This document shows, in pieces, positions 1-64,000 of a stretch of 64,000 nt of DNA (position 1 is the first letter of the stretch; each line of letters begins with the position of its first letter). The stretch is from Tolypothrix sp. PCC 7910 (lineage in GTDB: Bacteria > Cyanobacteriota > Cyanobacteriia > Cyanobacteriales > Nostocaceae). The stretch lies in assembly GCF_011769525.1 (NCBI RefSeq), contig NZ_CP050440.1:4155501-4219500 (forward strand), given 5' to 3'. The notes beneath the pieces are model-generated. The model was not told the DNA's origin, searched no databases, and was given only the letters and a program-made list of their open reading frames with translations. A program made the position numbers and the translations under genes.

Positions 1-1788
1 CAGAACGGTGGACAAACCTAAGCCTGTGCCTTGCCCTACTTCTTTTGTGGTAAAGAATGGCTCGAAAATTCTATCTAAGTTTTCTTCGGGAATCCCCACC
101 CCTGTATCAGTAACAGTAATTACTATATAGGGGCCTACTTTGGCTTCCAGATTCATGCGGGCATAGTTTTCATCAATAAACAAATTTTTGGCATAGATGC
201 TTAAACTGCCCCCATTAGGCATAGCATCACGCGCATTAACGCAGAGATTCATTAACACTTGATGAATTTGCGTTCCATCGCCAGAAACTATCCACAAGTC
301 CTTTGACAAATCAATGATCACCTGAATTGATTTGGGAAATGTTTCTTTCAGTACTTTAGAAACTTCCACAATCAAATGTCTGATTTGCAGATTAATTCGC
401 TTACCTTCTACACCCCGTGCAAATGACAACACTTGCTTAACTAAATCTGCGCCGCGTTTGGCGTTAACTTCCAAAATTTCCAATAGGTGACGAGTCCGCT
501 CATCAACATTGGGAAATTTCATTGGTAGTAGTTGCGCTCCTGCCAAAATTGGTGTCAGGATGTTGTTTAGGTCATGGGCAATGCCGCTAGCTAAGGTGCC
601 GATACTTTCCAGCCGTTGGGCACGAAATAATTGCGCTTCTAAACGTTTCTTTTCCGTAATATCTGTGTCAACGGTAAGAATTGATTTTGGTTTACCTTGT
701 TCATCACATACTAAACTCCAACGGCTGGCAACTAAAATTTCTTTGCCAGTTTTGGTAAGTTTCGTTAACTCGCCTTGCCATTTACCTTTATTGATAACTT
801 CTAAAAGTGCTGCTTCCATATCTGACGACGGTTCATCGGTATCTAACAGTTCGCTAGCATTTTTATCTTTAGCTTCCGCCGCAGCCCAGCCATAAAGAAT
901 TTCTGCGCTTTTGTTCCAAAAGAGAATTTTGTTTTCTAAATCTCTAACAAGAATCGCATCTGTGGAAATGTCTAGCAATGCCGCTTGTTCGCGGATGGTC
1001 GCATCAGCTAGTTTGCGCTCTTCTAAAGCTGCTTGCCGTTCGCTAATATCTATGCAAGCACAAGTAATACCAATAATTTGTTGTGCCTCATTTCGTAAAG
1101 GTTCTACCGTCAAGTCATAATATCGGGTGCCTTGAGCAGTTGTAATTGATACTTCATCTCTAGTACCAACTCCTGTGACCAGTACACCCAACTTCATGGC
1201 TGTAAGGTGGTGAGCGCTTTCTAAGGGAATTAATTCTGAGTCCCGTTTACCCAACATTTCTTCGGCTGTGAACCCAAAAGCTGGGTTATAAACCCAGGTA
1301 TAACGTAATTCTAGGTCTTGGTTAAAGACAAAGATGGGTGAGTTCTTGAGGGCTACTCGAAATCGCTCTTCACTTTGTCTGAGGGCATCTTCTATCCTTT
1401 GACGCTCAATGGCATAACGCATGGAACGTACCAGCAAATCACCTGTTACTTGCCCTTTGACTAAATAATCTTGCGCTCCTTCTTGCATTGCTCTTAGTGC
1501 TAAAGTTTCATCGGCAATCCCTGTTAGGACAATTATGGGAGTTGATTTTGCTTGATTGTGCGCTTTAATAAAGGTTTCTAATCCCTGGCTATCAGGTAGG
1601 GAGAGATCCAAAAGCATCACATCAAAGCTTTCGCGCGCTAGATAGCTTAATGCCTCGTCCAGTTGCTCTACCGGCATCAATTCAACTTCAGCTGCGGTGA
1701 CATCCTGTAAAAATTCCTGCAATAAGAGGACATCACCGGGGTTATCTTCAACTAACAGGACTTTAATCGTTTCACCTGTCATTAGCAT
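1..1788 (-). CDS. REC-PAS-PAS histidine kinase, 3' end outside the window
   Basis: Partial gene running off the left edge. The translation begins [19 protein letters not shown] and has a receiver domain at residues 1-130 (acidic pocket near residue 15, phospho-Asp about D61 in LLDLSLP, Lys in YLVKG). Two PAS domains follow, each ending in an ITEK/ISER-type junction, then a HisKA domain (H-box in [12 protein letters not shown]) and an HATPase domain whose G2 box (GQGTGLGLS) lies at the window edge. The family often has a further C-terminal REC. The chosen ATG at 1788 overlaps the upstream stop (TAATG), which suggests translational coupling; a second in-frame ATG lies at 1782. It is third in an operon with the response regulator and the CBCR kinase upstream. 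A receiver at the N-terminus means it could take phosphate from another kinase and pass the signal to its own core. Function is inferred from domains only. Confidence 0.9.
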
Positions 1789-2234
1789 TACTCCGGTGGC
1801 AATTTGACAACCGCAAACCAAAAGTTCTCTATGGAACGGACAATTCTCACAAATTGATCAAAGTCCACTGGCTTGGTTATATAACAGTTAGCAGCTAGGT
1901 TATAGGCTTTAACAATATCTTCTTCTGCTTGGGAGGTTGTCAGCACAACTACAGGAATCCGTCTAAGATGTGCGTCACCTTTAATTTCTGCTAATACCTC
2001 TCGCCCGTCTTTTTTTGGCAGGTTTAAATCAAGTAAGACAATATCGGGATGAGGAACATCAGCATATTTATCTTGTTTTCGCAAGAATGCCATTGCTTCT
2101 ACCCCATCTTCAACAACACTTAAGTTCACTGAAATTTTGCTATCCTCCAGAGCGATGCGTGTAAGTAACGCATCACCAGGATTGTCTTCTACTAGCAAAA
2201 CCTCAATCGGCATAACTGCTGATAAATTGTTCAC
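1788..2234 (-). CDS. Rcp1-type single-domain response regulator
   Basis: A 148-aa stand-alone receiver. Visible motifs are the acidic pair in LLVEDNPGD (about residue 16), phospho-acceptor D69 in [11 protein letters not shown] in VLTTS and Lys in YITKPVDF. The long beta4-alpha4 part and the IENFWF ending resemble the Rcp1 family, the usual partners of cyanobacterial phytochromes. It starts at a GTG (2234) overlapping the TGA of the upstream kinase (GTGA), and its own stop overlaps the next ATG, so three genes are tightly coupled. An alternative ATG start lies seven codons in (MPIEVLLVE). The most likely role is phosphate acceptor for the kinase encoded just upstream. It has no output domain, so it probably works through protein-protein contacts or a phosphorelay. 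Confidence 0.93.
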
Positions 2235-5170
2235 GATTGCTTACCTGCTTGATCTGGAATCGTAAAGTAAAAAATCGAGCCTTCACTCGGTTTTGACTCC
2301 ATCCAGATCTGACCGCCGTGGCGTTCTATAATTTTCTTACAAATAGCTAGTCCGATTCCAGTACCGGGATACTTACTTCTGCTGTGTAAACGCTGAAAAA
2401 TTACAAAAATTCTTTCAGCATACTGGGATTCTACACCAATTCCATTATCACGCACTGAGAATAACCATTCGTTTCCTGCTGGGGTAAGATGGGGATTTTC
2501 TGTGGCTGCTTCGATAGTGTTTCTGATGGCTTGGATGTGAATATGGGGCGGTTCCTCCCGATGGAATTTGATGGCGTTGGCAATCAGGTTTTGAAATACT
2601 TGTGCTAATTGCGTAGTATCAGCCATGATGTGTGGCAGAGGATCGCAGGTAATCTTGGCGTTACTTTCTTTAATGGCTACTTCCAGATTCGCGATCGCTT
2701 TTTCTACAACAGCATTACAATCTACTAATTTAAAAGGTTGCCCCCTGGTGCTAACGCGGGAATAGTTCAACAAATCATTAATTAAAGTTTGCATGCGCTG
2801 CGCCCCATCTACAGCGTAGAGAATGAACTCATCTGCACGGGCATCTAGCTGACTTTTATACCTGCGCTCTAGGAGTTGTAAATAACTAGTCACCATCCGC
2901 AATGGTTCTTGCAAGTCATGGGAAGCAATGTAGGCAAACTGTTCTAATTCGGTATTGGAACGAGTTAGTTCTTGCCTTTGGCGGGTTTCTTGTTCTAAAA
3001 GTTGGGCTTGCCACAGACCAATGCCAATTTGGTTAGCTAGTTGCTGTAACAAATCAAGTTCATGACTGTGCCACTCACGCGGGGCATTACATTGATGAGC
3101 AATCAATAAGCCCCAAATACCCTCACCGCTGAGAATGGGTACTACCAAGTTAGCTTTGATACCATACTTTTGTAGAAATTCTCGATGGCAGTCTTGGATA
3201 TTAGCTTTTTCAACATCTGTAATGGCACTGACTCTGCCTTGGCGATATCTCTCAACGTAATCTTGCTGAAAGCAGGGGTCAAGAATTTTTTGCCCCAGCA
3301 CTACAGGCCAACCAGGTAACACCGCTTCTTGCACCACTATTCCTGAACCATCTGGCCACAGCCGGAAAATGACAACTCTGTCAGATTGCAGAAGCTTTTG
3401 GACTTCGGTAACAGTGGTTTGGAGAATTTCTTCTATGTTGAGCGAGTCACGAATTTTCACAATAATTTGCGAAAATAACTGCGATCGCTGATTTTGGTTT
3501 TTAATATGTTCTTCTGCCCGTTTGCGATCGTCAATATCAGTATGGGAACCGACCATTCGCACGACTTCACCGTTGCTATCCCAAAGTGCTTGCCCTCGAT
3601 CTAAAATCCATTTATAATTACCATCTTTGCACTTAATGCGATGCTCGGTGACGTAATAGGGCGTTTTCTTGTCAAAATGTTCTTGAACTGCTGCTAATAC
3701 CCAAGCCAAATCTTCAGGATGAACCCGTTTTGACCACTCATCTAGATGATTAGGAATTTCCTGGTCTGTATAACCCAGCATTTCTTTCCAGCGTGGCGAA
3801 AAGAACACTTCATTAGTCTTAACGTTCCAATCCCAAATACCATCGTTGTTGCCAGTTAAAGCTAGTTGCCAACGTAATTCACTCGCCTGTAATGCTTCCT
3901 CAGCTTGTTTACGTGCGGTGAGGTCAAGTGTCACACCAATCATCCGCAGGGGTTGACCATCAGCATCATAAATCCCCACACCTCGCGCTAGTATCCAGTG
4001 AACGCTGCCATCTGGCCAAATATTGCGATATTCTGCCTCATAATCGCTGTGATTTGCTAGAGCTTGTCGTACAGACTTTTGCATATAAGCGCGATCGTCG
4101 GGATGGATAGCTTGCAGTAAAGTTTCATAGGTAAACTCAGCTGACTCCTCCAGACCAAAATTAGCTTTGCATTGGCTAGAGACTGATAGCTCACCTGTGA
4201 ACAAATTATGCTCCCAAGAGCCAAGTTTTGCAGCTTGCAACGCTATCTTCAGGTGGCGATCGCTTTCAATTAAAGCTGCTTCTACTTGTTTGCGATCGGT
4301 AATGTCTCTGGTAAAACAACGCGTATGGATAAATTCACCGTTCTCCCACAATACATTAGAGTGAATCAACACATAGCGAATTGAACCATCTTTGCAGCGC
4401 ATCCGTGCTTCGTAATTTTGTAAAGTTTCATTGTTACTCAGCCGTTGCATAATATCATCGATGGCTTCTTGGTCAACATGAAACTCAGCAATTGAGCGTC
4501 CAATATACTCTGAGCGCGTGTAGCCTAAAAGGTCAAGTTCCGCCTGGTTAGCCCATAGAATAGTGCCATCAGCCTTTACCCAATGCATACCGACATTAGC
4601 ATTTTCTACAAAGTCTTTCAGATCTTGCTGACTTCGTTCTAGTGCGGTTGTGACTCGTTGCTGTTCTTGGGAAACACGCGATAATTCTATTAAATTTCGT
4701 CTTAACTCTAATTGGTCAATTACCTGGCGACCTAAAGCTTGTAGTGCTTCTATTTGTTGTTCATTTAATTGTCGTGGTTGTTGATCGATAACGCAGAGAG
4801 TTCCTAATATATCTCCCTTGGGAGTAATCAAAGGTACACCCGCATAAAATCTCACAAAGGGATAGGAAGTGACTACCGGATTTTTAGCTAACTCTTCATC
4901 AGCTAAAGTATCTGGCACAACCACAAAATCTCGTTTCTCTACGCAAAGGTAGGATAAACCCACATTACGAGGTACTTCCGGCAGATCCAAACCGAGTTTT
5001 GCTTTAAACCATTGACGGTTTTCATCAATAAAATTGACTAAGGCTATAGGAGTACCACAAATAAAGGCTGCTAAATTTGCCAGGTTATCATAAGCTTGTT
5101 CTGGTTCTGTATCGAGAATTTGGTACTGGCAGAGGGCTTGAAGTCTTGCTGCTTCGCTATTAGGTAGCAC
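2231..5170 (-). CDS. GAF-PAS3-CBCR GAF-histidine kinase (candidate bilin photoreceptor)
   Basis: A 979-aa soluble sensor kinase. Order: N-terminal GAF (residues about 20-155), three PAS/PAC units (about 180-300, 305-425, 430-555), a second GAF (about 575-720), then HisKA (H751 in [10 protein letters not shown]) and HATPase (N865 in the N-box, DNGIG 908-912, GTGIGLAI 936-943). The second GAF has two hallmarks of cyanobacteriochromes: D631-P-C633-F, matching the DXCF motif, and C661-H662 in the usual chromophore-binding place, followed by KANLVVPIL and WGLLIAHQC. The H-box type (HDLQEPL) is that of phytochrome-like kinases. An Rcp1-type regulator follows with a 4-base overlap. The start is a GTG with no strong ribosome binding site. 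Light sensing is inferred from motifs, not shown. Confidence 0.92.
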
Positions 5171-5533
5171 AGGCTTTATAAATAATTATGAAAATTTCTC
5201 AGTTATATAATTTTATCTACACTTTGGGTAAGGCAGTCGCGATGAAACAAGTTTCACCGCCATACATGAAAGAAGGATGAGGCAGAGAGGCAGGGGGCAG
5301 GGAGCAGGGGGAGAATAAATTACCTATGACCAATGCCCAATGCCCAATGCCCATTTTCAACCTAGCTACTATGCGGGAGCCTACTCTACACTGGAATAAT
5401 GGAAGTATCGTTAAGTGAACAGCTAACAAAAACGGAAGAGTTTAGTTTTTCCTTTGCGGTTTTCGTTAACACTTATGGAAATAGTGTAGAAATCCTTAAC
5501 TGAAATTCTGTCAGATGTGCTGGAGTAATAATA
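5171..5533. other. Intergenic stretch with GC-skewed short repeats
   Basis: There is no convincing gene here. It holds a run of GGCAGGGAGCAGGGGGAG type and three back-to-back copies of CAATGCC, members of the short repeat families common between Nostocales genes. A 70-codon minus-strand frame across it is made largely of translated repeat. An A/T-rich segment just before 5534 is the likely promoter of the small membrane protein. Confidence 0.6.
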
Positions 5534-5728
5534 ATGGGTAAGTTAATTATTTTGGGGCTAATTGCAGGTTATCTATATGGCGCTTGGAAATTCTGGAAGG
5601 GTTTTGAGCGCACTAACTTTACACCCAGTTTGACTAATCGTATTGGGTTAGCTCTGTTGTGGCCTGCTTTATTTGCTACGAATTCATCCTATCGTCGCAA
5701 TTTTAGAAAAGCTTTAAAAGGTCAATAA
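5534..5728 (+). CDS. Small conserved membrane protein
   Basis: A 64-aa basic protein with a hydrophobic N-terminal helix (IILGLIAGYLYGAW, residues about 4-18) and a second short hydrophobic stretch (IGLALLWPALFAT, about 37-50), ending in a basic tail (RRNFRKALKG). It starts at an ATG after an A/T-rich leader and is followed 60 bp downstream by a strong terminator, so it is probably its own transcription unit. I recognise no domain. It looks like one of the small cyanobacterial membrane proteins of unknown role. Confidence 0.75.
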   Translation: MGKLIILGLIAGYLYGAWKFWKGFERTNFTPSLTNRIGLALLWPALFATNSSYRRNFRKALKGQ

Positions 5729-5788
5729 TCAGCAGATTGAAAAGTCAAAATTCTCAATAATTGTTTTAATCTTTTAACCTTTTTTGTT

Positions 5789-5820
5789 AATATTCCCTAG
5801 CTTTGCTAGGGAATATTTTT
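5789..5820 (+). terminator. Rho-independent terminator of the small membrane protein gene
   Basis: A perfect 13-bp inverted repeat (AATATTCCCTAGC / GCTAGGGAATATT) with a 3-nt TTT loop runs straight into a T run. It lies 60 bp after the stop of the 64-aa protein gene. The stem is symmetric enough to work in both directions, though the nearest opposite-strand gene (5' of 6005) ends 190 bp away. Confidence 0.85.
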
Positions 5821-6004
5821 GTTAAGGCGTTCCCAGAAATAAATTATCTCTTATGAGGAGTGAGCCAGACAGCTCACTATATCTTCTACACGGGCAGGAT
5901 GAGCATGCTACAAGACAGTTTGGGATATTTCTTGTTTAGAAATACCTAAATCCATCATCCATAATTCGTAATTAATTTGTTAACTACAAATTATGAATCA
6001 CAAA

Positions 6005-6415
6005 TTATCTATGTCTGTTGCCATTGGTCAGAACATTGATTGCAGCACCCGCAGCCGCACCATCGATCGCATCGCCACCAGGATTTTTAGTGCCATGCAG
6101 AATGATGCCTGTAACTGTGCTAGCAGCTGCACCAACTCCAACGTCTTGACCTAAGTTACCAACTCTGCGGTTACGTGCTTGCTTCCTCGTACCGTGAACA
6201 GCATTGACAGCAGCACCAGCCGCAGCACCTTTGATGGCATTATTGATAACGGCACCATTTCCTCTAACAGCACCAGTGACTACACCTGCACCTGCGCCAA
6301 TACCGATATCGCGTAACATATCAGCAGAAGCCGGTTTAGCAGGGATTAAGGTACCGCCGGCTAAACTTGCAGCCATCAAGCCGGGTAGAATTGTGCGTTT
6401 TAAGTTGAGATTCAT
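6005..6415 (-). CDS. Secreted glycine-zipper protein
   Basis: A 136-aa protein with a clear Sec signal peptide: basic N-terminus (MNLNLKRT), hydrophobic core and a likely cleavage after KPASA at about residue 31. The mature part has three Gly/Ala-rich segments (IGIGAGAGVVTGAVRG, IKGAAAGAAVNAV, IDGAAAGAAINVL) with GxxxG spacing, as in YMGG/glycine-zipper envelope proteins, separated by basic stretches. Such segments often insert in or associate with membranes; export to the periplasm or outer membrane is inferred. It has its own ATG and no obvious operon partners. Exact function unknown. Confidence 0.8.
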   Translation of the reverse strand: MNLNLKRTILPGLMAASLAGGTLIPAKPASADMLRDIGIGAGAGVVTGAVRGNGAVINNAIKGAAAGAAVNAVHGTRKQARNRRVGNLGQDVGVGAAASTVTGIILHGTKNPGGDAIDGAAAGAAINVLTNGNRHR

Positions 6416-6573
6416 AGTGGTATTTTCTCAAAAAGTCCAACAATGCTTGCACAACCGAAGTTGTTGTATTTACTGACTTTATTTTTATTCTAGACAACAA
6501 CCACAGTTCGTTATGGCGTGAATACCGATCATCGCATTTACAAGCAGGCGATCGCATCTGCAAAAAGCTAGAA

Positions 6574-6754
6574 ATTGGGTATGGGGCATTGGGCATTGGG
6601 CATTGGGTAATGGGTAATTGGATGTTTGGTGTTTGTTATTTCCCCTTGTCCCCTTGTCCCCTTGTCCCCTTGTCCCCTTGTCCCCTTGTCCCCTTGTCCC
6701 CTTATCTCCTTGTCCCCAATCCCTAATCCCCAGTCCCCAGTCCCCAATCCCCAA
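6574..6754. repeat. Short tandem repeats, including a (CCCCTTGT)n array
   Basis: From 6642 there are seven perfect tandem copies of CCCCTTGT and two imperfect ones, flanked by GGGCATTGGGCATT- and CCCCAGTCCCCAGT-type repeats. Two overlapping minus-strand frames of 86-89 codons across it are translated repeat (for example GTRGQGDK in tandem) and not genes. This is the STRR type of intergenic repeat of filamentous cyanobacteria, sitting directly after the YciI-like gene's stop. Confidence 0.9.
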
Positions 6755-7024
6755 TCAAATCGCCTGAATCCACTCTTGGACTGAATATTCTGTCCAGATG
6801 CCGTTTTGCCAGTAGGGGTCATTTTCAATCAACTGGCGTACTGTGGCTTCGTCGTCGGCTTCATAAATGCCAAAAACTTTGGTGACATCTTTGGTAGGGC
6901 CGATTGTAATCAGCACACCAGATTCTTTTTGTTTAGCTAACCCATCTAAATGGGCTTGACGATAAGGGGCGCGTTTTTCCAAAACATCTTCGCAGTAGCT
7001 TCCCAACAATACATATTTGGGCAT
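6755..7024 (-). CDS. YciI-family protein
   Basis: An 89-aa protein with the YciI ferredoxin-like fold pattern. It begins MPKYVLLGSYCEDVLEKR and has a conserved RxxHLxGL stretch (YRQAHLDGLAKQKESG), a central GP motif (ITIGPTKDV), and the DPYWQNGIW segment that matches the family's DP(F/Y)xxxGL. Family members are small dimeric proteins sometimes acting as dehydrochlorinase- or EthD-like enzymes; here the substrate is unknown. It lies 131 bp downstream of pheT on the same strand but is separated from it by repeats. Confidence 0.88.
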   Translation of the reverse strand: MPKYVLLGSYCEDVLEKRAPYRQAHLDGLAKQKESGVLITIGPTKDVTKVFGIYEADDEATVRQLIENDPYWQNGIWTEYSVQEWIQAI

Positions 7025-7155
7025 TTGTTATTTGTCCTTTGTCATTGGTTATTTGTCATTTGTCATTGGTCATTAGTCATTAGTCATTAGGTAATGGGTA
7101 TTCCCCTTTCCCCCTTCCCCTTTTCCCCTTTTCCCCTTTCCCCTTTCCCCAATTA
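7025..7155. repeat. Heptamer repeats (TCATTNG type) and C/T-rich octamers
   Basis: Between the pheT stop and the YciI-like gene lie about eight copies of the heptamer TCATTTG/TCATTGG/TCATTAG and then repeated CCCCTTT units. No gene or terminator was seen. The same TCATTTG family recurs near 30970, 31704 and 37790. Confidence 0.85.
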
Positions 7156-9591
7156 CTAACTTCTCAAATTCACGCCAAATTTTTCTACTAAGGCTTCGCG
7201 AACTTTGTTGTGTACTGGTTCCACTTCAGCATCGGTGAGGGTGCGATCGCTGGCGCGGTAAATTAGGCGAAAAGCTAAACTACGCTGTCCGGCTGGGACA
7301 TTTTCACCGCGATATTCATCGAATAATTCCACGGATTCTAGTAATTCTTTACCAGCTTTGTTAATGGCTTTTTCGATTTCGGCTACTGTTACCTTCACAG
7401 GTGAGAAGAAGGCGATATCGCGATCGCTTGCGGGATAGGTGGAATAAGACTTAAATACTGGGTTCAGAAGTTCATCTCGATCCATTGCATCCAACAACAC
7501 ATCAGCATCTAGTTGAAATGCGTAGACGGAATCTGGTAAACCTTTTTCGCGTCGCAGTTGGGGATGGAGTTGTCCAAAAATCCCGAGTCTGTTACCCCCA
7601 ATCCACAGGGAAGCGGTGCGTCCTGGGTGTAGGCGTTCATCGCGACAATCAGGTTGATATTCTACTTGTAAACCAAGTTGGCGAAATACGCTGTCGAGTA
7701 TGCCTTTGGCTTCATACCAGGTCAGAGGTTGTTCGCGACCACTGCTTGTCCATTGGCTGAGAGTGCGATCGCCTCCCATAATTCCAGCGATCGCTTCGGT
7801 TTCTTGCAAACCGTCTTCTTCTCGTGAGAAAATCCGCCCAATTTCAAAGCCGTTTAGGGAACCGTTACCTTGTTCGAGGTTGTATTGGAAAGCATCAATC
7901 AACCCAGCAATTAAATCGGTTCGTAATGCGGAATATTCCACAAATAAGGGATTTGACAGGACTATTTGTTTGTCTTCCCCGGGTTTGACTAGGGAGTATT
8001 GAATTAATTCTGTCAGTCCGGCGGCGCGGAAGAAAGCCCGCAATTTGCGGATGAGTTCTTGATCTAAAGGTAAATAGCCGGCTTCTGCTTTGTGGGGTAA
8101 GGTATCACAAAAGTTGTCATAGCCATAAAGACGGGCTATTTCTTCAATTAGGTCAATTTCCCGTTCTAAGTCGCGGTAACGATAGGGTGGTACAGAAACT
8201 TTCCACGAACGATCGCCGGAAGCAGTAAGTTCACAACCAAGTGCAGTTAAAATCCGCTCTACGTCCTTTTCTTCCAGTTCTCCAGTCTCTTCGCCCAAAT
8301 CAATTGGCCCTAGGACTTGATTAACTCGGTCTAAACGCAGTGCAATGGAACGCGTCCAGGTTGAAGGGTCGGGACGAGTATCAGCAATTTCTTGTTGGAT
8401 AATTACGCCACCAGCTAGTTCTGTTAGCAGCGACAAAGCACGACGACAGGCTACTTCTAATTCAGCCCGGTTCACGCCGCGTTCGTATCTGCCTGAAGAT
8501 TCACTTCGTAAACCGACACCACGGGAAGAACGGCGAATGGCTACAGAATCAAATAATGCGGCTTCTAATACTAGGCTTTGTGTACCTTGATAAACTTCCG
8601 TTTCTTCTCCACCCATAACTCCTGCGATCGCCACTGGTTTGTTGTTGGCGGTAATCACTAGGTTTTGGGGTGAGAGGGTACGGGTTTGTCCATCTAGGGT
8701 TTTGAAGGATTCCCCAGCATTGGCGAAGCGAACACCAATTGTTAAATTGTCACTTCCCGCAACAGATTTGAGGCGTTCCCTGTCAAATGCGTGTAAAGGT
8801 TGTCCCCATTCCAACAATACATAGTTAGTAATGTCTACAACATTGTTAATTGGTCGCACGCCAGCTGCTTGCAGACGTTGTTGCAACCACACAGGAGAAG
8901 GAGCAATTTTTACTTGTTCAATAACTGTGCCAATATAAGCAGGACAAGCCTGAGTTTCTGCAATCCCTAAAGCTAAGTTTCCTCCACTTTGGCTAATCGA
9001 CACTTCCCCAGGTTGCGGAATGCTGAGTTTACCACCTGTCAAAGCAGCTACTTCCCTAGCTATACCTACCATACTCAGGGCATCAGCGCGATTGGCTGTG
9101 GCGGTGACATCTAAAATTACATCATCAAGACCCAGCAAGGGACGCACATCGCTACCCAAGGTGAGATTTTCTTGGGGAAAAATATGAATACCATCAACAT
9201 CGGTAGGTAAGCCTAGTTCTTTTAAAGAACAGATCATTCCTTGAGAAGGAACACCGCGTAGTTTTGCAGGCTTAATTTTTAAGTCGATATTTGGTAGATA
9301 AGTACCTGTAGTAGCAACTGGCACATAAATATCTGCCCGGACATTTGCAGCACCACAGACAATATTTAAAGTCTCAGCTGCGCCAATATCTACTTGACAA
9401 ACACTTAATTTATCAGCGTTGGGGTGGGGTTGACGCTCAAGCACTCTCCCCACAACAACGCCATTGGCCCAAGTGCGGCGGTCTTCAATATCTTCTACTT
9501 CAAACCCAGCCATTGTTAGGGTTTCGGCTAATTCTTCCGGGCTAAGTTTTATTTCTACTAGTTCCCGCAGCCAGCTTAAAGAGATACGCAT
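7156..9591 (-). CDS. pheT: Phenylalanine-tRNA ligase beta subunit
   Basis: An 811-aa protein of full family length. It opens with [14 protein letters not shown], the usual PheT start, and has an EMAP/tRNA-binding domain with HPNADKL at 56-62. The B3/B4 editing domain follows ([22 protein letters not shown]), then B5 and the catalytic-like core ([20 protein letters not shown]). It ends with the FDX-ACB anticodon-binding domain ([11 protein letters not shown] to the C-terminus, about 715-811). It acts in the cytoplasm with PheS to charge tRNA-Phe. pheS is not adjacent, which is usual in cyanobacteria. All landmarks are intact. Confidence 0.98.
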
Positions 9592-9790
9592 GGAGTGTGC
9601 TTGTTTGAATAATCTTCTTTTGCTCTCATTTTAGGGTGCCTATTGGCGAGCGATCGCTTCTCGTCCCGCAAGGCTTACCCTTCACTTGAACAATCGTACT
9701 ACGTTGATTTGAACAGTCAGTAGCCAAATTGCGGAATTAGTTTTGAAGATTTTGGATCTATGAAGAGTTGGAACGCTGCAAGACAAAGGT

Positions 9791-10441
9791 ATGAACGTTA
9801 AATATCAGCAAATTCAGAAATTGATTGTACACCCAACCTTAATCGGTTTGGTTGCCGCTTCTGCGATTGTCGGCTCATTGGCTGCGAATTCTACATTCAC
9901 AAACCAAGCGATCGCCAAACAAGTTGTAGCCACAGATGCAACTAAACCGATACCGCCGGACGCAACTACTTACCGCAGTCGTTGGGGTTTCAGTTTTGGC
10001 TATTCCCAGAACTCTTTTGCCGTAGAGGAAAAGATAGCTGCGCGCACAAATAATGCTAATTCTTTATTAGGTACTGTTGATGTCTGGACTCAAGAACACG
10101 CCCGAAAAATTCGCAACGGAGCATATGAAGGTGGTTCAGAATATCCAGCTAATATACGTATAACTGTATATAACAATCGCCGTAAGTTGCCTTTACAGAA
10201 ATGGATTAAGCAAAGTAATCAATTTGTTGCCACTGGTGGATTTAAAAATACTCAGATTGCTGGTAGAAATGGATTAAAGTTTACCTCGAGTGGCTTATAC
10301 GAAAACGAACATATTGCTTTTGTGAAGCCTAAAGATTCGCGGATTATTGTTGTCACACTCTCTAAATCTGGTGCTAGCAATAATGACTCTACGTACCAGA
10401 TAGCATATCAATTTCTATTAGACTCATTTAGCTTTAACTAG
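9791..10441 (+). CDS. Conserved secreted/anchored protein of unknown function
   Basis: A 216-aa protein. A hydrophobic segment at about 17-41 (LIGLVAASAIVGSLAAN) after a short basic N-terminus is a signal peptide or signal anchor. The rest is soluble beta-rich sequence (WGFSFGYSQNSFAVEE, NIRITVYNNRRKLPLQKWI, RIIVVTLSKSG) ending in a YQFLLDSFSF element, a pattern shared by cyanobacterial PsbP-like or lipoprotein-like proteins that end in a long helix; this likeness is weak. Single gene, divergent from pheT with 199 bp between. Function not recognised. Confidence 0.7.
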   Translation: MNVKYQQIQKLIVHPTLIGLVAASAIVGSLAANSTFTNQAIAKQVVATDATKPIPPDATTYRSRWGFSFGYSQNSFAVEEKIAARTNNANSLLGTVDVWTQEHARKIRNGAYEGGSEYPANIRITVYNNRRKLPLQKWIKQSNQFVATGGFKNTQIAGRNGLKFTSSGLYENEHIAFVKPKDSRIIVVTLSKSGASNNDSTYQIAYQFLLDSFSFN

Positions 10442-10516
10442 AATTATCAACTATCGACTGATTGCCAAAATATAATGCAATACGCTTGGGTTAAGCTCAT
10501 TAGCGATTGATTTGTC

Positions 10517-10616
10517 ATACCAATTTGAAAAAAGAATGCGACAGATGGTAGGGACATGGCACTGCCATGCCCTCTAGAATGTATTGATGTGTCGCAAACA
10601 TAATTTGATTTGGTAT
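10517..10616. mobile_element. MITE-like element with 27-bp terminal inverted repeats
   Basis: A 100-bp block starts ATACCAATTTGAAAA and reaches TGCGACA at 10543. It ends TGTCGCA (from 10590) to TTGGTAT, so the 27-bp ends are imperfect inverted repeats (ATACCAA...TGCGACA). The centre holds a second hairpin around GGGACATGGCA/TGCCATGCCC. There is no coding capacity. A partial relative with the same left end (ACCAATTTGAAAAAT then GATTGCGACAGA) lies near 20490. Confidence 0.65.
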
Positions 10617-10895
10617 CACTTATTAAAAAAGCCAGCCCAATTGGGGGATTCTCCCCCAAACCCCCGATTGGGTGACGGTTACGTCCCCCAAACCCCCAAA
10701 ATTATTCAGGATTTACACAAGCAAAATTTGTCATTGCGACCGGAACGTAGTGTATGGAAGCAATCCCATAACTTTAAGAGGTTAATTATTGATTTTAAAA
10801 AGTTTGCCACAAATTTATGATTTGAAATGTCTCATTTTTAAATCTTATTTTGGTAGATCTACACTCCTTTACTAATTGCACAACTATTTATTTTG
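10617..10895. other. Intergenic, with a CCCCCAAACCCCC repeat
   Basis: Following the MITE-like block there is a stretch with two CCCCCAAACCCCC copies and a GGGGGATTCTCCCCC hairpin (about 10643-10657), then A/T-rich DNA. A 78-codon plus-strand frame here is repeat translation. No gene seen. Confidence 0.6.
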
Positions 10896-11873
10896 TTAAG
10901 CACTCAAACTCACAACTCTTCTAGAATCTAAGCAAAGTGCAGCTATAGAATACTTAAGCACTACCGAGGTTTCTTTAGCATTACAAGAACTCTTCACTTC
11001 AACAGTTCTTTTTTCATCTTTAACTAACTTAGCTTTGTAAGTATATAGCGACCCTGAATTGTCTTCAAAACTCAGTTCAGCTAATAAAGTATGATTATCT
11101 AAACTTTGCTCTAAAATTTTACCTGCTACTGCGTAATTGAACCAATCCCATCCATGACGCAGAATTAATTCCTTTTCTAAAATTTGCAGTGGAACTGGCA
11201 AAATTCCCCAGCCTCGATAGACTTTATTGAATAACTGAATGTCGCCAGTACGAGTCAAAATTGATTTAAAAACATCTTGGTCTAAATTCCCATAATAGCG
11301 CCCTTCTGGTAAATCAATCATTGTTGGTGCAAATCGATGTCCACCAAAATGACTTGATTTCCAAATCCGCACATTTTCTAAGCCTGAATGAGTAATAGTT
11401 TCTTGAGCATAGAAATAAAAAGGATTACCATATCTTGCACAGCATTTATCATGACTGCCGTGAGTACATACTAAAATATCTCTGGTAATTCTCGTTTCTC
11501 TTTCATACTCAGAAAAATTTCCCCATAAAATTTTTTTGACAAAGGGCGCTACTTGCTCAATATTAGCTAGCTTAAATTCTTGCTTGCGGTATCCTTGGCT
11601 TAATCCCTTTGGTTTTTGGTAAATTAAAAGAGTTGTTTGCTCAACTTTATGTGATTCATCATTTGCAATTAACAGAAAGCGAATTGGTAATTTAGCACGT
11701 TTTACATCTTCTACTAAAGCTTTTAAATTACTGGGTACCCATTTAGAATTAAAAGCTTCTGAAGTCCAAGGTGGTGGACATTCAACTAAAATATAAGTTT
11801 CGTAATTGGTAGCACTACCAATAACATTTTCTCCTATTTCTTTGGAATGATCGGAACAAAAAAAAGTATTCAT
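10896..11873 (-). CDS. Sucrase/ferredoxin-like family protein
   Basis: A 325-aa protein of the Suc_Fer-like family, which carries a thioredoxin-like ferredoxin fold. The diagnostic region is C136-T-H-G followed by H141-D-K-C144-C145-A-R-Y-G-N-P, and then SHFGGHRFAPT at 174-184. These Cys and His residues are those expected to bind a 2Fe-2S cluster in the family. N-terminal Cys6 and the ECPPPW segment also match. The length suits the cyanobacterial form. No operon partners; the reaction is unknown. Both ends look intact. Confidence 0.9.
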   Translation of the reverse strand: MNTFFCSDHSKEIGENVIGSATNYETYILVECPPPWTSEAFNSKWVPSNLKALVEDVKRAKLPIRFLLIANDESHKVEQTTLLIYQKPKGLSQGYRKQEFKLANIEQVAPFVKKILWGNFSEYERETRITRDILVCTHGSHDKCCARYGNPFYFYAQETITHSGLENVRIWKSSHFGGHRFAPTMIDLPEGRYYGNLDQDVFKSILTRTGDIQLFNKVYRGWGILPVPLQILEKELILRHGWDWFNYAVAGKILEQSLDNHTLLAELSFEDNSGSLYTYKAKLVKDEKRTVEVKSSCNAKETSVVLKYSIAALCLDSRRVVSLSA

Positions 11874-11948
11874 CTATCTGATCTCATGCTGAAATTTTAT
11901 GGACAATGTGAGAACAAAATAAAATTGTGATCCTAGATACATTAGCTT

Positions 11949-12503
11949 TCAACTAACTTGATTAACTGAGTAAAACCAGGTAGCCACTTTATAACATTCA
12001 TTTCTACTAAACCTATTTCCGGTTAATAAATTCTCCACAATAGGGGTAGAAAAGCTGCGGAAAATTTCTTCCGTACCGACAGAGTTAATTTTGTATCCTT
12101 TGTCAGTTGACAGTTGAAAAATTCTCAATAGCTGATGACAGCCTTGTGTACTCTTGGTTAAAGAGCCACAGTCAAAGTATTGTAACTTTAGCCTACTTAA
12201 GCGATTCAAGTAACTGATAACACAGTTATAAATCTGGCAAAAATTACAGGTATTATGGAAATTTTTTTTAATTAAATGATATATATAATCATTTGCAGTC
12301 CGTGTCTCTACATCTGTAGGTATAAATTTACGTTTAGCCTGCTTTACTAAGGAACTTAGCTGCTTTACCCACCATCTGATAGATTGAATCGCATCTCGCC
12401 CATATATTCCTACTACTGGATGTTCTCTGGCTTTAGATATGGAAGTTGTCTGGATTAATTCATTGTCTTTTAAGTATTTATCTCCAGTGTAATTTAAAAA
12501 CAT
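11949..12503 (-). CDS. Unrecognised 184-aa protein
   Basis: I do not recognise this gene. From the ATG at 12503 (an upstream TTG at 12521 is also in frame) it encodes a basic, Cys-rich protein (CNFCQIYNC, YFDCGS, QGCHQL, RNECYK) with no membrane segment. Its DNA is more A/T-rich than the neighbours, and the codon use suggests a lineage-specific or degraded gene. It lies 75 bp upstream of the sucrase/ferredoxin-like gene on the same strand and may be co-transcribed. The CxxC near the middle could bind metal. Confidence 0.45.
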   Translation of the reverse strand: MFLNYTGDKYLKDNELIQTTSISKAREHPVVGIYGRDAIQSIRWWVKQLSSLVKQAKRKFIPTDVETRTANDYIYHLIKKNFHNTCNFCQIYNCVISYLNRLSRLKLQYFDCGSLTKSTQGCHQLLRIFQLSTDKGYKINSVGTEEIFRSFSTPIVENLLTGNRFSRNECYKVATWFYSVNQVS

Positions 12504-13100
12504 ATTGCAAATAATTCTCAATTGACTGGGAAAAAAATAAAATTTTGTATTTAAATTTTGGTTATGTCTTTATATCACCTTTACTAACTATGAGTAAGGC
12601 TAATAAAATCAACATTAGCTGTGAGAAAATAAATTACTGAATATGGTGGTAGGGAACTATTATTCAGCAAATATTGTTAATTTCACAATGATATTCAGTT
12701 TTTAAAGATGTTGATATCCCTTTTACTCGTTTCATCTACTGAAATTTTCAGCGGGCTTTTTTTTGATACCTATTTTGAATGTAACTGAAGTTAAGAATAA
12801 ATGCAAGTCTTTGATAACTTTTATGGAGTTCACTGCATTTTACAGACTCATCAATCCTAGATAAATCAAGGCTAATAGCATAATTAATAGTTGAGTTTGC
12901 TGCTGATAGTAACTATTGTGTTCTTCAATACAAATAATAGTATTTCTCAATAGTGAATTAATATTGCAGTGAGAAAGGTGACAAATCAATATTAGAGAAC
13001 ACAGAGGGGATAATTTTTATACTGTGGTGGAAGCGCGATCGCATCCCGATAAACTGCGTTACTGTACAGATAATGCATCAAGTCCAAATCTAGTTAGTAT
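12504..13100. other. Gene-free A/T-rich region with a weak terminator-like hairpin
   Basis: About 600 bp without a convincing ORF. At 12740-12770 a short CTGAA/TTCAG hairpin followed by CGGGC and eight Ts could end a plus-strand transcript, but no plus-strand gene lies upstream. The right part is the promoter region of the P-loop kinase gene and includes a HIP1-like site near 13037. Confidence 0.4.
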
Positions 13101-13631
13101 ATGCAGCGGATTTCTATTATCGGAACCACAGGTTCAGGTAAGACAACTTTAGCGAAACAAATTTCTCTGCGCCGCAACCTACCCCACATAGAATTAGACT
13201 ATTTGCACTGGGAATCCAATTGGATAGAAGCACCAAACCAGATAATGCGAGAGAGGGTGTCTCAAGCGCTATCAGCTAATAGCTGGGTAGTAGATGGTAA
13301 TTACAGTATCGTGCGGGATATTGTTTGGGGAAAAGCTGACACGGTTGTGTGGTTAGATTATTCTTGGCCAATGGTGATGAGTCGAATATTGCAGCGCACT
13401 ATCTGGCGGGTAATCACACGACAAGAAGTCTGCAATGGCAACCGCGAAACATGGCAAACTACCTTTAGTCGCGATTCCATAATTTTGTGGGCACTGAAGA
13501 ATTACTATCCACAGCGCAGGGAATACCCCCAGCTATTTACCAAACCAGAGTATGCCCATTTGAGAATTGTACATCTGCGATCGCCTGCCGATACCGAAAA
13601 TTGGCTAAACAAAAATTTTGCTGAAAAATGA
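13101..13631 (+). CDS. P-loop nucleotide kinase, adenylate kinase/FlaR-like
   Basis: A 176-aa protein starting MQRISIIGTTGSGKTTLA, with Walker A GTTGSGKT at residues 8-15. Next come a substrate-side ELDYLHWESNW segment, WVVDGNYS (typical of the topology-modulation/FlaR-like kinases), the strand TVVWLDYSW, and a lid-like arginine region (RILQRTIWRVITRQE). The C-terminal strand LRIVHLRSPAD fits the fold. Members are annotated as adenylate kinase-like or DNA topology modulation proteins, but the substrate is not known. Single gene with a very A/T-rich leader. Confidence 0.85.
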   Translation: MQRISIIGTTGSGKTTLAKQISLRRNLPHIELDYLHWESNWIEAPNQIMRERVSQALSANSWVVDGNYSIVRDIVWGKADTVVWLDYSWPMVMSRILQRTIWRVITRQEVCNGNRETWQTTFSRDSIILWALKNYYPQRREYPQLFTKPEYAHLRIVHLRSPADTENWLNKNFAEK

Positions 13632-13736
13632 AAACAGAAGCTAGAATAAGCTTTAGATGCTGATTACTAAGCAAAAGCTTTTATGAATGAGTATTTATTA
13701 ATATTTGTGCAAATTAGCTAGTTTATCGATTGTGAA

Positions 13737-13927
13737 CCTGATGCACGATTTGTAAACTTGATGCACGAGTTCGTGCACTTGATTCACAAGTTGTAAACTT
13801 GATGCACGAGTTCGTGTACTTGATTCACGAGTTCGTGAACTTGATGCACGAGTTCGTGTACTTGATTCACGAGTCGTGAACTTGATGCACGAGTTCGTGT
13901 ACTTGATTCACAAGTCGTGAACTTGAT
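13737..13927. repeat. Tandem array of nine 20-21 bp near-palindromic units
   Basis: Nine adjacent units of the form CTTGATGCACGAGTTCGTG plus two bases, then a partial tenth. Units 2, 4, 5, 6 and 8 are 21 bp and units 1, 3, 7 and 9 are 20 bp. From unit 2 on they alternate GATGCAC and GATTCAC, giving a 41-42 bp higher-order repeat. Each unit holds an imperfect palindrome (CACGA..TCGTG). The 20-bp units break any reading frame. There are no unique spacers, so it is not a CRISPR array. It lies between convergent genes (kinase at 13631, methyltransferase stop at 14006). Confidence 0.93.
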
Positions 13928-14005
13928 AATTCAATTTCATCATAAAGTCAGGGCGATCGCATATTTGTATCTCCTGGAAGCCGAGAAATTTCTTAGCTGT
14001 GGTTC

Positions 14006-14662
14006 CTATTTTGTAGCTACCCCCATAATATGAGGACTGACAATCGGGAAAGGGGCCTCGAAATGCTCATAATTTAACTTAGAAAATCCTGCTTGTTCTA
14101 AAGCCACCCAAGTTTCCCTGTCTGGATGACAACCATCACCTAAAAATTGCCAAATTGGGCGAACGGTACTTTGCACCCGTCGTAAAAAAGTACCACTTGG
14201 CGCGGCGACATGTTCCATAAATAAGAAGCGTCCACCTGGTTTGAGAACCCTTAATATTTCTCGTAATGTAGCGGCTAGATTTGGTACTGAACACAAAACT
14301 AAAGTACTCACCACAGTATCTATGCTGTTATCTGATGCATCTATGCTTTCAGCCGTAACTGTGCGGATATCGATGTTTAAACCTAACTGTTCTGCTGCTT
14401 CTCTCAGGTAAGAATGCATGAATGGGTTTGGCTCAACTCCAATCCAGTTAATGTCTTGCGGATAGTAGGATAGGTTGGGGCCTGTTCCCGGGCCTATTTC
14501 TAAAATATTACCGTGGAGATTGGCAAAGAGAGAACTTTTGCGATCGCTTACGGCTTTCTCATATTCAGCGCTACCTTTAGCCATCATCCAAGCAAACAGG
14601 CGCTTACTACAATTACTGCAAATATGATTTGCTGATTGTCCAGAAGTTTGCTTCTCGGTCAT
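14006..14662 (-). CDS. Class I SAM-dependent methyltransferase
   Basis: A 218-aa protein with motif I ILEIGPGTGPN (about 53-63), an acidic residue after strand 2 (IGVEPNP), motif post-I/II in TVTAESIDASDNSIDTVVS, and LKPGGRFLFMEH as motif III. This is the Methyltransf_11 pattern; the closest likeness is to METTL7-type methyltransferases, including HVAAPSGT and the QFLGDGCHPDRET stretch. An N-terminal CSNCSKRLFAW could bind metal. The acceptor is unknown. Single gene, convergent with the P-loop kinase across the 20/21-bp array. Confidence 0.9.
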   Translation of the reverse strand: MTEKQTSGQSANHICSNCSKRLFAWMMAKGSAEYEKAVSDRKSSLFANLHGNILEIGPGTGPNLSYYPQDINWIGVEPNPFMHSYLREAAEQLGLNIDIRTVTAESIDASDNSIDTVVSTLVLCSVPNLAATLREILRVLKPGGRFLFMEHVAAPSGTFLRRVQSTVRPIWQFLGDGCHPDRETWVALEQAGFSKLNYEHFEAPFPIVSPHIMGVATK

Positions 14663-14770
14663 ATTCCACTTCGCCTAATATTTTAGCCTCTATATTTATT
14701 CAGGATACAATTTGCTATAGGAATCCGATTTGATTTCTGAAAAAATCTCAGCATGAAAAGCTTTGGTGCT

Positions 14771-14802
14771 GATGCGTTACGCTATCGCTAACGCATCCTA
14801 CA
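14771..14802. repeat. REP-like palindromic repeat, inverted copy of 15332-15363
   Basis: A GATGCGTTACGCTATCGCTA-type sequence with TGCGTTA/TAACGCA arms. Its reverse complement matches 15332-15363 at 31 of 32 positions. The two copies flank the VanZ-like gene. Related hairpins lie near 35886, 39090 and 49490. Confidence 0.9.
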
Positions 14803-14880
14803 TGCACTTATAAACATTAATAATTTTTACGAGGTTTTTAGCTTTTTTATTTCTGCTAACCAAGTAAAAAACACAATACC

Positions 14881-15255
14881 TCAAAGGTCAGCAGTTAAAT
14901 CAACTAAGTCAAAAGAACGATAAGGTACAAATAATTGAATTATTTCATCTATTACACAAATCAATATCACAATTATCGGAGCTAATGGCAAAGAAATATT
15001 TAAAAATTGAATTTTTCGTTTATTCCAAGCTAAATGGCTGATAAAAGCAGCAATACCTAATAGCAGAAAATGCAAAATTGTATCGTAATGAGGAAATTGC
15101 GCTAGTTCTGTGGGGATAACTTTTAGATATGCAGATAGCGAGATAGACATCAAAATGCCAAAGTAAACCCAAAATGCAAATACCCAAGGTCTATTAGCTT
15201 TCATGTTTAGCGCAGAGAAAGTATTCTTTATAACTCCACAAATAACAAAGAGCAT
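14881..15255 (-). CDS. VanZ-like membrane protein, 3' end cut by an in-frame TGA
   Basis: A 124-aa protein with three or four hydrophobic helices and VanZ hallmarks: HYDTILHFLLLG in the first half and DEIIQLFVPYRSFDLVDLTAD near the end. It stops with TGA at 14881-14883 right after LTADL. Reading on in the same frame gives GIVFFTWLAEIKKLKTS and a TAA at 14827-14829, which is the last helix expected of the family, so the TGA looks like a nonsense change removing about 18 residues. The start may instead be the ATG at 15204 (MKANRPWVF), which gives a more usual N-terminus. VanZ proteins are membrane proteins with links to envelope stress and glycopeptide resistance; the role here is unknown. Confidence 0.75.
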   Translation of the reverse strand: MLFVICGVIKNTFSALNMKANRPWVFAFWVYFGILMSISLSAYLKVIPTELAQFPHYDTILHFLLLGIAAFISHLAWNKRKIQFLNISLPLAPIIVILICVIDEIIQLFVPYRSFDLVDLTADL

Positions 15256-15331
15256 TCCGCAATCAGGAACGCTCTATTTAAAAAATATTTCAATGAGAAG
15301 TTAGAGATACTTTATAAAGTAAACCTTAAAT

Positions 15332-15363
15332 TGTAGGATGCGTTAGCGATAGCGTAACGCACC
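15332..15363. repeat. REP-like palindromic repeat, inverted copy of 14771-14802
   Basis: TGTAGGATGCGTTAGCGATA and following bases match the reverse complement of 14771-14802 except for one base. It sits upstream of the VanZ-like gene, so that gene is bracketed by an inverted pair about 530 bp apart. Confidence 0.9.
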
Positions 15364-15444
15364 ATCTTTGTTGATGCGTTACTTTATAAATAGCCTCTTA
15401 GCTTGAAGATTGCTAATATTCAAAATGCCTAAATTAGCAAAAAA

Positions 15445-15705
15445 TTAGGCATGAAGATTTGCTTGTTCTTGTAACCAGGGGTCTACAGGCTGTCCATCTT
15501 TGCGACGTAATTCAATTTCCACTACCATAACTTCTTTAGAACCAGGAGGAGCAGGTTTTTTATGGAAAATAATGTCATAGGCTAGTGGATCGTGATTGCG
15601 TTCTTTCAACCATTCTTGCACTTTGGTAGTAGCAAAGAATGATTGACCTTGCTCAAACATCCGAGTAATCTGCATTTGTAGGGTGTAGGGATTTAGGCGA
15701 CCCAT
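15445..15705 (-). CDS. Small conserved hypothetical protein
   Basis: An 86-aa soluble protein with pattern MGRLNPYTLQMQITRMFEQG, then KVQEWLKERNHDPLAYDIIFHKKPAPPGSKEVMVVEIELRR split by a Pro-rich loop. It resembles short proteins widespread in cyanobacteria, with helix-strand-strand character, but I know no assigned function. Single gene with a clear ATG; a REP copy and the VanZ-like gene lie downstream. Confidence 0.75.
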   Translation of the reverse strand: MGRLNPYTLQMQITRMFEQGQSFFATTKVQEWLKERNHDPLAYDIIFHKKPAPPGSKEVMVVEIELRRKDGQPVDPWLQEQANLHA

Positions 15706-16017
15706 TTTTAACCACCTTTCTCAAATAATTTGCAGGGTTAGGAATGCCTACCCTACTTGACACTTTCATGTTACTTGTATCACAAGTAAGTTTTCTACTG
15801 TACATTTAATATTGTTGACAGTTGACGGTTCACAGTTAAATGTCAACAAGCAGGCGTAGTACGGTAAACCTCATGACTGATATTGATGAGTATGAGTCAA
15901 AATTAATCTATCTCAAGGGAAAGCCGCAAAATAGCCGGAGTACGGTAAACTGCAATACTAAACTGCTGAAGCGAAGATTACAATAAAAACTATAAAGCAA
16001 GTGGAGGAGCCACCAGG
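15706..16017. other. Divergent intergenic with two AGTACGGTAAAC direct repeats
   Basis: This 312-bp region separates two divergent genes. AGTACGGTAAAC occurs exactly twice, at 15858-15869 and 15939-15950, 81 bp apart and in the same orientation. Such a pair could be regulator sites for the DUF4870 gene, but this is only inference. It also has GTTGACAGTTGACGGTT heptamer-type repeats at 15813-15845. Confidence 0.45.
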
Positions 16018-16392
16018 ATGCAAGTTACATACGACCCTGATAAGCGTAAATTGCTATCCTCTCTATGTCATGGGGCGATTTTCTTTAGTACAACATTATT
16101 TTCTATTGGTGTTCCCATCGTAATTAATATTATTTCTGATGACCCAGTTGTCAAAAATAACGCCAAAGAATCGATTAATTTTCACTTTAATGTTTGGTTC
16201 TGGGCTACTGTAATTGGAGTACCAATCGGGATTCTATCTTTCCTGACTTTTGGTCTTGGCGGAATTTTATTTTTCCCTGTTGTAGCTTTGGGTTTTGCAA
16301 TCCACTGGGGATTAACAATCTGGGCGCTATTTCACTGTCTCACCAATCCAGATGAACCGTTCCGTTATCCGTTTATTTTTAGAGTTTTTTAA
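16018..16392 (+). CDS. DUF4870/Tic20-like membrane protein
   Basis: A 124-aa protein with three hydrophobic segments. It has the family pattern LSSLCHGAIFFS at the start, VVKNNAKESINFHFN in the middle (the NH/Q-rich motif of DUF4870) and the amphipathic end TIWALFHCLTNPDEPFRYP. A GGAGG lies upstream of the ATG (GTGGAGGAGCC). DUF4870 proteins are small inner- or thylakoid-membrane proteins related to the Tic20 fold, with no set function. Single gene; two direct repeats lie in its leader. Confidence 0.88.
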   Translation: MQVTYDPDKRKLLSSLCHGAIFFSTTLFSIGVPIVINIISDDPVVKNNAKESINFHFNVWFWATVIGVPIGILSFLTFGLGGILFFPVVALGFAIHWGLTIWALFHCLTNPDEPFRYPFIFRVF

Positions 16393-16497
16393 TCTTACAA
16401 ATTACATATAGAAGAGGATGTTTGCCAAAGGGATTGAGAATATCATCCCTTTTTTTATGAGGATGCGATCGCCTAAAATAGGTATAAGATTCATGAA

Positions 16498-17244
16498 TTA
16501 TTTTAAAATTCTATATATTTCTCCAAGCAGTACATCTAAATCTCGGGAACAATCAACCTGTGTTTCATTAGGAATAACTTCTTTATTTCTAATATGCGTG
16601 TGTAAATATGAATCAGCTATTTTACGCAATGAATTATTTAAATGTGCCATAGATTCTTTAAAGCTTTTGGAGCCGTAATTATTAGCTACTTCATTAAATG
16701 ATGATTTACCAAATATCGGCGGTATATGATCTATAATTCCTCTAACGAGCATGGCGACAGATAGTAGACAATCATTGTCAAAGCAAGTGTTTATTTCTTC
16801 ACAATATTGAATTAGCCTTGATAAATCAAAACTACTATTTGAAATTGATTTAAGCTCTTGTAATCTTTTAATATTAATGTAATTTTTTTGTTTTTTTACA
16901 CTATCTATATGTTTTCTTCTATTTTCACTCCAGGGTGCCTGTATTAACTCATCTGTTACTTCACGCCCAAACCTACTTATAAACTTAATTGATGTATAAT
17001 ATTCTGGAGGAGCAAAAAACTGATTCCATAAATTTGATTTTTCTTTGCGGAATTTTTCTATATTTTCTATTTGAAAAATTCTAATTTTACGTATGGTTGG
17101 CAGTCTGTATGTTTTACCCTGTATTATAACCTCTATTTTAGCAGAGTTATAACTATCTACTAATCTTTTTAAAACCTCTTTCTCTAACTCTAATATTTCA
17201 ACACCTTCAACTAAATTTTGTAGATATGCAATATAAAATTCCAT
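16498..17244 (-). CDS. Orphan 248-aa soluble protein
   Basis: I do not recognise a named domain. The N-terminal third is helical and charged, the middle has RRKHIDSVKKQKNYINIKRL, and the C-terminal part has IIDHIPPIFG, FNEVANNYGSKSFKESM and LRKIADSYLHTHIRNKE, a run that I recall as conserved among hypothetical proteins scattered in many bacteria, often in accessory loci. The DNA is strongly A/T-rich compared with alaS next door, which fits horizontal acquisition. No membrane segment. A nuclease or abortive-infection role is possible but unproven. Confidence 0.7.
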   Translation of the reverse strand: MEFYIAYLQNLVEGVEILELEKEVLKRLVDSYNSAKIEVIIQGKTYRLPTIRKIRIFQIENIEKFRKEKSNLWNQFFAPPEYYTSIKFISRFGREVTDELIQAPWSENRRKHIDSVKKQKNYINIKRLQELKSISNSSFDLSRLIQYCEEINTCFDNDCLLSVAMLVRGIIDHIPPIFGKSSFNEVANNYGSKSFKESMAHLNNSLRKIADSYLHTHIRNKEVIPNETQVDCSRDLDVLLGEIYRILK

Positions 17245-17403
17245 GTTTATTTAACTAGTATTCTTAGAATAAATTTATAATATTCGTCAATTAATAGATT
17301 AACAACATAACTTTTATCTGCCTTCGTTGATAGTTTATCAAAATTCCATTTAATAGACTATTTGAAATAGTATAGTAATAATAAATTTTCTTGATGAATT
17401 AAT

Positions 17404-17434
17404 CTTTAGGGCAGGCAAAATGCCTGCTCTAAAG
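17404..17434 (-). terminator. Hairpin downstream of alaS
   Basis: CTTTAGGGCAGGC and GCCTGCTCTAAAG form a stem of about 13 pairs with one wobble or mismatch and an AAAAT loop, starting 10 bp after the alaS stop. A T run is weak on the alaS strand, so termination efficiency is unclear. Confidence 0.5.
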
Positions 17435-17443
17435 AAAATACAA

Positions 17444-20086
17444 TTAACTCAACCCAGCTTTTAAATCACTCAGCGCTTGTGTCAAAGCCTCTGGTAACTT
17501 ACTCGCATCACGTCCGCCAGCTTGGGCTAAATTTGGTCTTCCACCACCGCCACCGCCGCAAATTTTGGCAACAGCACCAACAAATTTACCTGCTTGCAAA
17601 CCTTTTTTATTCACATCTGCGCTAAAGGCTGCAACTATACTCACTTTGCCAGCTTCGGGAACAGAACCCAATACCACCGCACCGTTACCGATTTTTTGTA
17701 ATAAGCGTTCGGCTGCAGTTTTTAAGGATTCTGGATCGACATCATCTAGTTGAGCGACGATGATTTGATAATCGCCTACAGATTGAGCTGTTTGTAGCAA
17801 GCTATCAGATTTAGCGATCGCTAATTGTCCTTTCAATACATCTAGTTGTTTTTGGCTGGTTCGCAGTTCGTTTTGCAGAGTTGTGATTCTCTCTGGTAGT
17901 TCTTCGGGTTTGACTTTAAAGCGATCGCTTAAATCTTTGACGACTTTATCCCGTAAATTCAGATAATCTAGCACTGCTGGGCCGGAAACCGCTTCAATGC
18001 GCCGCACCCCAGAAGCCACACCAGCTTCGGAAATAATTTTGAAAACGCCTATCTCCGCAGTATTACTTACATGGGTACCACCGCACAGTTCCATTGATAC
18101 GCCCGTGAAATCAATCACCCGCACTTCATCACCATATTTTTCGCCAAACATGGCAACAGCACCCCTAGCTTTGGCTTCTGCTAAAGGTAATATTTCTACC
18201 TTTGCACTGTGTGCTTCAGCAATCCAAGTATTTACCTGTTCCTCAACTTGCTGAACTTCTTCTGCTGTCAAAGCGCGGGGACAGTTGAAGTCAAAGCGCA
18301 ATCTGTCGAAGGAAACCAAAGAACCTGCTTGGGATATGCCTTCATCGACAAATTTCTTTAACGCTGCTTGTAGCAGGTGAGTTGCTGTGTGGTTAGCTTG
18401 CAGACGACGACGACAAGCACGGTCGATTTGAGCAGTTACAGCATCTCCTACTCGGATTGTACCGCGTTCAATGCGCCCGAAGTGGATAAAGAAATCTGAT
18501 TCTTTTTTCACGTCATCAACGCGAATTACAACGCCATCGCCGGAGATATAACCGCGATCGCCTATTTGCCCCCCAGATTCGGCATAGAATGGGGTCTGAT
18601 CCAACACCAGTTGTATTTCTGTGCCAGCTTCGGCTGCTTCTTGCGCCACGCCACCCACTAACAGCGCTTCAACTTTGGCGGTGGCTGTAGGTTGGGTATA
18701 GCCTAAAAACTCGGTGGCGTGGATATGTTCTGCGAGTTTATCCAGGGAACCTTGCACAGTTAAATCGATGGTTTCATGGGCTGCTTTGGCACGTTCCACC
18801 TGTTTTTGCATTTCCGCATCAAATCCAGCTTCATCAACGGTGAGGTTGTTTTCTTCGGCAACTTCTTGGGTCAGTTCTAGGGGGAATCCGTAGGTGTCAT
18901 ACAAGGTAAAGGCGCTTTCACCGCTAATTTGGGTTTGTCCTTGCTGTTTCACCTGTTGGATAATTTCTTCCAGTAGTTTTTCCCCTCTATCCAGAGTTCG
19001 CAGGAAATTAGCTTCTTCCCGTTGCAGTTCAGCTTTAATTGCTGCTTCTCGTTGCCGTACATTAGGGTAAGCTGATTCCGAAAGTGCGATCGCACTTTCG
19101 GCAACTTGGGTTATAAATTCTCCAGAAATCCCGATTAATCGCCCATGACGTACCACCCGGCGAATCAATCTCCGTAATACGTAACCCCGTCCCACGTTGG
19201 AGGCGCGGATTTCATCAGCAATCATGTGGACAACAGCACGCACATGATCCCCAATTACTTTTAAGGAAACTTTGGTTTTCTCGTCGCTGCTGTGGTAATC
19301 AATCCCCGCAATTTTCGCTGCTGTTTGAATTATCGGGAAAATTAAATCTGTTTCGTAATTATTCGGGACTTTTTGCAGGATTTGGGCCATCCGTTCCAAA
19401 CCCATACCCGTATCAATGTTTTTATTTTGCAGTGGTGTTAAATTCCCTTCTGCATCCCGGTTATATTGCATGAAAACCAGGTTATAAAACTCGATAAACC
19501 GGGAATCGTCTTCTAAATCAATGGTGTCATCGCCGCGTTCTGGGTGGAAGTCGTAGTATATCTCAGAACAAGGGCCGCAAGGGCCAGTGGGGCCAGATAC
19601 CCAAAAGTTATCATCTGCACCCATGCGCTTGATTCTAGCTGGTGTAACGCCGATTTGATCCCGCCAAATTGCATAGGCTTCGTCGTCTTCTTCAAAGACG
19701 CTAACAACCAGGTTATTGGAAGAGAAGCCAAAAACTTGCGTGGAGATTTCCCATCCCCAAGCGATCGCTTGCTCTTTAAAATAATCTCCAAAGCTGAAGT
19801 TACCCAGCATCTCAAAAAACGTGTGATGGCGTTTAGTGCGGCCGACGTTTTCGATATCGTTGGTACGGATGCATTTCTGGGAAGTAGTAGCGCGGTTAAA
19901 ATCCGGCGTACGTTGCCCCAAGAATATCGGTTTAAATGGTAGCATCCCCGCGATCGTCAGCAGCACAGTTGGGTCTTCAGGCACAAGGGAAGCACTTGGG
20001 AGAATCTGGTGTCCCCGTTGAGCAAAGAAGTTAAGGAATTGTTGGCGAATTTCGTTACCGCTGAGGTTTTGGGGATTGGAAGACAT
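17444..20086 (-). CDS. alaS: Alanine-tRNA ligase
   Basis: An 880-aa protein of full length. It has the class II catalytic core at the N-terminus ([32 protein letters not shown]), the editing domain with HTATHLLQ, and a matching C-rich MELCGGTHV motif with Cys/His zinc or editing residues, then a coiled segment ([20 protein letters not shown]) and a C-terminal DHHA1/C-Ala domain with [15 protein letters not shown]. It charges tRNA-Ala and edits mischarged Ser/Gly. Single gene, clear ATG, long upstream region of about 800 bp with no recognised T-box. Confidence 0.98.
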
Positions 20087-20899
20087 GGGTTTTTACAAAG
20101 TGAGTATCAATAAATTGGGAAGGCCGACAGAGGATCTTTCTTCGCTTTTACAGACAAAGTATGCCGCAATCCAGGACATCTGTGCTAAAAGTTTGCCACT
20201 TCCTTATATCTAGCACTATTCTCATTCAGCGTCGGGTGGAATCTTGCACGAATTAAGGCCTTCTCATTCAAAAAATATCCCATTACATTGAGCGCACGGG
20301 ACAAGGAACCGGAAAGACGGGGAGGAACTGCTGTGTTGAGCCCAGAAATGGGGATAATTTATTTTTCCGTGGTTTCCACAATTCAATAATGGCGTATCAG
20401 TATTATTTGCATACATCTCTTTATGCGTATATATTTTTATATTTTAGAAATCTTGGAGATCGCCAATTACATTATTTCCCACCAAATCAGACCAATTTGA
20501 AAAATGATTGCGACAGATAGTATAGTCCAAAAGCTTGGTCACTCAATCTTTTACAATCCGTCTTCTCCCAAAGGGAGAGGCTACGCCAAGGAAAGTTTGC
20601 TCAAGTCGGGGAACCCGCCCACGCAACTTTCCGCAAAATCCAAAATCCAAAATGGTATAAGACCAACTCTCCATTATTCAGCAATATCGAAACTCACAAA
20701 CCCCTGAAAAATATAGTTTTCTTAGTTTTGAACTGGGAATTAGGAATTTTGCATTTGTATAACTTTAATTGTAAAAGCAGCTATGCACTGCGATTGTGTA
20801 CCAGCAAAATTACCTAACTCTGGTAGGATGAGTAATTCCTGCAGAAAAGATAATATTAAACCTTAAGAATAGATTAAGAATTTTTTTGAGGTTAGATTA
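20087..20899. other. Gene-free region between alaS and the metal-binding protein
   Basis: About 810 bp lacking a convincing gene. It includes a purine-rich block (GGAACCGGAAAGACGGGGAG near 20309) in the alaS leader, and from about 20490 a repeat-type sequence beginning ACCAATTTGAAAAATGATTG, related to the MITE-like element at 10517, with an AAGGGAGAGGCTACGCC interspersed repeat. A 67-codon plus frame here is repeat translation. No T-box was recognised upstream of alaS. Confidence 0.5.
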
Positions 20900-21100
20900 A
20901 TGGCATTAAAACTGAAAGTACCTAACATAGCTTGTGAAGACTGTGCAGCTAAAATTAGTAACTCAATTCATGTAATGGAACCTGATGCGAAGGTGGATGT
21001 AGATGTCAGCGATAAAACTGTTACCGTAGAATCTGCGGCCTCAGAGGAGTCTATCAAACAGATTATTGTTGCTGCTGGTTATCAAATTGAAGGTTATTGA
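20900..21100 (+). CDS. Heavy-metal-associated (HMA) domain protein, CopZ-like
   Basis: A 66-aa single HMA domain: LKVPNIACEDCAAKI with the metal-binding C..C pair (CEDC, about residues 13-16), a VDVDVSDKTVTVES strand pair, and a C-terminal IIVAAGYQIEGY. It matches small copper chaperones such as CopZ/Atx1 in length and fold. The usual MxCxxC is changed to NIACEDC, so the preceding Met is lacking; affinity or metal may differ. No P-type ATPase is next to it. A terminator-like stem follows at 21169. Confidence 0.92.
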   Translation: MALKLKVPNIACEDCAAKISNSIHVMEPDAKVDVDVSDKTVTVESAASEESIKQIIVAAGYQIEGY

Positions 21101-21168
21101 TCGTAATATTCGCCTTCAGATAAATTTGCATCCGATAAGTTTTTAAATTCAAATAATTTGTTTCTTTA

Positions 21169-21197
21169 ATTGTCCGTCTCTGCTCGAGGCGGACAAT
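21169..21197 (+). terminator. Terminator-like stem after the HMA gene
   Basis: ATTGTCCG pairs perfectly with CGGACAAT, with a 13-nt loop between and a weak T-containing tail (CTTGTATTT). It lies 70 bp after the stop of the HMA protein. Confidence 0.55.
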
Positions 21198-22040
21198 CTT
21201 GTATTTAGGGTAATATCACTAGAAGTACGTAGGCGCAATGCTTTTTTGCAAGATTTGTTGGCAATGAAAAGTTCCAAAAATGACCATTAATCCTTGACTC
21301 TTGACCATTAACCCTTGACTCTTACTCATTTAACCTCATAGCATATAATATATGTACTTGTTACCTAATTCATGATAAATTTGAGTATAGTCACGGTTTT
21401 TTTGTTATTTATGTAAAATTACTGATGGTTTTTGCAAATATTTCATGAAGATGCAACTAATCAACTATATACGAAATACCAATACTTTTAATAAAGCAAG
21501 ACTATGACTTACTAGGTGCAATCCAATGCAGCAATATAAAGGCTTTATTTTCAGGAGATGATGATTCAGTATTTTAATGGATATAGGATTTTATGAACTT
21601 AGCAAATATGTCGGTTTTTACTAGCAAATAAAAAATTTTATATTTTTTTAAATATTTTCTGTCAGTAATTTTTTATCTTTAGAATATGCTGGTTTTTATC
21701 AATGATTAAATTCCATATTTAACCATTAATGCTTAATATATGGAAAATACATAAACCATTTTACCCCTTCCATGAATATTCAGTAATTATACTGTTTGAA
21801 AATGATTAGGGAAAAGCTGAAAGTATTTTCATCACACATTTTGTTGCAACTACAGTTGAGGTAAATTCTTAAAAGGAGATTAAAGTTACAAGAAAAAATT
21901 AAATTAGGTAGTAAAACAAACAAACATAGGGTAAACTTCCCTAACCAAAAACACTGAAGTACTCAGTATTTTTTAAGTAAAAACAACAAGTCTTACCAAG
22001 CCATCCTTTTGAAATTTTAAATAGGGTAAAAAGCAAAGCA
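21198..22040 (+). other. Long leader of the diguanylate cyclase gene with two hairpins
   Basis: About 840 bp with no gene. Heptamer-type TTGACTCTTGACCATTAACC repeats lie near 21290-21325. Close to the gene, an AGGG/CCCT hairpin (21928-21942) is followed by AAAAACACTGA/TCAGTATTTTT (21947-21973), a terminator-like stem with a run of Ts ending 67 bp before the ATG. This could be an attenuator or the end of a small leader RNA; neither can be told from sequence alone. Confidence 0.4.
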
Positions 22041-23066
22041 ATGAATATTTCCATTCTGGTCTTTGGGTGCCATAAATTTCTAAACACACTTCCAGATCAG
22101 ATCCGTTATGCCAAAGCTTTTAATGTAGAAGTTATTGACAGTTTTGATCAGGCAGTTTCATATATTCAAAGCACAACTCCAGACATCATACTTGTGCAGG
22201 CTAGTATTGATGGCAGTATAGAATTATGTACCTGGTTGAAAGACCAAGTAAAGCTATCTTGGATCTACTGCATCCTTTTGGAAGACCGTTCTCAGCACAT
22301 TATTGAAAGAGCTCATTATGGCTGGGAATGGGATTTAGAAATGACTTCCGCAGCTTTAAAACAGGGAGCTGATGCTTATATTTGGCAAGTAAATGCAGAA
22401 ACATCTGCCGATAATTTGTCAGAAGTCGCTGCTAATCACAGGCTCATATTAGCTCAATTGGCAGTAGGCTTACGCAAGGCAGAAAAGTATCGTGATTTGA
22501 TGCGGAAAAATGATTTATTATCATCAATTGCCTTAGCAGATTCCTTGACAGAACTAAATAACCGTCGCGCTTTAGAATGGGATTTAGCACGACAAATTCA
22601 AAAAGCTCGCGATCAGCAACTTTCTTTGAGTTTGATTATTTTTGATGTCGATTTCTTTAAGAAAGTCAACGATACCTATGGCCATTTAGTAGGCGATCGC
22701 TTATTGCAATTATTGGCTACTCGTATACGACACAATTTGCGTTTCCAAGATACAGCCTTTCGCTATGGTGGAGAAGAATTTGTCATTCTGTTAGCTAATA
22801 CAGCTGGCGAAGAAGCCGCAATTGTGGCGCGTCGTCTCAATCGCATAGTTAGCGAACAACCATTTGCGATTAACAATCAACTGAGTATTAATGTCACCAT
22901 TAGTTTGGGTACTGCTTCACTACAAGGTGATGATGACGCACAAGGAATGAGTCTATTGCATCGTGCCGATCAGTGCCTCTTAGAAGCTAAAAGCAGCGGA
23001 CGTAATCGTGTCATTAGTTGGGAAACCTTCTGTCGTATCCCGTATCTACAAGTCGCTTCTTCATAG
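22041..23066 (+). CDS. Diguanylate cyclase with a degenerate receiver domain
   Basis: A 341-aa protein. The C-terminal GGDEF domain has DSLTELNNRR, FDVDFFKKVNDTYGHLVGD, an intact GGEEF active site at 243-247 and an RxxD inhibitory site (R234-F-Q-D237) five residues before it, so it should make cyclic di-GMP with product feedback. The N-terminal 130 residues fold like a receiver, but the acceptor Asp position is Gln53 (DIILVQASIDG), so it probably is not controlled by phosphorylation. Single gene with a long leader. Confidence 0.92.
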   Translation: MNISILVFGCHKFLNTLPDQIRYAKAFNVEVIDSFDQAVSYIQSTTPDIILVQASIDGSIELCTWLKDQVKLSWIYCILLEDRSQHIIERAHYGWEWDLEMTSAALKQGADAYIWQVNAETSADNLSEVAANHRLILAQLAVGLRKAEKYRDLMRKNDLLSSIALADSLTELNNRRALEWDLARQIQKARDQQLSLSLIIFDVDFFKKVNDTYGHLVGDRLLQLLATRIRHNLRFQDTAFRYGGEEFVILLANTAGEEAAIVARRLNRIVSEQPFAINNQLSINVTISLGTASLQGDDDAQGMSLLHRADQCLLEAKSSGRNRVISWETFCRIPYLQVASS

Positions 23067-23157
23067 AATTAAGATTTAATTCTGCTATTGCCATTTGGTA
23101 TTGGACATTTCTTTTTAATAAATTTATTCCGACCACTTAGTCCCTGGTTTGTGTTCC

Positions 23158-23868
23158 CTATTTCCCAGCACTGGGTAACTCATGGACTCCAAGTTGAGCA
23201 TTATTAATCGCAATTAGACAATCTGCTATCGATGCACTTTGCCGCATAGCATCAACTAAAGCTTGATAACTAGACCAATTTTCTTGGAGTAGGTTTTTGG
23301 CTTGGAGAGTATGAAAGCGTTGTTTCTGTTGAGCATTAGCACCAGAAAAGCCAATATTTGCCAATACACCTACAAGTTTAGCGCGATCATCAGCACCACC
23401 TTGAGCATTTTGGAAAACCAAGGTTTCGGCCGCAATCCCAGCCATCCAAACAGTGCAGTAGCGATCTAAGATGTGTGCGCTAATTTTACCCGCTTCAAGT
23501 TGAGATACTAATTCCGCATCATTAAAGGTGACACCACCTTGCCCTGGTTGTCCCTGTTTCCAAGCTTCCCACGCACTGAGAGTATAAGCACTAATTGGGA
23601 TACCCAGCAGGCTTGCAACCAGAAAATGCCCTGCTTCGTGATGCAAAATGCGATCGCGGTGTTCGCTTGTAAAACTAGCCAGCCAATCTAAAAGAATAGT
23701 ACCGCCTTTTCCCTGCAAGCTGAAGCTGTCGAAGGTTGCTATCCCCAAAATAGCAAAAGTGGCAACTGCGGGGATTGCAGGTGAAATATTCAGCAATGGC
23801 CCCAACAGCACCGATAGAGTCATTAAAAAGATAGATATGGCAATTAAATTCAGGGCGGTTTGGCTCAT
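23158..23868 (-). CDS. Membrane-anchored M41/FtsH-like zinc protease without AAA domain
   Basis: A 236-aa protein. The N-terminus has two hydrophobic helices (about 7-45). Then comes HEAGH at 77-81 with flanking RDRILHHEAGHFLVASLLGIP, and a later GGADDRAK whose Asp probably is the third zinc ligand, as in FtsH peptidase domains. The AAA+ ATPase part of FtsH is missing, which is the natural form of this cyanobacterial/plastid family. The substrate is unknown. Single gene, 70 bp upstream of the small gene at 23929 but separated by its own start region. Confidence 0.85.
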   Translation of the reverse strand: MSQTALNLIAISIFLMTLSVLLGPLLNISPAIPAVATFAILGIATFDSFSLQGKGGTILLDWLASFTSEHRDRILHHEAGHFLVASLLGIPISAYTLSAWEAWKQGQPGQGGVTFNDAELVSQLEAGKISAHILDRYCTVWMAGIAAETLVFQNAQGGADDRAKLVGVLANIGFSGANAQQKQRFHTLQAKNLLQENWSSYQALVDAMRQSASIADCLIAINNAQLGVHELPSAGK

Positions 23869-23928
23869 ACTAAGTTTTATAAATGCAGCTTAATCTTTCT
23901 TTATTATGAGCCGATCTGCAAATGATAT

Positions 23929-24255
23929 TCAGTTTTTCCAGGTATTAAGCACACTTATTTTTAAACTTCCATAGATTTTTTGCACAACACCGTCTAATAC
24001 TCTCCACAAAGACGAAGCATTCAAAAAACTGGGAAAAAATACAGGTTCAATCTCAACATCTGCCATCACTGCATCCAGTTCAGCCTCACTCAGATGTTCC
24101 TCCCATAATCCTTCTTCAACCAACTTATTGGACAGAAAAATAATCCGTTCACGCAACAACTTTAATTGTTCATGCCGTGGTACAGCAGGTAGGCGAATGG
24201 TACAAGGACAAGTCCCAAACAACACAACTACTTTTCCTGGGAGATATGGCGGCAT
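23929..24255 (-). CDS. Unrecognised 108-aa protein next to the InsA-like gene
   Basis: I recognise no domain. It starts MPPYLPGKVVVLFGTCPCTIRLP, then has a charged helix (HEQLKLLRERIIFLSNKL, EEHLSEAELDAVMADVE). The C-terminus is moderately hydrophobic. It starts 24 bp after the InsA-like gene stop on the same strand, so they are probably co-transcribed. The CPC motif near residue 16 could bind metal. Confidence 0.55.
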   Translation of the reverse strand: MPPYLPGKVVVLFGTCPCTIRLPAVPRHEQLKLLRERIIFLSNKLVEEGLWEEHLSEAELDAVMADVEIEPVFFPSFLNASSLWRVLDGVVQKIYGSLKISVLNTWKN

Positions 24256-24279
24256 AGTTTAAGATTCTTTAAATCGCGA

Positions 24280-24690
24280 TCAATTTTGTGATTCTTCTTC
24301 ACCTACGTTAATTGTACGCTCTTTTTTGTTAGCAGCATGAACAATCTTGACCACGGTATTATAGGCCAATCCACTAATGCGGCTAATACCTCTTAAACTA
24401 ATACCATCAGCATAGGACTGTAACACAATTTGCACATCTTCTTGATTCACTTGCCGACGGTAATAAAATGTATTAAATGTTTCACTAAAAGTTTGTCGGC
24501 AACTGAGGCAAAAGTACCGTTGGCTACCTTTACTTGTCTTGCCGTGTTTACGAGTATGAGGATGATTACATAAAGGACAGGGTACTGTCTGTTTGGCAAA
24601 ACTTGTCTGCTTTTGATTTTGGAACCCACTATTTCGATAAGAAACTATTACATTACTAGCGACTTTGTCCATTTCTAACTGCACTGGCAT
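24280..24690 (-). CDS. IS1 InsA-like zinc-ribbon/HTH protein (transposase remnant)
   Basis: From the ATG at 24690 (preceded by a GGGAG-type site; a GTG at 24816 would add 42 residues with no family likeness) it encodes 136 aa. The N-terminal zinc ribbon is CPLCNHPHTRKHGKTSKGSQ followed by RYFCLSCRQTF, the form in InsA of IS1. A helix-turn-helix follows (DVQIVLQSYADGISLRGISR ending in GLAYNTVVKIV). No DDE (InsB) catalytic part and no flanking inverted repeats were found, so it is either a truncated IS1 family remnant or a domesticated regulator. Confidence 0.75.
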   Translation of the reverse strand: MPVQLEMDKVASNVIVSYRNSGFQNQKQTSFAKQTVPCPLCNHPHTRKHGKTSKGSQRYFCLSCRQTFSETFNTFYYRRQVNQEDVQIVLQSYADGISLRGISRISGLAYNTVVKIVHAANKKERTINVGEEESQN

Positions 24691-24965
24691 AAATTTCAAT
24701 CTCCCTGGCAACAGAATTGAATTGGTAAGTATTGTTTGTGAAAGTAACGATCCACTGCTCACGCAACAACTATGAGAGTCAGATACCAACTGGGCATTAA
24801 ACTCTAGTACAAACACTAATTAAGAAATCTGAGGAAATTCTGAGGAAGCAATATTTTTGGCACAATATGGGTGATTACCAGTATTTTCATCAAAATACTG
24901 AGACCATCGCATAGTCCTTTGCGGTCTTGATTTCAGCCTTTTTTGCCTAAGGAGAAATCACTCAC

Positions 24966-27900
24966 ATGGATATTCTTAAATCATTGCTGATAGTTACAAA
25001 ACATATGCCAGTGCTTGAGGTGATTCAATTGATGAATCAAGCTCAGACAAGTTATGCACTGGTTTTAGATGCCCAGAAATTAACTGGTATTGTCACAGTT
25101 AGAGACATACTCGCTGCCACTAGTAATCAATCTGTATTGGCTGATATGACTGTTGTTGAAGTTATGAGTCAACCTGTAATTACCTTGAGTGCAGCAGAGG
25201 CAAAAAATTTATCCACAGTGGTACAAAAATTTCACCAATATGGAATCAGCCACTTACCTGTCTTAGATAATTACGGGCAAGTATTAAGTGTGGTTAACAA
25301 GGATGAAGTGATTGAGAGACTCTACCAAACTCTGAATTGCAAAACAGCAGAGTTGGAACGCGAAGTAGCTCAAACAGAGCAAATGAGCAAATTGATCGCA
25401 TACAAAGAAAACTGTTATCAAGCATCAAAAGCCATCATCCAAGATATTCTTGATAGTGCGATCGCGACTTCGATTGTTAGTTTGCGTGTATTTTCCAACT
25501 GTCAATGGCAATGTGACTATCAATCACCAGGTAGCGAAGCTTTATTTGGCTATACACCCGAAGAAATTCTCACTCAACAAGACCTCTGGATATCGCGAGT
25601 GCATCCAGAGGATCGAGAAAAAGTGATCGAACCTTTGTTTGAAGATATTTTTGCTGGGCGCACAGCCAATGTAGAGTATAGATTTCATCATAAAGACGGT
25701 TCGCTACGCTGGATTTGCGCTACTTATACTTCCCGTTATGATGCTAGAGCCAACTGTTGGATAGTCACAGGTACTAGTAACGACATCAGCGATAGAAAAC
25801 TGGCACAAAACACTTTATTAGAGCAAGCCAAGCTCTTAGAACTTTCTCATGATGCTATCATAATTCGCAATCTCAATAATCAAATTACATTTTGGAACCA
25901 GGGAGCAGAGAGAATTTACGGTTGGACAGCAAAAGAAGCAATGCACAAGAATAGTTATACTCTTCTGGCTACTCAGTTTCCTATACCTTTGGAGGAAGCC
26001 AATGCTTGCCTGATTAATGAAGGATATTGGGAAGGCGAATTAGTCCATTTTCGGCGAGATGGTCAGAAAATCGTCGTAGAAAGTCGCTGGGCATTGTTCA
26101 AACAAACTGATGGTAAACCCATATCTGTGTTGGAAATTAATCGAGATATTAGCAAGCGCAAACAAGCAGAGCTTACTTTGCAGGAACGAGAAGCGATGTT
26201 GCGCGGGATTGGAGATAACTTACCTAATGCAGCACTTTATCAACTAATCCGCGAACTCGATGGTAGCGATCGCTTTTCTTACCTCAGTGCGGGGATTGAA
26301 AGAATCATGGAAATTAGTGTAGAGGCGGCGCTACAAGATTCTAGTTTGTTGTATAGCCAGGTAATTGCAGAGGATGTACCTCTCCTACAGCAAGCTGTTG
26401 AGCAGTCGATGCAGAATATGTCTGTATTTGATGTGCAACTGCGGATCAGAACCCCTAGCGGTAAAGGGAAATGGTTAGATTTATGTTCTACACCACGCAA
26501 GTTGCATGATGGACGGGTAGCTTGGGATGGATTGATGGTGGATGTCACCGACATTAAACAAACTGAAGAAACCCTACGCAAGAGCGAAGCCTTACTAGCA
26601 GAATCCCAACGAATTGCGCGTCTGGGTAACTGGGAGTGTGATGTGGCTACAGGTAAAGCCACTTGGTCAAAAGAACTTTTCCACCTTTTCAATCGCGATT
26701 TAGAAGCAGAACCCAACTATCAGGAATTATTCAGCTTATGGGATTCTGAAGGCGCGGAAAAATTGCAGCAAGCCATTGAAGAAGCGATCGCTACTGGTAA
26801 ATCCTACCACCTAATTCTGCGTGTACCCCAGTCTGATGGCTCTCATAGCTATTTAGAGGTAATTGGACACGCACAATCGAACGCCGCAGGTAAAGTGGTT
26901 CGCCTTTACGGTACTGCTCAAGATGTTACCGCCAGAGAAAAAGCACTCAACGAACGCAAACGAGTAGAGCAAGCACTACGCGAAAATGAAGCCTTTTTAC
27001 GCAGTATCTACTATGGGGTAGGACTATCAATTTTTGTGGTTGATGTTGTCGATGATGATTTTCGCTTTGTGGGTTTGAACCCTACTCACCAGGATCTCAC
27101 AGGAATAACCACCGATGTGTTACGTGGTAAAACCCCTGAGCAAGTTCTTCCTCCAGCAGCAGCTGCGGCTATACGACAGCATTATCAAGATTGCGTGACA
27201 TCAGGAGAAAATATTACTTATGAGGAATGTTTACCTTTTCAGGGTAAAGACACCTGGTGGCTGACCAGCCTCACTCCTTTAAAAAACGCAGATGGGCGTA
27301 TTTACCGCATCATTGGCAATAGTCTTAATATTAGCGATCGCAAACATACTGAACAGATATTAGAACTACAAGCAATCATCACTCGCAATATGGCTGAGGG
27401 AATTTCCTTAATTCGAGCCATTGATGGTGTTGTAGTTTATACAAATCGTAAATTCGAGCAAATGTTTGGTTATGAAGATGGGGAATTAATTGGTAAGCAT
27501 ATATCTATTGTTAATTATGCAGATGCACAAACAGATCCTCAAGCAGTATATGAAGCTATTACTGCCAAGTTGAGGCAAAATGGTGAAACTACTTATAAAG
27601 TTCACAATGTTAAAAAAGATGGTACTCCTTTGTGGAGTTCTGGTGCTGCATCAGTGTTTGAGCATCCTGAATATGGAACTGTGTTTGTGACTGTGCAACA
27701 AGACATTACAGAACAAAAACAAGCCGAAGACAAACTTAAAGCATCTTTGAAAGAAAAAGAAGTGTTACTTAAGGAAATTCATCATCGTGTAAAAAACAAC
27801 TTAGGAATTATTAGCAGTCTGCTACAAATGCAGTGTAGGCGTATCCAAGATGCTCAAGCCATCTCTATCCTCCGCGATAGCCAAAACCGTATTGCTTCCA

Positions 27901-28397
27901 TTGCTTTAGTCCATGAAAAATTATATGCTTCCGATCATCTGAGCGATATTGATTTTGCTCAGTACATTCTCGATTTAACAACTCATTTATTTAAATCTTA
28001 TAATTTTAGTTCCAATAATATCCAATTAAATATTCAAGTTGAACCTGTGCAACTAGATATTGAAACTGCCATTCCTTGCGGATTAATTATTAATGAACTA
28101 GTTTCAAATGCTTTAAAATACGCCTTTCCAGACCAGCATTCAGGTGAAATCCAGGTAAAATGCTATCAAAATTATGAATATTGCTCAAAGATTTCTCTTC
28201 AGCCCGATTTAGTTCTAATTATCCGAGATAATGGGGTTGGATTACCTGCAGATTTTGATAGCAAAAAAGCAAGAACACTGGGAATGACCCTTCTTCATGG
28301 ATTAGTAAAGCAGCTGAGGGGAACAGTTCAGATTCACAACCAGCAGGGAACAGAGTTTAAAATTATTTTTCCAAGAAGCAAGGTAGAAAAGCAATGA
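24966..28397 (+). CDS. CBS-multiPAS histidine kinase (HisKA_2 type)
   Basis: A 1143-aa soluble kinase. The first about 120 residues form a CBS pair (VVEVMSQPVITLSAA, HYGI-like YGISHLPVLD). At least six PAS/PAC units follow (PAC ends such as SNDISDRKL, NRDISKRKQ, VTDIKQTEET, QDVTAREK, NISDRKHTE, QDITEQKQ). The kinase end has H939 in LKEIHHRVKNNLGIISSLLQ, typical of HisKA_2/HWE-like, with a NELVSNALKYAF N-box and DNGVGLP G box. It overlaps the next gene by four bases (ATGA), so the two are a likely pair: CBS/PAS kinase input and REC-PAS kinase output. Ligands of the CBS and PAS domains are unknown. Confidence 0.93.
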   Translation: MDILKSLLIVTKHMPVLEVIQLMNQAQTSYALVLDAQKLTGIVTVRDILAATSNQSVLADMTVVEVMSQPVITLSAAEAKNLSTVVQKFHQYGISHLPVLDNYGQVLSVVNKDEVIERLYQTLNCKTAELEREVAQTEQMSKLIAYKENCYQASKAIIQDILDSAIATSIVSLRVFSNCQWQCDYQSPGSEALFGYTPEEILTQQDLWISRVHPEDREKVIEPLFEDIFAGRTANVEYRFHHKDGSLRWICATYTSRYDARANCWIVTGTSNDISDRKLAQNTLLEQAKLLELSHDAIIIRNLNNQITFWNQGAERIYGWTAKEAMHKNSYTLLATQFPIPLEEANACLINEGYWEGELVHFRRDGQKIVVESRWALFKQTDGKPISVLEINRDISKRKQAELTLQEREAMLRGIGDNLPNAALYQLIRELDGSDRFSYLSAGIERIMEISVEAALQDSSLLYSQVIAEDVPLLQQAVEQSMQNMSVFDVQLRIRTPSGKGKWLDLCSTPRKLHDGRVAWDGLMVDVTDIKQTEETLRKSEALLAESQRIARLGNWECDVATGKATWSKELFHLFNRDLEAEPNYQELFSLWDSEGAEKLQQAIEEAIATGKSYHLILRVPQSDGSHSYLEVIGHAQSNAAGKVVRLYGTAQDVTAREKALNERKRVEQALRENEAFLRSIYYGVGLSIFVVDVVDDDFRFVGLNPTHQDLTGITTDVLRGKTPEQVLPPAAAAAIRQHYQDCVTSGENITYEECLPFQGKDTWWLTSLTPLKNADGRIYRIIGNSLNISDRKHTEQILELQAIITRNMAEGISLIRAIDGVVVYTNRKFEQMFGYEDGELIGKHISIVNYADAQTDPQAVYEAITAKLRQNGETTYKVHNVKKDGTPLWSSGAASVFEHPEYGTVFVTVQQDITEQKQAEDKLKASLKEKEVLLKEIHHRVKNNLGIISSLLQMQCRRIQDAQAISILRDSQNRIASIALVHEKLYASDHLSDIDFAQYILDLTTHLFKSYNFSSNNIQLNIQVEPVQLDIETAIPCGLIINELVSNALKYAFPDQHSGEIQVKCYQNYEYCSKISLQPDLVLIIRDNGVGLPADFDSKKARTLGMTLLHGLVKQLRGTVQIHNQQGTEFKIIFPRSKVEKQ

Positions 28398-30070
28398 GCA
28401 TCTCATCAGCAGTCGAAACACCAAATATGATTCAAGTACTAGTTGTTGAAGATGAGTATATTCTTGCTATCAACCTCCAAGAAAGTTTAGAAGGTTTGGG
28501 CTACACAGTTGTGGACATTGTAGATTCTGCAGCCGAAGCAATTGAGAGAGCGAATGAACTACGTCCAAACTTGATTTTGATGGATATTCGCTTGCGGGGA
28601 GAAATGGATGGTATCCAAGCAGCAGAGGAAATATGGCGAAAGCTGCAAATCCCAGTAATTTACTTAACAGGACACTCTGATAAAAGTACTGTCGAACGGG
28701 CAACTTTAACATCTCCCTTTGGATACATCCTCAAACCTGTTAGTGAACAAGAACTTTATGTTGCTATCCAAACAGCAATGGAACGCTATGAACGCGAGCA
28801 ATTTTTAAGCACAGTTCTCCGGGGAATGGGTGAAGGTGTAATTGTGGCTGATTCTCAACTGCAAGTACAATACCTCAATCAAGTAGCCGAAACCTTAACT
28901 GGCTGGCGATTGGAAGAAGCCAAAAACCAGATGTTAACCGAAGTTGTGCAACTGATTGAGGAACAAACTCAGCGTCCCGCCGAAAATCCGATCGCCATAG
29001 CTTTACAAACACAAACTACTATCTATCTCAAAAATCGCATTTTACTGGTTACCAAAAACGGGACAAAAATTCCTGTGGCTGATAGCGCTACTCCTGTGAG
29101 AGATAGAAGCGGAAGCATCACCGGTGCTGTGATGGTTTTTCGTGATGACACACAACGCAGACTCAACGAAGAACGTAGCCTTGCAGCTGAGAGAGCTAGA
29201 CAAATAGAAATTCAAATAGCAGAACTGCAACGACTCAATCAGTTGAAAGAAGATTTTTTGGCAACTACTTCTCATGAAATGCGGATGCCTTTGTCAAATA
29301 TTAAAATGGCAATTTCTCAGCTGGAAAATGTATTAAATCAACTGGGAATTTTGAATCATGAAGAAATGTCAGCATCTGAGTCTGTAACCAAATACTTAAC
29401 TATTTTGCGTAGCCAGTGTGAACGAGAGCTAACGTTAATAGATAATTTACTTGAAATGCGGATGATTGATGCCGATGTTTATCCATTGCAACTAACTAAA
29501 ATTAATCTGCACAGCTTTTTACAGCAAATTATCGATGGTTTTCAAGAGCTAGTGCAAGCGCAACAACAAATTTTAGAAATTAATATTGCCGCAGATTTAT
29601 CACCTTTTGTTGCTGACCTCAATCTTTTAACTCGGATATTGACAGAACTACTAAATAATGCTTGTAAATATACACCATTACGTGAAAGAATTACCGTAAA
29701 TGTCGAATACATATACCCAGAAAATAGCTACATAAATGACCACAGACAATCTCAGATATTAAGTAATTCTCCAGAACCCATATTGCAAATTAAAATTAGC
29801 AATTATGGTGTTGAGATTAAGCAAGAAGACCAAGCTTTAATCTTTGAACCTTTCTATCGGATTACCAAAAATAAACCTCAACAAAAAACGACTATTTTTG
29901 ACACAGATAACCAGATTCATCTCAGGAATCCTTTGCAAGATACTGGCGCAGGCTTAGGCCTAACCTTAGTTAAAAAGTTAGTGGAACATCTGCAAGGAAG
30001 TATTGCAGTTAAGAGCAATCATATCTGCACAACATTTACTGTCTCACTACCGTTTATTCTGTCTCAGTAA
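28394..30070 (+). CDS. REC-PAS histidine kinase, partner of the CBS-PAS kinase
   Basis: A 558-aa protein. The receiver occupies about 14-130 (D64 in LILMDIRLRGEMDG, K in ILKPVSEQE). A PAS domain follows (about 145-265, ending FRDDTQRRLNEER), then HisKA (H294 in LATTSHEMRMPLSN) and HATPase (N-box ELLNNACKYTP, G2 GAGLGLTLVKK). The G1 box reads ISNYGVEI instead of DxGxGI, so ATP binding may be weakened. ATGA overlap with the previous gene supports translational coupling. Likely a response-regulator kinase in a phosphorelay. Confidence 0.92.
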   Translation: MSISSAVETPNMIQVLVVEDEYILAINLQESLEGLGYTVVDIVDSAAEAIERANELRPNLILMDIRLRGEMDGIQAAEEIWRKLQIPVIYLTGHSDKSTVERATLTSPFGYILKPVSEQELYVAIQTAMERYEREQFLSTVLRGMGEGVIVADSQLQVQYLNQVAETLTGWRLEEAKNQMLTEVVQLIEEQTQRPAENPIAIALQTQTTIYLKNRILLVTKNGTKIPVADSATPVRDRSGSITGAVMVFRDDTQRRLNEERSLAAERARQIEIQIAELQRLNQLKEDFLATTSHEMRMPLSNIKMAISQLENVLNQLGILNHEEMSASESVTKYLTILRSQCERELTLIDNLLEMRMIDADVYPLQLTKINLHSFLQQIIDGFQELVQAQQQILEINIAADLSPFVADLNLLTRILTELLNNACKYTPLRERITVNVEYIYPENSYINDHRQSQILSNSPEPILQIKISNYGVEIKQEDQALIFEPFYRITKNKPQQKTTIFDTDNQIHLRNPLQDTGAGLGLTLVKKLVEHLQGSIAVKSNHICTTFTVSLPFILSQ

Positions 30071-30113
30071 TCAAAGAGAACAGGAAACCAGACAAAGGGA
30101 TAGGGAGGAAGAA

Positions 30114-30968
30114 TTATTCAAAGACGACAGTTTTATTGGCATAGACTAAAACACGATTTTGCAAGTGCAAGCGTACGGCTCTAGCCAACACAACTCGCTC
30201 TAAATCTTTACCCTTTCTAATTAAATCTTCAACGTCATCGCGATGGCTGACTCGCACCACATCCTGTTCAATAATTGGGCCAGCATCTAACTCAGGAGTC
30301 GCATAATGTGCCGTGGCTCCAATAATTTTAACTCCCCTTTCAAAAGCGCGGTGGTAAGGGTTTGCGCCTACAAAAGCAGGTAAAAATGAGTGATGAATAT
30401 TAATAATTTGCGGAAATTTAGTAATAAAATCAGCACTAACAATCTGCATATATTTTGCCAATACAACTAAATCAATTTTGTATTGATGCAGTAATTCCAG
30501 TTGTTTAATTTCCTGCTCTGCTTTGTTTTCTTTACTCATGGGAATGTGGTGATAATCGATGCCAAATTGCTCGGCTACTTTCTGCAAATTAGGATGATTA
30601 CTAATAATTAGAGGAATCTCAGCCGTAAATTCTTTAGCACGATGTCGCCAAATTAAGTCAAACAGACAGTGGTCTTGCTTACTAACCCAAATAGCAATGC
30701 GGGGTACAGTATCAGAAAAATTTAGTTCCCATTTAGCGCCTAAAGGTTGGGCTATGGCATTAAATGCTGGCCCTATTAAATCTCGTGGCAGGTTAAATCC
30801 TTCTAACTGCCATTCAATGCGGCTGAGAAACAACCCAGCGCCAAAGTCTGTATGCTGATCGGCATGGATAATATTGCCGCCGTTAGAGTAGATAAAATTA
30901 GCAAGTTTCGCCACTAGTCCCCGCTGATCGGGGCAGGAAATAAGCAAGGTTGCTGTTGGTTTGGTCAT
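30114..30968 (-). CDS. purU: Formyltetrahydrofolate deformylase
   Basis: From the ATG at 30968 it encodes 284 aa: N-terminal ACT domain (ATLLISCPDQRGLVAKLANF) and a formyltransferase-fold domain with the hydrolase core KADFITKFP-like ending INIHHSFLPAF, GATAHYATPELDAGPIIEQD, which carries the catalytic His and Asp. The reaction releases formate for purine synthesis. A longer frame from 30989 begins MTNDKSQMTK, which is just the translation of the TCATTTG repeat, so the inner ATG is better. It follows the Gld-type genes on the same strand, separated by a repeat block. Confidence 0.95.
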   Translation of the reverse strand: MTKPTATLLISCPDQRGLVAKLANFIYSNGGNIIHADQHTDFGAGLFLSRIEWQLEGFNLPRDLIGPAFNAIAQPLGAKWELNFSDTVPRIAIWVSKQDHCLFDLIWRHRAKEFTAEIPLIISNHPNLQKVAEQFGIDYHHIPMSKENKAEQEIKQLELLHQYKIDLVVLAKYMQIVSADFITKFPQIINIHHSFLPAFVGANPYHRAFERGVKIIGATAHYATPELDAGPIIEQDVVRVSHRDDVEDLIRKGKDLERVVLARAVRLHLQNRVLVYANKTVVFE

Positions 30969-31094
30969 TTGGGATTTGTCATTTGTCATTTGTCATTGGG
31001 TAATGGGTAATTGGTGATGGGTAATTGGTAATGGGCATTTCTCCCTTTTCCCCTTACCCCTTCCCCTTCTCCTTCTCCTTCTCCCCTCCTCTCC
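30969..31094. repeat. Heptamer and C/T-rich octamer repeats
   Basis: Repeats of TCATTTG and AATGGGTAATTGG type, then CCCCTTC/TCCTTCT runs. They occupy the gap between the DUF4340 gene and purU, and extend into the annotated 5' part of the purU frame. Confidence 0.85.
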
Positions 31095-31700
31095 CTATTT
31101 ACTAGTGGGAGTTGGTGTAGGTGTTTTATCGTTATTAACTACTGGTTGTTTCCACTCAGATAGGTCGCGATTGACTGCGTTTTCAAAATCTGTGGAAACC
31201 AACAAAACATCTATATTACCATCGAGTTTTACAGATGGGTCAGCTTGAACATACAATAAACGACGGTTAAAATTAGTCGCACCTATAAGCAATTGATGGC
31301 TTTGCTGATTTTTCAGGGTGATATTAATTGTCGCCTGGGGGTTATCTAAGCCAAAATCGCCTTTTTGATTAGGCGGGATAGATAAAGAGCGATCGCTTTT
31401 TCCTTTTACCAACAAATCCATTAAATAAGAAACGATAGCATCATTTGCTGGCTCTGACACCGGTGATTTTAACAACCACTTAGGCGGACTATCCTGCGGG
31501 TTTCTTTCCAAAGCTAAAGAGAGTTTTGCCGTTGCGATTTTCAAAGACTGCACATCATCAGCAGTAAAAGCGAAAATTTGCTGCTTTTTCTCCTTTACTT
31601 CCTCCCGCTGAGTCGCCCCCCGAATTTCATAGAAATAAACAAAGCTACCCAAACCCAGGGCTAGCAATATCAAAATTAAAGTTGTGCGCGAAAATTTCAT
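31095..31700 (-). CDS. DUF4340 protein of the Gld-type ABC system
   Basis: A 201-aa protein with an N-terminal membrane anchor (LILILLALGLGSFVYFYE, about 8-25) and a periplasmic DUF4340-type body: FTADDVQSLKI, WLLKSPVSEPAND, FGLDNPQATINITLKN, LLIGATNFNRRLLYV, plus a Pro/Thr tail. It is the last gene of the ABC operon, downstream of the GldG-like gene, as in many GldFG systems. Probably a periplasmic partner of the complex; its specific role is unknown. Confidence 0.9.
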   Translation of the reverse strand: MKFSRTTLILILLALGLGSFVYFYEIRGATQREEVKEKKQQIFAFTADDVQSLKIATAKLSLALERNPQDSPPKWLLKSPVSEPANDAIVSYLMDLLVKGKSDRSLSIPPNQKGDFGLDNPQATINITLKNQQSHQLLIGATNFNRRLLYVQADPSVKLDGNIDVLLVSTDFENAVNRDLSEWKQPVVNNDKTPTPTPTSK

Positions 31701-31844
31701 GTTTTAGTCATTTGTCATTTGTCATTTGTCATTTGGTAATGGGTAATGGGTAATTGGTAATGGGAATTTTGCTCCTTGCCTCCTCATCTCCCTCATCCCC
31801 CAGTCCCCAGTCCCCAATCCCCATTACCCCTTATCCCCAATCCC
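31701..31844. repeat. TCATTTG and AATTGG/CCCCAGT repeats
   Basis: Four tandem TCATTTG heptamers at 31707 onward, then GGTAATGGGTAATGGG runs and CCCCCAGTCCCCAGTCCCCA. They fill the gap between the GldG-like and DUF4340 genes. Confidence 0.85.
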
Positions 31845-33569
31845 TCACCTCCTCCGCCACCAAATTAGAAAGGCGGATACTAAACCAATCAGGGGTAGAA
31901 GCAATAAAGATGACAATGTTAAAAGATTGGCTTGGGTGGCTGTGATGTTGAGGCGGCGGTTTTTGGCTTCTTTGGGGCGAATTGATAAAGGTTGTTGATC
32001 CTCTTGTTTGCTTACCCAGGTGACTGAGTTGAGGAAGACATCACCGTTTAATTGCTGTTGAAATAAGCCATCGGTAGCAAAGTCGGAATTTCCAATGACT
32101 ACCAACCGGGATTCAGTAGCAGTTTTTTCACCTTGCTGATTGTTTAAAGTTGCAGCAGTTGTAGGAGTTGGTGAAGGTGTAGCTGTGGGGGTGGCTTGAT
32201 TATTGGTTGTGGGAGTAGGTGAAGGGCTGGCTTTGGGTGCCGCCTGTCCTTGAGTTGTGGGTGATGGTAATGGTGAGGGTGTGGGGTTAGGTTGAGTTGT
32301 GGATGGGGCTGGTAGTTTTCTTTCTAAAGCTACGCCCAAAGTTAAAGGCCCTTTCAGGTCTTTATCGGCATTAAACTCTAATTTCTCGCTTTGCAGGTCG
32401 CTTTCTGCCCAGCTGTTAGGATAAGGTTTGGTTCGCAGCAAGGGTGTAGACTGAACACCAGCTACGGGATTAATTTGCAAAGGTCTTGCTAACCGATAAA
32501 AAGAAATATTGTTACCAAATTCTTTAGTAATTGGATGTTGTCCGTAGTCTGTAATTATGGGAACTGCTGGCCCTTGTTTTGCACCTTGTCCAGAAACATC
32601 AACAGCTAAACGACTATCTAGGGTAACACCCCACTGTTTCAGCAAGTTCTCGAGTTTGGGGTCGGTACCAGGGTCTATCATTAGCAGTAAGTCACCGCCA
32701 CGATTGAGGTATTGTTCTAAAGCTTGAACTTCACCCTCAAATAGGCCTTCTTTTGGCCCTGCTACTACTACCGCCGCCGCATCATCAGGTACTTTTGCGG
32801 CTTCTGCTAAATTTAAGGGCGAGGTGGTGAAATTTTTATCAGTTAATCCCTGAATAGCTTGAGACATTCCGCTTTCAGCTGCTGTCAATGGATGTTCGCC
32901 ATGACCTTGGAGGAAGTAAACTTTGGCGGCGTTAGCAGTAGTAATTTGTTGCAGGCGATTAGTTAACCGCACTTCTGAAAGTCGTTCATTTTCTTGATTA
33001 ACTATTTGTACTAACTGTCTTTTATCTTGATATTCTAAATAAACTTCTCCATAGTCTTTATAACCAAACTTTTTGGCTAGTCCTGGTCTAGCATCTGGAT
33101 CGACATACTCAAATTGAAACTTGGAGTTTTGCCGGCGATAATTTTCTAGTAAATCTCGGTCTTGGGGATTTTGATTGACATCAAAAATCCAGACTTTAAC
33201 TGGCTGGGTCAGATTATGTAATAATTCCTGGGATTGGGGTGCTAGGGTAAATAATTGCGTTTCTGTTAAATCGGCGCGGTAATGGTAGCGAACACCCAAA
33301 AAGTTAATTAGCCCTAAAATTACCAATACTGCTAAGGTGGCGACTAAAGCATTAGTCCCAGCTTGGGTAGAACGACTTCCTAACCATTGATTGTTTTGGC
33401 TTTGTAAAATAATCCCTATACCAATAACTGCAATTCCGGTAATGAGAAATGCTAAGGAAATTGGGCTCCAGTATGGTGAAATCAACCTAGCAGTTAAGCC
33501 CGCCATTAAGAAGAATGGGCCTAGCCAAAACAGATATTTCCAAAGTTTCTTTTTAGCAACGATTTTCAT
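31845..33569 (-). CDS. GldG-like ABC transporter auxiliary protein
   Basis: Begins at the ATG at 33569 (a TTG at 33581 adds MTSH only). It encodes 574 aa with two N-terminal helices, a third near 70-95, a large periplasmic domain (ABC_transp_aux: YHYRADLTETQLFTLAPQS, VYFLQGHGEHPL, LLLMIDPGTDP, TDYGQHPIT) and a C-terminal helix (NLLTLSSLLLLPLIGLVSAF) with a basic tail. A Pro/Thr/Ser linker near 425-475 joins domain and C-terminus. It works with the ATPase and permease encoded just upstream. The transported substrate is unknown. Confidence 0.93.
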   Translation of the reverse strand: MKIVAKKKLWKYLFWLGPFFLMAGLTARLISPYWSPISLAFLITGIAVIGIGIILQSQNNQWLGSRSTQAGTNALVATLAVLVILGLINFLGVRYHYRADLTETQLFTLAPQSQELLHNLTQPVKVWIFDVNQNPQDRDLLENYRRQNSKFQFEYVDPDARPGLAKKFGYKDYGEVYLEYQDKRQLVQIVNQENERLSEVRLTNRLQQITTANAAKVYFLQGHGEHPLTAAESGMSQAIQGLTDKNFTTSPLNLAEAAKVPDDAAAVVVAGPKEGLFEGEVQALEQYLNRGGDLLLMIDPGTDPKLENLLKQWGVTLDSRLAVDVSGQGAKQGPAVPIITDYGQHPITKEFGNNISFYRLARPLQINPVAGVQSTPLLRTKPYPNSWAESDLQSEKLEFNADKDLKGPLTLGVALERKLPAPSTTQPNPTPSPLPSPTTQGQAAPKASPSPTPTTNNQATPTATPSPTPTTAATLNNQQGEKTATESRLVVIGNSDFATDGLFQQQLNGDVFLNSVTWVSKQEDQQPLSIRPKEAKNRRLNITATQANLLTLSSLLLLPLIGLVSAFLIWWRRR

Positions 33570-33604
33570 GTGAGATGTCAAGAGTCAAGGGTCAAGAGTT
33601 GGAG

Positions 33605-33624
33605 AGACGCGATTAATCGCGTCT
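33605..33624. repeat. Perfect 20-bp palindrome AGACGCGATT/AATCGCGTCT
   Basis: A perfect 20-bp palindrome in the gap between the permease and GldG-like genes. It sits within GTCAAGAGTCAAGGGTC-type heptamer repeats (33570-33711). This palindrome family is dispersed in filamentous cyanobacteria. Confidence 0.85.
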
Positions 33625-33711
33625 GTACTCAAAGGTCAAAGGTTAAGGGTCAAGGGTCAAGAGTGGGGGATTTTGACTTTGGACTCTTGACTTTGGACTT
33701 TGGACTCTTAT

Positions 33712-34524
33712 TTATTGACGCTGAAAGCGCAGGGCATCAATTGATTGAGAGGTGAGGAAGATGCCTAGAAAGATGTAACTGAGAAATAACAGCAGGGCAC
33801 TAGTATCAAAAATGCCTTCGATAAAAGTATTAAAATGTTTGAGTAAGGAGATATAACTCAAGGCTTCGCCAATGGGGCCGGGAACAGTTTTAGCAAGTAA
33901 ATCAACGAATAACAGTAATAAAATCACTGCAAACGTGAACACAGCAGAGAGAATTGTACTATCTGTTAACGATGAAATAAACATTCCCAAAGACAAAATT
34001 GCGGCTGCGAGCAAAATTAATCCCAAATGACCAAATAACAGCATGGTTGGTGCCATAGGTGGATTTGATTGTTGAATCACAAACGCTTCCAGTGCTAGCA
34101 ATGGTACAACCATTGTGATGAAAAAAGTTAGTACGCCTAATAACTTACCCACAGCTACTGCCCAGTTTGTCACTGGTGACGTAGCTAATAGTTCTAAAGT
34201 GCCACGTTTACGTTCTTCGGCATAAAGTCCCATAGAAAGAATGGGCAATACAAATAATAATAGCCATCCCATTCGGTCTAAAAATGCTCGTACAAATTCA
34301 TAGGGAACATCAATTGGTGGTACTGGTACTCCTAATTGTTGTCCTTGTAAATCTAAAGCGGTGATTGTCGGCAAAATACCACCTGGCCCTAGCAAAATCA
34401 TTACTAAGAATAAGCCAGAAATAAACCAAAATATGCCAGCAATCACATAAGCCAAAGGTGATACAAAATAACTCTGCAATTCTCGGCGATAAATGGCAAT
34501 AATATTACTCAGTACTATACCCAT
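33712..34524 (-). CDS. ABC-2 type permease (GldF-like)
   Basis: A 270-aa membrane protein with six predicted helices: IFWFISGLFLVMILL, LLLFVLPILSMGLYA, a second set LLGVLTFFITMVVPLLA and LLLAAAILSLGMFIS, then SAVFTFAVILLLLFV and LLLFLSYIFLGIFL. It contains ERKRGTLELLATSPV, the classic ABC-2 coupling stretch. Its ATG at 34524 abuts the TAG of the ATPase gene, so the two are translationally coupled. With the GldG-like protein it probably forms the channel part of a Gld-type exporter. Confidence 0.93.
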   Translation of the reverse strand: MGIVLSNIIAIYRRELQSYFVSPLAYVIAGIFWFISGLFLVMILLGPGGILPTITALDLQGQQLGVPVPPIDVPYEFVRAFLDRMGWLLLFVLPILSMGLYAEERKRGTLELLATSPVTNWAVAVGKLLGVLTFFITMVVPLLALEAFVIQQSNPPMAPTMLLFGHLGLILLAAAILSLGMFISSLTDSTILSAVFTFAVILLLLFVDLLAKTVPGPIGEALSYISLLKHFNTFIEGIFDTSALLLFLSYIFLGIFLTSQSIDALRFQRQ

Positions 34525-35529
34525 CTACGCTGCTTCTCCTTCTTTGGGGGCTGAGTCTTGGATAGATTCTAAATTCTTTTCTTCTGTTGTTAATTGCAAA
34601 AACACATCTTCTAGGGTAGCGCTGACACGCCGCATTTCATATAAAGCAAATCCCGCACGGACTATTGTGGCAGCAATATCTTTTCCTGGTTCGGTTCCTG
34701 GTTGCGATATTACTCGTAAATAGGCGCGGTTTGCTGACACTGGGTGATGACTCCCAGATGTAGGAATTGATTCTACCAGACTCACACCTGATATGTTTTG
34801 CAATACCTGTTTTGCCAGGCTAGCTTCACCTTCAATTTCTAATTCATACCCAGAGCCACCTGTCAACTGTGTCATGAGATTTTCTGGTGTATTGGTGGCG
34901 ACGACTTTACCCCGATTAATAATGGCAACGCGGCTACAAGTCATGCTCACTTCTGGGAGAATGTGGGTGGAAAGAATGATGGTATGAGTTCCGGCGAGGC
35001 TTTTAATTAAATTCCGCACCTCAATGATTTGCCGGGGGTCAAGTCCTACCGTCGGTTCATCTAAAATAATCGCTGGTGGATCGTGGACGATCGCCTGAGC
35101 AATCCCCACTCTTTGACGGTATCCTTTAGACAGCTTGCGGATCAGTACCTTGCGCTTATCTTCTAAATTACAACGAGCGATCGCAGCTTTGACTTTATTA
35201 CTGCGATCGCCTGCGGATACGCCTTTAATTCTGGCGACAAAATGCAAAAACCCCTCCACTGTCATATCTGGATATAACGGCGGCGTTTCTGGTAAATAAC
35301 CAATTCTTTGGCGCACAGATAGAGAATTTTCATGGACATCAAAGCCTGCAATCTTCGCTGTACCCTTCGTTGCGGGTAAATAACCAGCTAAAATTCGCAT
35401 AGTAGTAGTTTTACCAGCACCATTCGGGCCTAAAAACCCTAGAATTTCCCCAGGTTCGACATTAAAAGTCACATCAGTAATCGCTGGAGTCGAACCGTAT
35501 ATTTTACTTAAATGCTCAACTTCAATCAT
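34525..35529 (-). CDS. ABC transporter ATPase (GldA-like)
   Basis: A 334-aa protein with Walker A GPNGAGKT at 34-41, signature LSKGYRQRVGIAQ, Walker B AIILDEPTVGLDP and an H-switch in LSTHILPEV. A C-terminal extension (about 220-334) is typical for GldA/CcmA-type ATPases coupled to ABC-2 permeases. First gene of the Gld-type operon, followed directly by the permease. Cytoplasmic at the inner membrane. Confidence 0.94.
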   Translation of the reverse strand: MIEVEHLSKIYGSTPAITDVTFNVEPGEILGFLGPNGAGKTTTMRILAGYLPATKGTAKIAGFDVHENSLSVRQRIGYLPETPPLYPDMTVEGFLHFVARIKGVSAGDRSNKVKAAIARCNLEDKRKVLIRKLSKGYRQRVGIAQAIVHDPPAIILDEPTVGLDPRQIIEVRNLIKSLAGTHTIILSTHILPEVSMTCSRVAIINRGKVVATNTPENLMTQLTGGSGYELEIEGEASLAKQVLQNISGVSLVESIPTSGSHHPVSANRAYLRVISQPGTEPGKDIAATIVRAGFALYEMRRVSATLEDVFLQLTTEEKNLESIQDSAPKEGEAA

Positions 35530-36322
35530 CAGTCTCAGGCGATCGCGATTTTATAGAATACCCAACAATCTTAGATCACCATGTTTTGATTGCAAGCATT
35601 AAATGGGGATGAGGGGGAATAAGCTGTTAAGCTATTCTGCTTTTAATTTGCACATTGAGGCTGCAGGGGAGGTAGAGAATAGAGAATGCGATCGCATTTG
35701 TGACCAACCTGATAGGGTTGTCTATCAATGAGGGCTCATTCATTGAGAACCTCAGCCTATTGATAACCAAGGTTTTTCTATGATGACACGATTATTTCAA
35801 TTAATTTACTGAAGTACAATATTTGATAAAAGTAATACAAGGGTAAGTTAGCGCTGAGACTATGGCACCATTGACAAGGCTTTTCGTGCGTTACGGCTTA
35901 TACCTAACGCACACTACAGTTTTTCTAGAAATCAAATTGGATTGCTATATATTGTGACTTTTATTACGTTTTAGATTCACACAAGTTTATTTTTGTTTAA
36001 CTAAAACCTATCATTAGCTAGTTAATTATTAGTGTAAAACCTGTATTTCATCATAAAAAACGCAGCTATTTATTTAAAAAAATTGCTTAAGCATCTGACA
36101 AAAAGTAATTAAGTAAACTTTTGATAATTCGTAATGATTCTCATGTTAAATAAATCGCTAAATATGCCATAATTATGTCAATAGATTAAGCAAAGTATAA
36201 GTAAATCTTTGTTAGAGCTTCTGTTGAGAAAGCCTATATCGTGACATTAGGAAAAAATACTTATTTTTTCTATTGCCCATCGGTTAATTTTTCTAGAGGC
36301 AATGGAATTAAGGTGTTAGCTA
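35530..36322. other. Gene-free region with structured stretch and REP hairpin
   Basis: At about 35703-35777 there are nested stems: CAACC/GGTTG, then TATCAAT pairing with ATTGATA around GAGG/CCTC, ending AACCAAGGTTTTTCT; this could be a structured RNA end. At 35886-35912 the arms GTGCGTTA and TAACGCAC form a REP-type hairpin. The rest, up to the Crp/Fnr-like gene, is A/T-rich leader. No gene was seen. Confidence 0.45.
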
Positions 36323-37057
36323 ATGTTAATAGAAAAGAAACCTCTGATGCAGCCGGAAAATCAGTTACTTAGGGATTTACCAGCCGATATATATGAACGC
36401 CTTGCTTCTCATTTGAAGTTAGTTTCTCTCTCCGTTCAGGAAGTTATTTGCGAAGTTGCAGAACAAATCGAGTATGTCTATTTTCCCCATCATGCAGTAA
36501 TTTCTTTACTCGCCACTATGGATGATGGCGCAACAGTCGAAGTAGCTTTGGTGAGTCAGGAAGGGATGGTAGGGCTACCTGTAATTTTGGGAGACAATAT
36601 TTCATCAATACAAGCGATAGTGCAAGTTTCAGGGGAGGCTATGCGGATTAACGCAGATATACTTAAAGCGGAGTTTGCCCAAGGTGGCCCTTTGCAAAAC
36701 CTGCTACTACGCTACGTACAAGCTGTATTAATCGAATTAGCACAAGGCGCTGCTTGTAACCGTCTCCATAGTTTAGATAAGCGCCTAGCACGATGGCTGT
36801 TAAAAGTTGCGGATCGGATGCAATCGCAAGAGTTTCCTTTAACCCAAGAATTTATCGCCCAAATGCTAGGTGTACGGCGTGCTGGCGTAAGTGTCGCGGC
36901 TGGTATTCTCAGCCAATCAGGAATAATCAGCTACAATCGCGGACATATTAGCATTTTAGATAGAAAGGCTTTAGAAGCAACTTCTTGTGAGTGTTATCGA
37001 GTAGTAAAAGCCGAATTTACGCGATTATTAGGAAAATCGTCGCATCACGAAAATTGA
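36323..37057 (+). CDS. Crp/Fnr-family transcriptional regulator
   Basis: A 244-aa protein with an N-terminal cyclic-nucleotide-binding fold (LVSLSVQEVICEVAEQIEY, VYFPHHAVISLLATMDDGA, MVGLPVILGD) and a C-terminal winged helix (PLTQEFIAQMLGVRRAGVSV then GIISYNRGHISILD). The usual cAMP phosphate contact (GE..RSA) is absent, so it may answer to another signal or none. This subgroup (FPHHAVISL) is widespread and mostly uncharacterised. Long A/T-rich leader; a receiver gene follows 177 bp downstream on the same strand. Confidence 0.9.
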   Translation: MLIEKKPLMQPENQLLRDLPADIYERLASHLKLVSLSVQEVICEVAEQIEYVYFPHHAVISLLATMDDGATVEVALVSQEGMVGLPVILGDNISSIQAIVQVSGEAMRINADILKAEFAQGGPLQNLLLRYVQAVLIELAQGAACNRLHSLDKRLARWLLKVADRMQSQEFPLTQEFIAQMLGVRRAGVSVAAGILSQSGIISYNRGHISILDRKALEATSCECYRVVKAEFTRLLGKSSHHEN

Positions 37058-37234
37058 TAAATTTAAATAAATATACAGATAAATATATTTACATTTGTAT
37101 GTGCGAAACCGGACAGACGACATAATGTAACTTTATCTACTCTTTATATGAATGGCAGAGAAATCATATATAGTTCAGCACGTAGTTTTAAGACAGTTAC
37201 TAATCCCAGTTTTTCAACTTAACTAGGTCGAATC

Positions 37235-37645
37235 ATGTATAAGAAACCTATTTCATTTCAGGGTCTCAGATTAGTGATTGTTGATGACGATCCTGATACT
37301 ATTAAACTTTTGGGCATTTTGTTTGAATTAGAAGGGGCAGAAGTCAAAACTGCCACATCAGTGAAACAGGCTATAGAAATTATTTCATCCTTCCAACCAG
37401 ATATTCTGATTAGTGATATTTGCTTACCAGATGAAGATGGCTATTCTTTGCTAAAGAAAGTCAGAAAACTTGACGCACAGACAGGGAGAAGAACCCCTGC
37501 GATCGCACTTAGCGCCTACATCATAGAAGACGATCGCAGAAATGCATATTTAGCAGGTTATCAAAGGTATCTCCACAAGCCAATTAACTTAGATTTATTA
37601 GCAGTAGCGGTTGCTGATGTTGTGGGAATTTCGCAGTGTGCGTGA
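37235..37645 (+). CDS. Single-domain response regulator
   Basis: A 136-aa stand-alone receiver: acidic triad in LVIVDDDPDT, phospho-acceptor D61 in LISDICLPDEDGY, S in ALSAYI and K in YLHKPINLD. No output domain. Its partner is unknown; no kinase is next to it. It shares orientation with the Crp/Fnr-like gene upstream. The 3' end runs almost straight into a dense repeat block. Confidence 0.92.
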   Translation: MYKKPISFQGLRLVIVDDDPDTIKLLGILFELEGAEVKTATSVKQAIEIISSFQPDILISDICLPDEDGYSLLKKVRKLDAQTGRRTPAIALSAYIIEDDRRNAYLAGYQRYLHKPINLDLLAVAVADVVGISQCA

Positions 37646-37818
37646 GGGATTGGGGACTGGGGACTGGGGACTGGGGACTGGGGACAAGGGGAAAGGGGAA
37701 GGGGAAAAGGGGGAAAGGAAACAAGAAGCAGGGGGGAAATTGTTAATTCCAATTACCAATTACCCATTACCCATTACCAAACCCCAAATGACAAATGACA
37801 AATGACAAATGACAACCC
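37646..37818. repeat. GGGGACT heptamers and TGACAAA repeats
   Basis: Four tandem GGGACTGG-type units (37651 onward), GGGGAAAGG runs, TTACCAATTACCCATTACCC, and four tandem ACAAATG units before 37815. STRR-type intergenic repeats between convergent genes. No terminator with a T run was seen. Confidence 0.9.
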
Positions 37819-38997
37819 TCATTTCTTCCGCTTTTTTCTAGCAGCGTCTCTCACTTGTTGATTAAGTAAGTAGCCAAAGCCGGCGGTTTCTAGGCGGGTA
37901 ACGAATTCTTCGCGGGTGTTACCTAGAGCTGTGGCGGTTGCGTCTATGTTCCAGTTGTATGAGTGTAATTGACTGAGTAAATAGACACGGCGGGTTTGGG
38001 CGGCGGAAAGGCGGTAGGTTTTGAGATATTCTAGTTCGCCATCTTCGCGAATAATGGCTTCGCCAATATGGTTTTCTTCCTTGGGAAGCAGACTAGTGAT
38101 AAAGCGTTGCAGTACAAAAGGCCCCATTGTATACACTCGCTGGGAATGTAGCGGACGTTGGAGTAATGCTTCCGCCATGAAGCCTTGAAAAGCAGCCCAA
38201 TCGGATCGCATTTGGGCGATCGCATGTCTCAAATCTGCCAAGCTGTGAATTTTAGCATCATCTACAGACAAATCCATCGGCAATGGCTTGTCAAACATCA
38301 TGCTGTATTCATAAATTAACTCGCCGTAGAAGTCTTCTAGTAAACTGGTGTGCAAAGCACGATAGTCTTCTGGGGTAGGAACGACAAAAGCCGATGCTAA
38401 AGTCTCAGCCACAAATACCAACACCCCAACTTGTCGAGGATGAATCTCAAATACCCGCAAAGCATCTTCTAATCCCGCGATATAACGTCCACTAAAGGAC
38501 ATTTCATAGCGTGAACCCAGCCCATGAGACAGAGCATACTTGGAATATTCACTCCAAGCAATATCTGGCCCAGAAAAAAACAGCGAGAGAAAACCTTCCA
38601 TAGCCAAATGCAGAGGTAACAATCGCAGTTGATTCTTAGCTTCCCGCTTCGCCATGCGATGCATCAACCGCACACTTGCACAACCACAGTCTAAACGCTT
38701 TCCATCCGGCTTGAACATCTGTCCGCCAAAAGCCGCAACGGGATTACCGTCATCACTCCAAGAAACTACCAAGCCATGAGGTACATAGGAGTAGTATTTT
38801 AGTCCGGGTTCCGTGATTTTATCTTCTAAAGAAACCACCGCTATGTCTTCGTGATAATCACGCTGCACTAAACGTAAGTCTCCGCGCACCTGACGACGCA
38901 ATAAAGGGACAATCCGCACTGCACCGCGTATCTGGGATGGTGCAATTTCCAATCCTTTTAAAGATATATCTGTTAATAATTGCTGTTTGGTAGCCAT
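37819..38997 (-). CDS. Conserved protein with C-terminal Fis-type HTH, ARPP-like
   Basis: A 392-aa soluble protein. The N-terminal half starts ISLKGLEIAPSQIRGAVRIV, then YHEDIAVVSLEDKI and GLVVSWSDDGNPVAAFGGQM; the C-terminal end (about 335-385) is a Fis/NtrC-like helix-turn-helix: RRVYLLSQLHSYNWNIDATA then ALGNTREEFVTRLETAGFGYLLN. The N-terminal part resembles, from memory, the ARPP domains described in bacterial RNA-repair/conflict loci (ARG- and rhodanese-phosphatase-associated proteins); I am not sure of this name. It lies just downstream of the vWA gene on the same strand, across the 21-bp array. Possibly a regulator or effector of that pair. Confidence 0.7.
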   Translation of the reverse strand: MATKQQLLTDISLKGLEIAPSQIRGAVRIVPLLRRQVRGDLRLVQRDYHEDIAVVSLEDKITEPGLKYYSYVPHGLVVSWSDDGNPVAAFGGQMFKPDGKRLDCGCASVRLMHRMAKREAKNQLRLLPLHLAMEGFLSLFFSGPDIAWSEYSKYALSHGLGSRYEMSFSGRYIAGLEDALRVFEIHPRQVGVLVFVAETLASAFVVPTPEDYRALHTSLLEDFYGELIYEYSMMFDKPLPMDLSVDDAKIHSLADLRHAIAQMRSDWAAFQGFMAEALLQRPLHSQRVYTMGPFVLQRFITSLLPKEENHIGEAIIREDGELEYLKTYRLSAAQTRRVYLLSQLHSYNWNIDATATALGNTREEFVTRLETAGFGYLLNQQVRDAARKKRKK

Positions 38998-39001
38998 AAG
39001 A

Positions 39002-39445
39002 TTAAGGGGAAAGGTGAATGGGGAAGGGGGAAGGGAGAAAACTGGTGTGATGGTGTAGAGTGAAGTACTTGAGATGGGTGGTGGTGCGTTGCGCTACGCG
39101 ACAACACACCCTACGAGAGACAAAATAGCTGTTCTTATCTTCTTCTTTGCGCCTTTGCGCCTCTGCGTGAGACAAAAAAGCCGCAACATTTAAGTTCAAA
39201 GGTGCAACATTCAAGGTAAAAAACGCAAATTCCGACATCAAAGCCGCAACGTTCAAGCTTAAAGCCGCAAATTCCGACAAAAAAGCCGCAACCTTCAGCC
39301 TCAAAGGTGCAACGTTCAAGCTAAAAACCGCAAATTCCGACATCAAAGCCTCAACCTTCAACCTCAAAGCCTCAACTTCCATCTTCAAAGCCTCAACCTT
39401 CAACCTCAAAGCCTCAACTCCCACCTTCAAAGCTGCAACCTTCAT
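39002..39445 (-). CDS. Doubtful ORF made of 21-bp repeats (heptad protein)
   Basis: A 147-codon frame. Its first 90 residues are in-register heptads (VEALRLK, VEALKME, VAALMSE type), with Leu/Val at regular positions as in a coiled coil. The remainder (LSHAEAQRRKEE and a disordered tail) is translation of a common intergenic repeat and of C/T-rich DNA. No RBS or family match. I doubt it is expressed but the absence of any indel over 13 repeats is notable, so it is listed with low confidence. Confidence 0.25.
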   Translation of the reverse strand: MKVAALKVGVEALRLKVEALKMEVEALRLKVEALMSEFAVFSLNVAPLRLKVAAFLSEFAALSLNVAALMSEFAFFTLNVAPLNLNVAAFLSHAEAQRRKEEDKNSYFVSRRVCCRVAQRTTTHLKYFTLHHHTSFLPSPFPIHLSP

Positions 39446-39452
39446 GAAAACG
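39180..39452. repeat. Thirteen tandem 21-bp units without indels
   Basis: From 39180 there are 13 units of exactly 21 bp, of the type GCCGCAACGTTCAAGCTTAAA, GCCTCAACCTTCAACCTCAAA or a third type, ACCGCAAATTCCGACATCAA plus A. Three families of unit are interleaved, so the array grew by block duplication. All 13 keep the 21-bp length, in contrast to the 20/21-bp array at 13737. It lies between the HTH gene and the vWA gene, both on the minus strand. A REP hairpin (about 39090-39115) lies just to its left. Confidence 0.95.
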
Positions 39453-39504
39453 GCGGGAAACTACATCCCCCATGCCAAATGCCCCATGCCCCATGCCCCA
39501 TTCC

Positions 39505-40932
39505 CTATGCCCATTTCAACATTTGTTGCACTCGTTCAGCCAAATAAGCTTCTAATTCTGACAACGGTGCAGAACCATCAGCGAAGCGTGCGAATCCTAA
39601 CATGGTTGGTAAATCTTCTGCGTCGCGCAATCCCACTGTAGGGATGCTGGCGCTGAGATTTCGCAAGGAGAAATCCTCAGAATTAAACACCGGATTGCAA
39701 TGAATGATGGAAGTTCTCCTCCCAGGATCTAACTTAGCCCTAAATATCCGCAAGACTTCCGCCGCACCTTTGGGGGGATAGTTTTCGCAACCATCGGAGA
39801 CAATCACAACTAAATCTGCACCAGAACCCAAGGCGGCTAATAGTGGTGTAGCTAAATCAGTTTGTCCATGTGGGCGGACTTGCAAAGCATCTTCTGTGGG
39901 TACCGTCCAAAAAGCACGATATTCCTGTGATGCAGCTTGTAATAAATAGTGAGTAGCAACAGCTACACCCAAAGGACGGCGACGCTTTTCGCTAGAACCT
40001 GAGCTAGAGTAGCTACAATCTAAAACTGCTGCGACTTTCCCCAGCTTCAATGGTGCTTTTTTTAGCACTGAACGCGCCGATCGCTCTAAGGCTTGGTGAA
40101 AAATCTCTCTTTGTTCTTTTCTTCTTTCCAATGGCAAAGATAAGATATACAACGCCAACTTAGTTAAGGGTAACTTTCCTAAATCTAAGTCAATTTCCAC
40201 CTTTTCAGTACGTTCCGCCGCGCCTTGGAAACGCAACTTTTCACCCACAGTCATCTGCTGTTGGATTCTGGTTAAAAACACATCGCGTTTAACTTTGTGC
40301 TTTGCTGCTAATCCCTCAGCGACGGTGAAAGGTAAGTCATAAATAGCCTGTTCGCTAAAATGTGCTTGGCGGAACTTCTCGAATAACTCAGTTTCATACA
40401 CCTTTTGTTTCCAATTGCGGAACAGAAAAGTACCCAATTCACCCTGAAGTTTCAAATGTGCGTGAGATGCGATCGCTCTTACCTTGGGACGATACTTCAC
40501 AGCATGGAAGCTTAAATCGCCTCGCTGTTGTAAATAATCCCGTGCGATCGCGCGACTCCGACGGTTGTTAATTCGCCGTTGACGCAACTGCTGCAAAACC
40601 CCCCAAGCACGTTGCGGCGGTAAAGCATTGAGCGCATGAGCAATTAATGCACCCTCTTCTTCCTTATGTTGCGGTAACGTATTCTTTCCGGTCGCCAGCA
40701 ATTTCAAAATAATCTGCGCCTGATTAAAATGATTAATCCCCGCCGCCAAAGAACGAGCGTAAAGTAAGCGATAATTCCCCAAAATATAATCATGTAAAAA
40801 ATCAATTGATACTCTTTGACCATAAGCATCATCATAAAATTCCCGCTGTCCGGTACAAGCTAGACAAGCATTAATAAACATCACCAAATCTTCCCGCGCC
40901 ACCTGCTCAACGCGGTTATTATTAGTAACCAT
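39505..40932 (-). CDS. Helical domain plus vWA protein, possibly TROVE/Ro60-like
   Basis: A 475-aa soluble protein. Residues 1-290 are all-helical with repeated hydrophobic helices; residues about 300-460 form a vWA domain with a complete metal-binding MIDAS: D305-C-S-Y-S309, T358 (in GQTDLATPLL) and D380 (in IVSDGCEN). The layout (helical HEAT-like domain then vWA) is that of TROVE/Ro60 proteins, and a weak MTVGEKLRFQGAAER stretch could match the TROVE loop; the likeness is my inference. Ro60-type proteins bind small Y RNAs and misfolded RNAs. Two structured elements lie directly upstream on the same strand; the HTH gene lies downstream. Confidence 0.8.
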   Translation of the reverse strand: MVTNNNRVEQVAREDLVMFINACLACTGQREFYDDAYGQRVSIDFLHDYILGNYRLLYARSLAAGINHFNQAQIILKLLATGKNTLPQHKEEEGALIAHALNALPPQRAWGVLQQLRQRRINNRRSRAIARDYLQQRGDLSFHAVKYRPKVRAIASHAHLKLQGELGTFLFRNWKQKVYETELFEKFRQAHFSEQAIYDLPFTVAEGLAAKHKVKRDVFLTRIQQQMTVGEKLRFQGAAERTEKVEIDLDLGKLPLTKLALYILSLPLERRKEQREIFHQALERSARSVLKKAPLKLGKVAAVLDCSYSSSGSSEKRRRPLGVAVATHYLLQAASQEYRAFWTVPTEDALQVRPHGQTDLATPLLAALGSGADLVVIVSDGCENYPPKGAAEVLRIFRAKLDPGRRTSIIHCNPVFNSEDFSLRNLSASIPTVGLRDAEDLPTMLGFARFADGSAPLSELEAYLAERVQQMLKWA

Positions 40933-40975
40933 ATAAATTACGAATTACGAACTACAAATTACAAATTATTAGAGT

Positions 40976-41058
40976 GCTGTTCGGGGAAAGATTAGCATGA
41001 CTAGGTCAATCAACTTAACAGGTTGGAACGGAAGTCATACTCAAGTCCCGCGAACAGC
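40976..41058 (-). ncRNA. Structured RNA element, copy 1 (83 nt)
   Basis: An 83-bp element with P1 GCTGTTCG/CGAACAGC (8 pairs, 40976-40983 with 41051-41058), P2 GGGA/TCCC beside a one-base bulge, P3 ATGACT/AGTCAT (40997-41002 with 41033-41038) and P4 CAAC/GTTG (41011-41014 with 41022-41025) closing a 7-nt loop. It is followed by AAGACTGAAAAA. It is repeated 156 bp further right with the same length and helices. The strand is inferred: a C.A mismatch in P1 of copy 2 becomes a G.U pair on the minus strand, and the next gene on that strand is the vWA gene. Confidence 0.6.
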
Positions 41059-41131
41059 AAGACTGAAAAATTAGATAATTATATTTAAATGTTTTTGAAT
41101 TTTGAATTTTGAATTTTGAATTGTTTAGGAT

Positions 41132-41214
41132 GCTGTCCGGGGAAAGGCGGCGCGACTGACTAGGACGAATTCAAAGTTCGGGTTCGGAAGTCGCACCAAA
41201 GTCCCGCGAACAGC
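41132..41214 (-). ncRNA. Structured RNA element, copy 2 (83 nt)
   Basis: Same architecture as copy 1: P1 GCTGTCCG/CGAACAGC, P2 GGGA/TCCC, P3 GCGACT/AGTCGC (41152-41157 with 41189-41194), P4 CGAA/TTCG (41166-41169 with 41177-41180) around a 7-nt TTCAAAG loop, and the trailing AAGACTGAAAAA. P3 differs from copy 1 at two pairs and P4 at two pairs, and in each case both sides changed so that pairing is kept. The terminal loop and flanks are otherwise similar. Could be a Y-like RNA, a tandem leader element of the vWA gene, or a transcribed inverted-repeat DNA element. Confidence 0.6.
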
Positions 41215-41234
41215 AAGACTGAAAAACTTGAGAA

Positions 41235-41603
41235 TTAAGCGTAACAAAATTGTTTAGTTTGCGCTAGTTGTTCAAGTAATAATTCCGCAGATTTGTCCAG
41301 TGAAGTTACAAAAATACCTACTTCACTCTCTTGATTTGATGCTATCCAAGTACCTTTGAGAACAACTTCCACCGCATCAGCATCGCAAGGACAAATTTCT
41401 AAAATATTTGCTTGATTTAATTTCTCTAACTCTGCCAAATTAGATAAATCACAAGGAAGTAAAAATGCTGCTTGACTAGATTCAATGTAAATATTATTTG
41501 CAGAATGCAAAGATAGTGTAACTCTTTGATTTACCCAATTTTCTAATGAGGTTTCGAGATGTTCTAAGCTAAAGCTGTCTTCGGTGTAGGTAAGTTTTAA
41601 CAT
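41235..41603 (-). CDS. Conserved small hypothetical protein
   Basis: A 122-aa soluble acidic protein: WVNQRVTLSLHSANNIYIES, FLLPCDLSNLAELEKL, ILEICPCDADAVEVVLKGTW. It is beta-rich with a helical C-terminus. I know it only as a type conserved in cyanobacteria, without function. It is the gene upstream of the twin RNA elements and vWA gene on the same strand, so it may be in the same transcript. Confidence 0.7.
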   Translation of the reverse strand: MLKLTYTEDSFSLEHLETSLENWVNQRVTLSLHSANNIYIESSQAAFLLPCDLSNLAELEKLNQANILEICPCDADAVEVVLKGTWIASNQESEVGIFVTSLDKSAELLLEQLAQTKQFCYA

Positions 41604-41996
41604 ATTGGCTGACTGATATTTAAACTTTTAGGTGCTTCATCTATGTCTTAAGAATATGCGAGGGAATTTCCCCTAAGCCAATATAGCCTCAAAAGCTGGA
41701 AATGCTTATAGAACAAGGCTGAATCTGCTAGGGGAAGTTGAGAAGCTAGGGGAATCCCCGAACTTTGTCGTGCTGGGGATTGGGGACTGGGGATTGGGTA
41801 ATTGGTAATGGGTAATTGGTAATTGGTAATGGGTAATTGGTAATTGGTAATTGGAATTTACTTTTGTTTTACCCTTTACCGTTTCCCCCTTCCCCTTTCC
41901 CCTTTTACCGTTTCCCCTACTAACTAAATACCCAGCGCGGAAGTTGTTAAACTTGGATAATTCCCGGTAACGTTGTCCAGTTCTACAACTACAGCG
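41604..41996. other. Divergent intergenic with GGTAATTGG repeats
   Basis: Contains about a dozen GGTAATTGG / GGTAATGGG units at 41785-41860 and C/T-rich CCCCTTTCCCC runs. It should hold the promoters of the divergent small gene and NACHT gene. No clear -10/-35 pair was resolved. Confidence 0.6.
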
Positions 41997-44900
41997 ATGG
42001 CAAGAGCGAGTTATGGCCCCGAAGCAAAAAAGCGATCGCGCCGCTTGTTAGAGGTATTATTAGCTTATGCTAACGATGCCCTAGACTGTAGTGATGAAGC
42101 GAGTTTGGATGCTTTGCGTCCCCAAATCCAAACTCGCTGGCTGTCTGAGAATCGCTTGGTTGTCAGAACAAAAGTAAGATTTTTACAAACATTAACAAGT
42201 TTGGCAGCAGGTGAAGGACAATTAAACGCCGAACAAATCAAAGAAGCCTTAAAACGGTTTGCAGATTTCTTAGAAATCTTAGAAGATAATCGCCCATCTC
42301 GTAGCGGTTCAGAAACTTGGCACTTTACTCTCAATTTATGGTGCGATCGCCAAGACATAGCCACCAATTTACAAAAATTTGATATCCACTGGGAAAGTCG
42401 CCGCCCGGAGAAGTCGAAGCAAGTAACAGGGGGGAAAGATAGAGCAGATAGAGCAGATAGAGCAGATAGAGCAGAGGGAGCAGAGGAAGCAAATTCTCCT
42501 TCATCTCCCTCATCCCCCGACTGGAAGCAACTTTGTCGTGATGCTTTAATGGCGCAAAATCACCAACGCTTGACTACCAATCCTCTCACTAGTGCTGATG
42601 GTGTGAGTTTTGAATTAAATCAGGTTTATGTTCCCCTGGGTTTAGTGGAACGCAAACAACGTCTGCGTCAAGGTGGCGATGTCACGCCGCAAGATGGTTC
42701 GCGGTTATATGAACCGGAAGATTCGGAAATGACTCAGACTTTTAACCCTGATGAATTTATTCAACAATTATTAGGGGCGCAAGATAGCCAGCGCATCGCC
42801 ATTTTAGGCGAACCAGGGGCGGGAAAAACTACATTGTTGCAAAAAATCGCCGCATGGATTGTAGATAATACTGAAGATTTACCTGTCTGGGTTTCTTTGG
42901 CGGATTTGCAAGGTAAAACTTTAGAACAATACTTAATTCAAGATTGGTTACCTACTGCGCTTCGCAAATTACGCGTCTCGGAGGAAGTTGAAGAAGCATT
43001 TTGCGAACAGTTTAACCAAGGGCGAGTTTGGTTACTTTTAGATGCAGTGGATGAAATGGCTTTGGAATCTAGCCAAGCTTTAACGAAAATTGCCAGTTTT
43101 TTGACAGGCTGGGTTGCAGATGCCAGGATAATTTTGACTTGTCGGCTGAATGTTTGGGATGGCGGTAAAAATGCACTGCAAGCTTTTAAAGTTTATCGCA
43201 ACTTAAATTTTAGCTATGGCACAGAATTTTCTTTCGGTTCTAAATCTGCATCCAACCAAGTCGGAGAATTTATTCAGCATTGGTTTCAAGATCATCCCGC
43301 TTGTGGTGAGAGTTTACAAGCAGAGTTAAATCAACCAGAACGGAGACGACTCAAGGATGCGGTAAAAAATCCTCTGCGGTTAGCTTTATTATGTCGTACC
43401 TGGGGATTAGCGCAGGGAAGATTACCAACAACTAAAGCGATGTTGTACGAACAGTTTGTAGAATCAATCTACGAATGGAAACAGGATCGTTTTCCCACAA
43501 CTTCCACCCAGCGACAGCAGTTAAATCGGGCATTGGGAGAATTAGCATTATTAGCTATTTCCCAAGAAAAAACCAAGTTTCGCCTCAGACATCGCTTCGT
43601 TTCCCAAGTTCTTGGCGCGTCTGATGATGGTTTATTTCAATTAGCATTACAGTTAGGCTGGCTAAATCAGGTAGGTATCTCCGAAACTCAGGGCGAAAAA
43701 GTTTACGCTTTTTACCATCCCACCTTTCAAGAATATTTTGCCGCCCAAGCCGTTACTGATTGGCATTTTTTCCTAAATCACACATTAAATCTCAGCAATC
43801 CCTCCCCATCTCCCAATTACCGCATCTTTGAACCCCAGTGGCGCGAAGTCATTTTGCTATGGCTAGGTAGAGATGATATTCCGCAGACACACAAGGAAGA
43901 ATTTATCCAAGCATTAATTGAGTTTAACGATAACTGCGGTGGCTACTATGGCTATCAAGCTTATTTTGTCGCCGCCCAAGGAATTGCGGAGTTTGCAGAT
44001 TGTCAAAAAGCTGATGAAATTGTACAGCAGTTGGTAAAGTGGCGTTTTGGTTATGGCAACTTCCAAGACGAAAAGCCGTGGAGGTATCCAGCTCCAATTG
44101 TAGAATGTGCGCGGGTGGCTTTACTAAAAACCGATCGCCCAAAAGCGATCGCAGCTTTAGAAAACTACATCTCCTCCAGCCAAAACGACTTTGTAATCTG
44201 GAATGCGGCTTACAGCTTGGGTAAAATTTTCGATCCAGGTAACAAAATTGCGATCGCTAAATTAGAAGCACTCGTCAAAACTCTACATTATGATTCAGTT
44301 CGCTGGCAAGTTGCCTATAGTTTAGCCAGAGTCGATGCTGGTAATCAAAATGCGATCGCAGCCTTGCTAGAAATTATCGCATCTAGCAAAAATGAATCTA
44401 CTCGTCGCAAAGCTGCTTATAGTTTAGGTAAAATCGACCCCCAAAATACCATTGCCATCTCTACACTCAAACAAATCGCTGAATCTGCAATTGATTCATC
44501 TCAAAGCCGACAAGCTTTAGAAAATTTAGCCACGCTGCAAGGTGATGATTTACCTAAATCCGCTGAAGTTTCTCCCATCTCAAGATTTGATCAGTATAGA
44601 AGAAATAACAGAAAACAAAAATCAGCCACATCCAATTATTTCTCTATCAACTCAAAAATTTCTGAATTAATTCGCGGTATCGCCGCCTCTGAAGATGAAG
44701 ATACCCAAAGAAGACGGGCTTATAAATTAGCGCAACTCAATCCAGGTGATCCAGTTGCACTTACAACTTTATTACAATTGATAGCATCCACCGAAAATCT
44801 TTCACTACATAAACGTGCAACCGACAACTTAAAAGAAACAGTTCTCAATGAACAGTTACCACAAGTAATTGCAGCTTTAAAAAATTCCAACTGCTATCAA

Positions 44901-45005
44901 GTCTTAGATGATGAATGGGAACGATATCGCAACTCTTTTAAACTTCTGTGGCACTGTGCAGAAAATATGGATTATTTAGAATTTTATCGAGTTTGGCATC
45001 TTTGA
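41997..45005 (+). CDS. NACHT-HEAT NLR-like ATPase
   Basis: From the ATG at 41997 (a TTG 24 bp upstream is in frame) it encodes 1002 aa. Residues about 1-130 are a helical N-terminal domain (KKRSRRLLEVLLAYAND). Then comes a low-complexity linker (DRADRADRADRAEG), a NACHT with Walker A GEPGAGKT at 271-278, Walker B VWLLLDAVDEM near 344-354, and TCRLNVWD sensor region, followed by a winged-helix part (FYHPTFQEYFAAQAV) and HEAT/PBS repeats from about 690 on (AAYSLGKI and VAYSLARV, repeated). This is the architecture of bacterial NACHT/NLR-like STAND ATPases, many of which are anti-phage sensors. The trigger and effector are not evident; the N-terminal domain lacks a clear nuclease or TIR motif. 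Confidence 0.9.
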   Translation: MARASYGPEAKKRSRRLLEVLLAYANDALDCSDEASLDALRPQIQTRWLSENRLVVRTKVRFLQTLTSLAAGEGQLNAEQIKEALKRFADFLEILEDNRPSRSGSETWHFTLNLWCDRQDIATNLQKFDIHWESRRPEKSKQVTGGKDRADRADRADRAEGAEEANSPSSPSSPDWKQLCRDALMAQNHQRLTTNPLTSADGVSFELNQVYVPLGLVERKQRLRQGGDVTPQDGSRLYEPEDSEMTQTFNPDEFIQQLLGAQDSQRIAILGEPGAGKTTLLQKIAAWIVDNTEDLPVWVSLADLQGKTLEQYLIQDWLPTALRKLRVSEEVEEAFCEQFNQGRVWLLLDAVDEMALESSQALTKIASFLTGWVADARIILTCRLNVWDGGKNALQAFKVYRNLNFSYGTEFSFGSKSASNQVGEFIQHWFQDHPACGESLQAELNQPERRRLKDAVKNPLRLALLCRTWGLAQGRLPTTKAMLYEQFVESIYEWKQDRFPTTSTQRQQLNRALGELALLAISQEKTKFRLRHRFVSQVLGASDDGLFQLALQLGWLNQVGISETQGEKVYAFYHPTFQEYFAAQAVTDWHFFLNHTLNLSNPSPSPNYRIFEPQWREVILLWLGRDDIPQTHKEEFIQALIEFNDNCGGYYGYQAYFVAAQGIAEFADCQKADEIVQQLVKWRFGYGNFQDEKPWRYPAPIVECARVALLKTDRPKAIAALENYISSSQNDFVIWNAAYSLGKIFDPGNKIAIAKLEALVKTLHYDSVRWQVAYSLARVDAGNQNAIAALLEIIASSKNESTRRKAAYSLGKIDPQNTIAISTLKQIAESAIDSSQSRQALENLATLQGDDLPKSAEVSPISRFDQYRRNNRKQKSATSNYFSINSKISELIRGIAASEDEDTQRRRAYKLAQLNPGDPVALTTLLQLIASTENLSLHKRATDNLKETVLNEQLPQVIAALKNSNCYQVLDDEWERYRNSFKLLWHCAENMDYLEFYRVWHL

Positions 45006-45314
45006 AGTTTAGGTCATCAGCTAAAGTCTTCGGCATAGTTTCTCTACGAGAGGCTACACCAACCCTTCACAGGTAGCGTCTAGCGTTCCCGCCCCTTTGG
45101 GTGCAGTGCTTGTCACAAAGTACCCGAGGGCTTGCCCTAGACGAGGCTGAATTATAAAATTAAGCGGTATTTTGTGCAACCGTCAGAATATAAAAATAAA
45201 CATAAAAAATGCTACAATTTTTGTACTTAAGAAAACAATTCCATACTCCACTTCAGCATCTTTTATAGCTAATATTCATCAAGCTTTTAGCAATTATAGT
45301 CTCATAATTTTTAG
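45006..45314. repeat. Interspersed repeat after the NACHT gene
   Basis: TTTCTCTACGAGAGGCTAC and the following GCGTCTAGCGTTCCC / GGGCTTGCCCTAGACGAGGCT belong to a dispersed palindromic repeat family with short stems (GGGCTTGCCCT). The following stretch to 45314 is A/T-rich and has no gene. Confidence 0.6.
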
Positions 45315-45343
45315 TTAATTACACTGAGATAGGACAATATAAT
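45315..45343 (+). promoter_or_regulatory. Sigma-70-type promoter of the candidate small RNA
   Basis: TTAATT (45315-45320), 17 bp spacer, then a consensus TATAAT (45338-45343). Start of transcription would be near 45350. Confidence 0.5.
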
Positions 45344-45349
45344 AACTTA

Positions 45350-45464
45350 CGAAATAATCATATCTATGTCACAGTGTTGTCATAGCATTGTTAACGCCAA
45401 ATGCTATCTTTAATGAAGATAGATTTTTAGACTCATTCAAAAGGCAGGAGAACCTGCCTTTTTC
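45350..45464 (+). ncRNA. Candidate small RNA of about 115 nt
   Basis: Downstream of a consensus -10, the segment has three hairpins: ATAGCATT/AATGCTAT (45382-45389 with 45400-45407), CTATCTT/AAGATAG (45404-45410 with 45416-45422) followed by ATTTTTAG, and a terminator at 45439-45463. The first two share bases 45404-45407 and so are mutually exclusive. No ORF fits and the next plus-strand gene is 3.5 kb away, so a stand-alone small RNA is more likely than an attenuated leader. Family unknown. Confidence 0.5.
45439..45463 (+). terminator. Rho-independent terminator of the candidate small RNA
   Basis: AAAAGGCAGG and CCTGCCTTTT form a perfect 10-bp stem around a 4-nt AGAA loop and run into a T run. 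No plus-strand gene ends nearby except the NACHT gene 430 bp upstream. Confidence 0.8.
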
Positions 45465-46092
45465 TTAACAATGAAAGATAATTAAGACTCGCTTATATAT
45501 ATTCTTATCTATTTAAACTCGGTTCAATATCAAGGATAGTTTAACTACCTCTTGTTAATTTGTTAATAGTAATTTAGTTATCTACTGTGCGATCACCTAT
45601 TAATGGTATCTACACTATATAACTAAATGATTAAATAATCATAATAAAAATAATAGATATAAAACATCCTACTCACAATTAAATGAGTAGGATTGGAAGC
45701 AAAATATTTCTTTAAACCCAAGTCTCATTTTACACTCATAATTTTCAACATACTATAGGGGTAATACCCCTCAATTTATTTAAATTTATCATCATACTTT
45801 TTCATTCCTCAGATGGATTGACTGCTACGCCAAGTTTATATATCAGTTCATATCTCAGCTTAAATAATGTGTAAAAAAACCTCCTAGTATTGCTACAAGG
45901 AAGTGTAAGTGGATGGTTATTTGTAGTTAAGACTTGGAGATAATATCAGAATTGAATTTGCTAATTGAGCCATATTGGCTCACATAACTTAATATTCATT
46001 GGGGATTGAAAAAAGCTAATTTATATGATGTTCGGTGTTGGTTATTTATCCTCTGTTTCCTGTGCTTCTTTAGTTTTTCCCAGTCCTCACAC
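45465..46092. other. Gene-free A/T-rich region with a 10-bp inverted repeat
   Basis: ATCCTACTCA and TGAGTAGGAT (45666-45675 with 45684-45693) form a perfect stem. On the minus strand it is followed by TGTTTTAT, so it may be the terminator of the KaiB-like gene transcript or another minus-strand RNA. No gene seen. Confidence 0.5.
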
Positions 46093-46884
46093 TTACAATT
46101 TCTCTTGCGCGCCTAACATTTGTAGGATTTTTTCTGCTTGATCTAAATCACCAACAAGTCGGCGAATGGGATGGGGCCAAACTTTAACTAAGGTGGGAGT
46201 AGCACTGACTTGGTCAATTTCCGCTTGTTCTGGATTAGTTAAAACATCAACCACTTTCAAAGTGTAAGGCTGTCCTAGCGATCGCTCTAGGAGTTCGTGT
46301 AAATTTTGTAAAATGCGTTCGGTATTTGCACTATGTCCAGCGACAAACAAGCGCAACACATAGGCTTGGGTTTTTAGTAGGAAACTCTGTGTTTTTGTGG
46401 GGACTTGATGGTACTTCTGTGTTGAATCGGCATCTAAGCGCACAATTAAGTCATGGTCTTCCCAAAGCTGCGGAAATGAAGAACGATAAGTAGCTAATAC
46501 CATGCGATCGCACAAACCATCAACCCAAGGCGCAGCTTGCCATGCTAAATCCCCTGTGCCAAAAATCGCGTTGAGCAAAGCTTGATGTCGCAAAACTGCT
46601 GGATAAGCTTCAGCAAAGGTTCTTACTTGTTTGGTGCGCGGATCTAACCAGTGATCAACTGTTGCTGTGTAGCAAGGGACTAAAAAATGCGGCGGTTCTG
46701 ATAGATCCAAAATTTCCTGCAAAGCAGCACACAGCTGTAAATGCCATCTCCCTTGTTTACTAGGGTCGATGCAATAAATTAAATCGCCTCCAGGGGTAAA
46801 TAGGGCAATACCTTTAAACAGCTGGGTTTTAGATAGTTTATCTGTATTCAAGTCAGTTTCTGGAACTACATAACTCCACAACAA
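46093..46884 (-). CDS. KaiB-fold protein with an extra N-terminal domain
   Basis: A 263-aa soluble protein. The C-terminal ~90 residues (YVLRLFVAGHSANTERILQN, LGQPYTLKVVDVL, ATPTLVKVWPHPIRRLVGD) match the KaiB/SasA-N thioredoxin-like fold. The first ~165 residues (GIALFTPGGDLIYCIDPSKQ, PHFLVPCYTATVDHWLD, FAEAYPAVLRHQALLNAIFG) form a domain I know only from cyanobacterial KaiB-family proteins. No ATG lies at the 5' end: candidates are TTG at 46884, 46881 or further in. The upstream DNA is an AAAAGTA repeat. pilT lies just upstream on the same strand. Confidence 0.85.
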   Translation of the reverse strand: MLWSYVVPETDLNTDKLSKTQLFKGIALFTPGGDLIYCIDPSKQGRWHLQLCAALQEILDLSEPPHFLVPCYTATVDHWLDPRTKQVRTFAEAYPAVLRHQALLNAIFGTGDLAWQAAPWVDGLCDRMVLATYRSSFPQLWEDHDLIVRLDADSTQKYHQVPTKTQSFLLKTQAYVLRLFVAGHSANTERILQNLHELLERSLGQPYTLKVVDVLTNPEQAEIDQVSATPTLVKVWPHPIRRLVGDLDQAEKILQMLGAQEKL

Positions 46885-46945
46885 AAAGTAAAAAGTAAAA
46901 AATTTTGTTTTTTACCTTTTACTTTTTACTTTACTTATTTACTGT
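46885..46945. repeat. AAAAGTA/TTTTACT repeat between pilT and the KaiB-like gene
   Basis: AAAAAGTAAAAAGTAAAAAA followed by TTTTTTACCTTTTACTTTTTACTTT. The two halves are inverted and can form a long A/T hairpin, which directly precedes the KaiB-like reading frame. Confidence 0.8.
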
Positions 46946-46947
46946 AA

Positions 46948-48294
46948 CTAAACTCGTCCTCGGAGGAATTGAGCCATTTCATTAGGAGTCGGTGACATTT
47001 CTAAGGCTGTTTCCTCAGTAATCCGTCCATCTTGGTATAGGTTATACAACGACTGATTCATCGTGATCATGCCATCAAAGCTGGCTTGCTTCATGAGTTC
47101 GGTAATTTCGTCATACTTCCCATCTTTAATCCATTCTTTAATAGCCTCAGTATTAATCAGGATATCGTGGAATGCTGCGCGCTTACCATCTGTCGTCCGG
47201 CATAAGCCTTGGGCAATTACAGATACTAAAGACTCGGAAATTGCCACCCGCATAGCATCTTGTTCTTCCCCAGAGTACAGGTTAAGTATCCGTTCAATAG
47301 TTTTTACAGCACTATTGGTGTGCAGTGTTCCCATTACCAAGTGACCTGTCTGAGCAGCTTTTAAAGCGGTGTTGACTGTTTCTTTATCCCGCATTTCCCC
47401 CACCAGAATTAAATCTGGATCTTCCCGCAAAGCTGCTTTTAAGGCGTTATCAAATTTACGGGTGTGCATGCCCACTTCCCGTTGTTTGATCAAAGACTTT
47501 TGGCTTTTGTGGACAAATTCAATAGGGTCTTCGATGGTAATGATATGCTTAGGCATCTCTTTATTGATGTAATCAATCATTGCTGCCATCGTTGTTGACT
47601 TACCAGAACCGGTGGGCCCAGTTACCAAAATTAAACCTTTGTGAGCATGACAAATTTCGCGGAAAATTGGCGGTAGTCTTAACTGCTCCATTGTTAAGAT
47701 TTTTAGGGGAATTAACCGCAATACCATTGCATAGCCTTTGAGCGAGTCAAAGATATTAATCCGCACCCGGGCAAATTCGTACTGAGTTGCACCGTCAAAT
47801 TCTAGATTTTCTTCAAAGCGCTTAATTTCAGCTTCGGTTAAAACTTCCCGCATCCAACTGACAAAAGTGTCTTTATCTGTTTCTGGATGATTTGTTTTCT
47901 CAATTTCGCCCCGGTTACGAAAACGTGGGGTTTCACCTACACCCAGGTGAATGTCAGAAAAACCTTTTTCGTAAGCTTCCTCAATTAGCTTCTCTAATGT
48001 CAGCGTCGGCACACTGCTTTTGACACTGGGAACATTAGGCATTGGTGGTGGCGCACCAGGACGATGCGCCGCCGCTGGAGGTGCAGCTGGTGGCGGTGGC
48101 GCAGACGGTGGTGGTGGTGGTGCAACTGGTGGTGGTGCAGGGGGAACCCCAGGGTAGCTTGACATATCCAAGGTTTGTGTCGCCTGGCGTTGGGTACTCA
48201 GCGTCGGTGGCGGTGGTGCTGGCATTGGTGGCGGCATTGGCGGCACATTACGTTGAGGCGGATTAGAACTAGATGGACGCTGTAGGTCGGTCAT
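46948..48294 (-). CDS. pilT: Type IV pilus retraction ATPase PilT with Pro-rich N-terminus
   Basis: A 448-aa protein. Residues 1-90 are a Pro/Ala-rich extension (many PPP and PPPP runs); the PilT core follows: KGFSDIHLGVGETPRFRNRG, Walker A GPTGSGKS at 226-233, IEDPIEFVH, Walker B LILVGEMRD (about 295-303), MGTLHTNSAVKTI and the PilT-specific AIRE-like ISESLVSVIAQGL. The hexameric ATPase powers pilus retraction and twitching or gliding. The extended N-terminus exceeds the ~345-370 aa of most PilT and is the cyanobacterial form. Sequence complete; ATG start. Confidence 0.95.
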   Translation of the reverse strand: MTDLQRPSSSNPPQRNVPPMPPPMPAPPPPTLSTQRQATQTLDMSSYPGVPPAPPPVAPPPPPSAPPPPAAPPAAAHRPGAPPPMPNVPSVKSSVPTLTLEKLIEEAYEKGFSDIHLGVGETPRFRNRGEIEKTNHPETDKDTFVSWMREVLTEAEIKRFEENLEFDGATQYEFARVRINIFDSLKGYAMVLRLIPLKILTMEQLRLPPIFREICHAHKGLILVTGPTGSGKSTTMAAMIDYINKEMPKHIITIEDPIEFVHKSQKSLIKQREVGMHTRKFDNALKAALREDPDLILVGEMRDKETVNTALKAAQTGHLVMGTLHTNSAVKTIERILNLYSGEEQDAMRVAISESLVSVIAQGLCRTTDGKRAAFHDILINTEAIKEWIKDGKYDEITELMKQASFDGMITMNQSLYNLYQDGRITEETALEMSPTPNEMAQFLRGRV

Positions 48295-49011
48295 AAATCT
48301 TTACAATGAAGCAAAAAATTAAATTAGAGGAAAACTTACTTATCGATACCCTCAGGGCGCTTGTCAGGCAGGGTAATCAGTGTTTATTTGCTTGATACTT
48401 GAAAACAGCAGTCAGTTCTTTTGTATGACAGAGCTGAGTATGTTTTTTTACTAGCTTTATGGCATCTATTAGTTATGTAAAATTTATTAACTAGATATAA
48501 CCTTGTTTAACATACTCAAACCCTTGAGAAGCATCAGTGATATTCCTGCTAATATCAAGTTTTTATTAAGACATATTACTTAAGAGAAAATACTTTATCC
48601 TCTCTAAATGAGAAATTTATTTCTAGTCTGGACAAAACTAGTGATCAATTAACAGCAAAAACGCTAGCAGATAATTTATTCAGCACTATTTGAGAATTAT
48701 GAGAAGGGCTGCGATTTATTATAAGAAATGTTAAGCAGAAGTGATGTAGATCATTTAGAAAGCGTTAGTGAAGTGCTTGCTTAAGTTCTTATATTCCTTT
48801 TGGTAGATGTTGATAGTAAGCTTTCTACCTATATGGGGCTGACACTTTACATTCATATTTACAAAAAATTAACTGTAAAGTTTAGTAAATAAATGCTCAT
48901 CTTAGCAATAGGTTTTTATATACTGAACTTCTAATTGAATAGTTCAGTGTTCTCGCGAAAGTGAGATAAAGCTGAAGTAAAAATCTTGCTGTGTATTTGG
49001 GAGGAAAAGTC
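48295..49011. other. Gene-free divergent region upstream of pilT
   Basis: About 720 bp of A/T-rich DNA between divergent pilT and the small membrane gene. Short stems are seen (for example CTCGCGAAAGTGAG near 48953) but no ORF, RNA family or clear operator. The GGGAGG at 48999 is the ribosome binding site of the next gene. Confidence 0.45.
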
Positions 49012-49383
49012 ATGGTTTCGGCAGATAGCTCTAATCTAGGTAAGACCTACTCCTTGTTAATGATCAAAAGTTTTTTGATCTGGACTTTCACGTTGGCAGT
49101 ATGTTTGTTGGTTGTCGGGTTCCCATTAGTGGTTTTGATGGCTACGGTCGGGTGTCTGTTGTCGATTGTGTTGCAATCTGTGATGCCTGTAAGTGCAGTT
49201 TTATTAGTAGCAGGTGGTTTGATTTTGTTTAATGTGATGGCAGTTGTCTTAGCTGCTGGGGTGTTAACCGCTAAAGGTGTACATCCAAAACAAATCAAAT
49301 GGCTTAGCTGGCTGCATGGCGAGGCAGAACAATTGCAGACTTGCGTCTATGCTTCTTGTCCATTAACTTGCGAAATCAAATAA
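49012..49383 (+). CDS. Small membrane protein
   Basis: From the ATG at 49012, 7 bp after GGGAGG, it encodes 123 aa (an upstream in-frame GTG at 48991 would place the RBS inside the gene). Three hydrophobic helices: SFLIWTFTLAVCLLVVGFPL, VVLMATVGCLLSIVLQSV and VSAVLLVAGGLILFNVMAVV. The tail is soluble with three Cys (CVYASCPLTCE). I recognise no family. It ends just before a strong terminator. Confidence 0.8.
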   Translation: MVSADSSNLGKTYSLLMIKSFLIWTFTLAVCLLVVGFPLVVLMATVGCLLSIVLQSVMPVSAVLLVAGGLILFNVMAVVLAAGVLTAKGVHPKQIKWLSWLHGEAEQLQTCVYASCPLTCEIK

Positions 49384-49410
49384 TTGCTAACTTCGACAAA
49401 CAGTACATCT

Positions 49411-49433
49411 GCCCGGTTCAGCCGGGTTTTTTC
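49411..49433 (+). terminator. Rho-independent terminator
   Basis: CCCGG (49412-49416), TTCAG loop, CCGGG and then six Ts. It ends the transcript of the small membrane protein gene, 28 bp after the stop. Confidence 0.85.
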
Positions 49434-49487
49434 ATGTTTTTTATTTGGTGTTTGGTATTTGGTGTTAGTAATATATGAATAAATATG

Positions 49488-49523
49488 AAGTAGGGTGTGT
49501 TATGCCAAAGGCTAACGCACCTT
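49488..49523. repeat. REP-like hairpin GGTGTGTTA...TAACGCACC
   Basis: GTAGGGTGTGTTATGCC and GGCTAACGCACCTTAAA form an imperfect stem with TGCGTTA-type arms, as at 14771, 15332 and 35886. It lies between the terminator at 49411 and wecB. Confidence 0.75.
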
Positions 49524-49633
49524 AAATTTTGCTCGCACCTTCCTCAATTGCGATAACATACTCTACAATTTAGTTTTCTTAATAGTCGTTTATCATAATT
49601 GCCATTGACCCTTGACCCTTGACCAATAACTAA

Positions 49634-50749
49634 ATGACTAATCAAAAACGAGTTTATATAATCTTAGGTACTCGTCCAGAAGCAATTAAACTAGCTCCTG
49701 TAATTCAAGTCTTTCAAAGGTCACAAGATTTTGAGTCACAAGTAATTTTGACTGGACAACATCGTGAAATGGTTGAGCAAGTAATGCAGCTGTTCAACCT
49801 AAAAGCAGATGGAAACTTAGAGATTATGCAGCCTCAACAATCTTTAAGTGATATTACCTGTCGCAGTCTGCGCGGTTTGGAAACGTTATTTAAAGAAAAC
49901 AAGCCAGACTTAGTCATAGTACAGGGAGATACTACAACAGCTTTTGCTGCTGCTTTGGCAGCCTTTTATCAAAAAATTCCTGTAGGCCATGTAGAAGCCG
50001 GATTAAGAACTGATGAATTATTTAATCCCTACCCAGAAGAAGCTAACCGTCGCCTAATTTCGCAAATTACGCAATTGCACTTTGCACCCACGCCACTGGC
50101 TATGGAGAACTTACAACGTTCTGGTGTGTTGGGTGAAATTCACTTAACCGGTAATACGGTAATTGATGCGCTGTTAAATGTAGCTGCAATTGAGCCAGCT
50201 TGCAATATTCCCGGTTTAGACTGGTCATCATATCGCACATTGCTGGCTACAGTTCATCGCCGGGAGAATTGGGGAGAACCACTACAAGGAATTGCTCAGG
50301 GGTTTTTACAGATATTAGATAAATTTCCTGATACGGCGCTACTGTTACCTTTACACAGGAATCCTACAGTTAGGGAACCATTACAAGCGCTTTTAGGGAA
50401 TCATCCCCGCATATTTTTAACAGAACCTTTAGATTATAAGGAATTAGTCGGCGCGATCGCGCGATCGCATTTCTTGCTGACTGATTCTGGTGGTTTGCAA
50501 GAAGAAGCACCCAGCCTTGGTAAGCCTGTACTAGTTCTGCGAGAAACCACAGAAAGGCCAGAAGCGGTGACGGCGGGTACAGCTAAACTTGTGGGAACTG
50601 AAACTGAGAATATTGTGGCAGCCGCGGCGGAGTTACTCAGCAACCCCATAGCTTACGACGCAATGGCAAACGCCATCAATCCTTTTGGTGATGGTAAAGC
50701 AAGCGATCGCATTTTACAAATCGTCAAAAATTACTTTCAATCCCATTAA
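49634..50749 (+). CDS. wecB: UDP-N-acetylglucosamine 2-epimerase (non-hydrolysing)
   Basis: A 371-aa protein with landmarks of the family: LGTRPEAIKLAPVIQ at the start, TGQHREMVEQVMQLF, VIVQGDTTTAFAAALAAFY, GHVEAGLRT, PEEANRRLISQIT, TVHRRENWG, LTDSGGLQEEAPSLGKPVLV and RPEAV. It converts UDP-GlcNAc to UDP-ManNAc for cell-surface polysaccharide. It is alone here; no neighbouring polysaccharide genes. A tandem HIP1 pair (GCGATCGCGCGATCGC) lies within it near 50453. Confidence 0.96.
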   Translation: MTNQKRVYIILGTRPEAIKLAPVIQVFQRSQDFESQVILTGQHREMVEQVMQLFNLKADGNLEIMQPQQSLSDITCRSLRGLETLFKENKPDLVIVQGDTTTAFAAALAAFYQKIPVGHVEAGLRTDELFNPYPEEANRRLISQITQLHFAPTPLAMENLQRSGVLGEIHLTGNTVIDALLNVAAIEPACNIPGLDWSSYRTLLATVHRRENWGEPLQGIAQGFLQILDKFPDTALLLPLHRNPTVREPLQALLGNHPRIFLTEPLDYKELVGAIARSHFLLTDSGGLQEEAPSLGKPVLVLRETTERPEAVTAGTAKLVGTETENIVAAAAELLSNPIAYDAMANAINPFGDGKASDRILQIVKNYFQSH

Positions 50750-50767
50750 AATTTTCCAATGGGGTAG

Positions 50768-50793
50768 AGGGCAAGAGTTATTTCTTGCCCTTT
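50768..50793. terminator. Terminator between convergent wecB and PatA-like genes
   Basis: AGGGCAAGA and TCTTGCCCT form a perfect 9-bp stem with a 6-nt loop and short T run (CCCTTTGAG). It lies 19 bp after the wecB stop and 55 bp from the convergent gene's end, so it may serve both. Confidence 0.7.
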
Positions 50794-50848
50794 GAGCCCA
50801 ATTTGGAATCAAAATTTCTAATCAACTGGCTGATAAGAACAAACGTGA

Positions 50849-52048
50849 TCAGACAGAACTTGGTTGAGGTATTACCACATTATTGGCTGTTAATGCATCA
50901 GGTAGATATTGACGTACTCGCTCTAGTACTTTATACACCTCTACAGGTTTAGTCAGAAAATCTGTCGCACCAAAAACTTTAGACCGAACTTGATCAAAAA
51001 GACCATCACTGCCCGTTAAGATAACTACTGGTGTGTTCGATAAGGCAGAGCTTCTGCGTAACTGAGCGCAGAGTTCGTATCCGTTCAAACCAGGCATAAT
51101 CAAATCTAAAAAGATTAAGTCTGGCTTATGCTGAATTAGAATGGGTAGAGCTTGTAGAGGCTCTTGAATATTGATAAACCTAAAACCATTTGAGATGAGA
51201 ATTTCTTGCAGCAATTTACCGACTTGAGGGCTATCATCTACACAAGCAATGAGTGGAGAAGTTAGCTTCTTTAATGGTGTAAAGTTAGAGCTATTTCTGA
51301 GTTCGGTAGTTGGTAAAGAAAAGTCAGGTACTGCAATCAGTTCTATAATCCCTTGACGAATATAAGGAAGTAGGGAACGCGTTATTGATAATATACTCTG
51401 ATTCATTTTTACGGCTAAATCCCATAAGGTATATTTGCCGTTCATTAAATTTGCAAAGTTTTTGTAGACAGTTGGGCTAACCATCTGTTGGAGTTGTTCT
51501 GGCTTACGAATAATTGGTGCTAAGTGAGGAGAGAAAGTTGCTAGCCCAGCTTTTGACCAAATATTCCAGGATTCTTGTATTTGTTGAATAATGATATTTG
51601 AACTGGTGAAATCATTAGGTGCTGTTAAAATTACTTCTTGATGGCGCTCATAAAGTAACGAAGCACGATTGAGATGTTGAGCTAGATCAAATAAAACCTC
51701 TGATATTGTTCCCCTGATAATGGTGTCAATTTGTTGGAGAGTAACTTGATATTTTTTATATAAAATTTCTAGAAGACGATATCCCCAATAATCGCTTGAG
51801 GTATCCTCAACATGTAGCAGTAATTTGTTCATCTCAATATGAGGACAATTCTGCATTACATATCTATACAAACGTCGGTAAGGATGATTGCCTCCTGTTG
51901 CCCAAACTATCTGTCCTAGATGATAATAGAAAGTCCATTGAAAATTATGAGAACTTTTAACGTTGAGTCTGCCACTGTACTGAATTTTGATAGAGGTTTT
52001 AAATTCATCCAATAATTTATCTAATCTTGTTTGCTCTAGAGACAGCAT
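50849..52048 (-). CDS. PatA-like PATAN-REC response regulator
   Basis: From the ATG at 52048 (TTG at 52072 adds eight residues) it encodes 399 aa. The N-terminal 260 residues form the PATAN module (LSLEQTRLDKLLDEFKTSIK, FYYHLGQIVWATGG, HPYRRLYRYVMQNCP). A C-terminal receiver (about 268-385) has acidic pair in ACVDDSPQVG, phospho-Asp in LIFLDLIMPGLNGYE, T in ILTGSD and K in FLTKPVEV. This is the layout of PatA and PixG, regulators of heterocyst pattern and pilus/phototaxis. The PatA likeness is familial, not orthology. Confidence 0.9.
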   Translation of the reverse strand: MLSLEQTRLDKLLDEFKTSIKIQYSGRLNVKSSHNFQWTFYYHLGQIVWATGGNHPYRRLYRYVMQNCPHIEMNKLLLHVEDTSSDYWGYRLLEILYKKYQVTLQQIDTIIRGTISEVLFDLAQHLNRASLLYERHQEVILTAPNDFTSSNIIIQQIQESWNIWSKAGLATFSPHLAPIIRKPEQLQQMVSPTVYKNFANLMNGKYTLWDLAVKMNQSILSITRSLLPYIRQGIIELIAVPDFSLPTTELRNSSNFTPLKKLTSPLIACVDDSPQVGKLLQEILISNGFRFINIQEPLQALPILIQHKPDLIFLDLIMPGLNGYELCAQLRRSSALSNTPVVILTGSDGLFDQVRSKVFGATDFLTKPVEVYKVLERVRQYLPDALTANNVVIPQPSSV

Positions 52049-52273
52049 AAGTTTAATTATTAGTCCTGCCAATAAGTATTGTGTAAGTTAACCAACCTTA
52101 AATTAATCAACTTTTCCTAATTAAAGAATGGATTATGTATAGTCATTAGCAAAGAAGAAGACCTAGAAACACCAGCAATCTTACCCTATCATGCTAACGT
52201 TTTATTTGTAACTAAATATTAAGAAAATAAGAATTTTATTTGTGAATCTAATATTACTAATAGCTACTGGTTT

Positions 52274-52301
52274 ATGGCATATCCAAATTAAGCTATGCCA
52301 T
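52274..52301. promoter_or_regulatory. Inverted repeat ATGGCATA/TATGCCAT
   Basis: A perfect 8-bp inverted repeat with a 12-bp gap, in the leader between the PatA-like gene and the NRPS gene. Could be an operator or hairpin. Confidence 0.4.
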
Positions 52302-52351
52302 GATTCGCTCATACTATTAATTATAATATTAAGATATGTTAACCAAAAATG

Positions 52352-52371
52352 TAACCGTAATAATACGGTTA
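52352..52371. promoter_or_regulatory. Inverted repeat TAACCGTA/TACGGTTA
   Basis: A perfect 8-bp inverted repeat with a 4-nt AATAA-type gap, 52352-52371, in the same region. Centre spacing fits a dimeric regulator site. Confidence 0.45.
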
Positions 52372-52677
52372 TGGAAATTAATATTTTATAGTCAAAGTCT
52401 TTATTTTTTTGTTTGTGATGGCAACCAATTGAATTTGATGAATAACTATTTTAATTAAGCCAAGGTTTGACTACAGTTAGCTGGTTAAAAATATCTACTT
52501 TATTGGTTGAAATTACGGAAGGACTATAATAGCTTTATATTTCCTTTGCAAAAAATAGAAAATTCTTTATTATCTTTATATAAAAATTGAGATTTTCTCT
52601 GCTAAATTCTATTGATACTTATTGAAGCAGCACTACCATAAATTTTGTAATTCCTCTGCTAGTCTAGAAAATTTATT

Positions 52678-52720
52678 TAGTAATTAATAGATTTGATGTA
52701 TTGCAATCTATTAATTACTA
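52678..52720. promoter_or_regulatory. 16-bp perfect inverted repeat upstream of the NRPS
   Basis: TAGTAATTAATAGATT (52678-52693) and AATCTATTAATTACTA (52705-52720) are exact complements around an 11-nt loop. It lies 235 bp before the NRPS start. It has no T run after it, so it is more like a regulatory hairpin or operator than a terminator. Confidence 0.55.
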
Positions 52721-52955
52721 TGGCTTGCAGAATATTTAGATTCTAGTTCTGATGTGAATTAGCAACGCTTCTTATTACATAATGGTCTCTAAATTTGCCC
52801 AACATCATTGTTTTGAGACTACCTATAAAATAATCATAGTCTCAAGAGTAAAGCCACATAAGAAATCATATTTAATTTTGTAATCATCTAGTTTTTATCC
52901 AGATGGTTATATTTGCACCAATTATTACATCATTCAAAATTTTTATTATCATCAA

Positions 52956-55900
52956 ATGCCAGTAGTAAGCATAAAAGATTTATATCAGCTTTCATCTATG
53001 CAGCAAGGAATGCTGTTTAACAATCTCGTCGCTCAAAAGCCGGGAGTGGATATTGAGCAGATGATTTGTTTAGTAGATGAAAAAATTAATGTTTTTGCAT
53101 TTCAACAAGCATGGCAAAGAGTTGTTGAACGACATGCAGTTTTGAGAACTAGCTTTGATTGGGACAGTGAACGAGATCCACAGCAATGTGTGCATCGCAA
53201 AGTAATCATTCCCCTAGAACAGCAAGATTGGCATGGCTTATCTGATATAGAACAAGCAACTAAATTGCAAGCTTATCTGCAAAGCGATCGCAGGCGTGGT
53301 TTTCAGCTCAATGTTGCACCCTTGATGCGTGTAGCATTATTTCGCTTGCAAGCATCTGTCTACCAATTTGTTTGGACTTTTCACCATGCTGTTTTAGATG
53401 GTCGCTCTTTATCCATCGTCATCAAGGAATTATTTACCTTTTATGATGCTTTCTGCAAAGGCGAAGATTTACACCTCCCCCAACCTCGTCCTTATCAAGA
53501 CTACATTGCATGGTTACAGCAACAGGATTGGTCTCAGGCTGAAAGTTATTGGCGAGATTTGCTCAAAGGCTTTACTGCGCCTACACCTTTATTAGTAGAC
53601 TCAAACCCCCGTGAACAAAGCGGTTTTGGCGAGCAAGCAATCCGACTTTCACTAAAAACTACAGGGATGTTGCAGTCTTTAGCCAAACAACATCAAATAA
53701 CACTGAATACGTTAGTACAGGGTGCTTGGGCAATACTTTTGAGTCGTTACAGTGGCGAAACAGATGTTGTCTTTGGTGCGACAAGAGCCTGTCGTTATTC
53801 TTCTGTAGCAAGTGCTGAGTCGATGGTAGGACTGTTTATTAATACCTTACCAGTCCGAGTTAGGGTTTCTGGGGAAAAACCATTGCTAACTTGGCTAAAG
53901 GAATTGCGATCGCAGTGGGTGGCTTTGCGAGAATACGAACATACTCCCCTCACCCAGGTGCAAAGATGGAGCGATGTCCCACCGGGAACGCCTTTGTTCG
54001 ATAGTATTTTGGTATTTGAAAATTATGAATTAAATTCGGCTTTGCGCTCTCAGGGTGGTAGATGGCAAAACCTGGAATTCCGCCTAGAAGAACAGACTAA
54101 CTTTTCTCTAACATTAGTTGGGTATGCAGAGTCAGAACTGTTATTAAAACTCAAATATGACCAAAAGCTCTTCGACGATGCCAAAATTGCTCGGATGCTG
54201 GGACATCTTGAGACTTTATTGTCCAGCATGGCAACTAATCCTTGGCAGTGTTTAGGAGAATTGCCACTATTAACAGCAGATGAAAGACAGCAAATGTTGG
54301 TCGAGTGGAATCATACACAAGCTGATTTTGCTGAGCAACTTTGTATTCATCAACTATTTGAAGCGCAAGTAGAGCAGACACCCAATGCTGTAGCTGTTGT
54401 CTGTGGCGAGGAACAACTAACCTACCAGCAGTTGAACTGTAGAGCTAATCAACTAGCCCATCACCTGCAACAACTGGGTGTGAAACCAGGGGTGTTAGTT
54501 GCTGTTTATCTAGAACGCTCAGTAGAAATGATTCCTGCAGTACTAGGGATTTTAAAAGCTGGAGGTGCCTATGTGCCATTAGAACCCAGCTTCCCCAAAG
54601 CACGCATTCAATTACTGCTGTCTTCTCTGCAAATTAATTGTTTAGTTACCCAAACTGGCCTGTTACCTAGTATCCATGAGCTAGAACTGAGCGCACTGCA
54701 ACATTTAATCTGTTTAGATAAATCTGCACATAATCAATCTGTATGGGAAGTAGGACATCAACAGGTGTGGAATCTTCCCTATTTAGATAAATTGCCCACA
54801 GAAAACTTGCCAACATCTGTCAATTCTGATGATATTGCCTATGTGATTTTTACTTCTGGCTCTACAGGCACACCCAAGGGGGTTGTAGTTCGCCATCAAC
54901 CAGTCATCAATCTCATTGAATGGGTAAACAAAACATTTAATGTAAATTCTGACGACAGAGTTTTATTTATCACATCCTTATGTTTTGACCTGTCAGTTTA
55001 TGACATTTTCGGACTGTTAGCCGCAGGTGGTTCAATTCGGGTTGTTCCTAGCCATGATGTCCGCGACCCAGAAGCTTTGTTGCACATTCTCTGTCATGAG
55101 CCGATTACATTTTGGGATTCTGCGCCGCCAGCACTGCAACAACTGGCTGGCTTTTTCCCCAAGGTTCAAGCCAGTAATTACCATCCCCAATTGCGACTTG
55201 TATTTATGAGTGGTGATTGGATACCAGTCACTCTCCCAGATGTATTGAAAGCAACTTTCCCAGGGGTTGAGGTAATTAGTTTGGGTGGAGCCACGGAAGC
55301 AACTGTTTGGTCTAATTATTACCCCATTGGCAAAGTAGAAGCCCATTGGAAGAGTATCCCCTATGGCAAACCCATCCAAAACGCTCAATATTACATTTTG
55401 GATGATTACCTCAATCCTTGCCCAATTGGGGTGACTGGGGAATTGTATATTGGTGGAGAATGTTTAGCTTCTGGCTATTTAAATCAACCCGAACTCACAG
55501 CCCAAAAATTTATTCCCAGCCCCTTCGGCAATTCAAAATTATATAAAACCGGAGATTTAGCCCGCTATTTTAGTGATGGTAATATTGAATTCCTCGGTCG
55601 GATTGACCATCAGGTAAAGATTCGCGGTTTCCGCATCGAGTTGGGAGAGATTGAAAGCGTACTCACACAACACCACTCTGTACAGGAAACTGTAGTTCTT
55701 GCCAGAGAGGATGAGCCAGGAAATAAGCGATTGGTGGCTTATGTAGTAACAAATGGTGAAACTGCGCCTTCAATGAATGAATTACGGCGTTTTCTGCAAG
55801 AGAAATTGCCAGAGTATATGATACCCTCTGCCTTTGTTGCGATCGCTAAAATTCCACTGACTCCTAATGGTAAAGTAGACCGTCGCGCTCTGCCCATTCC

Positions 55901-56996
55901 CAACCAAAGACCAGAATTAGAGAAAGCCTTTGTTGCCCCTAGTCAAGCCGTAGAAATTGAATTAGCGCAAATTTGGTCAGAGGTACTAAATATTCAGTTA
56001 ATTGGCATCAAAGATAATTTCTTTGACTTGGGTGGAAACTCGATACTAGCAGTAAAATTATTTACCCAAATTGAAAAGAAATTTGGTCAAAAACTGCCTC
56101 TAGCGACCTTACTGCAATCACCAACCATAGAACAATTAGCTAGCATTCTCAGCCAACCAAATATATCCGCTTCTTGGTCTTCTTTGGTAACTATTCAACC
56201 AGGTAGCAGTGCAAAACGGCCTTTATTCTTAATCCATGCCCTCGGAGGGAATGTAATTGGCTACCAAACTCTAGTACGCCACCTAGGTACAGAACAACCT
56301 GTGTATGGTTTACAAGCACAAGGGCTAGATGGTAAACAAGCTCCCCACACCAGAGTTGAGGACATGGCATCTCACTACATCCAAGAAATTCGCACTGTGC
56401 AACCGCATGGCCCCTATCTGTTGGGTGGTTTCTCTAGTGGGGGAATTATTGCTTTTGAAATGGCGCGTCAGTTAGTTGCTCAAGGCGATCGCGTGGATTT
56501 ATTAGCTATGTTTGATACTTATAACCCTAGCTTATATATACGTAATCCTTCGCTATGGCGGACAATTTATGTATATTTGCTGACTCTATTGCAACTGCGA
56601 TCGGCGGATAGATGGAACTATTTTCTTGCTAAAGTCGATTGGTTTAATTCCGTGTTGACTGGAAAACCAAGCAGCAAATTTGACTTGTGGAATGAACACT
56701 CTTTTACCGAAGATGCCAACCCTTACAACATGGCATTGATAGAAACTTTCAAGCAAGCCACAATGGCAGATTATGTACCACAACCTTACTCGGGGAAAGT
56801 TACTTTATTTACTACCAAAGAAATTTTGAGGTGGTGTCAGTTCAAACCCTCTAGAGGCTGGTATGAAATGGCTAAACAAGGTGTGGAGATTCACGAAGTG
56901 CCAGGCACACATTTGGGTATGTTGGCAGAACCAAGCGTGCAGCTTTTAGCCGACAAATTAATTGTTTGTTTAGAGCAGCTAAAAGCACATAAGTAG
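52956..56996 (+). CDS. Single-module NRPS: C-A-PCP-TE
   Basis: A 1346-aa enzyme. A condensation domain (about 5-440, HHAVLDG near 143-149) precedes an adenylation domain (about 460-960) with FTSGSTGTPKGVV, GELYIGGECLASGYLNQ, YKTGDLARY and the catalytic region LGRIDHQVKIRGFRIELGE. A PCP follows (DNFFDLGGNSILAV, Ser1029 for the phosphopantetheine) and a thioesterase (S1160 in GFSSGG; PLFLIHALGGNV). Aligning by eye with GrsA gives specificity residues D-L-Y-D-F-S-L-V-W-K, closest to the published Cys code (DLYNLSLIWK); this is low-confidence. No other biosynthetic gene is seen in the window. As a stand-alone C-A-PCP-TE, it may act on a carrier from another locus or form a small amide. Confidence 0.93.
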   Translation: MPVVSIKDLYQLSSMQQGMLFNNLVAQKPGVDIEQMICLVDEKINVFAFQQAWQRVVERHAVLRTSFDWDSERDPQQCVHRKVIIPLEQQDWHGLSDIEQATKLQAYLQSDRRRGFQLNVAPLMRVALFRLQASVYQFVWTFHHAVLDGRSLSIVIKELFTFYDAFCKGEDLHLPQPRPYQDYIAWLQQQDWSQAESYWRDLLKGFTAPTPLLVDSNPREQSGFGEQAIRLSLKTTGMLQSLAKQHQITLNTLVQGAWAILLSRYSGETDVVFGATRACRYSSVASAESMVGLFINTLPVRVRVSGEKPLLTWLKELRSQWVALREYEHTPLTQVQRWSDVPPGTPLFDSILVFENYELNSALRSQGGRWQNLEFRLEEQTNFSLTLVGYAESELLLKLKYDQKLFDDAKIARMLGHLETLLSSMATNPWQCLGELPLLTADERQQMLVEWNHTQADFAEQLCIHQLFEAQVEQTPNAVAVVCGEEQLTYQQLNCRANQLAHHLQQLGVKPGVLVAVYLERSVEMIPAVLGILKAGGAYVPLEPSFPKARIQLLLSSLQINCLVTQTGLLPSIHELELSALQHLICLDKSAHNQSVWEVGHQQVWNLPYLDKLPTENLPTSVNSDDIAYVIFTSGSTGTPKGVVVRHQPVINLIEWVNKTFNVNSDDRVLFITSLCFDLSVYDIFGLLAAGGSIRVVPSHDVRDPEALLHILCHEPITFWDSAPPALQQLAGFFPKVQASNYHPQLRLVFMSGDWIPVTLPDVLKATFPGVEVISLGGATEATVWSNYYPIGKVEAHWKSIPYGKPIQNAQYYILDDYLNPCPIGVTGELYIGGECLASGYLNQPELTAQKFIPSPFGNSKLYKTGDLARYFSDGNIEFLGRIDHQVKIRGFRIELGEIESVLTQHHSVQETVVLAREDEPGNKRLVAYVVTNGETAPSMNELRRFLQEKLPEYMIPSAFVAIAKIPLTPNGKVDRRALPIPNQRPELEKAFVAPSQAVEIELAQIWSEVLNIQLIGIKDNFFDLGGNSILAVKLFTQIEKKFGQKLPLATLLQSPTIEQLASILSQPNISASWSSLVTIQPGSSAKRPLFLIHALGGNVIGYQTLVRHLGTEQPVYGLQAQGLDGKQAPHTRVEDMASHYIQEIRTVQPHGPYLLGGFSSGGIIAFEMARQLVAQGDRVDLLAMFDTYNPSLYIRNPSLWRTIYVYLLTLLQLRSADRWNYFLAKVDWFNSVLTGKPSSKFDLWNEHSFTEDANPYNMALIETFKQATMADYVPQPYSGKVTLFTTKEILRWCQFKPSRGWYEMAKQGVEIHEVPGTHLGMLAEPSVQLLADKLIVCLEQLKAHK

Positions 56997-57465
56997 ACTT
57001 ATATAGAATCTGAGCCTAAATCACATCAAAAATAGCAAACTCTGATAGATATTGCTCAAAAATGATGCGAATTTGAGAATATCGTCAGCGATCAATTTAC
57101 TCATTTTCCCCTCAAAGATGTTCTCTACAGGGGATTTTGCGCTGTTTACTTGTGCCTTTTCACCTTTGGTTATGTAAACAATTGATGACACTCCTTAACT
57201 TTAACAGGAGTAGAATTTAGCATTAATTGAGAAACTATCGGCTAGCTAAGTAACTTTCAGTAATTAGAAACTAAATATAGCAATTCTAAATAATTTGTAA
57301 AATCTTACATGAAGGGTTGTTGACTGTTAACTGTTGATAGCCAACAGTCAAAACTGAAATAGAATTGCTATATTTTATCTTTGAAATAAATTCGCTATAT
57401 CTTTGTTCCTTCTCCCCTGTACCCTTTCTAAGCAAGCATTTTCAGGAATCAACCCAGATTGCTAT
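56997..57465. other. Intergenic leader of the Hstk-type kinase
   Basis: Between the NRPS stop and the kinase ATG there are heptamer-type GTTGACTGTTAACTGTTGAT repeats (about 57316-57345) and short A/T stretches. No gene or clear terminator with a T run was found. Confidence 0.5.
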
Positions 57466-60400
57466 ATGAGTATTACCATTGCAGGTTACAACCTCATCGA
57501 ACTCCTTTATGACGGCACCACAACCTGCGTTTACCGTGCTGCGCGTGAACCAGAGCAAACATCGGTCATTATTAAAACTCTAAAAGCTGAGTATCCTACC
57601 AGACAACAACTAACTCAATTAAGGCATGAATATCAGATACTGCAAAGTTTAAATATTGCAGGTATTGTTAAACCTTTGGCACTGGAGAATTATCAAAATG
57701 GTTTAGCGTTAATTCTGACTGATTTCGCTGGGGAACCGCTAAAAAAGTTTATTAATATCCAAAAGATTGACTTAAATAGATTTTTAGACATTGCGATTCA
57801 GTTAGCTACTATTCTTGGCGATTTACACCAAAACTATATTATTCATAAAGATATTAAGCCACAAAATATTTTAATTAATCCGCAAACAGGCCAAGTAAAA
57901 ATTATTGACTTTAGTATTTCATCATATTTATCCACAGAAACTCAAAATCCTAGCGACCCTAACTTTTTAGAAGGTACCCTCGCCTATATGTCGCCAGAAC
58001 AAACAGGCAGGATGAACCGTGCAATTGATTATCGTACTGACTTTTACTCTTTAGGTGTCACTTTTTATGAAATGTTAACGGGTCAGTTACCTTTTCAAGT
58101 TAATGACTCTTTAGAATTAGTTCATTGCCACATTGCCAAAACTCCCGTATCTCCTCAAGAAATTAACTCAAATATTCCTCCAGTAATTGCGGATATTGTG
58201 ATGAAGTTATTAGCCAAAACTGCTGAGGATAGATATCAAAATGCGCTGGGACTCAAAGCAGATTTAGAAGAATGCTTACGACAACTACAAGCAACAGGAA
58301 AAATTGCCAATTTCCAGATTGGTCAGCTTGATTTATCTAGCCAATTTCTGATTCCTCAAAAACTTTATGGGCGCGAGGCAGAAGTTGCCATGCTGATAAA
58401 TGCATTTGAGCGCGTCAGTCTTGGAGCAGCAACGGAGATGATGTTAGTAAGTGGGTATTCTGGTATAGGAAAATCCTGCTTAGTTAATGAAGTTCATAAA
58501 CCCATAGTCCGCCAACGAGGATATTTTATTTCGGGTAAATTTGACCAATTTAAACGTAATATTCCCTACGCTTCCTTGATTCAAGCTTTTCAAGAATTAA
58601 TTCGGCAGCTATTAACAGAAAGTAGCGAGAAAATTGCCAATTGGCAAGCAAAGATTTTAGCTGCATTGGGTAATAATGGTCAAATTATTATTGATGTTAT
58701 TCCTGATGTTGAAAAAATTATTGGCAAACAACCAGAGGTGCCGCAATTAGGCCCTACTGAATCACAAAACCGATTTAATCGTCTGTTTTTACAATTTATT
58801 CATGTATTTTGTCAAGCTGAACATCCTTTAGTGATTTTCTTGGATGACTTACAATGGGCGGATGCAGCTTCCTTAAAATTGATTCAGTTGCTTACTAGTG
58901 ACCCAGATAGTCAATATTTATTACTAATTGGTGCATATCGAGATAACGAAGTTCATGCAACTCATCCGTTGGTTTTGACCTTAGAGGAAACTCAAAAATC
59001 TGGGGTAATCGTTAATAATATTGTACTTCAGCCTTTGCAGATTGCTCATGTCAACCAGTTAGTGAGTGATACTCTCCATAGCAACTTAGACAAATCAAGC
59101 TCTCTAGCAGAATTACTTTATAGTAAAACTCAAGGTAATCCTTTTTTCTTAACCCAACTCTTTAAATCACTCTATCAAGAAAATCAAATTTCCTTTAATT
59201 ACACTGAAGCTTCTTGGCAGTGGAATATTGAAGTACTGAGAAATATTGAGATCACTGATAATGTGGTTGAATTAATGGTCAGTCAGATTCAAAAGTTATC
59301 ACCAACCACGCAGAAGGTTTTAAAATTAGCTGCCTGTATTGGGGATAAATTTAATTTAGATGTTCTCAGTATTGTTAATGAAAAATCTGCTTCAGAAACT
59401 GTTAGAGATTTGTGGGAGTCTCTGCAAAAAGGTTTAATTTTGCCCTTGAGTCAGGCTTACACAGTTTCTTTTTTGTTAAATGAACAGCAGCATGAAAACA
59501 TCCCCACTGACTTTAAATTTTTACATGACCGAGTACAGCAAGCAGCTTATTCATTAATTCCTACAGCAGAGAGAAAACAAACTCATCTACAAATTGGTCA
59601 GTTATTAGTTGCACACACATCAGAAATAGAAATTGAAGACAACATTTTTGAAATTGTCAACCAATTAAATATTGGTGCTGAGTTAATTACTCAACAATCT
59701 CAAAAAGATGAATTAGCAAAACTGAATTTAATTGCAGGTGCAAAAGCTAAGGTAGCCACAGCCTATGAAACAGCCGTGCAATATTTATTGTTGGGTATTG
59801 AACTGCTCGCAGAGGATTCCTGGACTCATCAGTATGAGCTAACACTTAACTTGTATGTAGAAGCAGTGGAAACGCTATACCTTAACACCAACTTTGAGCA
59901 AGCCGAGAAATTAGCTGATGTTGTTCTGCAAAAAGCGACTCATCTGCTTGATCGTATGAAGGTGTATTCGCTCAATATTCAGTTTTATATTGCTCAAAAT
60001 CAGATGCTTCAAGCCATAGAAACTGGCGTGCAAGTACTGGAAATGCTAGGCGTTCCGCTATCTCTCACTCCGAAAGAAGGGGGAAAAGTGCCTGTTTTAC
60101 CTCACCTGGAAGATTTAGATAGTTTTCCCACGCTGACAGATCCATATAAATTAGCGGCTCTACATCTGCTGATGAATCTGGCTCCTGCGGCTTATATGAG
60201 CAATAACCCAATTTTCCTATCAATTCTGTTAACGCAGGTAAATCTTTGTATTGAACATGGACATTCTGCACTAGCTGCTTTTGCTTATGCTCTTTATGCT
60301 GTGTATTTGTCTGGGGTGGGAGAATTAGATTCTGCTTATCATTCTGGAAAGTTAGGTTTAAAGTTATTAGAGCAATTTAACGCTAGAGAATTAAAAGCCA

Positions 60401-63400
60401 AAATCTACGGTTTATTTTATCCTCATGCTAGCGTTTGGAAGGAGCATATTAGAGTCACTTTAGCTCCTTTACAAGAAGCAATTCAAAGTGCCTTAGAAAC
60501 CGGAGATATGCCCTGGGCTGGCTATAATACTTTTTACTATTGCGACCATTTATTATTTGCCGGGGAGCCTTTAGAATTAGTAGCACAGAAGCAAGCACAA
60601 TATTTTGCATCTCTGCAGAAACGCAAACAATATTTAGAAAGCGATTATTTCAATGTTTGGCGACGCTTGGTATTAAAGTTTCTAGCTCAAGCTGAGGAAC
60701 AATATACCTTACATGGTGAGCAGATAAATGATGCAGATTTTCTGCAACGTTTGATTGCGATTAACAATCAGATGTGTATTTTTGCGGCTTACCTTGCCAA
60801 TGCAATTTTCTGCTATTTTGCTCAAGATTATAGTCAAGCTATCCAGAATGCAGCCACTGCAGAAAAATATGCAGGTGGTGTGCTAGGGATGATGATCAAT
60901 GGTCAACATAACTTTTATTATTCTTTGGCTTTATTAGCACAATTTCCTCACCTTTCAAAAGCTGAACAAAAACAAGCCTTACTGAAAGTAGCTACAAATC
61001 AGGAAATTATGCAGAATTGGGCAATTCATGCTCCAGCAAATTATCAGCATAAATATGATTTGGTGTCAGCAGAAAAAGCGCGGGTATTAGGGCAATATTT
61101 AGATGCGATGGCGTTATATGACAAAGCTATCACCAGAAGTAAAGAACAAGGATACATCCAAGAAGAAGCTCTCTCCGCAGAATTAGCGGCAGAATTTTAC
61201 TTTTCTCTAGGTCGAGAAAACCTGGCAAGAGATTATTTAACTCAGGCTTACTACGCTTATATTCAGTGGGGAGCAAATATTAAAGTTAGAAATTTAGAAG
61301 CTAGATATCCACAGATTTTCTCTCAGATATCGCGGTCAAGAATTAATCAACAAGAAATAAATCGCACAATTAGTTCTACAACTGCTGGTAGTTCTGGCTC
61401 TCTGGATATCGGCACAGTGATGAAAGCTGCTCAAGTTCTATCGGGAGAAATTATTCTCGATAAGTTGTTAGCTAAATTAATGCAAATTGTGCTAGAAAAT
61501 GCTGGCGCAGAGGCAGGATTTTTAATTTTAGATGATTCTGGACAGTTAGTTATCAAAGCTAGGGGAAGTGTAGGCATAGATACTATAGATGTGTACCACT
61601 CAACACCTATAGAATATAGTCAACAGCTACCAATATCGCTAATTAATTATGTAGCTCGAACTCAAGAAAGTTTGGTATTGAATGATGCCAATAATCATAG
61701 CCTGTTTACCAACGATAACTATATTATTGAGCATCAACCCAAATCTATTTTATGTACGCCAATTGTGCATCAAGGTAAGCTAATTGGCATTCTTTATTTA
61801 GAAAATAATTTAACTACTGGAGCCTTTACACCACAGCGTTTGGAAGTGTTACAGCTTTTATCATCGCAAGCCGCAATTTCAATTGAAAATGCGCGTCTTT
61901 ATCACGATTTAGAAGAATATAATCGCACCCTAGAAGTGAGGGTAGAAGAACGCACTCTAGAATTGCAAGGAAAAAATTTACAACTACAACAAGAAATCCG
62001 CGATCGCCAACGTGCTGAAGAAGTAGCAGAAACCGCCAACCGCGCCAAAAGCCAGTTCCTCGCTAGCATGAGCCATGAATTGCGTACACCCCTAAATGGA
62101 ATTTTAGGTTACGCTCAAATTCTCAATAAAAATAAAAGTTTAACTCCTGAACAAAAGAATGGTATCAACATCATTCATCAATGTGGTGAACATTTACTGA
62201 CGCTAATTAACGATATTTTAGATTTATCTAAAATTGAAGCAGGTAAATTAGAACTTTATCCTACAGAATTTTCTTTATCAGAATTTCTGGAGAGTATTGT
62301 ACAAATCTGCCAAATTCGTAGCGAACAAAAAGGAATTGCATTAGTTTATCATCAACTATCAGTTTTACCTAAAGTTGTACTAGCCGATGAGAAAAGGTTA
62401 CGGCAAGTTTTAATTAATTTACTCAGTAATGCTGTCAAATTTACCGAAAAAGGCACTGTAAAATTTCAAGTAGGCTATCATGCAGAAAAATTACGCTTTC
62501 AAGTAGAAGATACAGGCATAGGTATAGCTGAGGAGCAATTAGAAGATATATTTTTGCCTTTTAAGCAGGTAGGAGAAGATAGTCGCAAGACAGAAGGTAC
62601 AGGTTTAGGATTAGCAATTAGCCGTCAGTTAGTGGAGATGATGGGTGGTGAATTAAAGGTAAAGAGTACTTTAGGTCAAGGTAGTATTTTCTGGGTAGAC
62701 TTAGATTTAGCTGAGGTCGCTTATCCTGTTAATGTTAAGAAAATTGTTGAACGTAACATTACTGGTTTTGTTAGTGATAAAAAGAAAATCTTAATAGTAG
62801 ATGATAAATGGTCAAATCGTTCTGTTTTAGTCAATTTACTCCATCCCTTAGGTTTTGAAGTTTTAGAAGCAACAGATGGCTTAGACTGTCTGAATAAAGC
62901 ACTAGCTTTTCAGCCAGATTTGATTTTTATGGACTTGGTAATGACTGTAATGGATGGTTTTGAAGCCACCCGTCGCCTGAGGCTGTTACCAAACTATAAG
63001 GAAGTAGTAGTAATTGCTATATCAGCTAGTGTGTTTGATTTTGAACAAAAGCAAAGTCTAGAAGTAGGTTGTAATGATTTTCTACCTAAACCATTCCGGG
63101 TAGCAGAACTGTTAGAAAAGTTAAGAATTCACTTAGGCTTGGAATGGGTTTATGAAGATATTGATACCGATCAAACACAGCAAAAAGATGTTAATGTAAA
63201 AACAAAAAACCAAAATTTACAACTAATTCCTCCAGCAAAAGAGGAAATTACAATTTTGCTAGATTTGGCAATGAAGGGGGATTTAAGAAGTATTGCCCAA
63301 AGAGCAGCAAAATTAGAGGAGTTGGACGAACAATTGTTACCGTTTGCCAATCATTTACGCCAACTGGCTAAAGAGTTTAAAGGAAAACAAATTGTAGATT

Positions 63401-63438
63401 TTATTAAACAATATCACCCGGTAACAGGTAGTAAGTAG
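57466..63438 (+). CDS. Hstk-type hybrid: Ser/Thr kinase-AAA-GAF-His kinase-REC
   Basis: From the ATG at 57466 (TTG at 57403 is in frame but adds only a poor leader) it encodes 1990 aa. Order: Ser/Thr kinase domain 1-275 (HKDIKPQNIL catalytic loop near 126-135, so the HRD Arg is Lys; DFSISSYL where DFG is expected; MSPEQTGRMNRAIDYRTDFYS); an AAA/ATPase with P-loop GYSGIGKS near 330-337; a long helical, TPR-like middle (about 500-1290); GAF about 1330-1490; HisKA (H1536 in ASMSHELRTPLNGI); HATPase; and REC (phospho-Asp about 1823 in FMDLVM). This is the HstK architecture known from Anabaena. The DFS instead of DFG and HKD instead of HRD are common in this family and may lower kinase activity. 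The next gene is another REC protein starting 200 bp downstream, a likely partner. Confidence 0.95.
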   Translation: MSITIAGYNLIELLYDGTTTCVYRAAREPEQTSVIIKTLKAEYPTRQQLTQLRHEYQILQSLNIAGIVKPLALENYQNGLALILTDFAGEPLKKFINIQKIDLNRFLDIAIQLATILGDLHQNYIIHKDIKPQNILINPQTGQVKIIDFSISSYLSTETQNPSDPNFLEGTLAYMSPEQTGRMNRAIDYRTDFYSLGVTFYEMLTGQLPFQVNDSLELVHCHIAKTPVSPQEINSNIPPVIADIVMKLLAKTAEDRYQNALGLKADLEECLRQLQATGKIANFQIGQLDLSSQFLIPQKLYGREAEVAMLINAFERVSLGAATEMMLVSGYSGIGKSCLVNEVHKPIVRQRGYFISGKFDQFKRNIPYASLIQAFQELIRQLLTESSEKIANWQAKILAALGNNGQIIIDVIPDVEKIIGKQPEVPQLGPTESQNRFNRLFLQFIHVFCQAEHPLVIFLDDLQWADAASLKLIQLLTSDPDSQYLLLIGAYRDNEVHATHPLVLTLEETQKSGVIVNNIVLQPLQIAHVNQLVSDTLHSNLDKSSSLAELLYSKTQGNPFFLTQLFKSLYQENQISFNYTEASWQWNIEVLRNIEITDNVVELMVSQIQKLSPTTQKVLKLAACIGDKFNLDVLSIVNEKSASETVRDLWESLQKGLILPLSQAYTVSFLLNEQQHENIPTDFKFLHDRVQQAAYSLIPTAERKQTHLQIGQLLVAHTSEIEIEDNIFEIVNQLNIGAELITQQSQKDELAKLNLIAGAKAKVATAYETAVQYLLLGIELLAEDSWTHQYELTLNLYVEAVETLYLNTNFEQAEKLADVVLQKATHLLDRMKVYSLNIQFYIAQNQMLQAIETGVQVLEMLGVPLSLTPKEGGKVPVLPHLEDLDSFPTLTDPYKLAALHLLMNLAPAAYMSNNPIFLSILLTQVNLCIEHGHSALAAFAYALYAVYLSGVGELDSAYHSGKLGLKLLEQFNARELKAKIYGLFYPHASVWKEHIRVTLAPLQEAIQSALETGDMPWAGYNTFYYCDHLLFAGEPLELVAQKQAQYFASLQKRKQYLESDYFNVWRRLVLKFLAQAEEQYTLHGEQINDADFLQRLIAINNQMCIFAAYLANAIFCYFAQDYSQAIQNAATAEKYAGGVLGMMINGQHNFYYSLALLAQFPHLSKAEQKQALLKVATNQEIMQNWAIHAPANYQHKYDLVSAEKARVLGQYLDAMALYDKAITRSKEQGYIQEEALSAELAAEFYFSLGRENLARDYLTQAYYAYIQWGANIKVRNLEARYPQIFSQISRSRINQQEINRTISSTTAGSSGSLDIGTVMKAAQVLSGEIILDKLLAKLMQIVLENAGAEAGFLILDDSGQLVIKARGSVGIDTIDVYHSTPIEYSQQLPISLINYVARTQESLVLNDANNHSLFTNDNYIIEHQPKSILCTPIVHQGKLIGILYLENNLTTGAFTPQRLEVLQLLSSQAAISIENARLYHDLEEYNRTLEVRVEERTLELQGKNLQLQQEIRDRQRAEEVAETANRAKSQFLASMSHELRTPLNGILGYAQILNKNKSLTPEQKNGINIIHQCGEHLLTLINDILDLSKIEAGKLELYPTEFSLSEFLESIVQICQIRSEQKGIALVYHQLSVLPKVVLADEKRLRQVLINLLSNAVKFTEKGTVKFQVGYHAEKLRFQVEDTGIGIAEEQLEDIFLPFKQVGEDSRKTEGTGLGLAISRQLVEMMGGELKVKSTLGQGSIFWVDLDLAEVAYPVNVKKIVERNITGFVSDKKKILIVDDKWSNRSVLVNLLHPLGFEVLEATDGLDCLNKALAFQPDLIFMDLVMTVMDGFEATRRLRLLPNYKEVVVIAISASVFDFEQKQSLEVGCNDFLPKPFRVAELLEKLRIHLGLEWVYEDIDTDQTQQKDVNVKTKNQNLQLIPPAKEEITILLDLAMKGDLRSIAQRAAKLEELDEQLLPFANHLRQLAKEFKGKQIVDFIKQYHPVTGSK

Positions 63439-63635
63439 ATTGGCTTCATTTAATATGCTTGCTTATTGCTCAGTTAACTGTTGACAGTTGATAGTTTACT
63501 GTTGACTATTGACTGGTATTTGGTATGTAGATTAACAGAATTGCTGACCTCGGAGTTGAAAGTACTTAGTAATAAGTGCTAAGTAAAAATCCCATTGATT
63601 TTCCTTGGGACTGCCAGATTTAAAAATGAGGTTTT
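63439..63635. repeat. Heptamer-type TGTTGACAGTTGATA repeats
   Basis: GTTAACTGTTGACAGTTGAT and following units near 63473-63510 are the same family as those at 57316 and 15813. They occupy the gap between the Hstk-type gene and the next REC gene. Confidence 0.7.
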
Positions 63636-64000
63636 ATGAACGCGGATTTAAATAATAAAGGTGTCATCTTAATTGTTGATGACAACCCAACCAATTTAGA
63701 AATGTTATTTGATTTTTTAGCCAATGCAGGATTTACTGTTTTGGTGGCAGAAGATGGTGAAAGTGCGATCGCACGTGCTGAATATGCTCCACCTCACCTG
63801 ATTCTGCTAGATATACTCATGCCAGGAATGGATGGTTTTGAAACCTGTTGTCATTTAAAAGCGAATCCTTTAACACAGGATATTCCGATCATTTTTATGA
63901 CCGCACTCGCAGAAACAGTGGATAAGGTCAAAGGCTTGAGTTTGGGAGCCGTTGATTACGTCACTAAACCGCTACAGCATGAAGAAGTTTTAGCGCGGAT
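63636..64000 (+). CDS. REC-domain protein, 3' end outside the window
   Basis: Partial gene starting at the ATG at 63636 and reading off the right edge (121 codons seen). It begins MNADLNNKGVILIVDDNPTN and carries a receiver: acidic pair in VDDNP, phospho-Asp in LILLDILMPGMDGFE, T in FMTALAE and K in YVTKPLQHEE. In this family (start pattern ILIVDDNPTNLEMLFDFL) it usually continues into a histidine kinase or output domain. It lies just after the Hstk-type kinase on the same strand, as in many such clusters. Confidence 0.9.
   Translation, partial: MNADLNNKGVILIVDDNPTNLEMLFDFLANAGFTVLVAEDGESAIARAEYAPPHLILLDILMPGMDGFETCCHLKANPLTQDIPIIFMTALAETVDKVKGLSLGAVDYVTKPLQHEEVLAR

Follow-up and report, generated by a model that had tools for sequence, protein, structure and literature searches.

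Two similar 83-nt elements lie in tandem upstream of a vWA gene in Tolypothrix sp. PCC 7910. Are they RNA genes, parts of an mRNA leader or repeats in the DNA, and what might they do for the protein encoded next to them? An earlier note, made from the letters of the window alone (the whole 64,000-nt stretch of DNA analysed), named a Y-like RNA for a Ro60/TROVE-like protein, a riboswitch-like tandem leader and a transcribed inverted repeat as candidates.

Two elements on the minus strand

The elements (40976-41058 and 41132-41214) are 83 nt each and, as first described, have the outer stem, the inner GGGA/TCCC stem and the flank AAGACTGAAAAA in common. The four two-sided changes between them are real, P3 reading ATGACT/AGTCAT in one copy and GCGACT/AGTCGC in the other, and P4 CAAC/GTTG and CGAA/TTCG, respectively. 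The C.A mismatch of copy 2 does turn into G.U on the minus strand. The flank had been labelled as 3'; read on the element's own strand it is a conserved 5' flank (UUUUUCAGUCUU), and the element itself starts with GCUGUUCGCGGGACU on that (minus) strand. The features of the locus are listed below, with scores from the covariance model R1.

40976..41058, minus strand: RNA copy 1, 83 nt, 5' end at 41058; R1 92.3 bits, E 8.9e-19
41051-41058 with 40976-40983, minus strand: P1 of RNA copy 1, 8 bp
41050, minus strand: bulged C of RNA copy 1
41046-41049 with 40984-40987, minus strand: P2 of RNA copy 1, GGGA/UCCC
41033-41041 with 40994-41002, minus strand: P3 of RNA copy 1
41022-41025 with 41011-41014, minus strand: P4 of RNA copy 1, 7-nt loop
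41059..41070, minus strand: conserved 5' flank of copy 1, 12 nt, UUUUUCAGUCUU on the RNA strand
41132..41214, minus strand: RNA copy 2, 83 nt, 5' end at 41214; R1 99.5 bits, E 1.4e-20
41215..41226, minus strand: conserved 5' flank of copy 2, same as that of copy 1
39505..40932, minus strand: gene for the vWA protein (predicted Ro60-like), 475 aa; start codon 43 nt past the 3' end of copy 1
37819..38997, minus strand: ARPP-2 gene, 392 aa; after the vWA gene, third part of the conserved locus
41235..41603, minus strand: alr0857-family gene (NF045647, E 1.5e-45)

Copy 2 is paralogous to copy 1 with an identical architecture, and starts 20 nt past the stop of the alr0857-family gene. The 12-nt 5' flank is possibly a short 5' extension of the RNA or part of a promoter; the stretch upstream ends in AGTCTT or one of three close variants in 33 of the 89 RNA copies collected below. 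Compared with dinucleotide shuffles, the folds of copies 1 and 2 reach z-scores of -3.95 and -3.08 on the plus strand and -5.90 and -4.41 on the minus strand. A possible Fis-type helix-turn-helix is seen at the ARPP-2 C-terminus. An EAD4-NACHT-HEAT protein (a STAND NTPase of conflict-system type) is encoded next to the locus, at 41973-45005.

A search of the 8.76-Mb host genome with R1 (E<=10; 150 of 2204 first-look candidates scored) returned the two elements only, hence they do not represent a dispersed repeat. The 40 further BLASTN matches of the region in this genome fall within query positions 118-176, corresponding to window 41077-41135. This stretch between the two RNA copies is a GAATTTT heptamer repeat, and similar stretches throughout the genome explain most of these matches.

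Secondary structure and covariation

A pattern search of the host genome and its relatives gave 21 copies; 17 of these were aligned on the minus strand (alignment A2), and a structure of 25 pairs was read from these rows by eye. Judged from the sequences, the architecture is an 8-bp P1, a 1-nt bulge at nt 9, a GGGA/UCCC helix, P3, which opens into a UUCCG-containing loop, and P4 with its 7-nt loop. Pairing is kept in 98.2% of 398 cells. Two-sided change occurs at 15 pairs and in 44 cells; shuffles give 7.0 pairs and 10.6 cells, slid controls no more than 4 and 11. The 'further pair types' measure was matched by 27 of 500 shuffles.

As the 25-pair structure derives from the same 17 sequences, it was tested on a second set, consisting of window copy 1 and 22 copies that had no part in the structure (Myxococcota, other proteobacteria, one armatimonadete and one sericytochromatian). 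The 22 copies come from 24 loci outside the cyanobacteria proper that had been fetched by protein; the RNA is present in 24/24, its ends were placed by R1, and the identical copies of L140 and L153 were left out. One copy (L154) is labelled Comamonas and looks myxococcal. For this set 95.6% of 573 cells pair (95.4% of 548 cells without the window row), two-sided change is found at 18 of the 25 pairs, and none of 500 shuffles reaches any of the measures. The selection on RNA that the earlier note had read from the two window copies thus holds: two-sided changes exceed those of shuffles and persist in independent copies.

The 17 rows contain 36 G-U cells and a single A-C cell, with one conserved U.G pair contributing 16 of the 36; the counts are 184 and 47 in 85 distinct copies, and 56 and 8 in the 22 independent copies. 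This excess of G-U indicates that the minus strand is the one transcribed, i.e. the strand of the vWA gene, as had been proposed from the single mismatch in copy 2. GGGACU (88/89) and GAYUUCCG (74/89) are near constant in the copies located with R1, and the nt-9 bulge on the 5' strand is C in 76, U in 12 and G in 1 of the 89. The constancy of P2 is partly built in, since the search pattern itself demanded GGGGAA and GTCCCRC (plus strand) and later copies were placed by R1.

Distribution and coupling to the vWA gene

A protein scan of named genomes gave 398 relatives of the vWA protein, the best 80 of which were kept as loci. These best 80 of 398 include heterocystous and other cyanobacteria, Myxococcus, Corallococcus, Archangium, Hyalangium, Sorangium and Nannocystis, as well as an armatimonadete, the giant sulfur bacteria Thiomargarita and Parabeggiatoa, and a sericytochromatian. 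Two alignments, each of which includes the window, were hand-chosen for spread, A5 with 41 of the 80 loci and A6 with 33 loci. R1 matches lie 5' of the gene and on its strand at 75 of the 80 loci, with 89 matches on that strand, and two or three tandem copies at 13 of the 75. The 12 matches on the opposite strand are 11 weak shadows of the same elements and one chance match. Three of the five R1-negative loci have just 3, 39 and 293 nt of sequence upstream; the other two (L094 and L120) are considered below. The search with a covariance model that the earlier note had suggested has therefore yielded homologues with kept helices in non-random placement, and the proposed link to the vWA gene is borne out. 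ARPP-2 lies downstream in 74 of the 80 loci, two of the six misses being contigs that end shortly past the vWA gene. An alr0857-family gene is a neighbour in 21 of 80, all heterocystous cyanobacteria by name.

The coupling is also seen when whole genomes are counted. Among 291 genomes of the host's order, 35 are R1-positive and 51 contain a match to the vWA protein; 34 of these matches are strong (E<1e-50), and all 34 fall within the 35 RNA-positive genomes. The remaining 17 are weak. Twelve of them were fetched and proved to be members of a sister family, described below; the others are those of G095, G178, G210, G244 and G271. The 35th genome, G213, has RNA without a vWA match. Its RNA is degenerate (41 bits; L176, G213:C85:168928-169011) and its ARPP-2 is N-terminally truncated. 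This natural case of co-loss suggests that the RNA decays once the protein is gone. For Myxococcota, the phylum of Archangium, R1 matches occur in 47 of 195 genomes and the strong protein in 48, namely the same 47 and G624, in which an RNA of 47.4 bits becomes visible with laxer filters. The armatimonadete's phylum has R1 in 4 of 151 genomes, with the gene adjoining in all four. Starting from the RNA, the vWA gene was found in 61 of 62 loci from best-hit lists, the remaining one being a short contig; this count omits L172-L177, among which L172, L173 and L176 lack a vWA gene. At the level of genome sequence, the coupling of RNA to vWA gene is thus tight across several phyla.

Some further loci stand out. 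A second RNA copy of 63 bits (L233, G711:C1:11290710-11290907) sits by a short vWA fragment ~13 kb from an intact pair, as a decaying duplicate. The Nostoc edaphicum plasmid pNe_3 (L235), which is conjugative, carries the RNA (89 bits), vWA and ARPP-2 genes flanked by transposase genes, and XisH/XisI genes separate its vWA gene from ARPP-2. Distant vWA homologues of 24-25% identity occur in two other places. One is the Alkaliphilus plasmid pB6464 (L236, Bacillota), where the homologue adjoins an ARPP-1 gene that is annotated as DUF6569, with TerD nearby; the other is an uncultured phage of 462 kb (L237, LR756500.1, 103976-105349). No R1 match is present in either of these two stretches.

A predicted Ro60-like fold

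The vWA protein consists of an N-terminal all-helical domain of ~290 aa and a C-terminal vWA domain with a complete set of MIDAS residues. In the DxSxS...T...D motif D305, S307, S309 and D380 are invariant, and T358 is conserved in at least 90%, of 42 sequences. Searches of the window protein against Pfam and NCBIfam gave no match, and TROVE (PF05731) is absent from the 7 Pfam families matched by any of the 42 homologues at E 0.1. The AlphaFold model (pLDDT 85.8) nevertheless leads to Ro60. The ten best VIA-align rows for the predicted fold are all Ro60/TROVE, with 11-14% identity over the aligned residues, and Foldseek gave TM-scores of only 0.45-0.53 to Ro60 entries. An hhalign comparison of A5 with 8 canonical TROVE proteins is collinear over 397 columns, as a weak match (probability 29%, E 6e-4). 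The model hence predicts a Ro60-like two-domain fold, with a helical (HEAT-repeat) domain and a vWA domain in the Ro60 arrangement.

Canonical TROVE proteins are matched in 71 of the 291 genomes of the order, including 19 of the 35 RNA-positive ones. At a separate locus (L198, G000:C1:1923000-1929500) the host has a canonical TROVE/Ro60 gene (2540-4144) and, ~250 nt upstream, an RNA (2150-2288) that is tRNA-like with a 71-nt insertion (RF00005, 48 bits) and gives a weak YrlA match below the cut-off. This is apparently a Ro60 partner of the tRNA-mimic type. With a canonical TROVE and a tRNA-like RNA in the same genome, the vWA gene and its 83-nt RNA would make up a second, different Ro60-RNA pair in one cell. 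In another genome 10 tRNA matches, all within 4 kb, surround a TROVE gene on either side (L205, G275:C31).

Position of the RNA relative to the gene

In two genomes, G005 and G006, the vWA gene (L094 and L120) has no RNA within 4 kb upstream. The RNA (101 and 94 bits) is instead found on another contig, directly after an alr0857-family gene and with no vWA gene there. Since the two are draft genomes from a single genus and share this arrangement, they probably represent one event. A third genome, G081, has an extra intergenic copy ~3.6 Mb from the linked one on the contig, with similar upstream sequence; one of its P2 pairs is broken, and the vWA match of that genome spans only residues 6-283. 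The RNA is thus not always part of a vWA leader, and its separation from the gene in G005/G006 favours a trans-acting RNA.

For the nearest copy at the 75 loci, the gap between RNA and gene varies from 16 to 579 nt and is <100 nt at 60. In ten genomes reached through the loci, 12 of 12 strong R1 matches lie at the vWA locus. Taken together, the short gaps and the linkage of all 12 strong matches make co-transcription with the gene likely in many taxa. An extended -10-like box TGnTAnnnT is located 6-8 nt before RNA base 1 in 22 of 41 non-redundant upstream regions, with a mean of 0.29 per offset when all offsets are counted, and none was seen in the other upstream class (27 regions, with the flank type of the window). 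On the minus strand of the window, 19 nt separate the -10 of a sigma-70-like site from copy 1; 3 such sites occur with 2.3 expected. A search for terminator-like sites in window 40850-41750 gave none. The data agree best with an RNA that acts in trans and is sometimes processed out of a shared transcript, with the gap and linkage figures counting against trans action.

A sister operon with ARPP-1

The weak vWA matches mentioned above lead to a sister operon, in which a vWA-like protein gene adjoins a gene of the ARPP-1 type at all 12 loci fetched (L186-L197). It is similar to the RNA locus in that the two vWA proteins are homologous over most of their length (hhalign 99.5%, E 6.9e-23, 396 columns) and an ARPP-type gene is present. 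It differs in that no R1-type RNA was found at the sister loci, and in the presence of TGTAGTAT, a TrcR-type site, upstream in 9 of 12, with 0.18 expected from mononucleotide shuffles. Five of the loci have this site twice, and it occurs at only 1 of the 89 RNA copies. Passages of PMC10272220 describe TGTAGTAT as a site protected in the Anabaena tRNA operon, report that TrcR is also a repressor of rtcB and has a link to translation stress, and give 8.5-fold higher alr0857 in the absence of TrcR. The sister operon is thus a predicted new member of the translation-stress regulon. One of the 12 sister operons adjoins an RNA ligase (PF09414) gene (L194, G048:C23, 5996-6988), and 14 tRNA matches on one strand follow at 7261-9637.

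Nature of the RNA

Y RNAs dock to Ro60 through a bulged terminal stem, and the bacterial Y motif for Ro60 binding is GNCGAAN0-1G / CNUUG. Two traits of Y RNAs are seen here: the ends pair in a stem with a bulged residue on the 5' strand, a pyrimidine in 88 of the 89 copies, and, as far as the predicted fold allows, the RNA is encoded beside a Ro60-family protein. The doubt voiced in the earlier note about the Y RNA end motif was justified, since GNCGAAN0-1G occurs in 0 of 89 copies; CNUUG is present somewhere in 39 of 89 and never in the Y arrangement. As that note also suspected, no known Rfam class has a gathering-level match in the window, Y_RNA and YrlA included, and no Y family is among the four matches up to E 5 at the element. 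There is likewise no sign of a tRNA-like domain: ARAGORN gives 0 genes in the window, and RF00005 is matched neither there nor at the element. Having failed the motif, Rfam and tRNA-like tests, the 83-nt RNA is not filed as a Y RNA.

We consider it likely that the elements are two leftward (minus-strand) genes for small structured ncRNAs, and that the RNA is the dedicated partner of the adjoining, highly divergent Ro60-family protein and works with ARPP-2. Among the candidates of the earlier note, the Y-like RNA for a Ro60/TROVE-like protein is the best supported, given the predicted Ro60 fold and the RNA lying apart from the gene in two genomes. An unlikely alternative is a cis-acting 5' leader of the vWA-ARPP-2 mRNA, either an autoregulatory protein site or a ligand-sensing element, with no function of the RNA apart from the mRNA. 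It would account for an RNA that precedes the gene on the same strand at every linked locus, for gaps below 100 nt at 60 of 75 loci (the least being 16 nt, so with little space for a second promoter), for the window stretch without a terminator-like site and for the linkage of all 12 strong matches in ten genomes. It accounts less readily for the high-scoring RNA away from the gene in G005/G006, the extra intergenic copy of G081, gaps of up to 579 nt and tandem copies at 13 of 75 loci, and inspection by eye of the 45 nt downstream revealed no common expression platform. That G005/G006 probably reflect a single event, and that a pair is broken in the extra copy of G081, raises its odds slightly at the expense of the dedicated partner.

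A drifted true Y RNA, of the Y_RNA or YrlA family, would explain both the predicted Ro60-fold neighbour and the 1-nt bulge at nt 9 of the 5' strand, C in 76 of 89 copies; vertebrate Y RNAs have a bulged C at the corresponding place. With the bacterial Y motif in none of the copies, no Y family in the Rfam matches, no tRNA gene or match in the window, and a host genome that already has a TROVE gene with an upstream tRNA-like RNA, this reading is highly improbable. An equally small chance is given to a reading in which the RNA is neither a structural partner nor a gate and instead serves as a substrate or decoy, such as bait for a toxin that cleaves RNA, to be protected or sensed by the Ro60-like protein and ARPP-2. 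The RNA ligase beside 1 of 12 homologous sister operons and the TrcR-type sites at 9 of 12 point in this direction, as does the discussion of ARPP alongside conflict systems in passages of PMC9503650, but the conserved GGGACU and the bulged stem suit a protein-docking site equally well. As for an inverted repeat or a mobile element of the DNA itself (a MITE, a REP-like sequence or a binding site for a protein), each element is an imperfect palindrome and there are two in tandem; with just two R1 matches in the host genome, compensatory changes, a G-U bias for one strand and a position 5' of one gene family across several phyla, this explanation can practically be dismissed.

For the dedicated RNA partner, a mechanism may be sketched by analogy with Y RNAs. 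The closed end of the RNA (P1, bulge and GGGACU/UCCCC) could be the docking site for the Ro60-like protein. The RNA would act in trans, gating or targeting a ring-shaped Ro60-like protein, and the resulting RNP, with ARPP-2 as effector, might serve RNA quality control or repair under stress. Where 16-60 nt separate the two, RNA and protein mRNA are probably transcribed together, the RNA then being cut out or read through; at loci without a short gap to the vWA gene it could stand alone. Passages of PMC7790460 and PMC8058203 connect Ro60 and Y RNA of the canonical bacterial type with the decay of structured RNA and with RNA repair. For ARPP proteins, passages of PMC9503650 predict an enzymatic nature and a relation to ADP-ribose or other sugars.

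We lean slightly towards a broader reading, in which the locus represents a second, independent class of Ro60 RNP with a divergent non-TROVE Ro60, an ncRNA family of its own and an ARPP-2 effector. This class would span several phyla, at times on plasmids, exist beside canonical Ro60 and tRNA-like RNA in many of the same genomes, and belong to an RNA-damage/translation-stress response, with the sister operon under TrcR control. TROVE and SPFH modules are reportedly linked to noncoding RNAs in a 2016 NAR review of RNA-repair systems. In the literature passages on Ro60 considered here the partners described are Y RNAs only, tRNA-like bacterial forms included, and a prior description of this RNA or gene pair was not found in the open-licence literature searched or in Rfam. 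If a second RNA family belongs to another branch of Ro60, it would show which RNA features matter to the ring protein. The pair would make the long-standing question of what these RNAs gate tractable in bacteria, and would connect RNPs of the Ro60 type with ARPP proteins, for which the literature passages contain predicted biochemistry and no measurement. With a covariance model and named strains such as Chlorogloeopsis fritschii PCC 6912 (L099, two RNA copies), Calothrix sp. PCC 7103 (L125) and Sorangium cellulosum So0008-312 (L169), the RNA-protein pair is testable at once.

Comparison with known systems

The locus resembles the ARPP systems of PMC9503650 in having an ARPP-family protein in a conserved neighbourhood, and passages of that paper mention vWA genes in ARG-centred neighbourhoods. 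It is unlike them in composition, as those systems, in the same passages, feature ARG, HIRAN, WYL and deacetylase genes; the paper's main text uses neither the word TROVE nor the word ncRNA.

The closest parallels are Rsr/Y RNA of Deinococcus radiodurans and rsr-yrlBA-rtcBA of Salmonella, in which, as here by prediction, a Ro60-fold gene has an adjoining gene for a small structured RNA. As in bacterial Rsr-Y RNA, the end stem of the RNA is broken by a single-nucleotide bulge. Canonical Rsr-Y RNA has a known setting in RNA decay and RNA repair, according to passages of PMC7790460 and PMC8058203. In contrast to Rsr-Y RNA, the 83-nt RNA lacks the Y motif in 89 copies and has no Rfam or tRNA match in the window. 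The vWA protein, unlike Rsr, falls outside Pfam TROVE and is 11-14% identical to Ro60 structures over the aligned residues, and it is followed by ARPP-2 in 74 of 80 loci, a further difference from Rsr-Y RNA.
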